From positions 1-64,000 of the forward strand of contig NZ_CP036282.1 of the NCBI RefSeq assembly GCF_006974105.1: a DNA stretch of 64,000 nt, in the 5' to 3' direction. The stretch is from Rhodoferax aquaticus. GTDB taxonomy: Bacteria; Pseudomonadota; Gammaproteobacteria; Burkholderiales; Burkholderiaceae_C. A program made the translations under genes and the position numbers. Below are positions 1 to 64,000 of this stretch, piece by piece. Within the stretch, counting starts at the first letter, position 1. Each line of letters opens with the position of its first letter. The notes under the pieces were generated by a model that worked only from the letters and a program-made list of their open reading frames with translations, had not been told where the DNA came from and made no database searches.

Positions 1-1392
1 AAGACCAACGAAAACCTCGGGCCAGACATCGGCCAAACCCTTTGGCAGAGTTGTGTAGATCAACTTGCACAGGAAATGCCTGAACAACAATTCAACACTT
101 GGATAAAGCCTCTTGCGGCGCAGGTGTCGGATGATTTAGCCAAGGTCACCATCTTTGTTGCTAATCGATTCAAGCTGGATTGGGTGCGTGCACAGTACAG
201 CAGCCGTATCTCCAATTTGCTTGAAAAACTCTATGGGCAAGCGATTGTCCTTGAGCTTGCCATTACCCCGCGAGAACCAGCGGTCAGGCAGACAAATATC
301 CAAAGACCTACTGAAGTGATGGTTGCAGACGAGTCGCCACCCGTTGGTGAAGACCGTGCGCCAGGTCCCCCGAAAAACCGCCTGAATGCATTGTTGACCT
401 TTGACAGTTTGGTGGAAGGTACTGCCAACCGAATGGCGAGGGCAGCTGCTATGCATGTGGCCACCATGCCCGGGCATTTATACAACCCTTTGTTTATTTA
501 TGGTGGTGTGGGTTTGGGTAAAACCCATTTGATGCACGCTGTAGGAAACAAACTGCTGGCGGACAAACCTGGTTCAAAAGTTCTGTACATCCACGCCGAA
601 CAATTTGTTTCCGATGTGGTTAAGGCCTACCAACGCAAGACTTTTGACGAGTTTAAGGAACGGTATCACTCCTTGGATTTGCTGCTGATCGACGATGTTC
701 AATTCTTTGCGAACAAAGACCGCACGCAAGAAGAGTTTTTCAATGCCTTTGAAGCGCTTTTGGCCAAGAAGTCTCATATTGTTATGACCAGTGATACCTA
801 CCCCAAAGGGCTCGCTGATATCCATGAAAGACTAGTTTCGCGGTTTGATTCGGGCCTTACGGTTGCCATAGAGCCACCTGAGTTGGAAATGCGCGTCGCT
901 ATTTTGATCAACAAGGCGCGTACTGAGGGCGCCGATATGCCGGAGGAGGTTGCTTTTTTTGTAGCCAAGAACGTTCGCTCCAACGTTCGTGAGCTAGAAG
1001 GCGCACTGCGAAAAATTCTCGCGTACTCAAGATTCAACCAAAAAGAGATCTCCATCCAGTTGGCACGCGATGCTTTGCGTGACCTGTTGTCGATTCAGAA
1101 CCGCCAAATATCGGTTGAGAACATACAAAAAACGGTAGCCGACTATTACAAAATTAAAGTTGCTGATATGTACTCGAAAAAGCGTCCCGCGAGTATTGCG
1201 CGGCCTCGCCAGATTGCGATGTATTTGGCAAAGGAACTCACACAAAAGAGCTTGCCTGAGATCGGTGAACTCTTTGGTGGTAGGGACCATACGACTGTGC
1301 TGCACGCTGTCCGAAAAATTGGAGGAGAGCGTCAACAATTGACCGAGCTCAACCAGCAACTCCATGTCTTGGAGCAAACGCTTAAGGGCTGA
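1..1392 (+). CDS. dnaA: Chromosomal replication initiator DnaA (5' end cut by window edge)
   Basis: The frame is open from the first base, so the start codon lies before the window; by comparison with known DnaA N-termini (LWQxC near the start) only a few codons are missing. 463 residues are visible. Domain I is seen in [11 protein letters not shown] and FNTWIKPL, then a variable linker. The AAA+ domain has Walker [10 protein letters not shown] and Walker [10 protein letters not shown]. The C-terminal DNA-binding domain carries the DnaA signature [15 protein letters not shown]. DnaA-ATP binds DnaA boxes and melts the origin. It is followed on the same strand by dnaN and gyrB. The region upstream, where many bacteria keep oriC, is not visible here; a DnaA-box cluster lies instead near 10.6 kb. 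Confidence 0.98.
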
Positions 1393-1511
1393 CAAAAAAA
1401 AGCGCAGTTCACGCCGCTACGCACCTGATTACAAAGGAAAATGGCTAGGTCCACTTATAGTGTCGAAGGGAATCACTCGATGCAATGGCAGATACTTATG
1501 AAGAGGTTGAC

Positions 1512-2618
1512 ATGATCGTATTGAAGGCAACGCAAGACACCGTTCTGTCGGTTTTGCAATCAGTGGCTGGCATTGTGGAGCGCCGTCACACGCTGCCTAT
1601 ATTGGCGAACTTTTTGTTGCGCAAAACAGGGACTTCACTGCAAATAACTACCAGTGACCTTGAAATTCAGATTCGGACCACTGCTGAACTTGGGGGCGAT
1701 ACCGGCAACTTTACTACCACGGTTGGTGCGAGAAAGCTCATTGATATTCTGCGCACCATGCCTTCTGATCAGACGGTGGCACTTGAGTCCAATCTGAACA
1801 AAATCATTGTCAAAGGCGGCAAGAGTAAGTTCACCTTACAAACAATGCAAGCTGAGGACTTTCCGCTTGTCCAAGAGTCGGCCAGCTTTGGTCCTGCTTT
1901 TAGCGTCCCCCAGAAGACACTGAAGGACCTGCTGGGTCAAGTATCGTTTGCCATGGCGGTTCACGACATACGCTACTACTTGAACGGCATCCTGTTTGTT
2001 GCCGAAGGGACTCAGCTCAGCTTGGTCGCAACGGATGGACATCGCTTGGCCTTTGCGTCTGCTACCTTGGACGTAGAAGTCCCAAAGCAAGAAGTGATCT
2101 TGCCGCGAAAGACTGTGATTGAACTGCAACGCTTATTGAGCGATGCCGACGGCGCCATCGAAATGCAGTTCGCAAACAACCAAGCCAAATTTACTTTTGA
2201 CGGCATGGAGTTCGTCACGAAGTTGGTTGAAGGCAAGTTCCCTGACTACAACCGCGTCATTCCCAAGAACCACAAGAACAGCGTGACCTTGGGCCGTGCC
2301 GCGCTATTGGCAACATTGCAGCGCACCGCCATTTTAACCAGCGATAAGTTCAAGGGAGTACGCCTGAACATCGACCCTGGCACCTTGCGTGTGGCATCCA
2401 GCAATGCCGAACAAGAAGAAGCTGTAGACGAATTGGATATTGACTATGGCGGCGACAGCATTGAAATTGGCTTCAATGTGACTTACTTGATTGATGCTCT
2501 TGCCAATATGGGCCAAGACATGGTCACGTTGGAGTTGTCGGATGGCAACAGCTCCGCCTTGTTTACCATTCCAGACAACGCAACATTCAAATACGTTGTC
2601 ATGCCAATGAGAATTTGA
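1512..2618 (+). CDS. dnaN: DNA polymerase III beta sliding clamp
   Basis: 368 residues, the usual length for the clamp. It forms the ring that tethers DNA polymerase III to DNA. The N-terminus MIVLKATQDTVL and the C-terminus FKYVVMPMRI are typical family ends. An in-frame ATG at 1485 would add nine residues not seen in the family; the ATG at 1512 is preceded by a weak AGAGG and fits the family better. It lies 119 bases after dnaA and 95 before gyrB. The gap to gyrB holds two hairpins. Confidence 0.97.
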   Translation: MIVLKATQDTVLSVLQSVAGIVERRHTLPILANFLLRKTGTSLQITTSDLEIQIRTTAELGGDTGNFTTTVGARKLIDILRTMPSDQTVALESNLNKIIVKGGKSKFTLQTMQAEDFPLVQESASFGPAFSVPQKTLKDLLGQVSFAMAVHDIRYYLNGILFVAEGTQLSLVATDGHRLAFASATLDVEVPKQEVILPRKTVIELQRLLSDADGAIEMQFANNQAKFTFDGMEFVTKLVEGKFPDYNRVIPKNHKNSVTLGRAALLATLQRTAILTSDKFKGVRLNIDPGTLRVASSNAEQEEAVDELDIDYGGDSIEIGFNVTYLIDALANMGQDMVTLELSDGNSSALFTIPDNATFKYVVMPMRI

Positions 2619-2619
2619 C

Positions 2620-2646
2620 GCTATACCTTTTATAGCTGCCTGCGCA
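2620..2646 (-). repeat. Partial copy of the GCTA/TAGC hairpin repeat
   Basis: On the minus strand GCGC is followed by GCAGCTATA...TATAGC, the core of the dispersed intergenic repeat seen in full at 24.2, 40.4, 52.2 and 61.3 kb. The hairpin GCTATA/TATAGC (2620-2625 with 2631-2636) is perfect. It lies directly after the dnaN stop. Confidence 0.6.
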
Positions 2647-2648
2647 AT

Positions 2649-2673
2649 CAAACCCCCGCCTCCCGGGGGTTTG
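2649..2673 (+). terminator. Strong GC hairpin between dnaN and gyrB
   Basis: A perfect 10-bp stem (2649-2658 with 2664-2673, arms CAAACCCCCG / CGGGGGTTTG) with a 5-base loop. Only a short T run lies within the stem and no clear T tract follows, so it may be a partial terminator or an RNA-stabilising hairpin. Confidence 0.5.
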
Positions 2674-2710
2674 GTCATTGAAGAGATTGAGATTTAGTGA
2701 AGAGAAGTGA

Positions 2711-5317
<2,607 letters not shown>

Positions 5318-5429
5318 GTAGCTCTTTGGCCTAGTACGCTCTCTCACCAATTTGTACTTGTGGGCGCATTGAAACTGTTGCCCACTGCATGAGTCTGGAA
5401 CTGGGCGGTGATTTAAATGTTTCAGTTCA

Positions 5430-5460
5430 AAAAAAAGCACCGCAAAGCGGTGCTTTTTTT
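5430..5460. terminator. Bidirectional terminator between gyrB and infA
   Basis: A 13-base inverted repeat (5431-5443 with 5447-5459): A tract, GCACCGC, loop AAA, GCGGTGC, T tract. It terminates both convergent genes, gyrB on plus and infA on minus. Confidence 0.93.
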
Positions 5461-5487
5461 ATTTCTTCGAAAGGTACGTCACCCTGC

Positions 5488-5736
5488 TTAGCGTCGCGGC
5501 GCTGACGGTCCACGACCTTCGATATGGCGAAAGTTGATGCGACCCTTGGACAGATCATAAGGAGAAAGTTCCAAAGAGACACGATCGCCAGCCAAGATGC
5601 GGATGTGATTTTTACGCATTTTTCCTGCGGAGTAAGCAATGAGCTGATGCCCATTGTCCAACGTCACGCGAAAACGGGTGTCAGGCAACACCTCATTCAC
5701 GACACCCATCATCTCGATCAGGTCTTCCTTTGCCAT
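5488..5736 (-). CDS. infA: Translation initiation factor IF-1
   Basis: 82 residues, starting [13 protein letters not shown], the single OB-fold S1-type domain that binds the ribosomal A site during initiation. Conserved IF-1 motifs [20 protein letters not shown] and [18 protein letters not shown] are present. The reading frame is open further upstream, but the ATG at 5736 is preceded by AAGGA at good spacing and gives the normal length. The basic proline-rich tail GPSAPRR resembles the second infA paralogue found in betaproteobacteria, separate from the one in the ribosomal protein operon (family knowledge; the other copy is not in the window). Confidence 0.93.
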
Positions 5737-5789
5737 GCTTAGTTCCTTGTTTCTTTGCGAATTGGTTAAATTTAAATCGGTCGTCTTAC

Positions 5790-5996
5790 TCAGTGGGTGC
5801 GCGTGGTGGCGCTCACCCAATCAATACCTTGTGCAATTGCGTAATCTGCTGCGGCATCAATCGTTAGAAAATCGTCAACAAACCGCATCACACGGTCTGT
5901 ACAGGCACTTCCACGGCCACTAGCAATAGAAACTTGCGCGGCAAACCGACCACTGTCGAGTTGGCGAGGGCAGGCTGCAATGCGATATTTACCCAT
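5790..5996 (-). CDS. Conserved small protein of unknown function
   Basis: 68 residues starting [13 protein letters not shown]. The body ([17 protein letters not shown], then [22 protein letters not shown]) looks like a compact alpha/beta protein, and I recall similar short hypothetical proteins in Comamonadaceae. A longer start at 6044 (84 residues) is possible; neither start has a convincing ribosome binding site. The gene is 53 bases upstream of infA on the same strand and may share its transcript. No function can be assigned. Confidence 0.6.
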
Positions 5997-6092
5997 AATG
6001 ATAGGTGACTGTGAAAAATCTTTATTTTGCTTATGAATCATCAAAAATACTAACGCGCTCTTAACAGCTCACTTTGATAGAACTGTTGCGCT

Positions 6093-6129
6093 GAAAATCA
6101 AAAATGGCAGCCCCAAGCGCCGGGGTGCC
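6093..6129 (-). terminator. Intrinsic terminator on the minus strand
   Basis: Minus strand GGCACCCC, loop GGCGCTT, GGGGCTGCC (one bulged C), followed by ATTTTTGATTTTC. It cannot serve any protein gene upstream on this strand within 500 bases, which is why a small RNA is proposed. Confidence 0.65.
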
Positions 6130-6335
6130 CGCCTGTTACTCCACCAATCATCAACCGCCTTGGATTGACACCGGGGCACGTGCCACAGCAGGGGCTTCGT
6201 GAACAGTAGGGATAAATTGCAGCGCCGTGAGAGCCATTGCATATCGCATTTGAGGGGCTAGACCTGCAACCCCTCTGCCGGGGGTCGTTGTACTTCAACT
6301 TGAAATTGGAAGCACGGCAAGTCGCCAAAAACGAT
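6093..6335 (-). ncRNA. Candidate structured small RNA
   Basis: A non-coding stretch on the minus strand bounded by a possible -10 box TATATT (6342-6347) and a good intrinsic terminator (6093-6129). Inside is a hairpin GAGGGG/CCCCTC (6252-6257 with 6270-6275) and the palindrome GCACGTGC. I see no signature of tmRNA, 4.5S RNA, RNase P or a known riboswitch; a divergent 6S RNA cannot be excluded from length and shape. No convincing -35 box was seen. Reading is inference from structure only. Confidence 0.35.
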
Positions 6336-6347
6336 GGGCCGAATATA

Positions 6348-6642
6348 CCACAGGCCTATATTTTTCGCGTTTGATTCTGGATTTTGCTTTATCTAAGTGT
6401 TGCGCAGGTGAAACAAAAAGCGGTTTGCCCCAAGAGTGGGATGGTTCTTGGGGTACTCCGCGTTGGGCTCTTGTGAAGCCACCATATTGAGTTTCTTCAG
6501 TGGTAGTGAAGACAACTTGGCGCTGTGGGTGACAGATGGAGAAAGTGTAAGCTGAACGTGATGGTAGGAAATTGCCAATTAACCAAGTTTTATCGATAAT
6601 TTGGCACATTCTGTCAGAATATAAACTTAAGTTAGAATTTTT
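6348..6642. other. Non-coding gap before the Lrp gene
   Basis: About 300 bases with no supported gene. Short open frames on the minus strand (for example 6393-6578) do not look like proteins of a known family. The last 60 bases are AT-rich (TATAAACTTAAGTTAGAAT just before the start codon), suitable for the promoter of the regulator gene. Confidence 0.5.
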
Positions 6643-7116
6643 ATGAAACTTGACAAGTTTGATCAGCATATCCTCGACGTCTTGCAACGGGATGGACGCA
6701 TCAATAACCAAGACCTTGCAGACCAAATTGGTTTGTCGCCGTCTCCTTGCTTGCGGCGCGTTCGCGCACTAGAGGAGTCTGGCTTGATTGTGGGATACCG
6801 CGCCTTGTTAGACGCTAAACGTCTAGGGTTGACGCTGACTGCGCTCATACATATTTCTATGGACAAGCACACACCAGAGCGGTTTTCCAATTTCGAGCAA
6901 GCGGTCTGTGTGTTGCCAGAGGTATTGGAGTGCTTGCTTATCACTGGGCAAGACGCTGACTACCAACTCAAAGTGTCCGTGCGAGATATGGACCACTACC
7001 AGTCACTTTTGCTTAACCAAATTACCCGCATTGAAGGTGTAACTGGTGTGCACTCTAGTTTTGTACTGAGGCAAGTGGTTCAGAAGACCGCTTTGCCTCT
7101 GCATTTGAGCAACTAA
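6643..7116 (+). CDS. Lrp/AsnC family transcriptional regulator
   Basis: 157 residues, the normal length. An N-terminal winged HTH (FDQHILDVLQRDGRINNQDL, then GLSPSPCLRRVRALEESG) is followed by the RAM/AsnC ligand domain (LITGQDADYQLKVSVRDMDH, near residues 100-120). Members bind DNA as octamers and respond to amino acids. No ribosome binding site is obvious; the leader is very AT-rich. The neighbour downstream is an unrelated phosphoesterase, so the target genes cannot be named. The SPSPCLRRV helix is typical of Lrp proteins that control amino-acid export or catabolism. Confidence 0.92.
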   Translation: MKLDKFDQHILDVLQRDGRINNQDLADQIGLSPSPCLRRVRALEESGLIVGYRALLDAKRLGLTLTALIHISMDKHTPERFSNFEQAVCVLPEVLECLLITGQDADYQLKVSVRDMDHYQSLLLNQITRIEGVTGVHSSFVLRQVVQKTALPLHLSN

Positions 7117-7217
7117 GTGACAAAGTGCAAGGACGAATGGAGCGCTTGAACTGGCGCTAAATTGCTCCAGATAACAAGGCTACTCATCAGAAAGCAAGCC
7201 TGTTCTTGCGAACCGCT

Positions 7218-8402
7218 ATGGCCCTCGTCCCGGTTTTTGTTTTTTCTCTCTTTCTGCATCTGTTCGTAGGCTGGCAGCTGTTGGGGGATCTAGTCACAGT
7301 GTCGCCAAATGCGGCCATAGCTACTGGCGCTTTGCTGGTCTGTTCCTCAGTTTTGATTCCCGTGTCAATGATCGGAATTCGAAAGCGCCATTCATCTCTG
7401 TGGGATCAGGGTTTGCAGTGGATAGGGCTGTTGTGCATGGGCTGGTTTTCCAGCATGCTGGTGTTCACCCTTGTACGAGCCGGGGTGCTACTTCTTCTTC
7501 ATATGGCACAGCTCGCGCTTTTCCCTTCGCTGAAGCTGGCTGCATTGCAGGCATCTAGTGGCCTAGCCGTGCTTGTATTCGCAGTGGGTGTGAGTGCGCT
7601 AGGGTTTTGGAATGCACGGCGCACTGCGACCGTAGTCAAGATGGATGTACCTGTGCCAGACCTACCCGCAGCGTTGCACGGTTTCCTGGTAGCACAAATC
7701 AGCGACGTCCATGTGGGTCCAACCATTAAGCGACCGTATTTGGAACGCATTGTGGACAAGGTCAACCTGCTAGGAGCCCATATGGTTGCAATAACCGGAG
7801 ACTTAGTGGATGGAAGTGTCCATGAGCTTGCAGAACACATTTACCCTCTGGCTCGATTGCAGTCAACCCACGGAAGCTTCTTTGTAACTGGCAACCATGA
7901 GTACTATTCTGGCGCCAATGCTTGGATAGAAGTTATTCGCGCACTGGGGGTGCGGGTGCTGATGAACGAGCACCATGTCGTACACCACACAAACCTGGCC
8001 TCAAGGCACACGGCAGTCCCTATAGTAATCGCTGGTGTTTCCGATTTCACAGCACATCATTTTGACGAAAAGCACCGGTCAGACGCACATAAGGCAATGG
8101 CTGGGGCCCCAGAAAATGCTGCGTATAAGCTATTGCTAGCTCACCAACCCCGTTCCGCTGCGCAGGCTGCGCTTGCTGGCTTTGACCTACAACTGTCAGG
8201 TCACACGCACGGCGGCCAATTCTGGCCTTGGAATCACTTCGTTCGCTTGCAGCAACCTTTTACAGCTGGTCTGCATAAACTGCAAAACATGTGGATTTAC
8301 ACGAGCCGTGGCACCGGCTACTGGGGGCCACCTAAGCGATTCTGGGCACCTTCTGAGATCACGCTGCTCCGGCTTGTTGCAGCCTCTGAATCCATGCCCT
8401 AA
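7218..8402 (+). CDS. Membrane-anchored metallophosphoesterase (YaeI/YkuE type)
   Basis: 394 residues. About four hydrophobic segments fill the first 145 residues, followed by a calcineurin-like domain with the metal ligands QISDVHVG, ITGDLVDG, VTGNHEYY and LSGHTHGGQFWPW. This order is that of YaeI/YkuE-like phosphodiesterases, some of which cleave UDP-diacylglucosamine or other lipid phosphates; the substrate here is unknown. A TTG four codons upstream (7206) is an alternative start. The gene converges on minE. Confidence 0.88.
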   Translation: MALVPVFVFSLFLHLFVGWQLLGDLVTVSPNAAIATGALLVCSSVLIPVSMIGIRKRHSSLWDQGLQWIGLLCMGWFSSMLVFTLVRAGVLLLLHMAQLALFPSLKLAALQASSGLAVLVFAVGVSALGFWNARRTATVVKMDVPVPDLPAALHGFLVAQISDVHVGPTIKRPYLERIVDKVNLLGAHMVAITGDLVDGSVHELAEHIYPLARLQSTHGSFFVTGNHEYYSGANAWIEVIRALGVRVLMNEHHVVHHTNLASRHTAVPIVIAGVSDFTAHHFDEKHRSDAHKAMAGAPENAAYKLLLAHQPRSAAQAALAGFDLQLSGHTHGGQFWPWNHFVRLQQPFTAGLHKLQNMWIYTSRGTGYWGPPKRFWAPSEITLLRLVAASESMP

Positions 8403-8414
8403 ATCTTGTGGTTC

Positions 8415-8454
8415 CGCTCATATACACGGCGCAACCAGCTATGCAATGAATAGC
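8415..8454 (+). repeat. Partial copy of the hairpin repeat before the minE stop
   Basis: CGGCGCAACCAGCTATGCAA followed by TGAATAGCAAGC matches the 3' half of the repeat; hairpin GCTAT/ATAGC. It lies between the convergent phosphoesterase and minE genes. Confidence 0.6.
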
Positions 8455-8463
8455 AAGCACTAC

Positions 8464-8724
8464 TTACTTACCATCAGGTAACTCTATTTTGACCTCTAGC
8501 ACTTCAAGATTGTCTTGGCGCTCTAGATTAACTTTGATGTCTTCGGGATTAATTTTGATGTACTTGCTAATCACCGCAATCAGTTCACGCTGCAAAGCAG
8601 GCAGATAGTCCGGCTCAGCGGCGTTACGACCACTGCGCTCATGGGCCAAAATGATCTGCAAGCGCTCTTTGGCAACGCTTGCAGACTTCTTCTTTTCGCC
8701 CGCAAAGAATGAGAAAAACGACAT
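8464..8724 (-). CDS. minE: Cell division topological specificity factor MinE
   Basis: 86 residues starting [19 protein letters not shown], typical of betaproteobacterial MinE. The MinD-binding helix reads [15 protein letters not shown] and the topological specificity domain [20 protein letters not shown]. It drives MinD off the membrane and sets the pole-to-pole oscillation. The frame extends six codons upstream, but this would run into minD; the ATG at 8724 leaves a 4-base gap after minD. Last gene of the minCDE operon. Confidence 0.97.
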
Positions 8725-8728
8725 TTTC

Positions 8729-9544
8729 TTACTTCCCCCCAAACAAGCGCTTCAACAGTCCTTGTTTGGGAGCGTCAATGAAGCGCATTGGCTTGTCTGT
8801 ACCCAGAAAACGCTCTACAACGTCTTTGTAGGCTTCGGATACATCACTACCTTGCATATGCACTGCAGGCACTCCCTGGTTAGAAGCCTGCAATACGGAC
8901 TCACTTTCGGGAATCACACCAATCAGCTTAATGCGCAGAATGTCTTGTATGTCTTCTAAAGAGAGCATCTGCCCCGAATCGACGCGGGCGGGGTTGTAAC
9001 GGGTGATGAGCAAATGCTCTTTGATGGGCTCCAAGCCTTCCATGGCACGCTTGGTCTTGCTGCCCAACATACCCAAAATGCGGTCCGAGTCACGCACGGA
9101 TGACACTTCAGGGTTGGTCACCACCAACGCTTCGTCAGCAAAGTGCATGGCCATCAGAGCACCAGTTTCAATACCCGCTGGTGAGTCGCAGACGATGTAT
9201 TCAAAGTCCATCGCGCTGAGGTTTTCTAGCACCTTTTGCACACCGTCTTGTGTGAGGGCGTCTTTGTCGCGTGTTTGTGAAGCGGCCAAGACATACAGGT
9301 TGTCGCACTGCTTGTCTTTGATGAGCGCCTGGTTTAAATTGGCTTCACCTTGAATGACATTGATCAGGTCGTACACCACGCGGCGCTCGCAGCCCATGAT
9401 CAGGTCTAGGTTGCGCAAGCCCACATCGAAATCAATCACCGCTGTTTTGTGGCCTCGCAGGGCGAGTCCTGTTGCAAAACTGGCACTGGTGGTTGTCTTA
9501 CCCACGCCGCCCTTGCCAGAGGTAACCACAATGATTTTTGCCAT
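8729..9544 (-). CDS. minD: Septum site-determining ATPase MinD
   Basis: 271 residues. Deviant Walker [20 protein letters not shown] near the N-terminus, Walker B region [16 protein letters not shown], and the amphipathic C-terminal helix ([10 protein letters not shown]) that binds the membrane. MinD-ATP recruits MinC to the membrane and is stimulated by MinE. Middle gene of minCDE, 35 bases after minC. Confidence 0.98.
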
Positions 9545-9579
9545 GGGTGAAAGGTCTTTCAGAAGATTAAAAACGTTAA

Positions 9580-10359
9580 TCAGGTTTTGAGGGCTTCAAT
9601 GATCAACTTTTCTTGACCATCGTCGCTCAAGCGCACTTGCGCTGCCTTGCCTTGTACATCAGGCGCTAAAGGATTCTCGCTGGTGCGGTACACACCTGCT
9701 ATGGAGATGAGCTCGGGCTCCATGCACAGCGAAAAAATGCGTGCTTGCGTATTGCCCCGGGCACCAGCCATGGCCTTGCCTCTGAGCGGTGCGTACACAT
9801 GGATATTGCCATCGGCCACCACTTCGGCACCCTGGTTCACCATGGCCAACACCACCAAGTCTGCACCACGGGCGTAGACCTTTTGGCCTGACCTGAGTGG
9901 CCTGTCCACCACCATGGTCGTGGGGCCAGGTATTTCGCGAATGACTTCTCGCACCACCTCTTGAACAAGCACTTCGGCTTGCACGGGTGCGGCTTTGGGT
10001 TTGTAAACCTCTGGGCTGGCTTCTACCAAACCTACGGCTAAGGCGGCTGACATCCACTCTGGACTGGCGCCACGGACAGCCACTGGCACCAAATTGCACG
10101 CTCGCAACACCTTTAGCAAAGGAATCAGGTCTTGCAAAGGTGTTTGGGGATCGAGCTGAGTGAAGTCGATTACCAAGGCATCGTGGTCAAAAAAATCTGG
10201 ATTTTCCCCTTGGGGACCAAATTGCTGTGACAGGTCCGCTTGTACCAAGGCCCAGTCATCCGTTTTCAACATAAGGGCCACCAATGGCAGCTGCGCACTT
10301 TTGATTTCAAAAGAAACGCTGGGCTGCCGGGTGCTAGAGCCTGTTGAAGAAACGGACAT
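9580..10359 (-). CDS. minC: Septum site-determining protein MinC
   Basis: 259 residues. N-terminal MinC domain (FEIKSAQLPLVALMLKTDD), a variable linker, then the beta-helical C-terminal domain (GQKVYARGADLVVLAMVNQG, GNIHVYAPLRGKAMAGARGN) that binds MinD and FtsZ. It blocks FtsZ assembly away from midcell. First gene of the operon; it points away from the 10.4-10.9 kb intergenic region proposed as the origin. Confidence 0.97.
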   Translation of the reverse strand: MSVSSTGSSTRQPSVSFEIKSAQLPLVALMLKTDDWALVQADLSQQFGPQGENPDFFDHDALVIDFTQLDPQTPLQDLIPLLKVLRACNLVPVAVRGASPEWMSAALAVGLVEASPEVYKPKAAPVQAEVLVQEVVREVIREIPGPTTMVVDRPLRSGQKVYARGADLVVLAMVNQGAEVVADGNIHVYAPLRGKAMAGARGNTQARIFSLCMEPELISIAGVYRTSENPLAPDVQGKAAQVRLSDDGQEKLIIEALKT

Positions 10360-10541
10360 GAAGGAGCTTAGACGAGGTACACAAATTAAACGATGGGCAA
10401 ATCTTACTTGATTGCAGCTTCGATTCCGCCCTTTGGACCTACTTCTTTGCAGATGTTCACAACTAAATTTTGAAAAATGAAAACGGCTTTTTTTGACGTT
10501 TGTTTTTTGTTGCTATCTCTTCTTATTTCTCTATTTTAAGA

Positions 10542-10557
10542 TAGTAGTAGTAGATAG
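10542..10557 (+). promoter_or_regulatory. DnaA-trio-like TAG repeats
   Basis: TAGTAGTAGTAGATAG. Read 3' to 5' this is a run of GAT triplets, the DnaA-trio pattern. The T-rich duplex lies on its left and the GC-rich spacer plus first DnaA box on its right. Confidence 0.65.
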
Positions 10558-10571
10558 TGTCCCGCTTCCTC

Positions 10572-10580
10572 TGTTGATAA
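10572..10580 (-). promoter_or_regulatory. DnaA box, one mismatch
   Basis: Minus strand TTATCAACA against consensus TTATCCACA; the box nearest the TAG repeats. Confidence 0.6.
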
Positions 10581-10690
10581 GCGAAAATTATCTTTATAAA
10601 TCAACAAGTTATGAAGTCTCCAATGATGTGGGTGACTGCGCTTTCTTTTTGTACCCGAAAACTGGATAACTTTCTCTGTTTGGATATTTC

Positions 10691-10752
10691 TGTGGATAAC
10701 TTGCTTCTTGTTAGAGATTTATGCACAGGGTTGTTCTTTTCTTTGTGGTTAA
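10691..10752. promoter_or_regulatory. Cluster of three DnaA boxes
   Basis: TGTGGATAA at 10691-10699 is the exact reverse complement of TTATCCACA. TTATGCACA at 10719-10727 fits TTATNCACA exactly on the plus strand. TGTGGTTAA at 10744-10752 has one mismatch on the minus strand. A weaker ACTGGATAA lies at 10661-10669. Confidence 0.75.
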
Positions 10753-10848
10753 CGGTTTTTGATGAATCCGCGGGTTTAAAGTAAGTTTTTCACCACGGGT
10801 TTGCTGGACAATGGACGCTGGCTTTTGTTTTCTAAGTAGGTGCATGTA

Positions 10849-10880
10849 TCCATTGCGCTGTTTGCTACTAAATTTATAGC
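10849..10880 (+). repeat. Partial hairpin repeat upstream of the GGDEF gene
   Basis: GCGCTGTTTGCTACTAAATT then TATAGC. The second hairpin GCTA(10864-10867)/TAGC(10877-10880) is intact and the loop is nearly identical to the copy at 24.2 kb. Confidence 0.6.
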
Positions 10881-10893
10881 GAAGAAATGAGAT

Positions 10894-12462
10894 ATGAGTG
10901 ACAAAAAACCGTTTGAAATTGCGCGCGAGACACTCAAACAGCTGACGGCTGGGAAGTTGTTACCTACTCCTTTGAATTACCAAAAGATCTACAACGAGAT
11001 TGCTGGCATACCGCAGATGCCTCAGTTTCCGATGGAGACTCTGCGTGATATTGCGCAGGCGCTGCCAACCAAGACACCAGGTCAGCAAAAGCAGCGTGGT
11101 TTGCTGGAGTACGCCATTGACCGCATGAACTGGGATGGTGTGAAGGCCGCCTTGGTGGCATACGGGGGGTTTGTCCCTCCACCCGCTGAGGCTGGCTCTG
11201 GGGCAGCAAGCCCAGGCACGTTGCCGGGTGGCGCGGGTGATACGACGCTTCTAAGCCAAGGCGCACCAGCACTAACGCCTGAGTTTTTCAAACAAGTCGG
11301 CCGCATGATCGAGTTCTTGCAACCAGCGCTGGGCAACGACGATGCGCGATTTATGGAGCAGACCGACACCCTGCTCAAGGCAGTGAAAAAGCCTGATGTG
11401 GATGCTGTGCAGGTTAAACAACTACTGGTTAGCTATAGCGACCGCTTGTCTTTTGTGGCGGAGGACCAAGCAGAAATACGTAAGACGCTGTTAAAGCTTC
11501 TCCACCTTGTGTTTGAGAACATCGGCGAGTTGAGCATTGACAACCAGTGGCTGTCTGGGCAAATGGATGCACTCAAAGCCGCTTCTGGCCCACCACTTAC
11601 CTTGCGCCGATTGGACGAAGTCGAACGCAAGCTCAAAGACGTTATCTTTAAGCAAAAAGACGCCAAGGGCCACGCTGTTCAAGCGCAAGAGGACATGCGC
11701 AAGATGCTCGCGACGTTTGTGGAGAGGTTGTCACAAATCACCCAATCAACCGGTAACTTTCACGCAAAGCTAGAAGAAAGTGCGCGGCTGATTGAGCAAG
11801 CGAAGACCATCACGGAGATAGCGCCTGTTTTGAAGGAAGTGGTTGGCGCGACGCGTGATATGGCGTATGACAGCAAGGTGTCGCGTGATGAGTTAGTCGC
11901 TATGCGCGAGCGAGCGCAGGCGACGGAGACAGAGATTGCTAAGTTGCACCAAGAGTTGGACAGGGTTAGTGCCCAGTCACGCCATGATTCCTTGACAGGC
12001 GCTTTGAATCGAAAGGGCTTAGACGAGGCCATGGAGCGTGAGGTTTCCAACGTTCGCCGCAAAGAAACACCGTTGTGTGTGTCCTTGTTGGATATTGATA
12101 ACTTCAAGCAACTCAACGATAGCTTGGGCCATGCGGTGGGAGACAACGCTTTGGCCCATTTGGCCACAGTGGCGCGAGAATGTATGCGTCCCCAAGACAC
12201 CTTAGCCCGTTACGGGGGTGAGGAGTTCGTCATACTGATGCCTGATACGGCGATGGAGAAGGGAATAGAGGCCATGACGCGCTTGCAAAGGGAGTTGACT
12301 AAACGCTTTTTTCTCGCCGGTGAGGACAAGGTGTTGATTACCTTTAGCGCAGGCGTTGCGCAACTAGCCACCGACGAGAAGGGCTCAGACGCTATCAGAC
12401 GCGCTGATCAATCCATGTATCTGGCAAAACGCTCGGGGAAAAACCGCGTGGTGGGGTCCTAA
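10894..12462 (+). CDS. Diguanylate cyclase (GGDEF)
   Basis: 522 residues. The first ~350 residues are soluble and largely helical, with a proline/glycine-rich linker near residues 90-115 and coiled-coil-like stretches at 225-370; no membrane segment or known sensor domain is seen. The C-terminal GGDEF domain has the active-site motif GGEEF (near residue 440) and an inhibitory RxxD site, RPQD, five residues before it, so an active, product-inhibited enzyme making cyclic-di-GMP from two GTP is expected. It is the first gene to the right of the putative origin and is two bases from nnrU. Confidence 0.93.
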   Translation: MSDKKPFEIARETLKQLTAGKLLPTPLNYQKIYNEIAGIPQMPQFPMETLRDIAQALPTKTPGQQKQRGLLEYAIDRMNWDGVKAALVAYGGFVPPPAEAGSGAASPGTLPGGAGDTTLLSQGAPALTPEFFKQVGRMIEFLQPALGNDDARFMEQTDTLLKAVKKPDVDAVQVKQLLVSYSDRLSFVAEDQAEIRKTLLKLLHLVFENIGELSIDNQWLSGQMDALKAASGPPLTLRRLDEVERKLKDVIFKQKDAKGHAVQAQEDMRKMLATFVERLSQITQSTGNFHAKLEESARLIEQAKTITEIAPVLKEVVGATRDMAYDSKVSRDELVAMRERAQATETEIAKLHQELDRVSAQSRHDSLTGALNRKGLDEAMEREVSNVRRKETPLCVSLLDIDNFKQLNDSLGHAVGDNALAHLATVARECMRPQDTLARYGGEEFVILMPDTAMEKGIEAMTRLQRELTKRFFLAGEDKVLITFSAGVAQLATDEKGSDAIRRADQSMYLAKRSGKNRVVGS

Positions 12463-12464
12463 CC

Positions 12465-13043
12465 ATGGTCTATCTTGTTTTGGGTTTGCTCTTATTCATC
12501 GGTGTGCATTCCATTCGGATCTTCAGTGATACAAGCCGCACTCAGTGGGTGCTCGGGTTTGGCGAAGGCCGTTATAAGTTTGCCTTCTCATTGGTGTCCG
12601 CCCTGGGTTTGGGGCTGATAGTCTGGGGCTTTGGCCAAGCACGAGAAAACCCGCTGATGTTGTGGATACCGCCTCAGGGTATGCGGCATTTGGCCGCCTT
12701 GTTGACTTGGGTGGCTTTTTTGTTCATTGCAGCAGCCTATGTGCCAGGAAACTACATCAAAGCCCGATTGCACCATCCGATGGTGCTAGGCGTTAAAGCA
12801 TGGGCATTGGCCCACTTACTGGCAACAGGCAGTGTGGCGCATTTGGTGCTGTTTGGGTGTTTTTTGCTGTGGGCGACCGCAAGTTTCAGAGCGGCGCGGC
12901 GGCGCGATCGCATAACTAACCCCAAGGTTGCGGGTGCAGCATTGATTCCCACTTTGGGCTGCGTTGCAATGGGGACCTTGCTATGGGCTGTGTTTGCGTT
13001 TTTTTTGCATGGGCTGTTGATCGGAATCAGACCTTTCGGCTAA
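12465..13043 (+). CDS. NnrU family integral membrane protein
   Basis: 192 residues with about five to six hydrophobic segments. Motifs FIGVHSIRIF near the N-terminus, YVPGNYIKARLHHPM and KAWALAHLLATGS are those of the NnrU family, linked in alpha- and betaproteobacteria to nitric-oxide/denitrification regulons, though many members have no proven role. Only two bases separate it from the GGDEF gene, so the two are co-transcribed. Confidence 0.9.
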   Translation: MVYLVLGLLLFIGVHSIRIFSDTSRTQWVLGFGEGRYKFAFSLVSALGLGLIVWGFGQARENPLMLWIPPQGMRHLAALLTWVAFLFIAAAYVPGNYIKARLHHPMVLGVKAWALAHLLATGSVAHLVLFGCFLLWATASFRAARRRDRITNPKVAGAALIPTLGCVAMGTLLWAVFAFFLHGLLIGIRPFG

Positions 13044-13070
13044 ACCAAAACTGCATCGCTGCTTGCGGTC

Positions 13071-13280
13071 TTAGTTTGATAGAGCCCACTGAATGACGAA
13101 CTTGGCAGCAAAACCAACCATGCCAAATGCGAGACCCAAAAACAGAACGAAAGTGCCGAACTTTCCAGCCTTGGATTCCCATGCGAGTTGGCCGATGATG
13201 AAGAGCATGTACAACATAAAGCCGCCCACGCCAAAGCTCAAGCCAAAGGCGGCAATTTGTTCTTCAGAGAACCCAAACAT
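13071..13280 (-). CDS. DUF2788 small membrane protein
   Basis: 69 residues with two membrane helices (FGLSFGVGGFMLYMLFIIGQ, and FVLFLGLAFGMVGFAAKFV) separated by the charged loop AWESKAGKFG. This matches the DUF2788 family of short betaproteobacterial proteins of unknown role. Its ATG shares one base with the TGA stop of the gene upstream, implying coupled translation. Confidence 0.85.
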   Translation of the reverse strand: MFGFSEEQIAAFGLSFGVGGFMLYMLFIIGQLAWESKAGKFGTFVLFLGLAFGMVGFAAKFVIQWALSN

Positions 13281-14125
13281 CAATTGGCCTTTGCACCAGC
13301 GGAGCTAGGGAGGCCACTGTCGCGAGATGGAAGCTCAGACACATCGACCAAATCACGATAAGCGTGCCAGCTCGCATGCCCCAGCATAGGTATGACAGCG
13401 ACTAAGCCCAGTAGCAGAGAGCCTAGGCCTAACAAAGTAAACCCCATGATTAAGCAGGCCCATAGCGCCATGGGGAAAGGGTTTTCAAGGACTGTTTGCC
13501 AGCTGGTCAAAACCGCTTGCAGCAAGGTGACCTTCCGGTCCAGCAGCATGGGCATGGCAACGACGCTAGAAGCAAACATAGGTGCCGCCAATATGCCTCC
13601 TACCATGAGCCATAGTTCAAACAACCAACCTTCTTTGGCGAGTACCACATGGTGAACAAAGTCTAGGGGCGTGTTTACCGGCAACGGCGCCATGAGCGTA
13701 ATGAGGGCCGCTGAAGTAAGAACCCAGCCCGTGGCGGCCAAACCAAGTAAGGCGCCAAACTGGACCATGCACCAGTAGTCGTTACCCCATTTGTTGACGT
13801 GGCTGCGCTGCCAGTTGAGCCACGTTCTAAGAACCAGTGAGAGACCTGTGGGTTCATTGCGCTCAAGTGCACGGCTTAAGGCGTACAAGCTCGTTGCAAG
13901 CACCGGTGCGATGACCAAAAAACCAGACAAAGCACCTGCCAACAACCAAAACTTTTGGTAAGCAACCCACACGATGAAGGCGCCAACCAGCGCCATGGCA
14001 AGCCCATGGGCAAAACTGATCCAGCCAGCGCGCGCCATGTCTCGCCATCCAAGAACAAGCCAAACCAAGGGTTGCATCGCACCAATCGTGCGGACTTTGG
14101 GAAGGAAGACGCGAGGGTTTGGCAT
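13280..14125 (-). CDS. DUF2189 domain membrane protein
   Basis: 281 residues with about six hydrophobic segments, starting MPNPRVFLPKVRTIGAM; family motif GWRDMARAGWISFAHGLAMA and the paired-helix layout of DUF2189, sometimes annotated as a putative cytochrome c oxidase assembly-related protein. The function is unknown. A TTG 15 codons upstream is also in frame, but the ATG gives the usual family N-terminus. Overlaps the DUF2788 gene start by one base. Confidence 0.85.
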   Translation of the reverse strand: MPNPRVFLPKVRTIGAMQPLVWLVLGWRDMARAGWISFAHGLAMALVGAFIVWVAYQKFWLLAGALSGFLVIAPVLATSLYALSRALERNEPTGLSLVLRTWLNWQRSHVNKWGNDYWCMVQFGALLGLAATGWVLTSAALITLMAPLPVNTPLDFVHHVVLAKEGWLFELWLMVGGILAAPMFASSVVAMPMLLDRKVTLLQAVLTSWQTVLENPFPMALWACLIMGFTLLGLGSLLLGLVAVIPMLGHASWHAYRDLVDVSELPSRDSGLPSSAGAKAN

Positions 14126-14328
14126 AGCGTATGAGATGGTATTGGGGCAGTGTAGGTGACAGCCGGGCAATGGACTTGCGTTGTGTCAAAAGAGGCACGT
14201 CTTGCAGGGGCAAGTGCGACACACCTTTTTGTGACTTTGTTCACGTTTTTTGCATTGACATACCCGCCTGTGAGGCACAAACTGCACCGACGTTCTGGCC
14301 AATAGTGCCGTGGTAGTAAGGAGTTTGT

Positions 14329-14628
14329 ATGGGTTCTACAGCCTCAATCGCCTCTTCTGGCATGCAAGCGGCTCAGGTCCAGCTTGCCTCATCTGCCCAC
14401 AATGTAGCCAATGTGGATACTCCAGCGTTCAAACGACAAAGGGTGATGCAAACCGAGCAAGCACAAGGTGGTGTAGCCACCGAGGTAGGGCGGTCTCAGA
14501 AGCCAGGTGCTGCTTTAGAAGCGGATGTCGTGGACCAACTGCAAGCCAAAAACGCATTTTTGGCCAATCTGTCCGTGTTTAAGACAAGTGACAAAATGGC
14601 CGGTGCCTTGTTCAAGACAAAGGTCTAA
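14329..14628 (+). CDS. Orphan miniature flagellar rod/hook-like protein
   Basis: 99 residues. The N-terminal half (SSGMQAAQVQLASSAHNVAN, then VDTPAFKRQR) is the conserved start of flagellar rod and hook proteins (FlgB/FlgC/FlgG type), and the C-terminal half (FLANLSVFKTSDKMAGALF) their conserved C-terminal helix. The usual central domain is absent, so the two helices that pack together in the axial filament are joined directly. It is outside any flagellar operon. A Shine-Dalgarno AAGGAG lies upstream. It may be an accessory axial protein or a remnant that still reads cleanly; the intact ends favour a functional gene. Confidence 0.75.
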   Translation: MGSTASIASSGMQAAQVQLASSAHNVANVDTPAFKRQRVMQTEQAQGGVATEVGRSQKPGAALEADVVDQLQAKNAFLANLSVFKTSDKMAGALFKTKV

Positions 14629-14675
14629 GCAGATCGGCTGTGGGTTCTTAGTTTTTTGTGCGGGTTGTATTAGGT

Positions 14676-15413
14676 ATGGTCCGTCATTCTCAGCTCTTGT
14701 TAATTGCCTTGGTTGGCCTTTGTGGGGCGACGCAGGCGCGAGCGCAAGAGTTTGTTCCACTGTGCTTGGGAGACTTTGCGCCGTTTAACAGTCCCGCATT
14801 ACCTAACAGTGGGCCTATGGTGGAAATAGCAGTCGAGGCATTTGCGCGTGCGGGCATCACCGCAAAACCGACGTTTATGCCCTGGGCGCGCATATTAAAG
14901 GTGTCCGAGAAGGCAGAGTGCGCGATCTTGGGGATTTGGCGCAATGCAGAGCGGGATCGCCTATACCAGTACAGCCAGTCCATTTTGAAGCAAGAGCTAG
15001 GGTTTTTTGGCTTGCGCAGTGACAACCATGACTTGAACGATCCCAAGGTCATGGCGAGTTTGGTGATTGGCATTCAGCGGGGTACCTACTTGTCCCCAAG
15101 CTTGGTCGACAAAGGCTACCATTTTGAAGAAACCACCGACCTGCAGGGTAGTCTGCTCAAGCTAGGAAAACGCAGACTCGATCTGGTGTTTGGTAACCGG
15201 GATGCGGGTCAGCGCATGATCCAGAGCCAAGGTGAATTGGCATCGATTGAGTGGAAAAAACCAGGACTTGAGGCCAAAGACAGTTACCTCGCCTTTGTCA
15301 ATAACTACCCGGGCCAGGACGCATTGATCAAGGCCTTCGACAAAGGGCTCAACAGCATGCGCATCGATGGAAGTTTGAAACGGATTCTTCAAAACGCTGG
15401 AATCTCTCAGTAA
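14676..15413 (+). CDS. Periplasmic solute-binding protein family 3
   Basis: 245 residues with a clear signal peptide (hydrophobic LLLIALVGLCGATQARA, cleavage expected after ARA). The mature part resembles amino-acid-type binding proteins (SBP_bac_3): FAPFNSP near the start, EIAVEAFARAGI, FMPWARIL, and LGIWRNAERDRLYQYS. No transporter permease or ATPase is near, so it may be a stand-alone sensor-type or orphan binding protein. A GTG six codons upstream is an alternative start. A paralogue of the same type is at 52376-53140. Confidence 0.82.
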   Translation: MVRHSQLLLIALVGLCGATQARAQEFVPLCLGDFAPFNSPALPNSGPMVEIAVEAFARAGITAKPTFMPWARILKVSEKAECAILGIWRNAERDRLYQYSQSILKQELGFFGLRSDNHDLNDPKVMASLVIGIQRGTYLSPSLVDKGYHFEETTDLQGSLLKLGKRRLDLVFGNRDAGQRMIQSQGELASIEWKKPGLEAKDSYLAFVNNYPGQDALIKAFDKGLNSMRIDGSLKRILQNAGISQ

Positions 15414-15472
15414 ACGCGCCTGCCATTTGCGCAGCGCATAATGGTTTTTTTGGCCATTGCGGAGAGCTCTCT

Positions 15473-15838
15473 ATGTCGCGCCCTGTACTTCCTGACAACC
15501 GGATCCATCCTGCTATTCAAACCTATGTGGAGACCCACCACGTAGACATCATTCAAGAGGTTGAAGCCGCGATAGCGAAACATGCAGTGGTGGTGGTGGG
15601 TATGGCCATGAATCCCATGCCCAAAAAAGCACGGGCGGCTTTAGATGAAGCTGGTGTAGCCTACACCTACCTTGAGTACGGCAGCTACTTCAACACATGG
15701 CGCAGGCGCAATGCGCTGAAAATGTGGACGGGCTGGCCCACATTTCCCATGGTCTTTGTCAAAGGTACCCTCGTGGGTGGGGCGACTGATGTGCAAAAAC
15801 TCATTGCAAGCGGCGATCTCACAAAAATGTTGGCCTGA
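15473..15838 (+). CDS. Glutaredoxin-fold protein without cysteine
   Basis: 121 residues. The glutaredoxin layout is visible: VVVVGM strand, then YTYLEYGSYF, then the cis-proline segment GWPTFPMVFVKGTLVGG and a final helix. The CxxC/CxxS active site is replaced by MAMNPMPKKAR and the protein has no cysteine at all, so it cannot do dithiol or monothiol redox chemistry. The Trp-Pro-Thr-Phe-Pro and Gly-Gly glutathione-binding parts remain. Possibly a structural or ligand-binding derivative. Followed by a terminator hairpin. Confidence 0.82.
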   Translation: MSRPVLPDNRIHPAIQTYVETHHVDIIQEVEAAIAKHAVVVVGMAMNPMPKKARAALDEAGVAYTYLEYGSYFNTWRRRNALKMWTGWPTFPMVFVKGTLVGGATDVQKLIASGDLTKMLA

Positions 15839-15847
15839 ACGCTCACG

Positions 15848-15872
15848 CAAGGGCCAAGTTAGGCCCTTGTTT
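15848..15872 (+). terminator. Terminator between glutaredoxin-like and Spy-like genes
   Basis: Perfect 8-bp stem CAAGGGCC (15848-15855), loop AAGTTA, GGCCCTTG (15862-15869), followed by TTTG. It serves the convergent pair. Confidence 0.7.
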
Positions 15873-15895
15873 GCAATTGGTTAGGCTTCTAAAGC

Positions 15896-16402
15896 TTAGC
15901 GCCGACCGTGTTCGGATCCGTGCTCACCCCGAGCGCCCATACGTGCATGCTCTGTATCGAACACTTTTTTCTGCTCTGGCGTTAGCGTCGCGTAGAAAGT
16001 TTTGATTGCTTCGTCACGTTTTTCCATTTCAGCGGCCATCTCGGCATGTTGCTGGGTGCGTATGGCCTTCATTTTGTCAATGCGCTCCGGAGTGGAGAGC
16101 TTGTCGAACTCAGCGCGGTCCGGGCGTTGCGCCATCATGTTCCCCGACGGTTTCATGGCCGATGTGAATGTGGTCCAAGCACCCTCCTGCGCTGCACTTA
16201 ACTTGAGTTTGGCTTTGAGTTCTGTGGTGCGCTTGGCCATCATGGATTCCATTCGTCCGGAGTCCATCTTGTCGCCGTGCATCATCTTGCCTTGCGCATG
16301 CGCCATGGGTTTGTCGGTAGAGGGTCCGTTTTGGGCCCAGCTTGCTACCCCAACACTTGCCAAGAGAGCGGCCAAAACCAGTGATTTCAGATTTGATTTC
16401 AT
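15896..16402 (-). CDS. Spy/CpxP-like periplasmic LTXXQ protein
   Basis: 168 residues with a signal peptide (LKSLVLAALLASVGVASWAQ). The mature part is methionine-, histidine- and charge-rich (GKMMHGDKMDSGRMESMMAK) and helical, with the LTxxQ motif LTPEQKKVF at residues ~139-147. The family comprises periplasmic chaperones or envelope-stress/metal responsive proteins such as Spy and CpxP. Met/His richness suggests metal contact, which is inference. Convergent with the glutaredoxin-like gene. Confidence 0.82.
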   Translation of the reverse strand: MKSNLKSLVLAALLASVGVASWAQNGPSTDKPMAHAQGKMMHGDKMDSGRMESMMAKRTTELKAKLKLSAAQEGAWTTFTSAMKPSGNMMAQRPDRAEFDKLSTPERIDKMKAIRTQQHAEMAAEMEKRDEAIKTFYATLTPEQKKVFDTEHARMGARGEHGSEHGRR

Positions 16403-16551
16403 ACATTCATCCTATGGGAGTTACACATCCGCTGCGGATATCGCATTCGGCTTGGGGGCTAGTGTGGGCTGTGCATGTATAGGCTCTATTGCGCTGCCTT
16501 AATGATTTGTAAAGTTGCGTGAAAATAGATGATTAACAAAAGAGGTGATCT

Positions 16552-17487
16552 GTGTTTAAAAACGTGATGGTGTATCGCATCGTGTCGGGCTGGTCTACGA
16601 CGCAAGAAGAGTTAGAAGCCGCCCTGGATGGAGCGCGCTTCGTTGAATGCGGTGCCTCGCAAGAAAAATCCGTCGGTTGGGCGGAACCACGCGGCGAAGC
16701 CCATGGCCCCTTGGTGGAGGTGGTCGGTGGCCAGTGGATCATGAAGCTCATGATCGAAATGAAGACCGTGCCAAGCTCGGTGGTCAAGCGCAAAGTGCAA
16801 GAGCAGATCGCCCAGATTGAGGCGACTACGGGTCGCAAACCGGGCAAGAAAGAAAAGCGTGAACTGGCTGACGACGCTCGCCTGTCGCTGTTGCCTATGG
16901 CGTTTACCAAGCAAAGTAGCGTCACCGTATGGGTTGACCCCAAGGCCCAATTGTTGATTTTGGACTCTGGTAGCCAGTCCAAGGCTGACGAGGTCATGAC
17001 CGGTTTGATCAAAGCCATTGACGGATTGGCGGTGACCTTGGTGAACACGGAGACATCACCCGCTGCCGCCATGTCGCACTGGCTGTTGACCCATGAAGCA
17101 CCTCAGGGGTTTAGCGTGGACCGCGAATGCGAACTCAAAGCGACTGACGAGTCCAAAGCCGTGGTTCGCTATACCCGCCATGCCTTGGACACAGACGAGG
17201 TGAGCCAGCACATCAGCCAAGGAAAAGTTCCTACCCGCGTGGCCATGACGTGGAATGAGCGCGTGTCCTTTGTGCTCACCGAAGCCTTGCAGCTCAAAAA
17301 GGTGGCGTTTTTGGACGTGGTTTTTGAGGGCGCTCCGTCATCGCCTGGCGACACCAAAGACGACGGATTTGATGCCGATGTTGCCATCTCCACGGGGGAG
17401 CTGGTGCAGATGATCCCTGATCTGCTAGAGGCATTGGGCGGCGAATCAGTCCTTGGCGCGCCACCTGCGCCCGCAGCCGCCGCCTAA
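16552..17487 (+). CDS. rdgC: Recombination-associated protein RdgC
   Basis: 311 residues, matching RdgC length and start (FKNVMVYRI), with family motifs PRGEAHGPLVEVVGGQWIM and SLLPMAFTKQSSVTVWVDP. RdgC is a ring-shaped, non-specific DNA-binding nucleoid protein that restrains RecA. The start is GTG at 16552, well supported by AGAGGTG six bases before it. An alanine-rich tail (PPAPAAAA) ends it. Monocistronic. Confidence 0.96.
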   Translation: MFKNVMVYRIVSGWSTTQEELEAALDGARFVECGASQEKSVGWAEPRGEAHGPLVEVVGGQWIMKLMIEMKTVPSSVVKRKVQEQIAQIEATTGRKPGKKEKRELADDARLSLLPMAFTKQSSVTVWVDPKAQLLILDSGSQSKADEVMTGLIKAIDGLAVTLVNTETSPAAAMSHWLLTHEAPQGFSVDRECELKATDESKAVVRYTRHALDTDEVSQHISQGKVPTRVAMTWNERVSFVLTEALQLKKVAFLDVVFEGAPSSPGDTKDDGFDADVAISTGELVQMIPDLLEALGGESVLGAPPAPAAAA

Positions 17488-17558
17488 GGTATACCCACAA
17501 TGGGGGGCACGGTCTTGTGATCGTGGGTATGCTGCCTACTTTTTTGGGGAACATCGCT

Positions 17559-18449
17559 ATGCAACGTAAGACCGCGCAAGATTTTGACCAAGAGCTTCTG
17601 ATTTTGTTTGATGCCTATGTGCATGGAACCATAGATCGGCGCGGTTTTCTAGAGCGAGCCCAAAAGTTTGCGGTGGGCGGTGCCACCGCGGTGGGCCTGC
17701 TAGCAGCCTTGAGCCCTAACTTTGCCATGGGCCAGGTCATTGCACCGACCGATGCGCGTGTCAAAACCCAAATGGTGGAAGTGGCTTCCCCTGCAGGATA
17801 CGGAACCATCAAGGGCTATTTGGCCCGCCCAGCGTCTGCGGCAGGCAAGTTACCCGCCGTTTTGGTGGTGCATGAAAACCGAGGGCTGAACCCCCACATT
17901 GAAGACATTACCCGCAGGTTGGCCCTTGATGGGTACATGGCCTTTGCGCCTGACGCATTGACCCCTTTGGGTGGTTATCCGGGCGATGAAGACAAGGCCC
18001 GTGAGTTGTTTGGCAAGTTAGACCAAGCAAAAACACGTGAAGACTTTGTGGCGGCTACCCAGTGGCTGTTGGCACGGACTGACGGTACCGGCAAAGTAGG
18101 CACCGTGGGCTTTTGCTATGGCGGCGGTATGGCCCACGTGTTGTCAATCCGGGTCCCAGAGATCGCAGCTGCCGTGCCGTTTTATGGCAACGTACCCGCC
18201 GCTGCCGATGCGGCCAAGGTCAAGGCACCCTTGCTGATCCATTTTGCGGAGGTGGACGAGCGCATCAATGCCTCTTGGCCCGCTTACGAAGCCGCGCTCA
18301 AGGCGGCAGGCGTGCGCTATACCGCGCACCAATATGCCGGCACGCAACACGGCTTTAACAATGACACCACACCCCGCTTTGATGCGGCTGCAGCGAAAAC
18401 TGCGTGGGACCGCACCTTGGCGTTCTTTGCACAAAACCTCAAAGCTTGA
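17559..18449 (+). CDS. Dienelactone hydrolase family protein with Tat-like signal
   Basis: 296 residues. An N-terminal twin-arginine segment (DRRGFLERAQKF) is followed by a hydrophobic stretch (VGGATAVGLLAALSPNFAM), suggesting Tat export. The alpha/beta hydrolase fold shows VLVVHENRGLNPHIED, the nucleophile GFCYGGG (Cys, as in dienelactone hydrolase), an acid in FAEVDERIN and the histidine of GTQHGFNND. The natural substrate is unknown; many such proteins are annotated as carboxymethylenebutenolidase. An in-frame GTG at 17517 is less likely. Confidence 0.9.
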   Translation: MQRKTAQDFDQELLILFDAYVHGTIDRRGFLERAQKFAVGGATAVGLLAALSPNFAMGQVIAPTDARVKTQMVEVASPAGYGTIKGYLARPASAAGKLPAVLVVHENRGLNPHIEDITRRLALDGYMAFAPDALTPLGGYPGDEDKARELFGKLDQAKTREDFVAATQWLLARTDGTGKVGTVGFCYGGGMAHVLSIRVPEIAAAVPFYGNVPAAADAAKVKAPLLIHFAEVDERINASWPAYEAALKAAGVRYTAHQYAGTQHGFNNDTTPRFDAAAAKTAWDRTLAFFAQNLKA

Positions 18450-18460
18450 TGAAAAGCCCG

Positions 18461-18481
18461 TGCGACGGCAGGTCCGTCGCA
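18461..18481. terminator. Hairpin between convergent genes
   Basis: TGCGACGG (18461-18468), loop CAGGT, CCGTCGCA (18474-18481). No T tract follows, so termination is uncertain. Confidence 0.4.
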
Positions 18482-18497
18482 TGGCGACTTCAAAGGC

Positions 18498-19295
18498 TTA
18501 GGGAAACAGGGCATTCAGGCTGTCGTAAGTCGTCGCTTGCTTGAACAATTCTTCAGTGCGGTGTGTCTGTAAGAGCTCAGTTGCACACCGACTTGCCTGC
18601 CCATAGGCCGCTAAAAAGCTAGCGGGTCCCGTTGTGAAGCGCTTGACCCCTTGGTTGAACAGGCTTGAGATGGAAGGCATGTCGGGCAAAAGCATGAGGT
18701 TCAGCGGCAATTCGCAAGCCCGTGCAACTTCTGTTGCATCCGCCGCGCTGGTCATTCCGGGCACAAATAAACCGCTGGCTCCCGCTGCTTGGTACAGCGT
18801 GGCGCGCTCTATGACTGCGCGGATGGTTGTGTCCTTAGACGCCAAGCCGCGAAGCACTACGTCGGTGCGCGCATTGATGAACATGGGCGTAGCGCCCAAT
18901 GCGTGGCGCATAGAGCGTATTTTTTCCACCAACACAGCCGGTGCGTGCGCGCCATCTTCCACGTTAATGCCAGCGACACCCAGGGCCGCTAGCGCGCACA
19001 CCAACGCGGCCACTGCTTGCGGGTCGTCGCTGTAGCCATCCTCAATGTCCAAGGTGAGAGGGACTCTGAGTACCCGTTGTAAGCGGTGCACTGCGGCCAA
19101 AAGCTCGGTGCGTGGCAGTTGCCCGCCGTCCGCATAGCCCAGTGACCAGGCAAGCGCGGCGCTAGAGGTTGCTATGGCAGGCGCGCCGCCGTGTTGAAAC
19201 AAAGCGGCACTGGCGGCGTCCCATGCGTTGGGTAGTACAAGAGGCTGAGAACTGTGGTGTAGCGCGTGAAACTGTGTGGCAAGAGGGTGTGTCAT
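18498..19295 (-). CDS. Isocitrate lyase/PEP mutase superfamily protein
   Basis: 265 residues, a TIM barrel. LPNAWDAASAALFQHGGAPA, LTLDIEDGYSDDP (metal-binding acidic loop) and GINVEDG are family hallmarks, and FINARTDVVLRG follows. The KxCxH lyase loop of isocitrate lyase is not seen, placing it among the PEP mutase/oxaloacetate-decarboxylase-like members of unknown substrate. Frame continues upstream through a TTG but the ATG at 19295 fits the family start. Confidence 0.88.
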   Translation of the reverse strand: MTHPLATQFHALHHSSQPLVLPNAWDAASAALFQHGGAPAIATSSAALAWSLGYADGGQLPRTELLAAVHRLQRVLRVPLTLDIEDGYSDDPQAVAALVCALAALGVAGINVEDGAHAPAVLVEKIRSMRHALGATPMFINARTDVVLRGLASKDTTIRAVIERATLYQAAGASGLFVPGMTSAADATEVARACELPLNLMLLPDMPSISSLFNQGVKRFTTGPASFLAAYGQASRCATELLQTHRTEELFKQATTYDSLNALFP

Positions 19296-19429
19296 GGCGG
19301 TCTTTCGGCCCGGCAAGTTGTTGGCCGGGCGGGGTGATGAAAGAGCGCCATGGTAGAGAGCCGCATTGGCTGAAAACGGACATCTGCCTTGCGCGGACCG
19401 TTCCTTGGGTGACTGTCCGCGTGGGCTTT

Positions 19430-19939
19430 TTAGCCGTGTTTGTGGTGCTTACCGTGTTTTTTGTGGCCGCGACCTTGGGCCAGTTGCAGCTTGGTCTTAG
19501 GTTTGCCACCTTGTGCTTTGGGGGACTGGCTGTTGCCAGAGTTGGCCAGTTTCTTTCCTACAGCCACGCCTGCCGCTCCACCCACTCCAGCGCCTACAGC
19601 AGCGCCCGCCTTGCCGCCCACGCTGTTGCCCAACACGGCGCCAGCGCCGCCGCCAACTGCGCCGCCGATGATGGCGGCGTTTTTGTCGTGGCCCTTGCTG
19701 CCAACGGCCGCGCCAGCCGCGCCACCTAGGGCACCCCCCACCATCGCGCCCGTGCTGCCCCCCATAGACTCACCCAAGATCGCACCCGCTGCGGCGCCTA
19801 TGCCGCCACCCAGCACGGGGGTCATGTCGTCGGCTTGCGCCGTCAGTGCACCGGCCATGAGTCCAAGGACTAGGCACGCGCCGCCCAAAGAACGCAGCAA
19901 ATGGGAGGAGGAAAGCAAAGGGTTGCAGAGTTGTTGCAT
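19430..19939 (-). CDS. Glycine-zipper protein, probably envelope-associated
   Basis: 169 residues starting MQQLCNPLLSSSHLLRSLGG, with a hydrophobic export segment (LVLGLMAGALTAQADD). The core is a long glycine/alanine zipper (repeats of GGxxG and GAAxGA, residues ~45-130), able to insert into or pack on membranes, ending in a basic His/Lys-rich tail (GHKKHGKHHKHG). Longer starts to 20077 are open but give an unusual N-terminus. Function unknown. Confidence 0.75.
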   Translation of the reverse strand: MQQLCNPLLSSSHLLRSLGGACLVLGLMAGALTAQADDMTPVLGGGIGAAAGAILGESMGGSTGAMVGGALGGAAGAAVGSKGHDKNAAIIGGAVGGGAGAVLGNSVGGKAGAAVGAGVGGAAGVAVGKKLANSGNSQSPKAQGGKPKTKLQLAQGRGHKKHGKHHKHG

Positions 19940-20154
19940 GAAGTCTGTGTGGGCCAGAGCCCGTACCGCTAAACGTAGCAGCTGATCACCGAACAACGCC
20001 TGCGAACACCATGGGCTGACGGCGCTCACAAGGTCGTACAAAGACATACGCCTCGCAACACCCTGCTTCACAGGCATGCAGTTTTACGGTTTGAGTTTGC
20101 TTTTGACTGCGCAGGTACTGAAACCGAACATGGCATTCGGCGTGCACCAGCCCA
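19940..20154. other. Gap with no supported gene
   Basis: Short open frames on the minus strand continue upstream of the glycine-zipper gene but show no family features. I see no regulatory motif that I can name. Confidence 0.4.
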
Positions 20155-20370
20155 TCAAGCCTGTGGCCAAGGGCACGGCGCCCAGCCATCCCGCTCAAGG
20201 CGGCGCAGCAGACGCGTCACGATCTCACGCACCGTGCCCAGCTCGTCGGCCAGCGTCCGGAAGGCCACTGCATCGATCAGACTGGTCAAATCGGCCATGC
20301 GCTCGGCAAACAAGCCCAGCACCAGGTTGCGGAAGGCGGGTGTGTCCAGCCATCGGACAAAGGTGGCAGG
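20155..20370 (-). pseudogene. Crp/Fnr family regulator remnant
   Basis: A 71-codon open frame on the minus strand reads like the middle and end of a Crp/Fnr regulator: TPAFRNLVLGLFAERMADLT (dimer helix), IDAVAFR, then directly LADELGTVREIVTRLLRRLE (HTH) and RDGW before a divergent tail and stop. The cyclic-nucleotide-type beta barrel is missing, and the stretch normally found between the dimer helix and the HTH is deleted in frame. No start codon or ribosome site is visible. It lies beside the copper genes but may have had another role. Confidence 0.75.
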
Positions 20371-20477
20371 GCTGCCCCTCGGAGAAGAGGTAGGTTTGGC
20401 TCGGCACCGTGATACTTTATCCCTCCAGCCCCAGTGCTGCCAAGGCGGTGGACATCATGGGTGCGTTTTGGTGCTCT

Positions 20478-20520
20478 AGCGCTCGTTGGATAGGCGTGAG
20501 TAGCTATGTATTTGATAGTG
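20478..20520 (+). repeat. Diverged copy of the hairpin repeat at the cueR 3' end
   Basis: GCGCTCGTTGGATAGGCGTG then AGTAGCTATGTATTTGATAG aligns with the full repeat over about 40 bases. It overlaps the last five codons and stop of cueR (20504), so the repeat supplies the end of that protein. Confidence 0.6.
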
Positions 20521-20956
20521 AGTTGCTGTCGCCCGCTAGGTCGTCCAAGATGGGGCAGTCCGGCCGGTCGTCGCCATGGCAGCAGTGCAGCAGGGTGGAG
20601 AGGGTGCGTTGCATGGCCTGCATGGCGGCGATGCGCTCACTCAGTTCGTCCATATGCCTCTGGGCGATCTTCTTGACGTTGGCACTCGCGCGACGCTTGT
20701 TTTGCCACAAGCCCACCAGCTCGCCGATTTCGGCCATGGAGAAGCCTAGGTCGCGGCAGCGCTTGATGAAGCGCAGGGTGTGCACATCGGCCGCGCTGTA
20801 AAGCCTATAGCCACTGTCGGTGCGCGTGACCTTGCCCAGCAGCCCCAGCGACTCGTAGTGCCGCAGCATCTTGGCAGACACACCGCTTTGCCGGGCGGCC
20901 TCGCCAATGTTGACCGGCTCGGTGGATACCGGCGCGGGCCTAGGCTGCAACGGCAT
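20504..20956 (-). CDS. cueR: Copper-responsive MerR-family regulator (CueR type)
   Basis: 150 residues. N-terminal MerR HTH (VNIGEAARQSGVSAKMLRHY, then DSGYRLYSAADVHTLRFIKR), a dimer coiled coil, and the metal loop CCHGDDRPDCPIL with the two cysteines that bind Cu(I)/Ag(I)/Au(I) in CueR-type proteins. The ATG at 20956 follows GAAGAAGG and overlaps copZ by 17 bases, so the two are one operon. Two MerR-type promoters with 19-base spacers (before copZ and before copA) are its likely targets. The stop lies within a repeat copy. Confidence 0.92.
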   Translation of the reverse strand: MPLQPRPAPVSTEPVNIGEAARQSGVSAKMLRHYESLGLLGKVTRTDSGYRLYSAADVHTLRFIKRCRDLGFSMAEIGELVGLWQNKRRASANVKKIAQRHMDELSERIAAMQAMQRTLSTLLHCCHGDDRPDCPILDDLAGDSNSLSNT

Positions 20957-21137
20957 AGCCTTCTTCGGCAATGGCCCTGGCCAAGGTTTCGCGGGCTTGG
21001 GTAGATGCCACTTCCACTTTGTTTTGGCTGCGGTCGATCTTTACCTGGGCTTGCGGGTCGGCCTCTTGGATAGCGCGGGTAACAGCTTTTTCGCAATGTC
21101 CGCAGGTCATGCCGGTGACGGTAAAGGTTTGGTTCAT
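20940..21137 (-). CDS. copZ: Copper chaperone CopZ (HMA domain)
   Basis: 65 residues, a single heavy-metal-associated domain with the metal motif GMTCGHC near residues 9-15. It carries Cu(I) to the CopA ATPase or to the regulator. The ATG is preceded by AGGAG at good distance, and a MerR-type promoter lies 28 bases upstream. First gene of copZ-cueR. Confidence 0.93.
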   Translation of the reverse strand: MNQTFTVTGMTCGHCEKAVTRAIQEADPQAQVKIDRSQNKVEVASTQARETLARAIAEEGYAVAA

Positions 21138-21164
21138 GGTGACTCCTGGTAGGTTGATGCAAGC

Positions 21165-21195
21165 ATTGTGAACCTTGCTACGGTGGGAGGGTCAA
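21165..21195 (-). promoter_or_regulatory. CueR-type promoter of copZ-cueR
   Basis: Minus strand -35 TTGACC (21190-21195) and -10 CACAAT (21165-21170) with a 19-base spacer, the over-long spacing typical of MerR-activated promoters. The spacer carries the dyad ACCCTCC ... GCAAGGT (21172-21192), close to the known CueR operator pattern. Confidence 0.85.
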
Positions 21196-21282
21196 GCGTT
21201 GGCGTCGATGACTTGCTGCGACGTGGGACAACAAGTTTGCACGTAAGCTTGTTCTACGATGCAATGGAGAGGAGAGCTTCAC

Positions 21283-21738
21283 ATGGAGATTAGCAAAGCC
21301 ACGGTGGAGGATGCACCCGCCATCAGCCGCCTGATTGGCAGCGTGGCCCGATTTTTCACCTTGCAGCCTGATGGGGCGGGTGCCGAAGAGTTTCTGAAGA
21401 CCATCTCTGCAGATGCATTGGCCAAGTGCTTGGCCGATCCGCGCTTTTCGTACTTCAAAGGGCTTGAAAGCGGAGCCTTAGCGGGGGTGGTCGCAGTGCG
21501 TGACGCTAGCCATCTGTACCACCTGTTTGTAGACGAGTCATTCCAGCGCAGAGGCCTAAGCCACCAGCTGTGGGCTCATGCCCGTGCTGCCGTGCAGGAA
21601 GCCAACCCCGGCTACTTCACAGTCAACTCCACGCCCTATGCGCAGCCGGTGTACGAGCGCTTCGGGTTTGTGGCCACCGGACCGCGCGCGGAGACCCACG
21701 GCATCGCTTTTGTGCCCATGCGTTGGGTAAGCGCTTGA
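21283..21738 (+). CDS. GNAT family N-acetyltransferase
   Basis: 151 residues starting MEISKATVEDAPAISRLIGS. The acetyl-CoA site is in LYHLFVDESFQRRGLSHQLW (R/Q-x-x-G pattern) and the C-terminal strand in FTVNSTPYAQPVYERFGFVA. The ATG at 21283 follows GGAGAG at proper distance, better than the upstream ATG at 21259. It is inserted between copZ and copA, and its stop codon lies in the copA promoter. Substrate unknown. Confidence 0.9.
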   Translation: MEISKATVEDAPAISRLIGSVARFFTLQPDGAGAEEFLKTISADALAKCLADPRFSYFKGLESGALAGVVAVRDASHLYHLFVDESFQRRGLSHQLWAHARAAVQEANPGYFTVNSTPYAQPVYERFGFVATGPRAETHGIAFVPMRWVSA

Positions 21739-21765
21739 CCTTCCCCCTGTGGCAAGCCCTAAGCT
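21735..21765 (+). promoter_or_regulatory. CueR-type promoter of copA, likely leaderless
   Basis: -35 TTGACC (21735-21740), 19-base spacer, -10 TAAGCT (21760-21765). The spacer region carries ACCTTCCCCC ... GGCAAG, a CueR-like half-dyad pair. Transcription would start about 6-7 bases after the -10 box, at or next to the copA ATG (21772), and no ribosome binding site is present before that ATG. Confidence 0.78.
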
Positions 21766-21771
21766 TGCGGT

Positions 21772-24171
21772 ATGACTACTGAAACCCCCTCCCCCACGAC
21801 CATTGATATTGGCATTGGTGGCATGACCTGCGCATCGTGTGTGATGCGCGTGGAAAAAGCGCTGAAGAAGGTGCCCGGTGTGGACAGCGCCACGGTGAAC
21901 CTGGCCACCGAGTCCGCCCGCATTGCGGTGCACGATGCCGGCATGGAAGCGCGCTTGCGCCGTGCGGTGCGGGACGCGGGGTATGAGCCGCTGGCGCCCA
22001 GTGCGGCCATTGATGCGGTGGATGCCTCGCCCTGGGCTGGCTTCGCGCCGGTCGGCATTGGCCTGGCGTTGTGTGCGCCGCTGGTGCTGCCCATGGTGGG
22101 TGATCTGGTTGGCAAAGATTGGATGCTGCCCGCGCTGTGGCAGTTTTTTCTGGCCACGCCGGTGCAGTTCATTTTGGGGGCACGTTTTTACAAGGCCGGT
22201 TGGCATGCCTTGCTGGCTCGCACCGGCAATATGGACCTTCTGGTCGCACTGGGCACTACAGCGGGCTGGGCTTTGTCCATGTGGTTGTGGCTGACCGCCA
22301 CGGACCACAGCGCGCATGGCATGCCGGCCATGGAGCCGCACCTGTACTTTGAAGGCAGCGCCGTGGTGGTGACGCTGGTGCTGCTGGGCAAGTGGCTGGA
22401 GGCCCGCGCCAAGCGGCAGACGACAGCCGCCATTCGCGCCCTGCACAGCCTGCGGCCCGATACGGCGCACCTGTTGGTCGGGATGGCAGCCGCAGCGACG
22501 GGCCGCCCCGAGCAAAGCACGGCCCCCTTGGGGGGCAGCGACCCACACACTGGGGGGGAGCGTGGGGGCCATACCGTGGATGTGCCCGTGGCCGAGGTCT
22601 TGGTGGGCGACAAAATTGTGGTCAAACCCGGCGAGCGCTTTCCGGTGGACGGCACTTTGCTGGAAGGCCGTACGCAGGTGGACGAATCCATGTTGACGGG
22701 CGAACCGCTGCCTGTCGCCAAAGACGTGGGTGCCAAGCTCACGGGGGGCAGTATCAATGGCGAAGGCCGCGTGGTGTTGGAGGTAAAGGCGGTAGGCGTG
22801 GACACGGTGCTCTCCAGCATCATCCGCCTGGTGGAAGACGCACAGGCTGCCAAAGCGCCCATCCAGCGGCTGGTGGACCAGGTGAGCGCGGTATTTGTGC
22901 CGGTGGTGCTGGTGATTGCGCTGGCCACGCTGCTGGGCTGGTATTTCACGGGCCACAGCTTTGAAGTGGCTTTGATCCACGCCGTGGCGGTGCTGGTGAT
23001 TGCCTGCCCTTGCGCGCTGGGTTTGGCCACGCCGGCCGCCATCATGGCGGGCACGGGGGTGGCGGCCAAGTTCGGCATTCTGATCAAGGACGCGCAGGCG
23101 CTGGAGGTGGCGCACACCGTGAACGTGGTGGCTTTTGACAAAACCGGCACGCTCACCGTAGGCCAACCGCGCCTGACCGCGCTAGTGCCGGTGGGCATGG
23201 CGGAAGACGAAGCTCTGGCTCTGGCTGCTGCATTGCAAAGCGGCAGCGAGCACCCTTTGGCCCGCGCTGTGCTGCAGGCCGCCAAGGGTAAAGCGCTACC
23301 GATGTTGGCGCCTACTGACGTGCAATCTATTGCTGGTCGTGGCACACAAGGCAAAGTGGGGGAGCGCACTGTGCTGCTGGGCAGTCTGCGCTGGATGGCG
23401 GAGCTGGGGGTGAACATGACGCCGGTCGCGGCGCAAGCGGCTGATTTACAGGCTGCTGGTGCCACCGTCTCGGCCATGGCGGAGCAGCAAGCGCAAGGCC
23501 TCCAGCTGCTGGCCCTGCTCGCGTTCGCGGACGAGCCCAAGCCCGGCGCCAAAGAGGCGCTGGCCAGCCTGAAGGCTCGCGGCATCCAGACGGTGATGAT
23601 CTCCGGCGACAACCGTGGCGCGGCAGAGGCTATGGCAAAACGCCTGGGCCTGGACGCCAAGGATGTGCTGGCCGAGGTATTGCCCGGCGACAAAGCGGCG
23701 AAGGTGTTGGAGCTGAAGGTACATCGTGGCGTTTTGCCGCCGGGCCGCCCCAAGGCAAAACAGCCCCCTTGGGGGGCAGCGACCCGCGCAGCGGCGGAGC
23801 GTGGGGGTGTAGCGTTTGTCGGCGACGGCGTGAACGATGCGCCTGCGCTGGCGGCCGCCGATGTGGGCATGGCCATGGCCAACCCCAACGGCGGCGGCAC
23901 CGATGTGGCCATGCACGCGGCCGGCATCACGCTGATGCGGGGCGACCCGCTCTTGGTGGCGGCTGCGCTGGACATCAGCCGGCGCACGGTGTCCAAGATC
24001 CGGCAAAACCTGTTTTGGGCCTTTGCCTACAACGCAGCCGGCATACCGCTGGCCGCGTTGGGCTATCTGAGCCCGGTGGTGGCGGGCGCTGCGATGGCGC
24101 TGAGCTCGGTGAGTGTGATGACCAATGCGTTGCTGCTCAAGCGCTGGACGCCGGAACAGGGCGGCAAGTAG
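21772..24171 (+). CDS. copA: Copper-exporting P1B-type ATPase CopA with two repeat-derived insertions
   Basis: 799 residues. One N-terminal HMA domain (GGMTCASC, ~residues 16-23), membrane helices, TGEP in the actuator domain, the Cu(I) site CPC in [10 protein letters not shown] (~411), phosphorylation site DKTGTL (~456), SGDN and [10 protein letters not shown] (~683). It pumps Cu(I) out of the cytoplasm. Two segments, residues ~243-266 in the actuator domain and ~657-679 in the phosphorylation domain, are not part of the family and are encoded by two copies of one ~70-bp DNA repeat, both in frame. Without them the length (~750) is normal. Promoter is CueR-type and probably leaderless. Confidence 0.95.
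22500..22570 (+). repeat. GC-rich repeat, copy 1, in frame inside copA
   Basis: About 71 bases beginning GGGCCGCCCC, with the palindromic core GCCCCCTTGGGGGGC, then AGCGACCC and ending GGGAGCGTGGGGG. It matches copy 2 at 23742 with small indels that together total three bases, so the frame is kept. Read as [15 protein letters not shown]...GGERGG. Confidence 0.88.
23742..23809 (+). repeat. GC-rich repeat, copy 2, in frame inside copA
   Basis: 68 bases, same ends and core as copy 1 (GGGCCGCCCC, GCCCCCTTGGGGGGC, AGCGACCCG, GAGCGTGGGGG). Read as [20 protein letters not shown] then GG, directly before the conserved GDGVNDAP motif. I recall similar sequences scattered in Comamonadaceae genomes, usually outside genes. 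Confidence 0.88.
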
Positions 24172-24210
24172 CAGGCCTTCGCGCAGTAGTTCTGAGGATT
24201 TGAGGCCGAA

Positions 24211-24265
24211 ATTGGCCGTTGGCGCGCATGGAATATGCGCAGCACGCTACTAAATACATAGCGTT
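24211..24265 (+). repeat. Intergenic double-hairpin repeat, copy A
   Basis: ATTGGCCGTTGGCGCGCATG, then GAATATGCGC and CGCTACTAAATACATAGCG. First hairpin GCGCAT/ATGCGC, second CGCTA/TAGCG. It lies between the convergent copA and hisS-like genes. Confidence 0.8.
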
Positions 24266-24298
24266 CTGCGCGCTGACGCTATCCGCAGAGGGCGCTGC

Positions 24299-25618
24299 TT
24301 AGGCCGGAGACCAGGTCGCAGGGTCCGCCGCCACTTGCTCGCCCGTGAGCAGGTTTTTGACGTGGTGGCTGTCGGCCTCGCCGATGAACCACACGTAGGG
24401 AATGCCGCGTTTGGACGCCGCTTCAATCTGCTTGCCGTAGGCTTTGGGCGCGTGGTACAGGTCGGTGGCAATGCCACGGCCACGCAGGCGGTTGGCCAGG
24501 GCGTTGGCTTGGGGGCGGCTGGCATCGTCGTTCAGGGCGACCAGTACCTCGGTGGGAGTTTTGCGGGTGGGTTTGAGCACGCCTTTGGCAAACAGCAAAC
24601 CCAGGATGCGGGTGAGTCCGATGGACACGCCCACGCCGGGCAGCTTGACCTTGGCATCGTTGGCCAGGTTGTCGTAGCGTCCGCCGCCGCACACCGAGCC
24701 AGACGACTCAAAGCCTTGCATTTGGCCCTCGCACACCATGCCGGTGTAGTAGGCCAAGCCGCGTGCAATGGCCAGGTCGGCTGACACGGCAGGCGGTTTG
24801 CCTTCTGCCAATCGGGCAGCGTTCAGGTCGGCCGCGTTGTCCAGCACTTCGGTGAGTTCGGTCAAACCTTCTTCGAGCAGGGGGGTGGTGATGCCCAGGG
24901 CACGCACTTGCTCTACAAAGCCGGTATTCGCTGTTTTGATGGCCGCCATGGCCAAGCATTGGGCGGCTTGGTCGGCGCTCAGGTTCAATTCGGTTTGCAA
25001 GAGGGCGGCCACTTTGGGGGCACCAATTTTGTCGAGCTTGTCGACCACGCGCAGCACGGCGTTGGTGTCGGCAATGCCTAAGCCTTCGTAAAAGCCTTGC
25101 AAGAGTTTGCGGTTGTTCACCCGGATGGTGACAGGCGGAATGGGCAGCTGGCCCACGACCACGGCCAAGAGGCGCACCACCTCGGCGTCGTAGTGGCTGG
25201 GTAGGGTGCCGTCGCCAATCACGTCGATGTCGCACTGGGTGAACTCTCGGTAGCGACCTTCTTGGGGGCGCTCGCCGCGCCATACCTTTTGCATTTGGTA
25301 GCGCTTGAACGGAAAGCTCAGCTGGCCCTTGAACTGCTGCACGTAGCGCGCGGTGGGCACGGTGAGGTCAAAGCGCAGGCCGAACTCGGGAGGGGCTTTG
25401 GCTGCGTCGGCTTCCTCATGCAAGCGGGCGAGCACATAGATTTCTTTGTCGTCGCCATTGCCGGTCAGCACATGCGTGGGCTCGACGCTGCGCGTTTCGA
25501 TATTGGCAAAGCCGTACAGCTCGTACTGCTTGCGAATCGTGTCCATGCACTGCTGTTCTAGGAGGCGCTGCTCAGGCAGCCATTCGGGGAAGCCACTGAT
25601 GGGGGCAAACTTGCTCAT
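24299..25618 (-). CDS. hisS: Histidyl-tRNA synthetase (HisS), second-type
   Basis: 439 residues, a class II synthetase. Opening [20 protein letters not shown], histidine-site [14 protein letters not shown], motif 2 [20 protein letters not shown], motif 3 [12 protein letters not shown] and a C-terminal anticodon-binding domain. It would charge tRNA-His. The sequence is of the HisRS type known from actinobacteria, myxobacteria and eukaryotes rather than the compact E. coli type. In the HisA region the usual RGLDYY reads RGLAYYTG, replacing an aspartate that is widely conserved. It may therefore be a paralogue or have altered activity. The neighbourhood is not the usual der/ispG region of hisS. 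Confidence 0.85.
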
Positions 25619-25810
25619 GATGGGTATTTGGGTGCTGGCCGGATTGGCGTAGAGGGCGCAAGTGTAAATCCCCCGCTGGGACCATTCGTGGGCCCGCCCC
25701 CTTTACAAGTTTTTAACAAGCATGGTAGGCTGGCTTTTCAGGGACGAAAAACAGAGATACGTGGGAGCCGCCACTCGCGGCTTGGTCTTTTATTTAGCAG
25801 GACAGTCACC

Positions 25811-27994
25811 ATGGTTCAACCCGCAGCGCGAACGCCCGTTTTCCCCCCACGCGCAGGCGTGCAGTTCTCCCTCAATACCAAAATCTGTGTGGCCGCCAGT
25901 GTGCTGGCGCTGGTGTCCCTGGGGCTCACGGCCACGGTGATTGGGCTCAAAAGTAGCACCACGGCCAAAGAAGCCACCATGGGTTTGGCCCGCACCTCGG
26001 CCCGCGAAGCTGCTGGTGTGTTGCAAAGCCGAATCAGTGCCAACTTATCCACTGTGGTGGCCTTGAGCGGGTCCATGCGCAGTACCAAGGCGGCCAACTT
26101 GCCCCTGGAGCGCGAGCAAATTGACGAGATGGTCAAGGCCGCGCTGATGAGTTCGGATGATTTTGTGGGTGCTGCCGTGACCTGGGAGCCCAATGCGCTG
26201 GACGGCAAGGATGCCGAATACGCGGACAAAAAGCCTAACTACGACGCCACCGGTCGGCACATGCCGTACTGGACCCGGTCTGCCAACAACACCTTCCATG
26301 TGGACCCGATTGTGTTTGACCCCGCACCCGGTGCCAATGACTGGTATGACGTGCCCAAACGCACCAGCAAGGTGTTCTTCACCGAGCCTTACATCTACCC
26401 GATTGAAGGCAAAGATGTGCTGATGGCATCTTTGGTAGCCCCCATCTTGGTGGAGGGCAAGTTCCAAGGCGTCGCTAGTGCAGATTTCACGCTGACCCAG
26501 TTGGGCAAGATTCTGGGCGAGCTCAAGCCACTTGAGGGTGCCGAGTTGTCGCTGCTCTCTAACGGCGGCTTGTATGCCAGCCACAAGGACGCAGCGCGTA
26601 TTAACAAAAAGGCGGACGATGTGCCCGCTGCTGGCCTAGAGCAAGTGGCCAAGGGTTTGGCGTATGAGTATGTGGACGACCAAGGGGTGGTGAATTTATT
26701 GCAGCCCTTGAAGGTGCACCCGGACGCTGCACCCTGGAGTGTGCGTATGAGCTTCCCGGGCAGCGTGGCCACGGCCTCTTCGCGGGAGTTGCTGGCCTAC
26801 ACCTTGGTCGTGGCGCTGGTGTGTGCGGCGCTCACCGCGGCCATTTTGGTGACGGTGGTGTACCGCCTGATGAAGCCTTTGCGCTCCTTGGCCACAGTCA
26901 TGGCGGGCATGGCCAGTGGCGATGCCGATCTGAGCGTCCGCCTAGAGGTCAAAGGACACGATGAACTTGCGACGATTGGCTTGGGGTTCAACACATTCGT
27001 GGAAAAAATCCATGGGGTACTGGCGCAAGTGCGCTCCAGTGCCGACAGCGTGGCCAATGCCAGCGCCGAGATTGCGCAGGGCAATAACGACCTGTCCGCC
27101 CGTACCGAGCAGCAAGCCAGCGCTTTGGAGCAAACCGCTGCATCGATGGAAGAGCTAAGCGGCACGGTGACTCAAAATGCGGCCAGTGCGCGCCAAGCCA
27201 ACCAGTTGGCGGCCAACGCCAGCATGGTGGCTGCAGAGGGCGGTGCGGTGGTCAACCAAGTGGTGCAGACCATGAAGGGTATCAATGACGCCTCCAAAAA
27301 GATTGCCGACATCATCAGCGTGATTGACGGCATCGCCTTCCAAACCAATATTTTGGCGCTTAATGCCGCCGTGGAGGCGGCCCGGGCGGGTGAACAGGGG
27401 CGTGGCTTTGCCGTGGTGGCCAGTGAGGTGCGTTCTTTGGCCGGGCGCTCGGCCGATGCTGCCAAAGAGATCAAAACCCTGATCACCGATAGTGTGGAGC
27501 GGGTCGAAAAGGGCACGACATTGGTGGACCAGGCAGGTGAGACCATGACCGAGGTAGCCACCAGCATTCGCCGGGTGACGGACATCATGGGAGAGATCAG
27601 CTCGGCCAGTTCCGAGCAGGCCTTGGGCGTGGTGCAGGTGGGCGAGGCGGTAAAGCAGATGGACCAAACCACGCAGCAAAATGCGGCCTTGGTGGAGGAA
27701 ATGGCGGCTGCTGCCAGCAGCTTGAAGTCGCAAGCGCAAGAGCTGGTGAGCACGGTGAGTGTGTTCAAGCTGGGCCAAACCGCAAGCGCCGTGGTGTTGC
27801 CCAAGGCCAAAGTGCGCTCCAACGCGCCGAGCAACCCGGCATTCAAAGGCCCAGAACGCAGAGCCCTGGGGGCTGCACGTGGTGCGTCAAGCGCCTCGGC
27901 ACGCAGCACGCCAAGTGCTTCTTCCTCCAAGCCCAGCGCTAGTGCTGCGCCCACCGCGAAAGCTGGTGGTGACGAGGACTGGGAAACTTTCTAG
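25811..27994 (+). CDS. Methyl-accepting chemotaxis protein with CheR-docking tail
   Basis: 727 residues. A membrane helix near residues 25-45, a large periplasmic region with dCache-like features ([49 protein letters not shown]), a second helix near residue 335-357, HAMP, and the signalling hairpin [20 protein letters not shown]. It ends DEDWETF, the pentapeptide that docks CheR methyltransferase. The frame is open 61 codons further upstream, but the ATG at 25811 preceded by AGGA gives the proper membrane topology. The ligand is unknown. Confidence 0.93.
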
Positions 27995-28302
27995 CCTTGC
28001 TGTGGCGGAGTTTCTGGACTCTGCGCAGCTGCCTGGGACACCGCCATCGCTTGCAATTGCATGTGGAGCAATACCGCGCTCTGGCGCACGATGTCTGAGC
28101 CTGACTGCATGGCCGTGTGCACCACGGTGCGGGCGTAGTTCGCGTCGCTGTGCAGGCGGTTGGCGTCAATCCACCAACCCAAACCCGTCAGCAGCCATTT
28201 CAGGTCGGTTTCCCGCAGCACGGTGTCGCAATGCTCCCCATCGGCAGGCTGCGGGGCTGTGTGTGCCGTGCTGTCGGGTGCTGTGCGCAGGGGTGTTTGC
28301 AT
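27991..28302 (-). CDS. Conserved hypothetical protein
   Basis: 103 residues, soluble. [20 protein letters not shown] and [20 protein letters not shown] give a helical protein; proline/alanine-rich ends. I recall similar proteins in Comamonadaceae but no function. Its stop codon overlaps the end of the chemoreceptor gene by four bases on the opposite strand. Confidence 0.6.
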
Positions 28303-28554
28303 GGTCCGTGCCTTTAGATGTGGGGGGAAGCGCGGGGCAACTATAGGCAGCTGTGCGCAGACCTAGGCTTGGGTTTGACCCCGAAAGGCAGCCGAGTTGG
28401 AGCGCTAACAGCATGCGGAATTGATAGAGGCGGGGCTACAAAGGGGTGCATCTTTGGCTTGGTGAATAGGCGCGCCAAGCCTATGATGTTTGCTGCGTGG
28501 CTTGCTCGCCAGTGTCCCCGCCATGGCTGCCAATTTCATTCCAAGGAGACTCCC

Positions 28555-30180
28555 GTGAATGTGCTTTCTTTGATGCGGCTTTTTTCCATTCGGTTTCGCA
28601 TGTTGGGCGCCATTGCGGTGGTGCTGGGTTTGCTGTCCCTGTTGGGGGGGGCGGGCATGCTGGGCATGTTCCGCATCCAGGCGCTGAGCCAAGACTTCAT
28701 CGACCAAACTTTTTCTGATGCGGGGCATCTGGCGCGCTTGCAGTATGAGCTGGGGCGTGTGCGGGTGGATGAGAAGGAAATGATCATCCAGTACGAGAAA
28801 CCGGAAGCGGCCAAGGCGTCGTTTGCCCGTTGGCAGGCGAGTATCAAGAACGCTTTGGACCAAACCGAGTCTTTCTCTGGGGGGGGCAGCGGCGGTGCGG
28901 TCGCCGAGGAGGTGAAGAAGCGCTTGCGCAGCTATGAAGCAGCGTTTACCCCGGTCGCTACATCGTTGATGGAAGCCAAGCTCGATTCAGCCACCGCGGG
29001 CAGTGCGCTGGCTGCCAAGGCCGCGGCCGAGTATGCGGAATTGGACAAGCAAGTGGTGCTGCTTGAAGAAGTGGTGCAAAAAGAGGCGGGCACCGCAGTT
29101 CTGGAACAAGAGCGCGTAGGCAACAACACCAAATGGCTGTTTGGCTTGGCGGTGGTGGTGACCGTGGCGGTGGTGGTGCCGCTGACCCTGATGAATATGA
29201 ACTCCATTTGCAGCCCCTTGATTCAGGCGCGGGGGGTGGCTGAGGCTATTTCCAAAGGGGATTTGTCAATCCATATTGCGGTGGACGGCAAGGATGAGGT
29301 GGCCGACTTGTTGCGCTCACTAGAGGTGATGCGAGCGCACTTGGCCAGCATCGTGGGAGACCTGCGCGACGCGAGTGAAAACATCGCGTCTGCCAGCCGA
29401 GAAATTGCGTCGGGTAATCAAGACCTGTCCTTGCGTACCGAGCGTGCGGCGGGCAATTTGCAAACCATGTCGGCCACCTTCTCGGGCTTGCTAGACACCG
29501 TGCAGCAAACCGCATCGTCAGCCCGTGAGGCCGATAGCTTGGCCCGCTCTGCCTCTCAGCAAGCCTTGCACGGCGGTGAGGTGGTGTCTCAGGTGGTGAC
29601 CAGCATGCACGGCATTTCCACCTCTAGCCAGAAGATCAGCGACATCATCGGCTTGATCGATTCCATTGCCTTCCAAACCAATATCTTGGCGCTCAATGCG
29701 GCGGTAGAAGCGGCCCGGGCGGGCGAGCAAGGGCGTGGCTTTGCGGTGGTGGCGAGCGAAGTGCGACTGCTCGCCAAACGCTCGGCCCAGTCCGCCAACG
29801 ACATCAAGGCCTTGATCAGTGCCAGTGTGACCGCCGTGGATGGTGGTGTGCGCTTGGCCGAGGAAGCGGGTACCGAGATGATGGAGATGGTGAGCGGCGC
29901 GCAGCGCGTGGGTGCCATCATTGGCGAAATTTCATCGGCGTCTGCCGAGCAGGCCTCAGGCATTGGTGGGGTGAACGAAGCGGTGCGTGAGATTGAGCAA
30001 ATGACGCAGCAAAACGCTGCGCTGGTGGAAGAGTCCGCGGCCTCAGCGGAGTCTTTGCAAGAGCAGGCTGCACGCTTGGCCGAAGTAGTGCGCCAGTTCA
30101 CCTTGCGCACACGCGGTGGCCCGGCAGACCCATCAGGGCCACGCCCAGGGCGTGGTGATGGGCACTTGGGGCTGTCTTAA
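28555..30180 (+). CDS. Methyl-accepting chemotaxis protein
   Basis: 541 residues from a GTG start at 28555, preceded by AAGGAG seven bases before. Membrane helix near residues 13-35 ([20 protein letters not shown]), a four-helix-bundle type periplasmic domain with coiled-coil character and an unusual glycine run (SGGGSGG), second helix near residue 195-215 ([20 protein letters not shown]), HAMP, and the signalling tip [20 protein letters not shown]. No CheR-docking pentapeptide is at the C-terminus, so its methylation likely depends on receptors such as the neighbour. Ligand unknown. Confidence 0.93.
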
Positions 30181-30210
30181 GCGCTTGCTTCTAGGGCCCG
30201 AGACGGGCAG

Positions 30211-30248
30211 AAAAAAAGGCCATCCACTGCGAAGCGGATGGCCTTTTT
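30211..30248. terminator. Bidirectional terminator after the chemoreceptor gene
   Basis: A run, GGCCATCC (30218-30225), inner bases, GGATGGCC (30236-30243), then a T run; serves the convergent MCP and GST genes. Confidence 0.92.
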
Positions 30249-30270
30249 GCGGGTGCACAGCCTGTGCGAC

Positions 30271-30879
30271 TTACTTGAGCAGACCTTCCGCCTTCATGGC
30301 GGCTATGACGGCGGGGCGCTCACCCACGCGGGCGCGGAAGGCGGCCAGTTCAGCAAAGCCTGAGATGTCCACGTGAACGAGGCGGGCCCAGTTGGTCACG
30401 GTGAACAAGTAGCCGTCGGCCACGGTAAAGGTGTCGCCCATGAGGTAGTGCTTACCTGCCAGCTGGCTGTCCACCCACTTCAGGCGCTCCAACAAGCGGT
30501 TGATGACGCTGGTTTTGTACTCGGCCGGGGTGGCGGGGTTGAACAGGGGGCTAAAGCCTTTGTGCAGCTCGGTGCCAATAAAGGTGAGCCACTCTTGCAG
30601 CTTGTAGCGCTCATAGCTGCCATTGGCGGGCGCGAGTTGTTTCTCGGGGACCAAATCGGCAATGTATTGCACGATGGCGGGGCCTTCGTGCAGGCTGCGG
30701 CCATCGTCTAGCGTGAGGTAAGGCACGTAGCCCAAGGGGTTGATGGTGTAGAAGTCGGTGCCGTCTGGGAGCTTGTGGGTCTTGGTGGGTGCTGCAATGG
30801 CCTCAAAGCTCAGACCTGCTTCGTGCAAGGCGATGTGGGGCGACAAGGAGCACGCGCCGGGGGAGTAATACAGTTTCAT
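30271..30879 (-). CDS. gstA: Glutathione S-transferase, beta class
   Basis: 202 residues. MKLYYSPGACSLSPHIALHE with Cys10 is the bacterial beta-class start, NPLGYVPYL carries the cis-proline, and the helical C-terminal domain has HKGFSPLFNP and the N-capping box region TVADGYLFTVTNWA. It conjugates glutathione to electrophiles. It is 35 bases downstream of the GMC oxidoreductase on the same strand, so it is possibly part of that unit, perhaps handling aromatic aldehyde products (inference). Confidence 0.93.
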   Translation of the reverse strand: MKLYYSPGACSLSPHIALHEAGLSFEAIAAPTKTHKLPDGTDFYTINPLGYVPYLTLDDGRSLHEGPAIVQYIADLVPEKQLAPANGSYERYKLQEWLTFIGTELHKGFSPLFNPATPAEYKTSVINRLLERLKWVDSQLAGKHYLMGDTFTVADGYLFTVTNWARLVHVDISGFAELAAFRARVGERPAVIAAMKAEGLLK

Positions 30880-30914
30880 GGGGGTGGTAGGTTGGGTTAT
30901 AGGAGGTTGCGAGT

Positions 30915-32540
30915 TTAGGTGGAGGCTGCGGCCTTGATGCAGTCTGCGGCCTTTTCACCAATCATGATAGTGGGCGCGTTGGTATTTCCAGTGGTGAGGC
31001 ATGGCATAACAGAAGCGTCCACCACGCGCAGGCCTTGCAGGCCATGCACACGCAGTTCGGCGTCCACCACCGCTAGGGGGTCGTTGGCCGGGCCCATCTT
31101 GCAGGTGCCGATGGGGTGGTACTCGGTGTCTGAGTGTTCGCGCAGGAATGCCTCGACCTGTTTGGTGTCGTTGCGGTCAACTGGGTAGAGCATGCCGCCA
31201 CGGTAGTAGCTCAGTGCCGGTGCTTCCATGATGTCGTGGCCCAGTTGCGTGCCTTTAACCAAGCGCGCCATGTCGTCCGGGTCTTGCAGGAACGCGGGGT
31301 CTATGTCAAGTGAATCTGCCGGGTTGGTGCTGCGTAACCTGACCGAGCCGCGGCTCTTGGGGCGCATCAGGGTCACGTGCAGGGTGTAGCCGTGCCCCAA
31401 GTGCATCTTGCGGGTGTGGTCGTCGATGATGCCCACGCACATGGCAAGCTGGATGTCGGGGTGCTCCGTGTTGCCTTCGGTCGAGATGAAGCCCTGGGTT
31501 TCTGAGACACAGCTGGTGAGCAAGCCGGTGCGTTTGTTGCGCCACTCAAAAACTGACTTGAGCATGGCCCAGGCGCCCTTGAAGGAGATCCCGAATGACA
31601 CCTCGGTGTGGGGCGTGCGGTAGATAAGGCAGGTGGTGATGTGGTCTTGCAAGTTTTGGCCGACGCCGGGCAGTTCGTGCTGGACGGCAATACCGTGCTG
31701 TGCCAGGTGGTGCTTGGGGCCTATGCCTGAGAGCATCAGCAACTGGGGTGAACCGTAGGCGCCACCTGAGAGCACCACTTCTTTGCGCGCACGGACTTCT
31801 TTGGTGCTGCCGCCTTGTTGGTATTGCACGCCGACAGCTCGTTTGTCTTCCATCAGGACACGGCTGGCCAGCGCCTTCGTGATGACCGTGAGGTTGGGGC
31901 GGCTGCGGTGGGGGGTGATGTAGGCCTTGGCGGCGCTGCAGCGCTCACCGTTAATCTGGGTAGTTTGTCCCTTCGACACGCCGTATTGCTGTGGACCGTT
32001 GTAGTCGGGGTTGGTGGGAATGCCACGCTCATTGCAGGCTTTGATGAACGCATCGTTTACCGGGCTGGGGCTGCGTAGATGCGCCACGTTGAGGGGACCT
32101 CCCACACCTCGGTAATCGGTGGCACCGAAGCATTCATTGTTCTCAGACCGTTTGAAGTAGGGCAGCACATCCTGGTAGCCCCATCCAGGGTTGCCTTGGG
32201 CGGCCCAGCCGTCGTAGTCGTTGCGGTTGCCGCGGGTGTAGACCATGGCGTTGATGGAGCTGCTGCCTCCCATGACCTTGCCGCGTGGCTGGTAGCCCTT
32301 GCGGCCGTTGAGTCCTAGCTGGGGTACGGTTTCAAACTTCCACATGTCTTGCCCCGTTTGGGCTATGGCAGCCACGCCTAGCGGACAGTGGATGAAGACG
32401 GATGTGTCCTCGCCGCCCACTTCGAGCAAGCACACCGTGACTTTGGGGTCTTCGGTCAGGCGGCTTGCCACCACGCAACCGGCAGAGCCGCCGCCCACCA
32501 CGATGTAGTCAAAAGTTGTATTGGTCATGAGTGTGCTCAT
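30915..32540 (-). CDS. GMC-family FAD oxidoreductase (choline/alcohol dehydrogenase-like)
   Basis: 541 residues. FAD-binding [20 protein letters not shown] at the N-terminus, GMC signature [20 protein letters not shown], second signature [16 protein letters not shown], and the C-terminal active-site region [10 protein letters not shown] with [20 protein letters not shown]. It oxidises primary alcohols to aldehydes. The start ATG overlaps the stop of the upstream aldehyde dehydrogenase (ATGA). Together the two could carry an alcohol through aldehyde to acid. An ATG four codons in is also possible. Confidence 0.93.
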
Positions 32541-33994
32541 TTGGTTAAAAAGTCGAGGTAGGTGTTCGCGAACTTGCCGTAGGGGGGCCAGAGAAGTTTC
32601 ACGGCGCTGAACGGTGCTTGGTAGAACACGGGGCGCATTTTTGAGAAGGTGACAAAGCCTTCGTAGCCATGGTAGTGGCCCATGCCGCTGTCACCTACGC
32701 CGCCAAAGGGCAGGTCATGCTGGGCAGCGTGCAACAGGCCGTCATTGACCGCCACACCGCCGGACATGATGTGGGTGATGAGGTGCTGCACCACTTTCTT
32801 GTGGTTGCTAAAGGGGTAAAAGGCCAGCGGCCGTGCGCCCGCGTTGATAGCGTCAATGGGCACTTGCAGGTCGGTGTAGCCAATGATTGGCAGCACGGGC
32901 CCGAAGATCTCGCGGGTGAGTAGCTCGCAGTCGGCAGGCGCATTGAGCACGATATGCGGCGCGATTTTCCGGGTCTTGGCATCCCACGGTTTGCCGGGTA
33001 TCAGTGGTACCAAGGTGGCCCCCATGTCGCGGGCTTGCTCCAAGGCTTTGACGATGCGCTTGAAGGCGCGGTCATCGATGATGGCGGTGTAGTCGGGGCT
33101 GTCTAGGTTGCCATAGCGCTTGCCCACGATGCTGGTGGCGGCTTTGACGAAGGCATCGATTTTGCGCTGGGGCACGTACAGGTGGTCTACGGTGATGCAG
33201 GCTTGGCCCGCATTGAGAAACTTGGCAAACGTCAAGCGCTCGGCCGCCGTCTTCAAGGGAAAGTCGTCGCACAAGATGGCGGGGGTTTTTCCGCCCAGTT
33301 CTAAGGTGACAGGCACCAGGTTTTCTGCCGCCGCTTTCATGACCGCACGGCCGGTTTGCGTAGACCCGGTGAACATCAGGTGGTCAAACTTGAGCTGAGA
33401 GAAGGCAATGCCCACGCCTCCGGTTTCATCAAAAAAGGCCAGCTTTTCTCGGGGAAAGTAATCCGGGATTTTTTCGATCAGCAAAGCAGCCAGATGGCGG
33501 GAGTTTTCCGACATTTTGACCATGGCCCGGTTGCCCGCTGCAAACATGCACACCAGCCCATTAAAGCTAGTCCACACGGGTACGTTCCACGGCACGATAG
33601 ACCCCACCACGCCCAAGGGTTGGGGGATGACGGTGTTGCTAGCGCCCATGAAGTTTTTAAAGTCCACGGGACGTTTGCCGGGTTTCATCCAGCTCTTGAG
33701 GCTTTTGAGCGTGTGGTTGACCGCGTCAATGCTGCTGAAAATTTCAATGAAGAGCGACTCAATGCGCGAGCGGTGACCCCCAAAGTCGGCGTTGACCGCT
33801 TCCACAATGGCTTCGCGGTGGTCGATTAAAAAGGCTTTGAGCTTGCGCAGGTCCGCTTTGCGTTCCACCAGGCTGGGGTAAGGGTGTGCCAAGTAGGCGC
33901 TGCGCTGCAAATCTAGTGTTTCTTGTAGGTCGCGGCTGATGGCGTCGCCCAATGTGTGGGGCGGTTTGGGTATGGCGCGCAATGGTGCTCCCAT
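32537..33994 (-). CDS. calB: Coniferyl aldehyde dehydrogenase-like ALDH
   Basis: 485 residues. Typical ALDH parts: PWNVPVW, FTGSTQTGRAVM, catalytic Glu in LELGGKTPAILCDD and catalytic Cys in FLNAGQACITVDHLYVP. The N-terminal half (RIESLFIEIFSSIDAVNHTL, KSWMKPGKRPV) and the short C-terminus are those of the class 3-like coniferyl aldehyde dehydrogenases, which oxidise aromatic or fatty aldehydes. It leads the calB-GMC(-GST) unit and is divergent from a Crp/Fnr regulator. Confidence 0.88.
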   Translation of the reverse strand: MGAPLRAIPKPPHTLGDAISRDLQETLDLQRSAYLAHPYPSLVERKADLRKLKAFLIDHREAIVEAVNADFGGHRSRIESLFIEIFSSIDAVNHTLKSLKSWMKPGKRPVDFKNFMGASNTVIPQPLGVVGSIVPWNVPVWTSFNGLVCMFAAGNRAMVKMSENSRHLAALLIEKIPDYFPREKLAFFDETGGVGIAFSQLKFDHLMFTGSTQTGRAVMKAAAENLVPVTLELGGKTPAILCDDFPLKTAAERLTFAKFLNAGQACITVDHLYVPQRKIDAFVKAATSIVGKRYGNLDSPDYTAIIDDRAFKRIVKALEQARDMGATLVPLIPGKPWDAKTRKIAPHIVLNAPADCELLTREIFGPVLPIIGYTDLQVPIDAINAGARPLAFYPFSNHKKVVQHLITHIMSGGVAVNDGLLHAAQHDLPFGGVGDSGMGHYHGYEGFVTFSKMRPVFYQAPFSAVKLLWPPYGKFANTYLDFLTK

Positions 33995-34062
33995 GGCGGT
34001 TCCTTTGTGTGCAGAGAGTGGTGGTGTCGCTACGCGTAGTCCGCGCAGCGTTGCAACGATGG

Positions 34063-34081
34063 TGACACGGTAACCGGGTCA
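34063..34081. promoter_or_regulatory. Near-perfect palindrome in the divergent regulator/ALDH gap
   Basis: TGACACGGTAACCGGGTCA, a 19-base inverted repeat with one mismatch. It lies between the calB unit and the Crp/Fnr gene and is a candidate operator. A perfect 10-base palindrome CTACGCGTAG is at 34030-34039. Confidence 0.5.
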
Positions 34082-34137
34082 GCGTGGCTAGACTGTCAAA
34101 TAGTTAACATTTAAGGGTATTCACCGGGACTAAATGG

Positions 34138-34833
34138 ATGCATAGCTCGAAACCTAGCTACGACTCTGTATGGAGTGCCAACCCGTGGTTTGCTGCCCTG
34201 CCTGCCGCAGAGAAAAAGGCGCTGATGGGCAGCACCAGCCTTGCGCAGTTAAAGGCGGGTGACGTCCTGCTGCGCAAGGGCACGGTGGGTGGCGGCTTTT
34301 ATGGCGTGCTCAGCGGCAGGCTCAAAGTGTCATCCGTGGGGGAGGACGGGCGCGAGGCGGTGCTGTCAGTCTTGGAGCCAGGCACCTGGTTTGGCGAGAC
34401 CGCGCTGCTCGACGGATTGCCGCGCACGCATGATGTCAGCGCGCTAGCGGCGTGCGAGTTGTTGGCGGTCAGTGCCGGGGCGTTTGCGCGCTTGATGGGG
34501 CGCAGCCCTTTCGCCCGTGCCATTGCCTTGCAGCTTGCCACGCGCAACCGGGCTTTGTATGGCTTGGTGGAAGACGCGATGCTGCGCTCTACCGCCACGC
34601 GCATTGCCAGGCGTTTGCTGGTGCTGGCACGCGGCGACGCGAGCATGTTGCCGCAAGCCCGCAGCTCGCTGACAGTTTCGCAGGAGGCGCTGTCGCTATT
34701 GCTGGGCCTGACCCGTCAGACGCTCTCTAAGGAACTAAAGCAACTGGAGCGCGAGGGCGTGTTGAGCTTGGGCTATGGGCGCATTGAGATCGTCTCCCTG
34801 CCCGCGCTGGAAGCGCGTTGCGCTTTGGCTTAA
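34138..34833 (+). CDS. Crp/Fnr family transcriptional regulator
   Basis: 231 residues. Cyclic-nucleotide-like barrel (GDVLLRKGTVGGGFYGVLSG, EPGTWFGETALLDGLPRTHD), dimer helix, and a C-terminal HTH with SLTVSQEALSLLLGLTRQTL and the recognition helix continuing SKELKQLEREG. No Fnr-type N-terminal cysteine cluster is present. It is divergent from the aldehyde dehydrogenase unit with a palindrome between, so local control of that unit is likely (inference). Confidence 0.9.
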   Translation: MHSSKPSYDSVWSANPWFAALPAAEKKALMGSTSLAQLKAGDVLLRKGTVGGGFYGVLSGRLKVSSVGEDGREAVLSVLEPGTWFGETALLDGLPRTHDVSALAACELLAVSAGAFARLMGRSPFARAIALQLATRNRALYGLVEDAMLRSTATRIARRLLVLARGDASMLPQARSSLTVSQEALSLLLGLTRQTLSKELKQLEREGVLSLGYGRIEIVSLPALEARCALA

Positions 34834-34923
34834 TTGGCGGCATAAACACTGCTTATGGTGTGGCAAGGCGCAGCAGCCCATGGCACACTGGTGCGTGATT
34901 CCATGATTGGCAAGGAGTAAAGC

Positions 34924-35940
34924 ATGGCGAAAGTTGAGCTGCAGGTTCTGAAGTCCGGCATTACCCGCGCGGCGGTCACCGACCCCAAACACCTGTGTGC
35001 CACTTTGGCCAAACAACATGGCGTTAGCACGTCCACCATGGCCAAGTACTTGCGCGTGCTCACGGCCGAGGGCTGGCTGGTGCGTGAGGGCACCTCGCGC
35101 CCCGCTTACCAGCCCGGTGTGTTGCGCGATGTGAGCCGCAGCTATGCGCTAGAGGGCCTGGACGAGCAAACGCCCTGGGAGCGTGACTTTGCCCCCTGCT
35201 TCAATTTGCCACCCAACATCATGCGCTTGGCCCACCATGCGTTTACCGAGATGTTGAACAACGCGGTGGACCACAGCGGCGGTACACGTGCCTCGGTCTC
35301 CATGCGGCAAAACCGCACCCATTTGCACATGCTCTTGCGCGATGACGGGTGTGGCGTGTTCAACCGCATCCGCACGGCCTTCCAAATTGACAGCCCTGAG
35401 GTCGCTTTGCTGGAGCTCAGCAAAGGCAAGCTCACCACGCAGCCCGAGTTCCATACCGGGCGCGGCTTGTTCTTTACCTCGCGCTTGTTTGATGTGTTTG
35501 ACCTGTACGCCAACGGCCTGACCTACCAGCGCAACCAGTGGCAACGCGGTGGCTGGCTCAAGGCCAACCCGGCGCATTCCACTGGCACGGCCATCTTCAT
35601 GTCCATCGCCCTGAACTCCCCCCGCACGCTGGATGAGGTGTTTGCAGCGCACGCCAAGGGGGAGGGTGATCTCACGTTTTCGCGCACCGAGATTGCCATG
35701 CGCTTGGCGCACAGCGCGGGTGAGGCCTTGGAGTCGCGCAGCCAAGCCAAGCGCATCGCCGCGCGGCTAGAAGCCTTCGACACCGTGGACCTGGACTTTG
35801 AAGGCGTGGACGCCATTGGTCAGGCATTTGCGGACGAGTTGTTTCGCGTGTTTGGCAACCGCCACCCCCACATCCGTTTGCAGCCCCGCAATATGAACGC
35901 GCGCATCTCGGCCATGGTGGCGCAGGCTGGCGTCGTCTAG
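34924..35940 (+). CDS. HTH - GHKL ATPase - DUF4325 fusion protein
   Basis: 338 residues. N-terminal winged-helix part (residues ~10-60, HGVSTSTMAKYLRVLTAEGW). Central histidine-kinase-type ATPase without a phospho-acceptor domain: N box EMLNNAVDHSGG, G1 LLRDDGCGVF, and TGRGLFFTSRLFDVFDLYAN. C-terminal DUF4325 (STAS-like) domain, VDLDFEGVDAIGQAFADELF and NRHPHIRLQPRNMNARISAM. ATPase and STAS-like folds together recall anti-sigma/anti-anti-sigma pairs, here in one chain with a DNA-binding module. Start follows AAGGAG. The function is unknown; DUF4325/ATPase proteins occur widely in bacterial accessory regions. Confidence 0.82.
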   Translation: MAKVELQVLKSGITRAAVTDPKHLCATLAKQHGVSTSTMAKYLRVLTAEGWLVREGTSRPAYQPGVLRDVSRSYALEGLDEQTPWERDFAPCFNLPPNIMRLAHHAFTEMLNNAVDHSGGTRASVSMRQNRTHLHMLLRDDGCGVFNRIRTAFQIDSPEVALLELSKGKLTTQPEFHTGRGLFFTSRLFDVFDLYANGLTYQRNQWQRGGWLKANPAHSTGTAIFMSIALNSPRTLDEVFAAHAKGEGDLTFSRTEIAMRLAHSAGEALESRSQAKRIAARLEAFDTVDLDFEGVDAIGQAFADELFRVFGNRHPHIRLQPRNMNARISAMVAQAGVV

Positions 35941-36089
35941 CCTCTCGCTAAACCGATCTTGGGACAGGGCAGGGCACAGAAGTCCTTGTCACTGTTCAGA
36001 TTTTCAGCAGCCCGGTAAAATACGCACCCTTCTGCTCAGGCGCACAGGGCGGGCGCCTTACGACTTTCTGCCCCCTTCCACGGATCACT

Positions 36090-38087
36090 ATGCTTTACCC
36101 ACAGAATTTTGACGTCATCGTTGTCGGTGGTGGCCATGCCGGTACCGAAGCCGCATTGGCGTCCGCACGCATGGGGTGCAAAACACTGCTGCTCACACAC
36201 AACATCGAGACCTTGGGCCAGATGAGCTGCAACCCGTCGATTGGCGGCATTGGCAAAGGGCACTTGGTCAAAGAGGTGGACGCGCTCGGTGGTGCCATGG
36301 CCTTGGCCACGGACGAGGGCGGCATCCAGTTCCGTATTTTGAATTCGAGCAAAGGCCCGGCCGTGCGGGCCACCCGCGCGCAGGCAGACCGGGTGCTGTA
36401 CAAGGCGGCCATTCGCCGCATGTTGGAGAACCAGCCAAACCTCTGGCTGTTCCAGCAAGCGGTGGACGACCTGATGGTCGAGGGCGACCGCGTGGTCGGT
36501 GCCGTCACCCAAGTAGGCATCCGTTTTCGCGCCCAAGCGGTGGTGCTTACCGCCGGTACCTTCTTGGACGGCAAGATCCACGTGGGCTTGAACAACTACT
36601 CCGCGGGCCGTGCGGGCGATCCACCCGCAGTGAGTTTGAGTGCGCGCTTGAAAGAGCTGAAGCTGCCGCAAGGCCGCCTGAAAACAGGCACCCCTCCGCG
36701 CATTGATGGGCGCAGCATTGACTTCAGCAAGTGCCAAGAACAACCTGGGGACGGCATGGAAGGTGGCATGGGCGCGGCCATGCCGGTGTTCAGCTTTATG
36801 GGCAAGGCAGAGATGCACCCGCAGCAAATGCCCTGCTGGATTACCCACACCAACCAGCGCACGCACGACATCATCCGCAGTGGCTTTGACCGCAGCCCCA
36901 TGTTCACCGGCAAGATTGAGGGCGTGGGCCCACGCTACTGCCCGAGTGTGGAAGACAAGATTGGGCGCTTTGCCGACAAAGAAAGCCACCAGATTTTTCT
37001 GGAACCCGAAGGCCTGACCACGCACGAGTATTACCCCAACGGCATCTCCACCAGCTTGCCGTTTGATATCCAGTACGACTTGGTGCGCAGCATGGCGGGC
37101 TTGGAGAACGCGCACATCTTGCGCCCTGGCTACGCCATTGAATACGACTACTTTGATCCGCAGCAGCTCAAGAGCTCGTTCGAGACCAAGGCTATTCAAG
37201 GTCTGTTTTTTGCCGGGCAGATCAACGGCACGACCGGGTATGAGGAGGCTGCGGCGCAAGGCTTGTTTGCTGGCATCAATGCGGCGCTGCAAGCCGGAGC
37301 CAAGACGGCCTGGACGCAAGAGACCTGGGTGCCCGCGCGTGATGAGGCCTACTTGGGTGTGCTGGTGGACGACCTGATTACCAAGGGTGTGTCTGAGCCC
37401 TACCGCATGTTCACCAGCCGCGCGGAGTTCCGCTTGCAGTTGCGAGAAGACAATGCCGACGCCCGCCTGACCGAAACAGGCCGCAAGTTGGGCTTGGTGG
37501 ACGACGCACGGTGGGAGGCTTTCAGCCGCAAGCGCGACGCTGTTTCACGTGAAACAGAGCGCCTGCGCTCGATCTGGGTGAGCCCCAAAAACCTGGCTGC
37601 TGCGGAGTCTGAGCGCGTGCTGGGCAAGGCTATTGAACACGAATACAACCTGGCTGACCTGCTGCGCCGCCCCAATGTGAGCTACGGCGATTTGCTTTCT
37701 TTGGATGGTGGCCGCTATGCCAACGCAGAGCTAGCCACGCCGCAGGGCCAAGTGCCCACGCCTTTTGTGGCGACCGTGGTGGAGCAGGTGGAAATTGCTG
37801 CCAAGTATTCCGGCTACATCGACCGCCAGCGCGACGAGGTGCAGCGTGCATCGCACTACGAAAACCTGCGGCTGCCTGCCGAGTTGGACTATATGCAAGT
37901 GACCGCTTTGAGCATTGAAGCGCGCCAAAGTTTGAACAAGGTGCGACCAGAGACGCTGGGCCAAGCCTCACGCATGTCGGCTATCACGCCCGCCAGCATC
38001 TCCTTGTTGATGATTCACCTGAAGAAGGGCGGCTTCAAAGAGTTTGCCAACGTGCCACGCACGGCGACCCCTGAGGTGGTGAGCTGA
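36090..38087 (+). CDS. mnmG: tRNA uridine-5-carboxymethylaminomethyl modification enzyme MnmG
   Basis: 665 residues. FAD motif [20 protein letters not shown], signature [35 protein letters not shown], and [17 protein letters not shown]. With MnmE it makes the cmnm5 modification at the wobble uridine of several tRNAs. It is slightly longer than the E. coli enzyme (629), partly through a longer insert before [14 protein letters not shown] perfect parS site lies inside the gene at 37541. Its TGA stop shares one base with the ATG of rsmG. A -10-like TAAAAT lies upstream at about 36016. Confidence 0.97.
37541..37556. promoter_or_regulatory. parS: parS site 1 (perfect)
   Basis: TGTTTCACGTGAAACA, the exact 16-base palindrome bound by chromosomal ParB, placed inside mnmG. 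Confidence 0.95.
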
Positions 38088-38749
38088 TGCGGCCGTTGGA
38101 ACAGGGTTTGCGCCAGGGCTTGGACGCGCTGGCGCTGGGGCTGACAGATGCGCAAGTAGGGCAGTTGCTGGACTACTGCGACCTGATCCAAAAGTGGACC
38201 AAAGTCTATAACCTGACGGCGGTGCGCGATCCGGCCGAAATGTTGACCCACCATTTGCTGGACAGTTTGGCGGTGATTGGCCCACTGCGTGCGCAGATTG
38301 CCGCCCTCCCGTTGCCCGCTCATGCTGTCTGCCGTTTGCTGGACGTAGGTTCAGGTGCTGGTCTGCCCGGTGCGGTGATCGCCATCTGCTGCCCTGAGGT
38401 ACGTGTGGATTGCGTGGACACGGTGGCCAAGAAGGCCGCATTTATCCAGCAGGTGGCGGTTACTTTGCGCCTGCCCAATCTGCGTGGCGTGCATGCCCGG
38501 GTCGAAAACCTGAGGGACAAGTACCAAGTGATCAGCTCGCGCGCGTTTGCATCTTTGCTGGATTTCACCAATTGGTCGCGGGCGGCCATGGGTGAGGGCT
38601 CTGTTTGGATGGGTATGAAGGGCAAGCATCCTGCGGAAGAGCTTCAGGTTTTGCCTGCCGATGTGCAAGTGTTTCACGTGGAACAACTCACGGTGCCCGG
38701 CTTAGATGCCGAGCGCTGCATCATCTGGATGCGCCTGGCGACTGCCTAG
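38087..38749 (+). CDS. rsmG: 16S rRNA (guanine-527-N7) methyltransferase RsmG
   Basis: 220 residues. YCDLIQKWTKVYNLTAVRDP, the SAM motif LLDVGSGAGLPGAVIAICCP, and VISSRAFASLLDF are RsmG family marks. It methylates G527 in 16S rRNA. ATG overlaps the mnmG stop by one base. A second parS site is inside the gene. Confidence 0.96.
   Translation: MRPLEQGLRQGLDALALGLTDAQVGQLLDYCDLIQKWTKVYNLTAVRDPAEMLTHHLLDSLAVIGPLRAQIAALPLPAHAVCRLLDVGSGAGLPGAVIAICCPEVRVDCVDTVAKKAAFIQQVAVTLRLPNLRGVHARVENLRDKYQVISSRAFASLLDFTNWSRAAMGEGSVWMGMKGKHPAEELQVLPADVQVFHVEQLTVPGLDAERCIIWMRLATA
38670..38685. promoter_or_regulatory. parS: parS site 2 (one mismatch)
   Basis: TGTTTCACGTGGAACA, one mismatch to the palindrome, inside rsmG. 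Confidence 0.88.
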
Positions 38750-38891
38750 TACGGCCTTGGAATGAGGGTGGTGGCCAAAGGCGGCGCGGCCAGGCTGCTA
38801 TCTTGTTGGGCGGGTAAGTGGCTGCAGATGGCTTGCCAAAAACCTAACGTAAACTCAGGTTTCCAAAAACACCGCTGCCAAAGGACTCCAC

Positions 38892-39506
38892 ATGCTCGGC
38901 GTAACAGACTACGGCACCTTCGTTGCCTCCATCATTGTTTTCTTGCTGATCCCTGGACCAGGCAATTTGGCCCTCATCACCTCCACAGCCAAGGGTGGCA
39001 TTCGCGGTGGTTTGGGTGCCACGATGGGCGTGATTTTTGGGGACCAGGTCTTGATGTGGATGGCGGTAGGCGGCGTGGCTGCTTTGCTGGCAGCCTATCC
39101 CCAAGCCTTTCACTTTGTGCAGTATGCGGGCGCGGCTTATCTTGCTTGGTTGGGCGGCAAGATGCTGCTGGCCAAGCCTGGCGCGGCGCCGGTGCTCAAC
39201 ATCACGGCGGGCCACTACGTCCGCCAAGCCCTGATGATCACCTTGCTCAACCCCAAGGCCGTGGTGTTCTACATGGCGTTCTTCCCCGCATTTGTGGACC
39301 CCGCCCATCACCAAGGGCTGATAACTTTTGGATTCATGGCCATCACCATTGCGGTGCTCACCTTTGCTTACGGCTTGACCTCAGTGCTGCTGACTTACTT
39401 TTTGGCAGAGCGCATGCGCGCCAACCCCACGATCAGCCGTGCGCTGGAAAAAGTGGCGGGTTTGTTTTTGGTGGGCTTCGGGGTCAAGCTGGCACTGTCA
39501 CGCTAG
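38892..39506 (+). CDS. LysE family amino-acid/metabolite exporter
   Basis: 204 residues with about six membrane helices. FLLIPGPGNLALITSTAKGG near the N-terminus and ITLLNPKAVVFYMAFFPAFV in the middle are LysE/RhtB motifs. Members export amino acids or homoserine lactone-like molecules by proton antiport. The substrate is unknown. It is inserted between rsmG and parA and has its own AAAGGA ribosome site. Confidence 0.92.
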   Translation: MLGVTDYGTFVASIIVFLLIPGPGNLALITSTAKGGIRGGLGATMGVIFGDQVLMWMAVGGVAALLAAYPQAFHFVQYAGAAYLAWLGGKMLLAKPGAAPVLNITAGHYVRQALMITLLNPKAVVFYMAFFPAFVDPAHHQGLITFGFMAITIAVLTFAYGLTSVLLTYFLAERMRANPTISRALEKVAGLFLVGFGVKLALSR

Positions 39507-39530
39507 CCCTGGCTTGCATCCCCAGACTTT

Positions 39531-39546
39531 TGTTTCACGTGAAACG
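39531..39546. promoter_or_regulatory. parS: parS site 3 upstream of parA
   Basis: TGTTTCACGTGAAACG, one mismatch at the last base, 53 bases before the parA start; it may also serve in ParB autoregulation. Confidence 0.88.
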
Positions 39547-39598
39547 CAGTTCGTCACTTTCGGTTCTTTGATTTTTCATTCTTGCGGGGAGGGTATTC

Positions 39599-40390
39599 AT
39601 GGCCAAAATTTTCTGCATTGCCAACCAAAAAGGCGGAGTCGGCAAAACCACCACCACGGTGAACTTGGCCGCAGGGCTGGCCAAAATTGGGCAACGCGTA
39701 TTGATGATCGACCTAGACCCGCAAGGCAATGCCACCATGGGCTCGGGGGTGGACAAGCGCCAGTTGGAACTCAGCATTTACGACGTGCTGCTGGAGTCCG
39801 CCTCGGTGGCAGAGGCGCGCGTGCAAAGCGACAAGCTCAAAGAGGGCGGTTGCAGCTACGACATCTTGGGTGCCAACCGCGAGCTGGCAGGCGCCGAGGT
39901 GGAGCTGGTGGAAGTGGAGCGCCGCGAAAAGCGCCTCAAGCTTGCCTTGGCACAGGTGGACGCCGAGTACGACTTCGTGCTCATTGACTGCCCGCCGTCT
40001 CTGTCCATGCTCACGCTCAACGGCCTGTGCTGCGCGCACGGTGTGATCGTGCCCATGCAGTGCGAGTACTTTGCCTTGGAGGGCCTGACCGATTTGGTGA
40101 ACACCATCAAGCAAGTCAAAGCCAACTTGAACGACGACCTGCAAATCATCGGCTTGCTGCGTGTGATGTTTGACCCCCGCATTACCCTGCAGCAGCAGGT
40201 GAGTGAACAGCTCAAAGCGCACTTTGGCGACAAGGTGTTTGAAACCGTGATTCCCCGCAATGTGCGCTTGGCCGAGGCCCCCAGTTACGGCGTGCCCGGC
40301 GTGGTGTTTGACCCCGCCTCCAAGGGCGCGCAAGCCTTTGTGGGCTTTGCGGAAGAGATGGTGGCCCGGGTTACGGCCATGAAGGTCTAA
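39599..40390 (+). CDS. parA: Chromosome partitioning ATPase ParA (Soj)
   Basis: 263 residues. Deviant Walker [19 protein letters not shown], Walker A' MIDLDPQGNATMGSG, Walker B FVLIDCPPSLSMLTLNGL, and the DNA-binding C-terminal region with IPRNVRLAEAPSYG. The ATPase drives segregation of ParB-parS complexes near the origin. GGGAGG precedes the ATG. A hydrolase gene separates it from parB. Confidence 0.97.
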   Translation: MAKIFCIANQKGGVGKTTTTVNLAAGLAKIGQRVLMIDLDPQGNATMGSGVDKRQLELSIYDVLLESASVAEARVQSDKLKEGGCSYDILGANRELAGAEVELVEVERREKRLKLALAQVDAEYDFVLIDCPPSLSMLTLNGLCCAHGVIVPMQCEYFALEGLTDLVNTIKQVKANLNDDLQIIGLLRVMFDPRITLQQQVSEQLKAHFGDKVFETVIPRNVRLAEAPSYGVPGVVFDPASKGAQAFVGFAEEMVARVTAMKV

Positions 40391-40401
40391 ATTGGGCACA
40401 A

Positions 40402-40456
40402 ATTGGCCTCTGGCGCACATGTGGTGTGCGCAAGCAGCTATTAGTTTCGTAGCATT
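40402..40456 (+). repeat. Intergenic double-hairpin repeat, copy B
   Basis: ATTGGCCTCTGGCGCACATG, then TGGTGTGCGCAAGCAGCTAT, then TAGTTTCGTAGC. First hairpin GCGCACA/TGTGCGC, second GCTA/TAGC; located between parA and the hydrolase. Confidence 0.85.
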
Positions 40457-40459
40457 TTC

Positions 40460-41002
40460 ATGACTGATTCAAACCCCACCCCCGTGCTCGTATTGCCTGG
40501 CTGGCAAAACTCTGGCCCCACCCACTGGCAGTCGCGCTGGGAGGCGCTATACGGCTACAGCCGCGTGGACCAGCACGACTGGATGCGCCCGCTGCGCGGT
40601 GACTGGCAAATCCAACTGGAAGAGGCACTGCTCGCCCAAGCGCGCCCCTGCGTGCTGGCAGCCCACAGCTTGGGCTGCATGTTGGTGGCGGCCTGGGCCT
40701 CGCACTCGCGCAACACGCATCTGGTGCAAGGCGCTTTGCTGGTGGCCCCCGGCGACCCGGAGCGCGAAGCATTGCGCCCCGTGCTCAAGAGCTGGGCGCC
40801 TGTGACCATGCAAACCTTGCCGTTCAAGACCGTGCTCTTGGGCAGCCACGACGACCCCTATTGCAGCTTGGAGCGCGCCCAGCGCTTTGCCCACGCCTGG
40901 GGTTCCGAGTTTGTCGACTACGGCGCGCGCGGCCACATCAACGCCGACTCCGGCTTGGGCGACTGGCCAGAAGGCCACGCCCTGCTGCAGTCACTGCGCT
41001 AA
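40460..41002 (+). CDS. RBBP9/YdeN family alpha/beta hydrolase
   Basis: 180 residues. LVLPGWQNSGPTHWQSRWEA at the N-terminus, nucleophile elbow AAHSLGCMLVA, acid in GSHDDPYCSL and histidine in GHINADSGLG form a serine hydrolase triad. Family members are small serine hydrolases of unclear substrate. Its position between parA and parB, 29 bases before parB, suggests co-transcription without functional link. Confidence 0.9.
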   Translation: MTDSNPTPVLVLPGWQNSGPTHWQSRWEALYGYSRVDQHDWMRPLRGDWQIQLEEALLAQARPCVLAAHSLGCMLVAAWASHSRNTHLVQGALLVAPGDPEREALRPVLKSWAPVTMQTLPFKTVLLGSHDDPYCSLERAQRFAHAWGSEFVDYGARGHINADSGLGDWPEGHALLQSLR

Positions 41003-41031
41003 CACACAGAATTCTGAGAAGGAAAACAACC

Positions 41032-41964
41032 ATGGTTACCAAAAAGCCCAAAGGCTTGGGGATGGGTTTAGAAGCTTTGCTAGGCCCCAAAGTCAAAGAC
41101 CGCACGCCGCTGGAAGCGCAGGCCAACGAGCCCGGCCAGCCCAGCAGCTTGCACCTGGAAGACATGGTGGCCGGCATGTACCAGCCGCGCACCCACATGG
41201 ACGAGGGTGCCCTGTACGAACTGGCGGAGAGCATCAAAGCCCAAGGCATCATGCAGCCGATCTTGGTGCGCCAGCTCAAAGACGGCGCCAACCAAGGCAA
41301 GTACGAAATCATTGCGGGCGAGCGCCGTTTCCGGGCCGCCAAAATTGCTGGCTTGGCTAGCGTGCCCGTGCTGGTGCGCGACGTGCCCAACGAGGCCGCC
41401 GCCGCCATGGCGCTCATTGAAAACATCCAGCGTGAAGACCTCAACCCGCTGGAAGAAGCCCAAGGTCTGCAGCGCCTCATCAAAGAATTTGGCCTGACGC
41501 ACGAAACTGCGGCCCAAGCGGTCGGGCGCTCCCGCAGCGCGGCCAGCAACTTGCTGCGCTTGCTCAACTTGGCTGATCCGGTGCAAACCATGCTCATGGC
41601 CGGTGACTTGGACATGGGCCACGCTCGCGCCTTGCTGGCGCTGGACCGCGCCACCCAAATCACAGCGGCCTCGCAAATTGCGGCCAAAAAAATGTCGGTG
41701 CGCGAGGCAGAAGGCTTGGTCAAAAAGCTCAGCGCCGAGTTCACGCTGACCAGCAGCAAGCCCAAGAAAGAAAAGTCGCGCGACCTCAAACGCGTGGAAG
41801 AAGAGCTGTCCGACCTGCTCACTGCCCAAGTCGAAGTGCACATCAAAAAGCGCGTCAAGCGGGCAGGGCGCATGGAAGAAATGGGCGAGGTCGTCATCCA
41901 GTTCGGCTCCATGGACGAGCTCAATGGCCTGATCGAGCGGCTGTCCCCAGGCGCTAGCCGCTAG
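41032..41964 (+). CDS. parB: Chromosome partitioning protein ParB
   Basis: 310 residues starting MVTKKPKGLGMGLEALLG, a typical ParB start. N-terminal CTPase domain with the arginine motif IIAGERRFRAAKIAGL and IENIQREDLNPLEEAQG, central HTH (HETAAQAVGRSRSAASNLLR), and C-terminal dimer domain ending GSMDELNGLIERL. ParB loads at parS as a CTP-dependent clamp; three parS sites are within 3.5 kb upstream. The ATG follows AAGGA; the frame is open upstream but within the hydrolase gene. Confidence 0.97.
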   Translation: MVTKKPKGLGMGLEALLGPKVKDRTPLEAQANEPGQPSSLHLEDMVAGMYQPRTHMDEGALYELAESIKAQGIMQPILVRQLKDGANQGKYEIIAGERRFRAAKIAGLASVPVLVRDVPNEAAAAMALIENIQREDLNPLEEAQGLQRLIKEFGLTHETAAQAVGRSRSAASNLLRLLNLADPVQTMLMAGDLDMGHARALLALDRATQITAASQIAAKKMSVREAEGLVKKLSAEFTLTSSKPKKEKSRDLKRVEEELSDLLTAQVEVHIKKRVKRAGRMEEMGEVVIQFGSMDELNGLIERLSPGASR

Positions 41965-41978
41965 CCCCTGCACACCCC

Positions 41979-42749
41979 ATGGCTGCACCCTCCAAACTGC
42001 GAGCCTTGACAACGTGGCCCTTGCCCGCCATCGCCAGCTGGGCCTTGGCATGGGCGGTGTTTCGCACCAGTTTAGGTTTGGCGTGGGCCCCCGTGCTGGC
42101 GCTGGGGCTTGCCACGGCGGTGGGTGTCGTTCTCACGGCGTGGGGCCAAACCTGGTGGCGCAGGGCCTTGATTGCGCTGGGCTTCCCCCTGTCTTTCGCG
42201 CTCAGCCATGCGTCGCTGGCCGCCAGTGCCTTGCCCGCTTGGGCTTGGTTGATTCCGCTGGCGCTCTTGCTCTTGGTCTACCCCTTGAACGCATGGCGTG
42301 ATGCGCCCTTGTTTCCCACCCCCTTGGACGCCTTGCTGGAGCTACCCACAAACGCGCCCTTGGCAGATGGTGCCAAAGTCTTAGACGCTGGCTGTGGCTT
42401 GGGCCATGGCCTGCAGGCCCTGCGTGCGGCCTACCCCGGCGCGCAGCTGCACGGTCTAGAGTGGAGCTGGCCGCTGCGCCTGCTCTGCGCCTGGCGTTGC
42501 CCATGGGCCCGGGTGCGCCGTGGCGACATCTGGGCGCAAGACTGGTCGGGCTATGACATGGTCTATCTGTTTCAGCGCCCCGAGAGCATGCCGCGCGCAG
42601 CGGCCAAGGCCATGCAAGAGCTGCGCCCCGGTGCGTGGCTGGTGAGTTTGGAATTTGAAGCCCGCAGCCTGCAAGCTGTGGCCAGTTACCGCGCGCCTGG
42701 TGGCAGAATGGTGTGGCTCTACAGGGCACCGCTCACCCCCTTGCCATAG
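41979..42749 (+). CDS. Membrane-anchored class I SAM methyltransferase
   Basis: 256 residues. Two to four hydrophobic segments fill residues 12-105, then a Rossmann methyltransferase domain with motif I VLDAGCGLGHGLQALRAAYP, LHGLEWSWPL and DMVYLFQRPESM. The substrate is unknown. It is 14 bases after parB and likely in the same transcript. Confidence 0.82.
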   Translation: MAAPSKLRALTTWPLPAIASWALAWAVFRTSLGLAWAPVLALGLATAVGVVLTAWGQTWWRRALIALGFPLSFALSHASLAASALPAWAWLIPLALLLLVYPLNAWRDAPLFPTPLDALLELPTNAPLADGAKVLDAGCGLGHGLQALRAAYPGAQLHGLEWSWPLRLLCAWRCPWARVRRGDIWAQDWSGYDMVYLFQRPESMPRAAAKAMQELRPGAWLVSLEFEARSLQAVASYRAPGGRMVWLYRAPLTPLP

Positions 42750-42784
42750 CACGCGCCCCCGCATTTTTTGTTAGGAGACCCCGC

Positions 42785-43531
42785 ATGTCCACACCGTCAC
42801 TCTCCCTGATGAACCCGCAAGGCGACGATGCGCAGGCCCACCAGGTCATCTTGTTCGCGGTGGCCACCATGGCCGAGCTGCGCGACTCCGACACCGAAAG
42901 CCACCTGATCCGCGTGCAGCACTATGTACGCACCCTGGCCCAGAGCCTGCAAAGCCACCCCACCTTTGCCGCCGTGCTCACCCCGGCCTATATCGACACC
43001 CTGTGCGCCTGCGTGCCCGTGTACGACCTGGGCACCATGTCCGTGCCCGACCGCATCTTGCTCAAGCCCGGGCGCTTGAGCAGCGAAGAGCTCTCCATCA
43101 TGCGCACCCACACCACCAATGGCCATGCGGCCTTGGTGCGCGCGGAGGCCAGCTTGGGCCGCAGCTCCCCCTTGCTCACCGTGGCCAAGCAGCTGACCCT
43201 GTCCCACCACGAAAAGTGGGACGGCACGGGCTACCCCCAAGGCTTGGCCGACACGCAAATTCCGCTGGCGGCCCGCATCGTGGCGGTGGCCGATGTGTAC
43301 GACGCGCTGATCAGCCACAAGGTCTACAAAGACGGCATTGCCCATGCCCAAGCGGTGCAGGTCATTGTGGGAGAGCGTGGCAAACACTTTGACCCCGACT
43401 TGGTGGACGCGTTTGCCAAAGTGGCCGACGAATTTGCCGCCATTGCCGCCCGCTTTGCCGACACCGATGCTGACATGCAGCAAAAAATCGAGTACCTGGC
43501 CAACGCCATTGCCGAAACCGCTGAGCTGTAG
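42785..43531 (+). CDS. HD-GYP domain protein with degenerate HD pair
   Basis: 248 residues, an HD-GYP output domain without receiver. SHLIRVQHYVRTLAQSLQSH, ILLKPGRLSSEELSIMRTHT, and LSHHEKWDGTGYPQGLADTQ are recognisable. The metal HD of HDIGK is replaced by YDLGT (VPVYDLGTMSVPDRIL), so the phosphodiesterase metal site is probably broken, while the GYP part is kept. It may bind cyclic-di-GMP or partner proteins rather than hydrolyse. The ATG at 42785 follows TAGGAG. A second, intact HD-GYP protein is at 55156-56382. Confidence 0.88.
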   Translation: MSTPSLSLMNPQGDDAQAHQVILFAVATMAELRDSDTESHLIRVQHYVRTLAQSLQSHPTFAAVLTPAYIDTLCACVPVYDLGTMSVPDRILLKPGRLSSEELSIMRTHTTNGHAALVRAEASLGRSSPLLTVAKQLTLSHHEKWDGTGYPQGLADTQIPLAARIVAVADVYDALISHKVYKDGIAHAQAVQVIVGERGKHFDPDLVDAFAKVADEFAAIAARFADTDADMQQKIEYLANAIAETAEL

Positions 43532-43555
43532 TTTGTGAAGCCTGCGACCTAGCGG

Positions 43556-43957
43556 CTACAGGCCTCCAAACAAATCGTGCGCATCCAAAATCGCATAGGC
43601 AATCTCGGGCCTACTCTCTAGGCTGCGGCGAATCGCAGCCGGAATCGCTTGGCGCGTTTTGCGGCACAAGCCCGGTTGCTCTTGCAGCTTGATGGCAATG
43701 CCGCGCACCGTGCGCACCTCGTTTGGGCTAGGCGCAATATGCAACACAATGCCCAGCTGCGCGTGCATGCGCTGCTCCATCGCCTTCAAATCGTCCAAGC
43801 TGCTCAGCGCCTCTAGGCGGGCAACGAGCCGTTTTTCTTCATCCTTGGTGAGCTTGAGAATGCGCACATCCCCCTGCGGGTCGCGCAGCAAAGCCTCACG
43901 CCCACAGTCGCACGCCCCAGGCGGGCACTCCTTGCGAATCGGAATCGTGGCGTTCAT
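43556..43957 (-). CDS. Conserved hypothetical protein with N-terminal Cys cluster
   Basis: 133 residues. IRKECPPGACDCGREALL (Cys-x4-Cys-x-Cys) then GDVRILKLTKDEEKRLVARL and a helical middle, ending IAYAILDAHDLFGGL. The cysteines could bind a metal. No family is recognised with confidence. Monocistronic, convergent with the HD-GYP gene. Confidence 0.6.
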   Translation of the reverse strand: MNATIPIRKECPPGACDCGREALLRDPQGDVRILKLTKDEEKRLVARLEALSSLDDLKAMEQRMHAQLGIVLHIAPSPNEVRTVRGIAIKLQEQPGLCRKTRQAIPAAIRRSLESRPEIAYAILDAHDLFGGL

Positions 43958-44102
43958 GCGGTAGGTGGGCGAGGGGACAACAGGCCAGAAGGCGAGCCGA
44001 GCAGTTTACGTCAACGTGTGTTTGGCATGCTTTGGCCTATGGAAACTACTTCGCATAGTCGGGCTACCCCGTAAAAATACCTACGTCAAACTGTTTGATA
44101 TC

Positions 44103-44122
44103 TTGTAAATATATTTATACAA
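44103..44122. promoter_or_regulatory. Candidate GntR operator of the hydroxyproline operon
   Basis: TTGTAAATATATTTATACAA has inverted arms TTGTA/TACAA around an AT-rich centre. It lies 37 bases before the first gene of the operon; FCD-type GntR regulators often bind TTGTA..TACAA-like dyads. The site overlaps likely -10 sequences. Confidence 0.5.
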
Positions 44123-44158
44123 TGCAGGCACCGTATTCACTACCAAGGAAAGCAAGCC

Positions 44159-45073
44159 ATGAGCAATCCCCGCTGGAAGGGCGTATTCCCCGCCGTTACC
44201 ACCAAGTTCCACGCTGACGAGAGCATTGACGCTGAGGGCACCGCCCGGCACATTGATTTTCAAATCCGCAACGGCATCCACGGGCTTGTGACCTGTGGCT
44301 CGCTGGGCGAAGCCAGTACCTTGACCTTGGAAGAAAAACTGCAGGTAGCCGAAATCGCTATCAAGGCCAGCGCAGGGCGCGTGCCCGTCTTGGCCAATGT
44401 GTCCGAAACCAGCACACGTGAAGCGCTGCGCTACATCAAAGGCGGCAACGCGCTGGGGGTAGACGGCTACATGGTGATGCCTTCCGTCATCTACGTGGCC
44501 GATGCGCGCGAAGCCATGCTCAACGTGCGCACCATGGCCGAGGCCGCGCAAAAGCCCATCATGGTTTACAACAACCCTGTGGCCTACCGCGTGGACCTCA
44601 AGCCCGAGCACATGGCCGAGCTGGCTGACTGCGAGTGGATTGTGGCCATCAAGGAAAGCACCGACAACATCCGCCGCATCACCGACCTGCGCAACCTGCT
44701 GGGCGACCGTTACCAACTCTTCTTGGGCGTGGACGATCTGGCTTACGAAGGCTTGGCCCTGGGCTGCGACGGCCTGCTGGCGGGCGTGGGCTGCACCTTC
44801 CCGCGTGAAAACGTGGCCCTGTATGACCTCATGAAGGCAGGCAACTTTGCCGAAGCCTTGAAGCTGTACCAATGGATGACGCCCATGCTGCATTTGGACG
44901 TGTCCACCAAGCTGGTGCAGAACTTGAAACTGATTGACGTTGTCGCTGGGGTGAGCACCGAACACATGCGCCGCCCCCGTTTGCCACTGGTAGGCGCAGA
45001 GCGCCAAGCGGTGATCGACATAGTCGAAAAAGCACTGGCTACACGACCCAAGCAATACCAGTCGGTCATGTAA
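44159..45073 (+). CDS. DapA-family lyase, probable pyrroline-4-hydroxy-2-carboxylate deaminase
   Basis: 304 residues, an N-acetylneuraminate lyase/DapA TIM barrel. GLVTCGSLGEASTLTLEEKL, the tyrosine-containing IMVYNNPVAYRVDL and the Schiff-base lysine in WIVAIKESTDNIRR are present. Given the epimerase and dehydrogenase genes downstream, it most likely converts pyrroline-4-hydroxy-2-carboxylate to 2-oxoglutarate semialdehyde plus ammonia. First gene of the operon, preceded by AAGGAAAGCAAGCC. Confidence 0.85.
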   Translation: MSNPRWKGVFPAVTTKFHADESIDAEGTARHIDFQIRNGIHGLVTCGSLGEASTLTLEEKLQVAEIAIKASAGRVPVLANVSETSTREALRYIKGGNALGVDGYMVMPSVIYVADAREAMLNVRTMAEAAQKPIMVYNNPVAYRVDLKPEHMAELADCEWIVAIKESTDNIRRITDLRNLLGDRYQLFLGVDDLAYEGLALGCDGLLAGVGCTFPRENVALYDLMKAGNFAEALKLYQWMTPMLHLDVSTKLVQNLKLIDVVAGVSTEHMRRPRLPLVGAERQAVIDIVEKALATRPKQYQSVM

Positions 45074-45120
45074 GCAGCCGCACCCCCATCCACACCATCA
45101 CAACAACGAGGAGACACACC

Positions 45121-46242
45121 ATGACATTCAAACTCATCCCCCTGGTCGCCGCACTGGGCTTAGGCTTGGCCGCGCATGCGCAAGAGCAGGTCGTCAAAAT
45201 CGGCCAAACGGGCCCACTCTCAGGCCCCAATGCCTTTGCCGGCAAAGACAACGAAAACGGCACCCGCTTAGCCATTGAAGAACTCAACGCCAAGAAGATC
45301 ACCGTGGGTGGCAAAACACTCAAGTTTGAGCTGCAGTCTGAAGACGACCAGTGCGACCCCAAGGCAGGCGTGAGCGTGGCGCAAAAGCTGGTGGACGATG
45401 GCGTGAAGTACGTCATGGGCCCTTATTGCTCGGGCGTGGCCATTCCTGCCTCGCGCATTTACGCTGATGGCGGAGCCATGCTGTCTACCGTGGGCACCAA
45501 CCCCAAGGTGACGGAGGGCGGGTTTAAAAACCTGTACCGCATCATTGCGGGCGACAACCAAATTGGTTCCAGCATGGCCATTTACGCGGCCAAGGTCTTA
45601 AAGGCCAAGAACGCAGCGGTGATCGACGACCGCACGGCCTTTGGCCAAGGTGTGGCTGCAGAATTCATGAAAGAAGCCAAAACCCAGGGCATCACCATCT
45701 TGGGCCAGGAGTACACCACCGACAAAGCCACCGACTTCTCCGCCATCCTGACCAACATCAAGGCCAAAAAGCCTGACGTCATCTTCTTCGGTGGCTACGC
45801 ACCCCAAGCCGCCCCGATGGCGCGCCAAATGAAGCAATTGGCCGTGACTGCCAAGATGCTGGGTGGCGACACCTTGTGCAGCCCCGAAGTGGGCAAGCTC
45901 GGCGGCGATGCGGTCAATGAAGTGGTGTACTGCGCGCAAGGCGGCTCCATGCTGGACAAAACCTCCGACGGCCCCGCCTTCAAAGCCAAGTTCAAAAAGC
46001 GCTTTAACGTAGACGCTGACGCCTACGCAGCTTCGTTCTACGACCAAATGCTGCTAATCGGCACCTCCATGCAAAAAGCCCAATCCATTGACCCCAACAA
46101 GGTCAGCGCTGAAATCCTCAAAGGCAGCTACAAAGGCGTGGCAGGCACCTACGCCTATGACGACAAAGGCAATATGAAGCAAGCGCCTATCACCGTGTAC
46201 ACCTTCAAGAACGCTGCGCCAACACCCTTGGCAAGCTATTGA
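45121..46242 (+). CDS. Branched-chain amino acid type ABC substrate-binding protein
   Basis: 373 residues with a signal peptide ([16 protein letters not shown]). LivJ-type fold: [60 protein letters not shown], and [20 protein letters not shown]. It probably binds hydroxyproline or a related amino acid for uptake. No permease or ATPase gene is in the operon, so it must use a transporter encoded elsewhere. A strong hairpin follows the gene. Confidence 0.92.
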
Positions 46243-46248
46243 TGGACA

Positions 46249-46271
46249 GGGCCAGCCCACAAGGCTGGCCC
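46249..46271 (+). terminator. Intercistronic hairpin after the binding-protein gene
   Basis: GGGCCAGCC (46249-46257), loop CACAA, GGCTGGCCC (46263-46271); no T tract. Such hairpins commonly stabilise the upstream binding-protein mRNA or lower downstream expression. Confidence 0.55.
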
Positions 46272-46316
46272 CACAATGCCGGCTGGCATTGCACAACCCC
46301 AGACCCAACAACACCC

Positions 46317-47270
46317 ATGAAACGCATCCACATCATTGACTCCCACACAGGCGGCGAACCTACACGCGTGGTGACCGCAGGCTTTCCAGACCTGGGCCGT
46401 GGCAGCATGGCCGAGCGCCTGCAGACCCTGGCCACCCACCATGACCATTGGCGTGCCGCCACGGTCCTGGAGCCGCGTGGCAGTGACGTGATTGTGGGTG
46501 CCTTGCTCTGCGCGCCGGTGGACCCCACCGCAGCCGCAGGCGTTATCTTTTTCAACAACACCGGCTACCTAGGCATGTGTGGCCACGGCACCATTGGCTT
46601 GGTGGCCACACTGGCCTATATGGGCCGCATTCAGCCCGGCGTGCACACCATAGAAACCCCGGTGGGCCATGTGCAAGCCACCTTGCACCCTGACCGCAGC
46701 GTGAGCGTGCGCAACGTGCCTGCATGGCGCTACGCCACCCAAGTCGCCGTAGATGTGCCCGGCTATGGCGTGGCCCATGGCGACATTGCCTACGGCGGCA
46801 ACTGGTTCTTCTTGATGAGCGACCATGGCCAGCGCGTAGCCAGCGACAACCTAGACGCGCTGATGGACTACAGCTGCGCCGTAAGCGACGCACTGGCGGC
46901 CCAAGGCATCACCGGGGCCGAAGGCGCGGTGATTGACCATATCGAACTCTTTGGCGCTGCAGGCCAGGGCCTGAACGGCCAAGCCCATGCGGACAGCCGC
47001 AACTATGTGCTGTGCCCCGGCAAAGCCTACGACCGCTCGCCCTGCGGCACCGGTACCAGCGCCAAGCTCGCCTGCTTGGCCGCAGACGGCAAGCTCGTTC
47101 CCGGCGCTCTGTGGCGGCAAGAAAGCATCATTGGCAGCCAGTTTGAAGCGAGCTACGAGCCTGTGGGCGACAAAATCATCCCCACCCTGCGCGGGCGCGC
47201 CCACATGAGTGCAGAGACCACCTTGCTCATAGATGCCGACGACCCCTACGCGTGGGGGATTCGTCTTTGA
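46317..47270 (+). CDS. 4-hydroxyproline 2-epimerase (proline racemase family)
   Basis: 317 residues. [13 protein letters not shown] at the start, first catalytic cysteine in [18 protein letters not shown] and second in [14 protein letters not shown], with [15 protein letters not shown]. The spacing and [10 protein letters not shown] favour 4-hydroxyproline 2-epimerase over proline racemase. It turns trans-4-hydroxy-L-proline into cis-4-hydroxy-D-proline. The frame is open upstream, but the ATG at 46317 begins the family N-terminus. Its stop overlaps the next start. Confidence 0.9.
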
Positions 47271-48373
47271 GCAAAGACGCAGACGTCATCGTCATCGGTG
47301 CGGGCATTGTGGGCGCCGCATGCGCCCACGCCTTAGCGCAAGCCGGCCAGCGCGTGCTGGTGCTGGACGACCACCGGGGCGGCGCGACCGCCGCAGGCAT
47401 GGGCCACTTGGTGGTGATGGATGACAACCCGGCCGAGCTGGCACTCAGCCACCACTCGCTAGAGCAATGGCGCGGCTGGGTGCCCCACATGCCTGCCGAC
47501 TGCGCCTGGAGCGCCTGCGGCACCTTGTGGCTGGCCGCCAATGCGCCAGAGATGGATGCTGCGCTTGAAAAGCAAGCGCGCCTGCAAGCCTATGGCGTGG
47601 CCGCCGAGATGGTGAGCGCCAGCGCACTGCAAGCGCTGGAGCCCGTATTGCGCAAAGACCTCACCGGCGCGCTCAAGGTTCCCGGGGACGGACTGGTCTA
47701 CGCCCCCAACGCGGCCCAATGGCTGCTAAACCAGTACCCCCAAGCGATTCAGGTGCGGCAAGTGGCTGCGGTGGATGTTGAAGAGCCCCGCGTGCGTCTG
47801 AGCACAGGCGAGTGGCTCAAGGCCGATGCCGTGGTCCTGGCCAGCGGCATTTACGCCACCCAAATCTGCCCTGAGTTGCCCATACGTCCCAAAAAAGGCC
47901 AGTTGCTCATCACCGACCGCTACCCCGGCACCGTGCACCACCAGTTGGTAGAGCTGGGCTATGTCACCAGCGCCCACCATGCGCAAGGGCCGTCGGTGGC
48001 CTTTAACGTGCAACCCCGTCCCACAGGGCAATTGCTCATAGGCTCGTCCCGCCAGTTTGACGACACCTCGGTCGACCTAGACCCGCACATGCTGGCCCGC
48101 ATGTTGCAACGCGCGCAGCACTACCTGCCTGGCATTGGCGACCTGAACGCCATCCGCTGCTGGACCGGCCTGCGCGCCGCCACGCCTGACAGCCTGCCCA
48201 TTCTGGGCGCGCACCCGCAGCGCCCGCATCTGTGGCTGGCGGTGGGCCACGAAGGCCTGGGCATCACCACGGCACCGGGCAGCGCGCAGATACTGGCCGC
48301 GCTGATGACCGGCGCCACGCCGCCCTTGGACCCCGCGCCCTACAGCGCCACCCGATTTGCCGAGTTGTCATGA
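47267..48373 (+). CDS. D-hydroxyproline dehydrogenase, FAD subunit (DAO family)
   Basis: 368 residues. N-terminal FAD motif [29 protein letters not shown] and the C-terminal DAO region [20 protein letters not shown] with [20 protein letters not shown]. It oxidises cis-4-hydroxy-D-proline to the pyrroline. The likely start is TTG at 47267, overlapping the epimerase stop as TTGA; a GTG at 47252 is the alternative. It forms a three-gene set with the next two genes, all joined by ATGA overlaps. Confidence 0.88.
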
Positions 48374-48648
48374 GTACGCAGACCCCAACCCATACCTTGA
48401 CCGTGAACGGCCAGACCATCGCCGTGGCCCACGGCACCACAGTTGCCGCAGCGCTTGCCATCGCTGGCAACGGGGTCAGCCGTATCAGCGTCAGCGGACA
48501 AGCGCGTGCGCCTGTGTGCGGCATGGGCGTGTGCCAAGAGTGCCGCGTGTGGGTCAACGGCCAGCGTCGTTTGGGTTGCCAAACCCTGTGCGCGGCCGGC
48601 ATGGAGGTGGTGAGCACCCACAACACCGCGCTGGGTCAAATGCTATGA
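48370..48648 (+). CDS. (2Fe-2S) small subunit of D-hydroxyproline dehydrogenase
   Basis: 92 residues, a ferredoxin-like domain with cluster ligands in APVCGMGVCQECRVWVNG and LGCQTLC. Such short proteins are the gamma subunits of heteromeric amino-acid dehydrogenases and pass electrons from the flavins. ATGA overlap with the gene before and after shows tight coupling. Confidence 0.92.
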   Translation: MSTQTPTHTLTVNGQTIAVAHGTTVAAALAIAGNGVSRISVSGQARAPVCGMGVCQECRVWVNGQRRLGCQTLCAAGMEVVSTHNTALGQML

Positions 48649-49928
48649 ATGCCGCTTTGCAAAACCAAGCGCCTGTGGCGTGCGACGTGCTCATCATCGG
48701 GGCTGGCCCCGCGGGCATGGCGGCCGCACTGGCTGCCGCGCCCAGCGGCGCGCGCATCACCCTGGTGGACGACAACCCCACTCCCGGCGGCCAAATTTGG
48801 CGCGATGGGGCTCAGGCGAAGCTTCCCGCATCTGCCCGCAAATACCGCGTGGACCTCGCCAAACACGCCAACATCACGGTGCTCAGCGGCACCCGCGTGG
48901 CGGCGGTGCTGGGGCCCAAGCAGCTGCTGCTGGAGAACACAGAGCAGGGCAGTGTCATCACTTACCAAACCGCGATCGTGTGCACCGGCGCGCGCGAGTT
49001 GCTGCTCCCGTTTCCCGGCTGGACGCTGCCTGGCGTCACCGGGGCAGGGGGCTTGCAAGCGCTCATCAAAGGCGGCATGCCCGTGGCGGGGCAGCGCATT
49101 GTGGTGGCGGGCAGCGGCCCCTTGTTGCTGGCGGCAGCCGCTACGGCGCGCGCCGCCGGGGCCACCGTGGTGCGCATTGCCGAGCAAGCGCCCTGGGCCC
49201 AGGTCATGGCATTTGGAGCAGGCTTGGTGCGCTGGCCGGGCAAGATTGCCCAGGCTGCCACGCTGGCCTCACCCCACTACCGGGCCAACAGTTTTGTGCG
49301 AGCAGTGCAGGGCGATAACCGTGTGGAAAGCGTTAGCCTGCAAGTAGGCACTCACAACGCGCAGATTGCCTGCGACCGCGTGGCTTGCGGGTTTGGCCTG
49401 GTGCCCAACACCCAGCTCGCCCAAGCGCTGGGCCTGGCCTTGGATGCGCAGCACGGCATTGCGGTGGATGCCTACCAAGCCAGCAGCGTGCCCGATCACT
49501 TTGCGGCAGGGGAGTGCACCGGCTTTGGTGGCAGCGAGCGGGCCTTGGTGCAAGGCGCCATTGCCGGGTTGGCTGCCGTGCGCGAGGCCGACCGCGCCCA
49601 AGCCCTGTGGCCCCAAGCCGCGCGCTGGAACCGCTTTGCCAGCCACCTCGCCACCCACTTTGCCCTGCGCCCTGAGCTCAGCACCTTGGCCCAAGACGAC
49701 ACCATTGTTTGTCGCTGCGAAGATGTGCGCATGGGCCAGTTGCAGGGCATGGGCCATTGGGTGGAGGCCAAGCTGCAAACCCGTTGTGGCATGGGGGCTT
49801 GCCAGGGCCGCGTGTGCGGGGCCGCGCTGCAGCACCTCAAGGGCTGGCAACAGCCCGCGCCGCGCATGCCGATGGTGCCCACGCGCATCCAAACCTTGGC
49901 CCAAATTGGACCCATGGAGTTGCCCTAG
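48645..49928 (+). CDS. NAD(P)/FAD oxidoreductase subunit of D-hydroxyproline dehydrogenase
   Basis: 427 residues. VLIIGAGPAGMAAALAAAPS at the N-terminus, second Rossmann motif IVVAGSGPLLLAAAATARAA, GECTGFGGSERALVQGAIAG, and a C-terminal BFD-like iron-sulfur region CRCEDVRMGQLQGM with CGMGACQGRVCG. It matches the alpha subunit of heteromeric hydroxyproline or opine dehydrogenases. ATG overlaps the stop of the 2Fe-2S gene. Confidence 0.9.
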   Translation: MNAALQNQAPVACDVLIIGAGPAGMAAALAAAPSGARITLVDDNPTPGGQIWRDGAQAKLPASARKYRVDLAKHANITVLSGTRVAAVLGPKQLLLENTEQGSVITYQTAIVCTGARELLLPFPGWTLPGVTGAGGLQALIKGGMPVAGQRIVVAGSGPLLLAAAATARAAGATVVRIAEQAPWAQVMAFGAGLVRWPGKIAQAATLASPHYRANSFVRAVQGDNRVESVSLQVGTHNAQIACDRVACGFGLVPNTQLAQALGLALDAQHGIAVDAYQASSVPDHFAAGECTGFGGSERALVQGAIAGLAAVREADRAQALWPQAARWNRFASHLATHFALRPELSTLAQDDTIVCRCEDVRMGQLQGMGHWVEAKLQTRCGMGACQGRVCGAALQHLKGWQQPAPRMPMVPTRIQTLAQIGPMELP

Positions 49929-50009
49929 TCGCGCCATAATCCAATCCAAAGACACGCTCCATACGCCTAGCGCATGGGGCACCCACGGAAAAATTTTCAC
50001 CCCCACGCT

Positions 50010-50666
50010 ATGCCTATCGCCCGTTCTCCCGTCAAACAGCGCGCCGCAGATGTGGCCTATGACGCGATTGAGGGACTGATATCGACCCTGCGCTTGGAAC
50101 CCGGCAGCCCCGTGGTCGAGGCCGAGTTGGTGGCCTTGACCCAAATGGGCCGCACCCCTGTGCGCGAGGCACTGTTGCGCATGGTGTCCATTGGCCTGAT
50201 CACCCAACAACCCCGCCGGGGCTTGTTGGTGTCTCACATCGATTTGGCTGACCACTTGGATGTAATCCAAACCCGCCGCGTGTTGGAGCGCTTGATTGCA
50301 GGCTGCGCCGCCCGCCGGGCCACCGCGCCCCAGCGCCAAGAAATTTTGCGCCGCGCCGAACGCATGGTGGAAGCCGCCGCCAGTGGCAACCTAGACGCCT
50401 ACATGCTGGCCGACCATGAGCTAGACCTCATCAACCACCAAGCCAGCCAAAATTTTTCTGCCGTGCAGTGCGTGCAGCCCCTGATCGTGAAGTGCCGCCG
50501 CTTTTGGTACGCCTACCAACACGAGGGCGAGATTGCCGAAGGCGCGCGCCACCACTTGGCCCTGGCCCGTGGCATTGCCACCGCCGACGAAGAGGTGGCC
50601 ATGCACGGCGCAGACCAGCTCATGGACTACTTGGAGCGCTTTGCCCGTGTGGTCATCAACAACTAG
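50010..50666 (+). CDS. GntR family (FCD) transcriptional regulator
   Basis: 218 residues. N-terminal winged HTH (AYDAIEGLISTLRLEPGSPV, MGRTPVREALLRMVSIGLIT) and an all-helical FCD ligand domain with metal-binding histidines (ADHELDLINHQ, RHHLALARGI). It is embedded in the operon and is the likely local regulator, responding to hydroxyproline or a pathway intermediate. The ATG at 50010 was preferred over the one at 49974, which would add 12 poorly conserved residues. Confidence 0.9.
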   Translation: MPIARSPVKQRAADVAYDAIEGLISTLRLEPGSPVVEAELVALTQMGRTPVREALLRMVSIGLITQQPRRGLLVSHIDLADHLDVIQTRRVLERLIAGCAARRATAPQRQEILRRAERMVEAAASGNLDAYMLADHELDLINHQASQNFSAVQCVQPLIVKCRRFWYAYQHEGEIAEGARHHLALARGIATADEEVAMHGADQLMDYLERFARVVINN

Positions 50667-50727
50667 CACCGCATAGCGCCTGTTTCACGCATCGATTTCT
50701 GAAGACAAACCACCACAAGGCCCCCTT

Positions 50728-52197
50728 ATGACCACCCCTCTATCCCAGCTCAAAGACCCCAGCCTGCTCAAAACCGACGCCCTGATCGGCGGCCAATGGG
50801 TGGCAGGCGGCAGCCGTTTTGACGTGCTCGACCCCGCCACCGGCCACAAACTGGCCGACGTAGCCAACCTCACCGCCGCAGACGCTGAAGCCACCATTGC
50901 CGCAGCCAATGCCGCCTGGCCCGCATGGCGCAGCAAAACAGCCAAAGAGCGCAGCATCATCTTGCGCAAGTGGTTTGACCTGTTGATGGCCAACCAAGAC
51001 GACTTGGCCCGCATCATGACCGCCGAGCAAGGCAAGCCCTTCCCCGAAGCCAAGGGTGAAATCGCCTATGGCGCGAGCTTTGTGGAGTGGTTTGCCGAAG
51101 AAGCCAAGCGCGTCAACGGCGAGACCTTGCCCCAGTTCGACAACAACCGCCGCCTCATGGTCATCAAGCAGCCCATCGGCGTGTGCGCGGCCATTACGCC
51201 ATGGAACTTCCCGCTGGCCATGATCACCCGCAAGGTGGCCCCCGCGTTGGCGGCGGGTTGCACCGTGCTCATCAAGCCCGCTGAACTCACCCCCTTGACC
51301 GCCTTGGCCGCGGCTGAGTTGGCCATTCGCGCAGGCATGCCCGCCGGTGTGCTCAACATGATTACGGCGGACGGTGACAACTCCATCGCGGTGGGCAAGG
51401 TCATCTGCGCCAGCGACGTGGTGCGCCACATCAGCTTCACCGGCTCCACCGAAGTGGGCCGCATCTTGATGGCGCAAAGCGCGCCCACGGTCAAGAAAAT
51501 GTCGCTCGAGTTGGGTGGCAATGCGCCATTCATCGTGTTTGACGATGCCGATGTGGACTCCGCTGTAGAAGGCGCCATGCTCAGCAAGTACCGCAACGCG
51601 GGCCAAACCTGCGTGTGCGCCAACCGCTTTTATGTGCAGGCCGGTGTGTACGACCAGTTCGTGGCCAAGTTCGCGGCCAAGGTCAAAGCGCTCAAAGTGG
51701 GCAATGGCTTTGACGACGGCGTGGCGCAAGGCCCGCTGATCGAAGACGCCGCTATCGACAAGGTCAGCCGCCATGTGGCTGACGCGCTGGCCAAAGGTGG
51801 TGAACTCTTGGCCGGTGGCCACAAGCTGCAAGGACAGTTCTTCGAGCCCACCGTGGTGGCCAACGCCACGGCCGACATGCTGTGCGCCAAAGAAGAAACC
51901 TTTGGCCCCTTTGCCCCCGTGTTCAAGTTCACCACCGAGCAAGAAGCCATTGATGCAGCCAACAACACCGAGTTCGGCTTGGCCAGCTACTTCTACAGCC
52001 GCGACATTGGCCGCATCTACCGCGTGGGCGAAGCGCTGGAATACGGCATGGTAGGCATCAACGTAGGCATCTTGGCCACCGAGCACGTGCCCTTTGGCGG
52101 TGTCAAACAATCCGGCCTAGGCCGCGAAGGGTCACACCACGGCATGGACGACTACGTCGAAATCAAATACCTGTGCATTGGCGACATCTTGAAGTAA
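50728..52197 (+). CDS. 2-oxoglutarate (or succinate) semialdehyde dehydrogenase
   Basis: 489 residues of the GabD-like ALDH group. AAITPWNFPLAMITRKVAPA, SFTGSTEVGRILM, catalytic Glu in LELGGNAPFIVFDDAD, catalytic Cys in KYRNAGQTCVCANRFYVQAG and PFGGVKQSGLGREG. GabD-type sequences include both succinate- and 2-oxoglutarate-semialdehyde dehydrogenases; operon context makes 2-oxoglutarate semialdehyde the likely substrate, giving 2-oxoglutarate for the TCA cycle. Last gene of the operon, followed by a strong hairpin repeat. Confidence 0.9.
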   Translation: MTTPLSQLKDPSLLKTDALIGGQWVAGGSRFDVLDPATGHKLADVANLTAADAEATIAAANAAWPAWRSKTAKERSIILRKWFDLLMANQDDLARIMTAEQGKPFPEAKGEIAYGASFVEWFAEEAKRVNGETLPQFDNNRRLMVIKQPIGVCAAITPWNFPLAMITRKVAPALAAGCTVLIKPAELTPLTALAAAELAIRAGMPAGVLNMITADGDNSIAVGKVICASDVVRHISFTGSTEVGRILMAQSAPTVKKMSLELGGNAPFIVFDDADVDSAVEGAMLSKYRNAGQTCVCANRFYVQAGVYDQFVAKFAAKVKALKVGNGFDDGVAQGPLIEDAAIDKVSRHVADALAKGGELLAGGHKLQGQFFEPTVVANATADMLCAKEETFGPFAPVFKFTTEQEAIDAANNTEFGLASYFYSRDIGRIYRVGEALEYGMVGINVGILATEHVPFGGVKQSGLGREGSHHGMDDYVEIKYLCIGDILK

Positions 52198-52211
52198 GCA
52201 TTTAGAGCCAT

Positions 52212-52272
52212 ATCGGGCCCTTGCGCCCATGGAATAAGCGCATGATGCTACATTTTGTGTAGCATCATGCGC
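52212..52272 (+). repeat. Intergenic double-hairpin repeat, copy C, with 15-bp hairpin
   Basis: ATCGGGCCCTTGCGCCCATG then GAATAAGCGC, followed by an extended perfect hairpin: arms 52238-52252 (GCGCATGATGCTACA) and 52258-52272, loop TTTTG. It may end the hydroxyproline operon transcript. Confidence 0.88.
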
Positions 52273-52375
52273 CAAACACCTGCATTCCCTGTTCTGTCCC
52301 CACGTCGAGGCGCTCAAGCACTAGCTGAAGTGCCTCGACCACGGTAGGATGGCGACTCTGAGTCGTGAGGAATGC

Positions 52376-53140
52376 ATGCAGCACTTGTACCGCTGGTTTA
52401 TAGGCATGGTGTGTGGGCTGAGTGGCACCTTGGCAGCTGCTGCTGCGCCCACTGAAATTACCCTGGTGCGGGGGGACGAAGACTACCCGCCGTTTGAAAT
52501 GGTGGTGGGTCACAAGCTCAGAGGCGTGCACGTCGAAATGGTGGAAGCCGCCGCACGCAGCATGGGCCTGCGTGTGAAGTGGCAAAGCTTGCCCTGGAAG
52601 CGGGCGTTGCGCATGGTCGAACTTGGCCAAGTGGATGGAGTGACCTACATAGGCCGCACCCCCGAGCGCGAGGCCTGGGCTATTTTTGACGAAGACAACC
52701 AACTCTCCTCGACCGACATTCGCTTCATCGTGCTGCGCGCCAATGCCGCGAACATGCCTTTCGATGGCAACTTAGTGAGTTATTTGGCCAATCGCACGCC
52801 CATCGTCGTGCGTGGGTTTCAGTTCGGCATTGCAGACATTGACCGGCGTAAAAAGTTTGAGGCCAACAACATGGCGGATGTGGTGCGCCAGTTGGAGGCC
52901 AAAGTGGGGGGTGTGGGGGTGGTGAACTGGAGTGATTTTTCAGGCGCATTTGCGGATAAGCCGGAAATGGAGGCGGTCACTGCGCTCAAGCCAGCCATCA
53001 CCACCACGTACAACTACATTGCCTTTTCCAAAGCACGTAAGCACGAAGCTTTGGCGCACCAGTTTGGCAATGCCCTCGCAAGCTATAAACGCAGCGCCGC
53101 ATACACCGAGCTGCTAAGCCGCTACCGCACGGAGCGCTAG
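52376..53140 (+). CDS. Periplasmic solute-binding protein family 3
   Basis: 254 residues with a signal peptide (FIGMVCGLSGTLAAAAA). Mature part: ITLVRGDEDYPPFEMVVGHK, VHVEMVEAAARSMGLRVKWQ, PWKRALRMVELGQVDGVTYI. It is of the same SBP_bac_3 subtype as the one at 14676 and also has no transporter genes near. GAGGA precedes the ATG at 52376; an upstream in-frame ATG at 52349 is less likely. It sits before the H-NOX/kinase pair and could be a co-sensor (inference). Confidence 0.82.
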   Translation: MQHLYRWFIGMVCGLSGTLAAAAAPTEITLVRGDEDYPPFEMVVGHKLRGVHVEMVEAAARSMGLRVKWQSLPWKRALRMVELGQVDGVTYIGRTPEREAWAIFDEDNQLSSTDIRFIVLRANAANMPFDGNLVSYLANRTPIVVRGFQFGIADIDRRKKFEANNMADVVRQLEAKVGGVGVVNWSDFSGAFADKPEMEAVTALKPAITTTYNYIAFSKARKHEALAHQFGNALASYKRSAAYTELLSRYRTER

Positions 53141-53218
53141 GTCAGGGCTAGAAAAAAATCTGCATTACACACTTCTAACTGTGTTGAAATTTGGCAGCAA
53201 AACCAAGGAGGGCAGGCT

Positions 53219-53752
53219 ATGAAGGGCATGGTGTTCACTGAATTTTTGGAAATGGTGGAGATGAAGTTTTCCGCTGACATGGTGGATGACATCATTGACG
53301 ACAGCGCCCCGCCCAGTGGAGGGGCCTACACCGCTGTGGGCACCTATGACCATGTAGAACTGGTCAATATGGTGGTGGCTTTATCCAAGCGATGTGACAT
53401 CCCTGTGCCCACCTTGGTACAGGTGTTTGGTGAGCACTTGTTTGGGCGCTTCCATACCTTGTACCCCACATTTTTTGCCGGCCAAGCCTCTGTGATGGAT
53501 TTCTTGGAAGGCATTGAAACGGTGATCCACACCGAGGTGCGCAAGCTCTACCCGGATGCGCAATTGCCCCAGTTTGACTGCACCCGGGATGTGGGTGGTT
53601 TACAGATGCGCTACAGCTCGCCACGCCATTTTGGCGATCTGGCCGAAGGATTGATCAAAGGCGCTGTCGCCCATTTTGGGGGAGGCGTTCAAGTGAGTCG
53701 CCTTGACCAAGACAATGGCGACATTGTGTTTGACCTGCGCACCTTGGCTTAG
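53219..53752 (+). CDS. H-NOX heme nitric oxide/oxygen sensor protein
   Basis: 177 residues, a stand-alone H-NOX domain. [18 protein letters not shown] is the family start. The proximal heme ligand is His104 in [18 protein letters not shown], and the heme-propionate motif YxSxR is Y132-S-S-P-R136. No distal-pocket tyrosine can be assigned by eye; bacterial stand-alone members next to kinases usually bind NO and not O2. It lies five bases before a hybrid histidine kinase, its probable partner. Confidence 0.94.
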
Positions 53753-53757
53753 CTTCT

Positions 53758-55146
53758 GTGCCACTGACGCCGCCTGAACAAAGCCCTGAGGAAGCCTTAC
53801 GCCGCTTGGGCTTGCGTTTGGAGCGGGAGCGGTCCGCGCGCAAACAGGCGGAAGCCTTGCTGGAAGAAAAGAGCCTAGACCTTTACCGAACCAACCAAGC
53901 ATTGCAGGCCACGGCGCTGGGGCTGGAAGCGCGCGTAGCCGAGCGCACCACAGAGTTGCACAAGGCACTGCAAGCCGCCGAGGCGGCCAACGAAGCCAAA
54001 GGTCGGTTTTTGGCCCTCATGAGCCATGAGATACGCACTCCCATGAACGGGGTGCTGGGCTTGTCGGAGCTACTCATAGACACGCCGCTGGACGAGCAGC
54101 AAACGCTGTATGTGAAAAATATCTTGGGGGCTGGTACTTCGCTCTTGGCTTTGATCAACGACATCTTGGACTTTTCCAAGATTGAAGCGGGCGAGATGAC
54201 CTTGGAGTTTTTACCCTTCTGCCCGACCGAGGTGCTGGACGAGGTAGCCAGCCTGCTCACCAACCAAGCCGCCCAAAAAGGGGTCGAGTTGTTGGTGCAC
54301 CATGGGCCCGATCTCCCAGCCCAATGGCACAGTGACCCCACGCGCCTGCGGCAAGTCTGGTTGAACTTAATCGGCAATGCGCTGAAGTTTACCGGGCAAG
54401 GCCGCGTCACCGTTTCCCAGACCGTGGTGCAGGGGCGGCTTCAGTGCCGCGTGCAAGACAGTGGAATCGGCATGTCTGCCAGTACCTTGGCCCAGCTGTT
54501 TCAACCTTTTCGCCAAGCCGATAACAGCACCACGCGCAAGTACGGTGGCTCGGGTTTGGGCTTGGTGATATGCAAGGCCTTGGTCGAGAAGCTCGGGGGA
54601 CAACTTACGGTGACCAGCACGCCCGGCCAAGGTTCACTGTTTGTGTTTGAGTTGCCCATGGTTGAACTAGGCGAGTCACCCAAAGGTATGTGCGCGCTCC
54701 CACTGGCCCCAGTACCCCATTCGCCAGGGGCGGACCCTGCTACCGCCCAGACGCAGGCGCAAGACCTTGGCCTCTTGCGCATTGTGGTGGTGGACGACCA
54801 GCCCATTAACCGCCTGCTGGCGCGCAGCCAGCTCAGGCAGTTGGGCTGCTCCGTGGTGGCAGAAGCGGCCAATGGTGCGGAAGCTTTGGCGTACTTGCTG
54901 GAGCACCCTGTGGATGTGGTGTTGATGGACATGCAAATGCCTGAAATGGATGGCCTAGAGGCCACACGCCAGTTGCGCCGCTTGCCGCTGGCGCTGCAGC
55001 CTTTCGTCATTGCCATGACGGCCAATGCCTTTGCCGAAGACCGCGAGGCTTGCTTTGCGGCGGGCATGAACCACTTTGTGAGCAAGCCCGTCAAGCTGGA
55101 CACCCTGCGTGACGCCTTGGCGCAGGCGCTGGTGCGTTCGGTCTAG
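53758..55146 (+). CDS. H-NOX-associated hybrid histidine kinase
   Basis: 462 residues, cytoplasmic. A coiled coil (residues ~10-85) leads to the HisKA domain with His90 in [20 protein letters not shown], then N box [11 protein letters not shown]1 DSGIGM and G2 [19 protein letters not shown], and a C-terminal receiver ([37 protein letters not shown]). There is no membrane segment or input domain, consistent with control by the H-NOX protein. Start is GTG at 53758; the 5-base gap to H-NOX shows coupling. Output may pass to the HD-GYP gene, which faces it. Confidence 0.92.
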
Positions 55147-55155
55147 CGCGGTCCC

Positions 55156-56382
55156 TTAGCCCGGGTGACCCCACAGGGCGTGCAGGTCGGCAAAGCGCCA
55201 TTTGTTAGGGTCTTCGCGGCCTACTATTTTTTCAGTGCCGTCCGCTTGCGACAAATCCACCACCACGGGCGCAATACGGTCTTTAGTGGCCAGCGCAAAA
55301 AACACCTTGACTTTGGGCTGTGTGAGCGACTTGCCGCTTTGCTCCACCACCACCCCCAGCCGCTCTGAGCTCAGGCGCACCAAGGACCCCACGGGGTAAA
55401 TGCCCAAGGTGCGCACAAAGGCTTGGAACACGCGGGGGTCGAAATGGCCCTTGGCCCAGTCGGCCATTTTTTGCAGTGCTTCTGACGGGTCCCACCCCGT
55501 TTTGTAGGGGCGGTTAGAGGTGATGGCGTCGTACACATCACACACCGCCCCCATCTTGGCGAAAAGGCTGATCTCGTCGCCCTTGAGGCCATGGGGGTAG
55601 CCTGAGCCATCCATCTTCTCGTGGTGGTGCAGGCACACCTCCAGCACCACGGGGTTTGGCTCGCTGCCGGTGCGCAGCATGCGGTGACCCTCGACCGCAT
55701 GGGTTTTGATCAAGGCGAACTCGGCATCGGTGAGCCCGCCCTTTTTGTTGAGCACCTCTAGGGGAATTGCCATTTTTCCCACGTCATGCAACAGACCCGC
55801 CAAGCCTGCGTCACGCGTTTGCTCCACCGTTAGGCCCAGCTGGTGCGAGAGTGACACCATCAGCGCGCACACGGCGACCGAGTGCATATAGGTGTAGTCA
55901 TCCGTTGTCTTGAGCCGTGCCAAACTGATCAGTGCACTCGGGTTGCGAGTCACCGACAGTGTGATCTCTGACACCAGTTGCGCCGACACCCTCCGGTCAA
56001 TGCTCTTGCCCATGCGCGCTTCTTGGAACATGGAGATGACCGCCTGCTTGGACTGCGCGCAGATTTTGACGGCACGCTCCATCTCTTGGGCCATAGACAC
56101 CGTAGCCGTGTCTTCGCCCGCTTCTAGCAGGTCTTGCAAGTGCAGGTGCCGATGCGTGTCAGATTCGCTCTCGCTGATGGCGAGTTCCTCACTTGGCAGG
56201 TCTTTGCCCTTGGAGGTATCGATCCACACCTGGCGGATGTTGCTGGCCAAGGTGGTGGCCAGGTCTTTGGGCTCTTGCAGGACAAAGCCGGCCTTCCAAA
56301 ACGGATGGTCCATCCACGAACCACAAAACTCGTGGATGTACATCCCCAAGCTCAGCTGGTCCACATGAATCTTTTTCAGCAT
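55156..56382 (-). CDS. HD-GYP cyclic-di-GMP phosphodiesterase with DUF3391
   Basis: 408 residues starting MLKKIHVDQLSLGMYIHEFC. N-terminal DUF3391 (residues ~1-130), then an HD-GYP domain with intact metal motif GLLHDVGKMAIPLEVLNKKG, LHHHEKMDGSGYPHGLKGDE and the GYP loop. It should hydrolyse cyclic-di-GMP. It lacks a receiver domain, so any link to the kinase next door would be indirect. The frame is open further upstream, but the ATG at 56382 is the family start. Confidence 0.92.
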   Translation of the reverse strand: MLKKIHVDQLSLGMYIHEFCGSWMDHPFWKAGFVLQEPKDLATTLASNIRQVWIDTSKGKDLPSEELAISESESDTHRHLHLQDLLEAGEDTATVSMAQEMERAVKICAQSKQAVISMFQEARMGKSIDRRVSAQLVSEITLSVTRNPSALISLARLKTTDDYTYMHSVAVCALMVSLSHQLGLTVEQTRDAGLAGLLHDVGKMAIPLEVLNKKGGLTDAEFALIKTHAVEGHRMLRTGSEPNPVVLEVCLHHHEKMDGSGYPHGLKGDEISLFAKMGAVCDVYDAITSNRPYKTGWDPSEALQKMADWAKGHFDPRVFQAFVRTLGIYPVGSLVRLSSERLGVVVEQSGKSLTQPKVKVFFALATKDRIAPVVVDLSQADGTEKIVGREDPNKWRFADLHALWGHPG

Positions 56383-56456
56383 AGGTGCACTCGGTCTACG
56401 GCATCGGTGAGAACTGCTCTTGGCGCAATATAGACCGGTTTGCTGTTTTTGGGGCG

Positions 56457-57596
56457 CTAGTTGCTGGCTTGTGCCACCCGCTTTGGGCGGCCACCGTGCA
56501 CCACCCACGCCATGCAAGCCAACGCAAGGCCCGCCAGCACGCACAGGTGGGCGCTGACCGCAGCCAAGGGTGCGCCCATTTGGTTGACCTGCAAAGACGC
56601 TTGAATGGCAGCCGTGCTGGGGGCCAACCAACGCAACATCTGCAAAGCAGGGGGCAAGGCCTCTGCGGGCCACGAAAACCCCGACAAAAAGGCCAAGGGC
56701 AGGGCGCTGAATAACAGCACCTGCAAGGACCGCTCGCGGTCTTTGAACCACAGGCCCAGCAAGCATCCCAGGGCTGCGGCGCAGGGCGCGTACACCAGCA
56801 GCAAGGCCAATGCTCCCCCTGGATTGGCACCCCGCGGATAGTCTTGCCACACAAACACCCAGCCAAAGAAGAACAGGCCCGAGCACACCCCAAAGCCAGA
56901 CAAGCCGAGCCAGCGCCCCAGCCACACCGCTGCGTTGGCGCGGTGTTGCCCTTGCTCCACCCAGGTGCCCACCAACATGGCCACGCCCATCAGCAGCGTC
57001 TGCTGGATGATGAGCAGCGCTACGGCAGGTACCACGTAGCTGCCGTAGCCTTCGGTGGGGTTGAACAGCGGCACTAGCTGCGTGCCCAAGGGGCTACGCG
57101 AAGCGGCGGCTTGGCGCGCACTTTGGCCAGCGGCTTGCAGCTTCTTGATCTCTATCCCTGCAGACAGCGTGCCCACGGCTTCTGCAAATCCGTAGAGCAC
57201 AGCCTTGTTGAGCAGCGCATAGGCACCGTTGCCTTCCACACGCACCACCGCAGGCGTGCCGCGCAGCACTTGGCGTTTGAGGTCCGCAGGAATCACGGCA
57301 AAGCCCTCGACCTCGCCCCGCCACAAGGCTTCTTGCGCCTCCCGCTCGCTGCCCACCACCAGGCGCACATCGATGCGCGGGTTGGCCGCTGCAAAGCGCG
57401 TAATTTGGCGCGACAGGCTGGTGTGGTCCAGGTCCACCACCGCCACGGGCACGCGGGTCACCACCTGGTCGGTGTAGGGCCAGGGGTAAAAAAAGCCATA
57501 GATCACCGGGGCCGCTACCAAGAGCAGCAGCACGCCCGTGTCCTTGAACACCGCATGAACGGCTTGCAGCCAGCCTTGCCAAAAGCTGTGGGCCAT
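56457..57596 (-). CDS. ABC-2 type transporter permease (YhhJ/YbhR-like)
   Basis: 379 residues. One N-terminal membrane helix (LLLLVAAPVIYGFFYPWPY), a large periplasmic domain (VPVAVVDLDHTSLSRQITRF) and five C-terminal helices with the ABC-2 region (LLLVYAPCAAALGCLLGLWF). It is the second permease of a TolC-HlyD-permease-permease export set for drugs or other hydrophobic compounds. Its start abuts the stop of the other permease. It lacks an ATPase in the cluster. Confidence 0.9.
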   Translation of the reverse strand: MAHSFWQGWLQAVHAVFKDTGVLLLLVAAPVIYGFFYPWPYTDQVVTRVPVAVVDLDHTSLSRQITRFAAANPRIDVRLVVGSEREAQEALWRGEVEGFAVIPADLKRQVLRGTPAVVRVEGNGAYALLNKAVLYGFAEAVGTLSAGIEIKKLQAAGQSARQAAASRSPLGTQLVPLFNPTEGYGSYVVPAVALLIIQQTLLMGVAMLVGTWVEQGQHRANAAVWLGRWLGLSGFGVCSGLFFFGWVFVWQDYPRGANPGGALALLLVYAPCAAALGCLLGLWFKDRERSLQVLLFSALPLAFLSGFSWPAEALPPALQMLRWLAPSTAAIQASLQVNQMGAPLAAVSAHLCVLAGLALACMAWVVHGGRPKRVAQASN

Positions 57597-58793
57597 TTAG
57601 CGCTTCCCCCAGCTTGCGGGCTGCAGGGCCGCTTTGCGCAGGGCCAGTGCGGTCGCCGCCAGCAGCAAGACGGTGACCAGCAACATCACCACGGGCGTGC
57701 GCAGTGAATAGGCCAGTGGTGCGCCCATTTGCAATTGCTCCATTTGCACGCGGATGTAGTGGGTATAGGGCAGGGCACGGGCCCATGCTTGTGCCCCCCA
57801 GGGCATGGCCAAGAGCGGAAAGCCCACGCCACCAAAGGCAAACGCGGGTGCGGTCACAAAGCCGGTAGCCGACAGGGCCGTGCGCAGCGAACGGGTGAGC
57901 GCTGCCACCCATGCCCCCAAGGCAATCGACAAAGCCATAAACACCGCAAGTGCCACGCCCGTCCACAGCACCGAGCCCGCCGGGTGCCAGCCGCGCCCCC
58001 AGGTCATGCCACACAGTGCGAGCAGTGCCACACCGCCCAAGCCCAGCCAGGGCCACAGCAGCTTGCCCAGCAAGGCACCCGCCACTTGGGGCCACGCGGC
58101 GTGCGGGCCCAACCAATCCGCCAGACTGCGGTCGCGCAACTCGCGCCCCACCATCCAGGCCCCTGCGCCCATGGCCAAGATGTGCAGCAGCGCGGGGATG
58201 AGCGCGGCGGCTAGAAACTGCTCATAGTCGGTGGACGCGTTGAACAGGGTAATCAGGTCCGCACGCAGCGGCTCCATGGCCACCCGTACGCTGTGTGCGG
58301 GCTCACCACGCTTGGTGCGCGCGCTCATTTCGATGCCGGCGGACAGCGTGCCCACGGCACTGCGCACATCGCGTTGGATCAGGCTGGAATGCGTGCCCAA
58401 CTGCGCGTTGTGCAGCAAGGTGACGGTCGCTGCGCGGCCTTGTTTGAGGTCACGCGCCAAATCGCGCGGGATCAGCACCACGCCGTACACCTGGGCGGTG
58501 CGCAGGGCGGCCTCGGCCTCTGCGGTGCTGTTGAACTGCTGCGCCACTTGCAGGCCCGGCGTAGCCGCCAAAAAGCGGGTCAGCTGGCGGGAAATGCTGC
58601 TGTGGTCGGCGTCAAGCACGCCAATGGGCAGGGCGCGGGGTTGGCCGGCCGAAAAAATCCACCACACCAAGGCCACGCCCAAGAGCGGTACCCAGCTGAT
58701 GAAGGCCAAGTCCCACGGGCGGCGTAGCAACAGGGCGCCCTCGCGCCGTGCACTGGCGGCTAAGGCCTGCAGCAAGCCCAAGGGGTTAGCCAT
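57597..58793 (-). CDS. ABC-2 type transporter permease
   Basis: 398 residues with the same layout as the neighbour: helix near residues 30-50 (FISWVPLLGVALVWWIF), periplasmic domain (LPIGVLDADHSSISRQLTRF, VAQQFNSTAEAEAALRTAQV), C-terminal membrane helices. The two permeases are paralogous (DxDHSSxSRQLTRF in both), so they probably form a heterodimer. ATG at 58793 chosen; a TTG upstream is possible. Confidence 0.9.
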   Translation of the reverse strand: MANPLGLLQALAASARREGALLLRRPWDLAFISWVPLLGVALVWWIFSAGQPRALPIGVLDADHSSISRQLTRFLAATPGLQVAQQFNSTAEAEAALRTAQVYGVVLIPRDLARDLKQGRAATVTLLHNAQLGTHSSLIQRDVRSAVGTLSAGIEMSARTKRGEPAHSVRVAMEPLRADLITLFNASTDYEQFLAAALIPALLHILAMGAGAWMVGRELRDRSLADWLGPHAAWPQVAGALLGKLLWPWLGLGGVALLALCGMTWGRGWHPAGSVLWTGVALAVFMALSIALGAWVAALTRSLRTALSATGFVTAPAFAFGGVGFPLLAMPWGAQAWARALPYTHYIRVQMEQLQMGAPLAYSLRTPVVMLLVTVLLLAATALALRKAALQPASWGKR

Positions 58794-58811
58794 GCTGGAC
58801 GGGCCCAAGCG

Positions 58812-59795
58812 CTACTGCACCAGCACACTCATGCCCGGGCGAGCGCCCGCAATGGGCGCGGCGGGGCGGGCGCGTACCTCAAAGGTGCGGGCATCAAAGC
58901 CTTGGCCGCCACGGGTGGCGCGCCAGGTGGCAAAGTCGGGCAGGGCCGCGCTGTAAAACACCTTGAAACGCACCGGTGCGGCAGCACTGCCCAAGGCGGG
59001 CAAGGTCGCATCAAATGCATTGCCAATGGCAAAGCGTTGCAGCTTGTCCTCGCGCACGTTCAGCACCACCCACTGGTCTTTGAGGTCCACCAAGCTGACC
59101 ACAGCCACGCCTTGTGGCGATATTTCACCCACCTTGGCCAGGACCTTGGCCACCTCGCCGGCCACCGGGCTTTTGAGCTCGGTCTCTGCCTTGGCCGCTT
59201 GCACCTCTGCCACCACCCCGGCTACCTGCCGGGCTTGCGCTTGGGCTGCGGCTTTATCCTCGGTGCGCGCGCCGCTGCGGGCCATGTCGTACTGGGCGCG
59301 GGCGGCAATTTCGGCATCGCGCGAGGCTTTGAAGTTGGCCTCCGCTTCGTCGCGCTTTTGTGCGGCCAGCAGGCCGTCACGCGCCAAGCCATCCACCCGT
59401 TTGAAGGAAATACTCGCCAGCTCGGCGGCGGCTTGTGCGCGTTGCCAGTTCATGCGCGCCATTTCAATCTCTTGCGGGCGCGCGCCTTTTTCCGCCTTGT
59501 TGGCTACAGCCTGTGCCGCATCTTGCGCGGCAGTGGCCTGGGCCAGCTTGGCATTGACCTCAGGGCTGTCCATACGGATCAACGCGGCCCCTACCGCCAC
59601 GGTGTCGCCTTCTTTGACCAAGATCTCGGCAATGCGGCCGGGCACCTTGGCGGCAATATCGGTTTCGCGGGCTTCCATCTGGCCCTGGAATACCTCAGGC
59701 GCGGGCTGTCCGGCCTTCCACAGGCCATAGCCCAACAGTCCCACCACCAGCAGGCCTGCGCCGGCGCCTATCAGTCCAGTTTTTTTCATACTCAC
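58812..59795 (-). CDS. HlyD family membrane fusion protein
   Basis: 327 residues. N-terminal membrane anchor (GAGAGLLVVGLLGYGLW), biotinyl-lipoyl-like halves (GQMEARETDIAAKVPGRIAE and the C-terminal SPVAGEVAKV), a long coiled-coil alpha hairpin (residues ~80-200) and a beta-barrel. It bridges the inner-membrane permeases and TolC. GTG at 59795 overlaps the TolC-gene stop as GTGA; an ATG two codons in is the alternative. Confidence 0.92.
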   Translation of the reverse strand: MSMKKTGLIGAGAGLLVVGLLGYGLWKAGQPAPEVFQGQMEARETDIAAKVPGRIAEILVKEGDTVAVGAALIRMDSPEVNAKLAQATAAQDAAQAVANKAEKGARPQEIEMARMNWQRAQAAAELASISFKRVDGLARDGLLAAQKRDEAEANFKASRDAEIAARAQYDMARSGARTEDKAAAQAQARQVAGVVAEVQAAKAETELKSPVAGEVAKVLAKVGEISPQGVAVVSLVDLKDQWVVLNVREDKLQRFAIGNAFDATLPALGSAAAPVRFKVFYSAALPDFATWRATRGGQGFDARTFEVRARPAAPIAGARPGMSVLVQ

Positions 59796-61204
59796 TCCAC
59801 CCGAATATCGGCACGCGCCACGTAAGCGCCCATGTCTTCACTGAGCCCGCACGACTCCAAAAGCTGTGCCAAGGCCACGGCGTAGTCGTACGCGGTTTGG
59901 GCGCGCTCGGTGTGCACCTTGGCAAACTGGGTCTCGGCGTCTAACAGCTCCAGCGCGGTGCCGGTGCCTTGGGCCAAGGCGGCGGTGCGCAGGCGCAGCA
60001 CCTCTTGCGCCAGATCCACACTGGGCTGCTGCGCCAGGTATTGCCGGCGGGCTTGGTCCACCAAGCGCCAGTTGCGCTCCACCAGCAGGGCAATGTCGCT
60101 GCGGGCTTGGGCGTCGCTGCGCTCGGCCTGCACCACCAGTTGCTGGGTCGCGGCCGACAAGGATGTGCGATCCATGGTGTCCCACAGGCTCCAGCGCACG
60201 CCCACGCCCGCCACCCAGTCGGCATTTTTTTCCTTGAGCTGGTGCTGGCCAAAGGCAAATACCTGGGGCTTGCGCAAGGCGTCTTCCCCGTCGTGCAATC
60301 GCTCTGCCTGGGCCTTTTTGGCCGCCACTTTGGCCAAGCCCGGGTGCTGGCGCAAGGCGGCGTCAATAAATCCTTCCAAACCGGGTAGGGGCTGGGAATT
60401 CAAGAACAAGGGTGTTGCGGCTTGTGGCACAGGTCCTTGGGCGCGCAAGGTGCGGGCCAGTGCAATGGTGGCTAACTCGGCGTCGTCCTGGGCTTTCTGG
60501 GCGTTGCGCCTGGCCTCTTCCAGCGCAGCACGCACTTGCAGTCGCTCGACCCGCGCCATGACGCCAGCGCTCAGCATGCGCTCGGCGCTTTGGTCATGCT
60601 TTTCTACGTTGGCAAAGGCCGCTTGGCGCAAGCGCGCCGCCTTGGTGGCCAGTTGCGCGCCAAAGTAACGCTGCACCAGCAGTGTGGCCAGCTCATCCCG
60701 GGTGCGCAAGGCGTCGGCCTGGGCCTCTTGGGCCTGTGCGTTGACCAAGCCGCGCACCGCATCACTGGCGCCGCCCATGTACAAAGGCCAAGTGGCGGAC
60801 ACGGAGGCGGTCGTGTTGCTGTCTTCTTTTTTGTAGGTGTAGTTGGAGGGGAAGGGGTTCGCCGGAATGGGCAGGCGCTGCAGGGGCGGCGGCAGCATCT
60901 GCGTGGCCTGCGCCAAACCCCGGTTGATGGGGTCTAGGCTCACATCCAGGCTGGCGCTGTAGTGGTAGGCCGCGCCGCTCACCGCCACACTGGGGCCGCC
61001 TAAACCGCTCAGGCCTTGGCCTTGCAGGGTTTTGTGGTCCACGGCGGCTTGGGCAGCGGCCAGTTTGTCGGAGTTGGCTTTGACCAAGCTCCACGCCGCG
61101 TCGTAGCTCAGGTTGTCTGCCGCCGGGGTTTGGGCCAGCGCCACGAGCGCCCAGGATGACAGTGCGGCGGCCAAAGTGCTTCGTAAGGCAAAAGGCATGT
61201 GCAT
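59792..61204 (-). CDS. TolC family outer membrane efflux protein
   Basis: 470 residues with a signal peptide (FALRSTLAAALSSWALVALA, cleavage near AQ). Two repeats of the OEP fold with long helices (for example ARRNAQKAQDDAELATIALA) and VRWSLWDTMDRTSLSAATQQ. It forms the trimeric outer-membrane channel. The first gene of the export operon. Several in-frame starts exist (61249, 61228, 61204, 61198); the one at 61204 leaves a normal signal peptide. Confidence 0.92.
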   Translation of the reverse strand: MHMPFALRSTLAAALSSWALVALAQTPAADNLSYDAAWSLVKANSDKLAAAQAAVDHKTLQGQGLSGLGGPSVAVSGAAYHYSASLDVSLDPINRGLAQATQMLPPPLQRLPIPANPFPSNYTYKKEDSNTTASVSATWPLYMGGASDAVRGLVNAQAQEAQADALRTRDELATLLVQRYFGAQLATKAARLRQAAFANVEKHDQSAERMLSAGVMARVERLQVRAALEEARRNAQKAQDDAELATIALARTLRAQGPVPQAATPLFLNSQPLPGLEGFIDAALRQHPGLAKVAAKKAQAERLHDGEDALRKPQVFAFGQHQLKEKNADWVAGVGVRWSLWDTMDRTSLSAATQQLVVQAERSDAQARSDIALLVERNWRLVDQARRQYLAQQPSVDLAQEVLRLRTAALAQGTGTALELLDAETQFAKVHTERAQTAYDYAVALAQLLESCGLSEDMGAYVARADIRVE

Positions 61205-61280
61205 AGGCGGGTTGAAAAGTGCTTGCATTATCGGCCAGGCCTGCGCCATTGTGGCGTCATTTCAGGGCCTGCGATGGAGA

Positions 61281-61336
61281 AAATGGCCCTTTGCGCCCAC
61301 GGAATAAGCGCAAGCAGCTATACAAACCATAGCAAT
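61281..61336 (+). repeat. Intergenic double-hairpin repeat, copy D
   Basis: AATGGCCCTTTGCGCCCACG, GAATAAGCGCAAGCAGCTAT, ACAAACCATAGCAATT. First hairpin TTGCGC/GCGCAA, second GCTAT/ATAGC. It interrupts or abuts the IS6-like relic. Confidence 0.88.
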
Positions 61337-61344
61337 TGCCGCTA

Positions 61345-61475
61345 ACGGGTAGTTCTGAAGACAGCTCGCCCCTGATCCGTCGTCCCAAGACGCCACGCGC
61401 TTGCATCATTTCTTCCAAATGGCCAAAGCGCAAGGGGCAAGCTGCGTACCAGCGGGCGCACACATAGCAAAGCAC
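61345..61475 (-). pseudogene. IS6-like transposase relic
   Basis: Minus-strand frame reads CARWYAACPLRFGHLEEMMQ then ARGV, resembling the conserved start of IS6-family transposases (RWY..YPLSYRDLEEMMAERGV). Only about 30-40 codons survive, without catalytic DDE residues; the frame then runs into hairpin repeat copy D. No terminal inverted repeats were identified. Confidence 0.6.
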
Positions 61476-61556
61476 TCAACAGCAATTGCAAAGCCGTTTT
61501 TACAAAGACACGCCGTTAGCTTCCTCACAATGGCTGATTGCGACAGAACCGCTGCG

Positions 61557-61679
61557 ACCTGCATCCGGTGATGCGCGATGAAGACCTAGGTTTGCTGCAA
61601 GGCGGCCTCAAAGCCATCGGCTTCAGCGGGCGGCGCGAGGGCGGTGGCTACTTTTTACCGCGTGCGGTATTTGAATGAA
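61557..61679 (+). pseudogene. 3' fragment of an unidentified gene
   Basis: An open frame without own start ends at TGA 61677-61679: HPVMRDEDLGLLQGGLKAIG, then FSGRREGGGYFLPRAVFE. It has coding-like composition but no recognisable domain. Together with the IS6-like relic it marks a decayed junction just before vgrG. Confidence 0.4.
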
Positions 61680-61767
61680 GGGGCTAACGATGCAACGAAC
61701 GACTCAACGCGCATTCACTTGCGCAACCTTGGCCCGGTCCACCACGGATAAGCCACGGAGCTAAGCC

Positions 61768-63705
61768 ATGCCCACCACCACCCTCATCCCCGCAGAGCGC
61801 ATCCTCACCATTAGCAGCGCCAGCCTAGAGGCCCAAGCCGGTCACGCCCAACTTCAAGCCGTGCGCTTGGAAGGCCACGAAGGCATCAACCAACTCTTTC
61901 GCTACCAACTCACCCTGCAAACCCCGGACACCTCGGTCCCGGGTGGCCTGGTAGAGCTGGACCTCCAAGCCCTCATGGGCCAGGCCATTAGCTGCCACAT
62001 CCAGCTCGAAGGCATGGGCACGTTTGAGGCGGGCAGCATCGGTGGGGTCGTCAAGGGCCAACTCGCCACCCCCCACCAAGGCAGCGGAGAGCGCCAAATC
62101 AGCGCCCTCATCACCGCAGCCACCCTCATTCAAGAAACCCCGCGCCAGCGCGTCTACCAACTCACCCTGGAGCCCTGGCTGGCCCAGGCCCGGCTCAAGA
62201 GCGACTGCAAAGTCTTCCAAGACATGAGCCCGGTCGACGTGATCGAACACGTGCTGGCCAACTACCCCCAGCCCAGTACCAAGAGGCTCCTAGAGAGCTA
62301 CCCCGTGCGCGACTACTGCGTGCAGTACAACGAAACCGACCTGCAATTCATCACCCGGCTCATGCAAGAGTGGGGCATCAACTACCACTTCGAGCACAGC
62401 GGCGAGGCCCACCGCCTCATCTGGAGCGACCACAACGGCGCCTTCCAAATCCGGCAACAAGACCTGCAACAAAACAGCGCTGATCCCGGCCTCAACCCCT
62501 ACCACACCATCCCCTACTACCCGCTGGGGCACAAGACCGACCGCGAGTACATCCACCGCTTCAGCCCGGTGCAGCGCCTGACTGCCAGCGCCTACGCCAG
62601 TGCCGACTACGACTACACCCGCCCCCAGGCCAGCCTGGCGGTGCAAGCCAGCAGCGACCATGCAGGCAATCACCCGGCCCACCAGATCTACCTCTGGCGG
62701 GGAGGGAACAGCGGAGTGAACAGTGGAGCAGGTGGTGGAGCAAACACCTCCCTCTCTTCCTCCGACTACAGCCAGCCCAATGCAGGCGCAAACAGTGCCG
62801 CCAACCAGACCGAACCCCAAGGCCAACACCTAGCTCGCTTGCGCCTGCAAGCCCTGCGCCAGGGGGCCTTACGCGCCCGAGGTGCCGGCCACATCCGCGG
62901 CATCGTGCCCGGCAGCAGCTTCACCCTGGCCGAGCACCCCCAGACCAGCGCCAACACCGAATACATCGTCTTGCACACCACACTCGACATAGAAAACCCG
63001 AGTGAGCACAAAACAGGTAGCACCAACACCCAAGACACCACCCAAGGAAAGTGGCGCGTCCACACCGAATTCGAGGTCCAGCCCAGCACCATCGCCCTGC
63101 GCCCTGACGGCACACAGAGCAAACCCCTGATCCCCGGCCCCTTGAGCGCCTTGGTAGTCGGCCCCGCAGGGGCCAACCACCACACCGACTACCTCAGCCG
63201 CGTCAAGGTGCACTTCCCCTGGGATAGGCACGACGCGCGCGACCAACGCAGCAGCTGCTGGGTGCGGGTGGCAAGCCCTTGGGCGGGCAACCAGCTAGGG
63301 GCCATCCACATTCCCCGCATCGGGCAAGAAGTGCTGGTGAGCTTTGAAGGCGGCGACCCGGACAAACCCATCGTTATCGCCTCTGTCTACAACCAGAACA
63401 ACCAGCCTCCCTGGGAGCTGCCCGGCCAACAAGCCTTAAGTGGTATGCGTAGCCGCGAGCTCACCGCAGGCCAAGGCAACGCCGCCGCAGGAAGAAGCAA
63501 CCATGTGCTCTTGGACGACACCGCAGATCAAATCCAGGTGCAGGCCAAGAGCGACCACCAGCACAGCAGCTTGAGCCTAGGCCACATCACCCGCATAGAG
63601 AGCAGGGCAGGCCGCCAAGAACACCGGGGCGAAGGCTTTGAGCTGCGCACGGATGGCCACGGCGCTATCCGCGCCCAAGACGGCTTGCTCATCACTACCG
63701 AATAA
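61768..63705 (+). CDS. vgrG: Type VI secretion tip protein VgrG, short form
   Basis: 645 residues. The gp27-like half (GHEGINQLFRYQLTLQTPD, VIEHVLANYPQPSTKRLLES, YNETDLQFITRLMQEWGINY) and gp5-like OB/needle (RVKVHFPWDRHDARDQRSSC, WVRVASPWAGNQLGAIHIPR, EVLVSFEGGDPDKPIVIASV) are complete. It stops after FELRTDGHGAIRAQDGLLIT-TE, where family members from this group normally continue into a DUF2345 region, so it is truncated at that point. An unusual Gly/Asn/Ser-rich insert lies near residues 310-350. No other type VI gene is nearby: an orphan or auxiliary vgrG island. Confidence 0.92.
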   Translation: MPTTTLIPAERILTISSASLEAQAGHAQLQAVRLEGHEGINQLFRYQLTLQTPDTSVPGGLVELDLQALMGQAISCHIQLEGMGTFEAGSIGGVVKGQLATPHQGSGERQISALITAATLIQETPRQRVYQLTLEPWLAQARLKSDCKVFQDMSPVDVIEHVLANYPQPSTKRLLESYPVRDYCVQYNETDLQFITRLMQEWGINYHFEHSGEAHRLIWSDHNGAFQIRQQDLQQNSADPGLNPYHTIPYYPLGHKTDREYIHRFSPVQRLTASAYASADYDYTRPQASLAVQASSDHAGNHPAHQIYLWRGGNSGVNSGAGGGANTSLSSSDYSQPNAGANSAANQTEPQGQHLARLRLQALRQGALRARGAGHIRGIVPGSSFTLAEHPQTSANTEYIVLHTTLDIENPSEHKTGSTNTQDTTQGKWRVHTEFEVQPSTIALRPDGTQSKPLIPGPLSALVVGPAGANHHTDYLSRVKVHFPWDRHDARDQRSSCWVRVASPWAGNQLGAIHIPRIGQEVLVSFEGGDPDKPIVIASVYNQNNQPPWELPGQQALSGMRSRELTAGQGNAAAGRSNHVLLDDTADQIQVQAKSDHQHSSLSLGHITRIESRAGRQEHRGEGFELRTDGHGAIRAQDGLLITTE

Positions 63706-64000
63706 CGATAAAAAAGGCCTGGCCCAATCCAAACATGCCAAAGCGAAAAAAAGCTACATGGATAAACATGGTGCCACCTTGGCCGGTCAGTTCGAGAAGG
63801 CTTTGCGCATCAACCCGCTGATCAAGCAGATTTTTGATCCCTTCATCATGGATAGCGACACCCGCGACGCCGTTGAGCCCAGCGCCAACTTTGTGACCCC
63901 TAGCACATCGGCCAAGACGCAGGTCACTACTCTGCAGGGGGACGTAAAGCCGGCCGAAAAAACCAATGAGTTCATCCACCGCAACCACCTGCATGTGACC
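63653..64000 (+). CDS. Unidentified gene after vgrG, cut by the window edge
   Basis: A frame in another phase is open to the end of the window. Starts are the ATG at 63653, which would overlap vgrG by 53 bases, or the ATG at 63758 (MDKHGATLAGQFEKALRINP, then LIKQIFDPFIMDSDTRDAVE). Neither has a good ribosome site. The segment from 63707 on is lysine-rich (SKHAKAKKSYMDKHG) and not similar to DUF2345. By position it may be a VgrG-linked effector, adaptor or the shifted continuation of vgrG. No family is recognised. Confidence 0.45.
   Translation, partial: MATALSAPKTACSSLPNNDKKGLAQSKHAKAKKSYMDKHGATLAGQFEKALRINPLIKQIFDPFIMDSDTRDAVEPSANFVTPSTSAKTQVTTLQGDVKPAEKTNEFIHRNHLHVT

Follow-up and report, generated by a model that had tools for sequence, protein, structure and literature searches.

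The window (the whole 64-kb stretch of DNA analysed here) opens at dnaA and belongs to a genome consisting of one contig of 4,737,690 bases, which encodes one DnaA. A module of ~240 bp lies 9.1 kb beyond the end of dnaA, in the gap between minC and a GGDEF (diguanylate cyclase) gene, which are transcribed divergently, away from a cluster of DnaA boxes (Table 1). On the + strand, the module is composed of an AT/CT-rich stretch, a TAGTAGTAGTAG run, a spacer, box 1, an IHF consensus and further boxes. The run of four TAG triplets is the sole exact occurrence in the window on both strands. The IHF site, predicted from sequence, sits between the trio-proximal box 1 and the remaining boxes, the last three of which (TTATCCACA, TTATGCACA and TTAACCACA) fit within 62 bases.

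A preliminary description of this DNA had reported, at 10485-10760, an AT-rich divergent gap with four TAG triplets and a GC-rich spacer, a one-mismatch box followed by three boxes in 62 bases, flanking genes pointing outward, a distance of about 10 kb from dnaA and parS sites 27-29 kb to the right. All of these were found, the parS sites as three parS-like sequences starting at 37541, 38670 and 39531. The two-mismatch box 2 on the - strand and the exact IHF consensus are absent from that description. The parS-like sites are located in or beside mnmG and rsmG and ahead of a ParA-like ATPase gene. GC content is lower in the first 18 kb of the window (49-56%) than from 18001 to 64000, where most values are 57-67%.

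Table 1 Genes and sequence elements of the locus. Positions are those of the window.
Feature	Position	Strand	Remarks
dnaA	76-1392	+	TIGR00362, 546 bits; single PF00308 match in the genome
dnaA-dnaN gap	1393-1484	.	short; probable ancestral seat of the origin
minD	8729-9544		beyond minC; TIGR01968
minC	9580-10359	-	left flank of the gap; TIGR01222, 177.6 bits
AT/CT-rich stretch, putative duplex unwinding element	10485-10541	.	72% AT vs 41% in the window
Candidate origin module, limits per family model R1	10501-10739	+	E 3.5e-40, 138.5 bits
Candidate origin module, limits per model R2 (without the window's genus)	10503-10738		E 4.5e-33
Four tandem TAG triplets TAGTAGTAGTAG, DnaA-trio run	10542-10553	+	trio-bearing strand
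GC-richer spacer, trios to box 1	10554-10571	.	56% GC, 18 nt
Box 1, trio-proximal DnaA box TTATCAACA	10572-10580	-	one mismatch; position conserved in alignment A1
IHF consensus (A/T)ATCAAnnnnTT(A/G)	10599-10611	+	exact; consensus from PMC5742627
Box 2, weak DnaA box TTATCCAGT	10661-10669	-	two mismatches; GGA(T/C)AA conserved at this position
Box 3, DnaA box TTATCCACA	10691-10699	-	119 bp from box 1; offset conserved
Box 4, DnaA box TTATGCACA	10719-10727	+	oriented opposite to box 3, 28 bp away; offset conserved
DnaA box TTAACCACA	10744-10752	-	outside the aligned module
GGDEF (diguanylate cyclase) gene	10894-12462	+	right flank of the gap; TIGR00254, 153 bits; PF00990
parS-like site	37541-37556	.	
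parS-like site	38670-38685	.	
parS-like site	39531-39546	.	

A 190-bp segment contains four boxes that differ from TTATNCACA at no more than one position, a number not reached in any of 100 first-order Markov simulations run on the window. Counted singly across the whole window, boxes are no more frequent than expected by chance (23 observed vs 28 expected), so that clustering, rather than box number, is the outlier. Only one 50-bp place in the window forms a less stable duplex than the adjoining segment 10503-10552, places being counted if more than 200 bp apart. Among the marks of an oriC, the gap features an intergenic cluster of DnaA boxes and, next to it, an AT-rich, easily melted element; the module is moreover unique in its own chromosome and conserved in related chromosomes.

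Within the genus, the four TAG triplets are found upstream of minC, with boxes at nearly constant offsets, in 21 of the 24 loci in which MinC was found (the window included). The exceptions are L085, which reaches a contig end, and L097 and L098, in which boxes are present and the exact run is absent. None of six loci from other families of the order carries the four triplets upstream of minC. A strict motif (TAGx4-N14,22-box) occurs in 22/299 genomes of the family, and its reversed control in none. The matches have differing neighbour genes, yet mostly keep distances of ~119 between boxes 1 and 3 and of 28 between boxes 3 and 4; L142 and L160 deviate from the latter.

We aligned 37 modules over 249 columns (alignment A1): that of the window, 18 from genus relatives located via MinC, one from a further genus member and 17 from other genera. 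Genus loci left out were L085 (contig ends), L097 and L098 (no TAGx4), and L091 and L102 (near copies); family matches left out were L146, L147, L150, L152 and L162-L165. The TAG run is present in all 37 aligned modules, with most columns invariant, in a set partly selected by the TAG motif. At the position of the IHF site, the consensus is exact in 11/37 modules and has at most one mismatch in 28/37.

The family model R1, built from A1, matched 287/299 family genomes at E <= 0.01, including 264 of the 267 good ones and 135/141 genera; 12 genomes, three of them good, had no match. Because the window's own sequence is among the 37 used to build R1, a second model, R2, was built from the 17 other-genera modules only. 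In the window's own 4.74-Mb genome, R2 gave a single match at E <= 10, located in the minC-GGDEF gap (Table 1), and it matched all 24 other genomes of the genus. The reading of this gap as a probable chromosomal origin, already put forward in the preliminary description, is supported at the sequence level by a genus-free model that picks it alone genome-wide. In the wider order, R1 matches are weaker (72/150 genomes at E <= 0.01, four of which are family members). Some of these order-level matches lie directly behind dnaA (G027, G029, G037 and G040, as well as G026 with R2), which suggests that the dnaA-dnaN gap is an old seat.

Among the matches listed, the module is found beside minC in Rhodoferax sp. 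TS-BS-61-7, further Rhodoferax, Limnohabitans lacus and a Comamonas MAG, and between dnaN and dnaA in a Polaromonas MAG. A trio-box layout is also seen beside minC in a MAG labelled Methylobacillus (L315, 6307, - strand), the MinC and MinD of which are 43% and 87% identical, respectively, to the proteins of the window. The layout may have arrived there independently or represent an old state, or the contig may be misbinned.

A larger box cluster upstream of dnaA, the search for which had been proposed as a check, was not found: the rpmH-dnaA gap, located just outside the window (L010 19735-20000), has two boxes, TTATCCACA and the one-mismatch ATATCCACA, spaced by 49 bp. Such a perfect and one-mismatch pair recurs at 17 same-genus dnaA loci, with no TAG run within 700 bases at any of them; the loci outside the 17 are L122 and L124 (motif unmatched) and L129 (truncated). 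The persistence of this pair could mean that replication starts in the rpmH-dnaA gap, in which case the minC-GGDEF cluster would be a DnaA-regulated promoter or a datA-like DnaA-titrating site; an additional promoter role is conceivable, given the divergent minC and GGDEF genes. We regard an origin in the rpmH-dnaA gap as very improbable. That gap lacks both a TAG run and any R2 match at E <= 10, and titration has no need of a trio-box-IHF arrangement. A promoter role would leave unexplained that the layout of the module is constant beside many different genes, and the strand asymmetry of one relative, G269, rejects dnaA, as described below. The rpmH-dnaA gap is presumably the dnaA promoter region.

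The dnaA-dnaN gap is a commonly reported seat of oriC. In the window, this gap has no DnaA box. We surveyed 38 closed genomes from 31 genera, in all of which an R1 match and DnaA were found. The module occupies the dnaA-dnaN gap in 13/38; in 12 of these, no more than 108 bp separate dnaA from the nearest copy behind it, and in G293 the copy is directly before dnaN, at a contig end. In one genome (G161), there is a copy upstream of dnaA at a distance of a few hundred bases, beyond the conserved promoter box pair. In 24/38 genomes, the nearest copy is 9.1-299 kb from dnaA (median 59 kb). At measurable loci, dnaA-dnaN gaps with the module inside are 193-296 bp long, whereas those of genomes with the module elsewhere are mostly 34-143 bp and box-free. 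Exceptions are the gap of G015, in which one TTATCCACA persists and the model matches weakly (E 3.5e-4), single-mismatch boxes at a few loci, and the 374-bp gap of L234. Of the 38 closed genomes, 30 were placed, together with four outgroup rows, in a DnaA tree, which is weakly supported (13/31 inner branches starred) and on which the location switches between near and away at least five times. The dnaA-dnaN gap is probably the ancestral seat of the origin, which seems to have been relocated repeatedly within the family.

Copy number also varies. The closed genomes carry one (21 genomes), two (14 genomes) or three modules (3 genomes). Copies are as close as about 0.3 kb in G214 and as far apart as 28 kb in G311, where one of them occupies the dnaA-dnaN gap; G044 has three copies, at 40, 49 and 69 kb. 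G043, G160 and G187 are also among the closed chromosomes with two or three modules. In the same-genus G015 (L081), tandem modules are located at 2479 and 2928, and a weak relic lies behind dnaA. Since 17 of the 38 closed relatives have two or three copies and G015 combines two tandem modules with a relic in the dnaA-dnaN gap, the chromosome analysed here could be imagined to have more than one active origin, with the minC module as one among them. This is highly improbable, as R2 has just one match at E <= 10 in the genome.

Strand asymmetry was analysed in the window's own genome and in three relatives with distant modules (G269, G112 and G055). In the own genome, raw skew, synonymous sites, k-mers and an octamer fit dnaA (at 0) and the module (at 10 kb) equally. 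The cumulative GC skew, which the preliminary description had put forward as a check, has its minimum at -20.6 kb, 31 kb left of the module, and is flat from about -60 to +12 kb; it fits the module, and dnaA just as well. In G269, the module lies at 672.7 kb, 299 kb away from dnaA at 972 kb. Switch points, all near the module, were found at ~705 kb for raw skew, at 660-800 kb for synonymous sites and at 664-736 kb for the octamer GGGGCTGG, and dnaA is rejected, as the log-likelihood is lower by 9.3 for the octamer and by 12.1 for synonymous sites. In G112, which has modules at 395 and 399 kb (~397 kb) and dnaA at 134 kb, raw skew favours the module, with its minimum at ~372 kb and a bootstrap 5-95% range of 270-457 kb. 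Synonymous sites instead point to dnaA, with 136 kb preferred and the module 7.6 worse, over a bootstrap 5-95% range of 130-491 kb; the octamer does not discriminate between the two. In G055, the orientation of a KOPS-like octamer gave a Fisher p of 0.42. Asymmetry supports an origin at the module without settling the question, G269 speaking for it and G112 being contradictory.

The octamer GGGGCTGG, also used in G269, is biased to the leading strand in 68 sampled stretches (1.35 Mb) of the own genome, with a leading to lagging ratio of 163:39, a stronger bias than that of the KOPS-like GGGNAGGG (100:43). It may be an FtsK-orienting or other polar sequence in this lineage.

The position of the own-genome skew minimum, together with the mismatch in box 1, might also suggest that an earlier origin has decayed here and that initiation now takes place at an unrecognised site. 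This is barely credible, since the family model gives the module 138.5 bits, a score that ranks with the highest among the matches listed, and the trios, the IHF consensus and boxes 3 and 4 are all intact. Given its elements and their spacing, its conservation, its uniqueness in the own genome and its varying location among relatives, we conclude from sequence comparison that the minC-GGDEF gap is very probably the chromosomal origin oriC, and that its module probably goes back to an origin seated between dnaA and dnaN, from which it was relocated.

We infer binding, melting and initiation at the module, as well as the route of its relocation; the opening steps are modelled on the trio system of the Bacillus subtilis type (PMC8287927) and on the role of IHF in Escherichia coli (PMC5742627). 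DnaA would bind boxes 3 and 4 and the weak box 2, and a bend induced by IHF (or HU) at its site would bring the DnaA complex to box 1. From there, DnaA could extend through the GC-richer spacer to reach the TAG trios on the + strand, and the AT/CT-rich stretch would melt toward minC, followed by helicase loading. Relocation probably proceeded by copying, with subsequent loss of the old copy.

The DnaA-trio system, or BUS, is described for B. subtilis and other bacteria; it was searched for as a box with up to two mismatches and a spacer to the first trio of at most 16 nt (PMC8287927). The trio consensus is given as TA(A/G) (PMC5742627). Similarly, the module has a DnaA box, a GC-richer spacer, tandem middle-A trios and an AT-rich stretch beyond, and box and trios lie on the strands described. 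The DnaA-trio layout that had been proposed for the gap holds with respect to the trios, at least three of which, with a middle A, lie beside the AT-rich stretch in the correct orientation to the box. The spacer is 18 nt, two over the published limit, if only the tandem trios count. It would measure 14 nt from a frame-shifted TAG at 10555-10557, and relatives featuring TAGx4-TAAGG have 13-15 nt between trios and box. Unlike BUS as described, the module has a single, weak trio-proximal box, with no second box recognised directly beside it, and, as in E. coli, an IHF consensus with boxes 90-150 bp off on the far side. The module resembles the E. coli oriC (PMC5742627) in the order of unwinding element, box, IHF site and boxes, in its length of about 245 bp and in the identical IHF consensus. 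It differs in that the TAG trio run replaces the 13-mers and in the number and spacing of boxes.

The placement of the module, regarded as notable in the preliminary description, is indeed away from dnaA; it is, however, common in the family (24/38 closed genomes) and known elsewhere. In E. coli, the origin also lies away from dnaA. Cupriavidus metallidurans belongs to the same broad lineage as the window's organism. In chromosome 1 of strain CH34, the GC skew shifts ~90 kb from dnaA, where an origin was suggested, and a 213-nt stretch ahead of the shift contains three perfect DnaA boxes (PMC2864759). The likeness is one of description, and that description does not mention trios, an IHF site or a conserved module (PMC2864759). 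The oric1 of Burkholderia cenocepacia J2315, near dnaA, combines DnaA boxes with an IHF site and an AT-rich block (PMC4948915). Compared by description, it is unlike the module in having dispersed features and two candidate clusters. In Synechococcus lividus PCC 6715, the authors of DoriC placed a box-cluster origin far from dnaA and dnaN (PMC6323995); this is a single case, in a cyanobacterium, with the box TTTTCCACA. Searches of the freely accessible literature turned up no account of an origin module in the family that is conserved, relocating or present in several copies. An origin distant from dnaA is known in kind, and the module is an interesting variant of it.

Origin finding based on dnaA would miss the origin of this chromosome by 10 kb and those of other family members by up to 299 kb. 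A similar question arises in related lineages, as the exact position of the B. cenocepacia origin was called not clear by the authors in 2016 (PMC4948915). The occurrence of DnaA-trios and an IHF site in one layout could serve to test the joint working of two described opening mechanisms. A sequence model that is independent of neighbour genes opens questions on the rate of origin mobility, on a two-origin stage and on the use of a spaced second copy. More tentatively, and as a possibility that we consider rather less than probable, the family origin may be a compact mobile module that was copied and reseated repeatedly, some multi-copy chromosomes firing from more than one copy. If so, chromosomes such as that of G311 would be natural multi-origin bacterial chromosomes caught mid-relocation.
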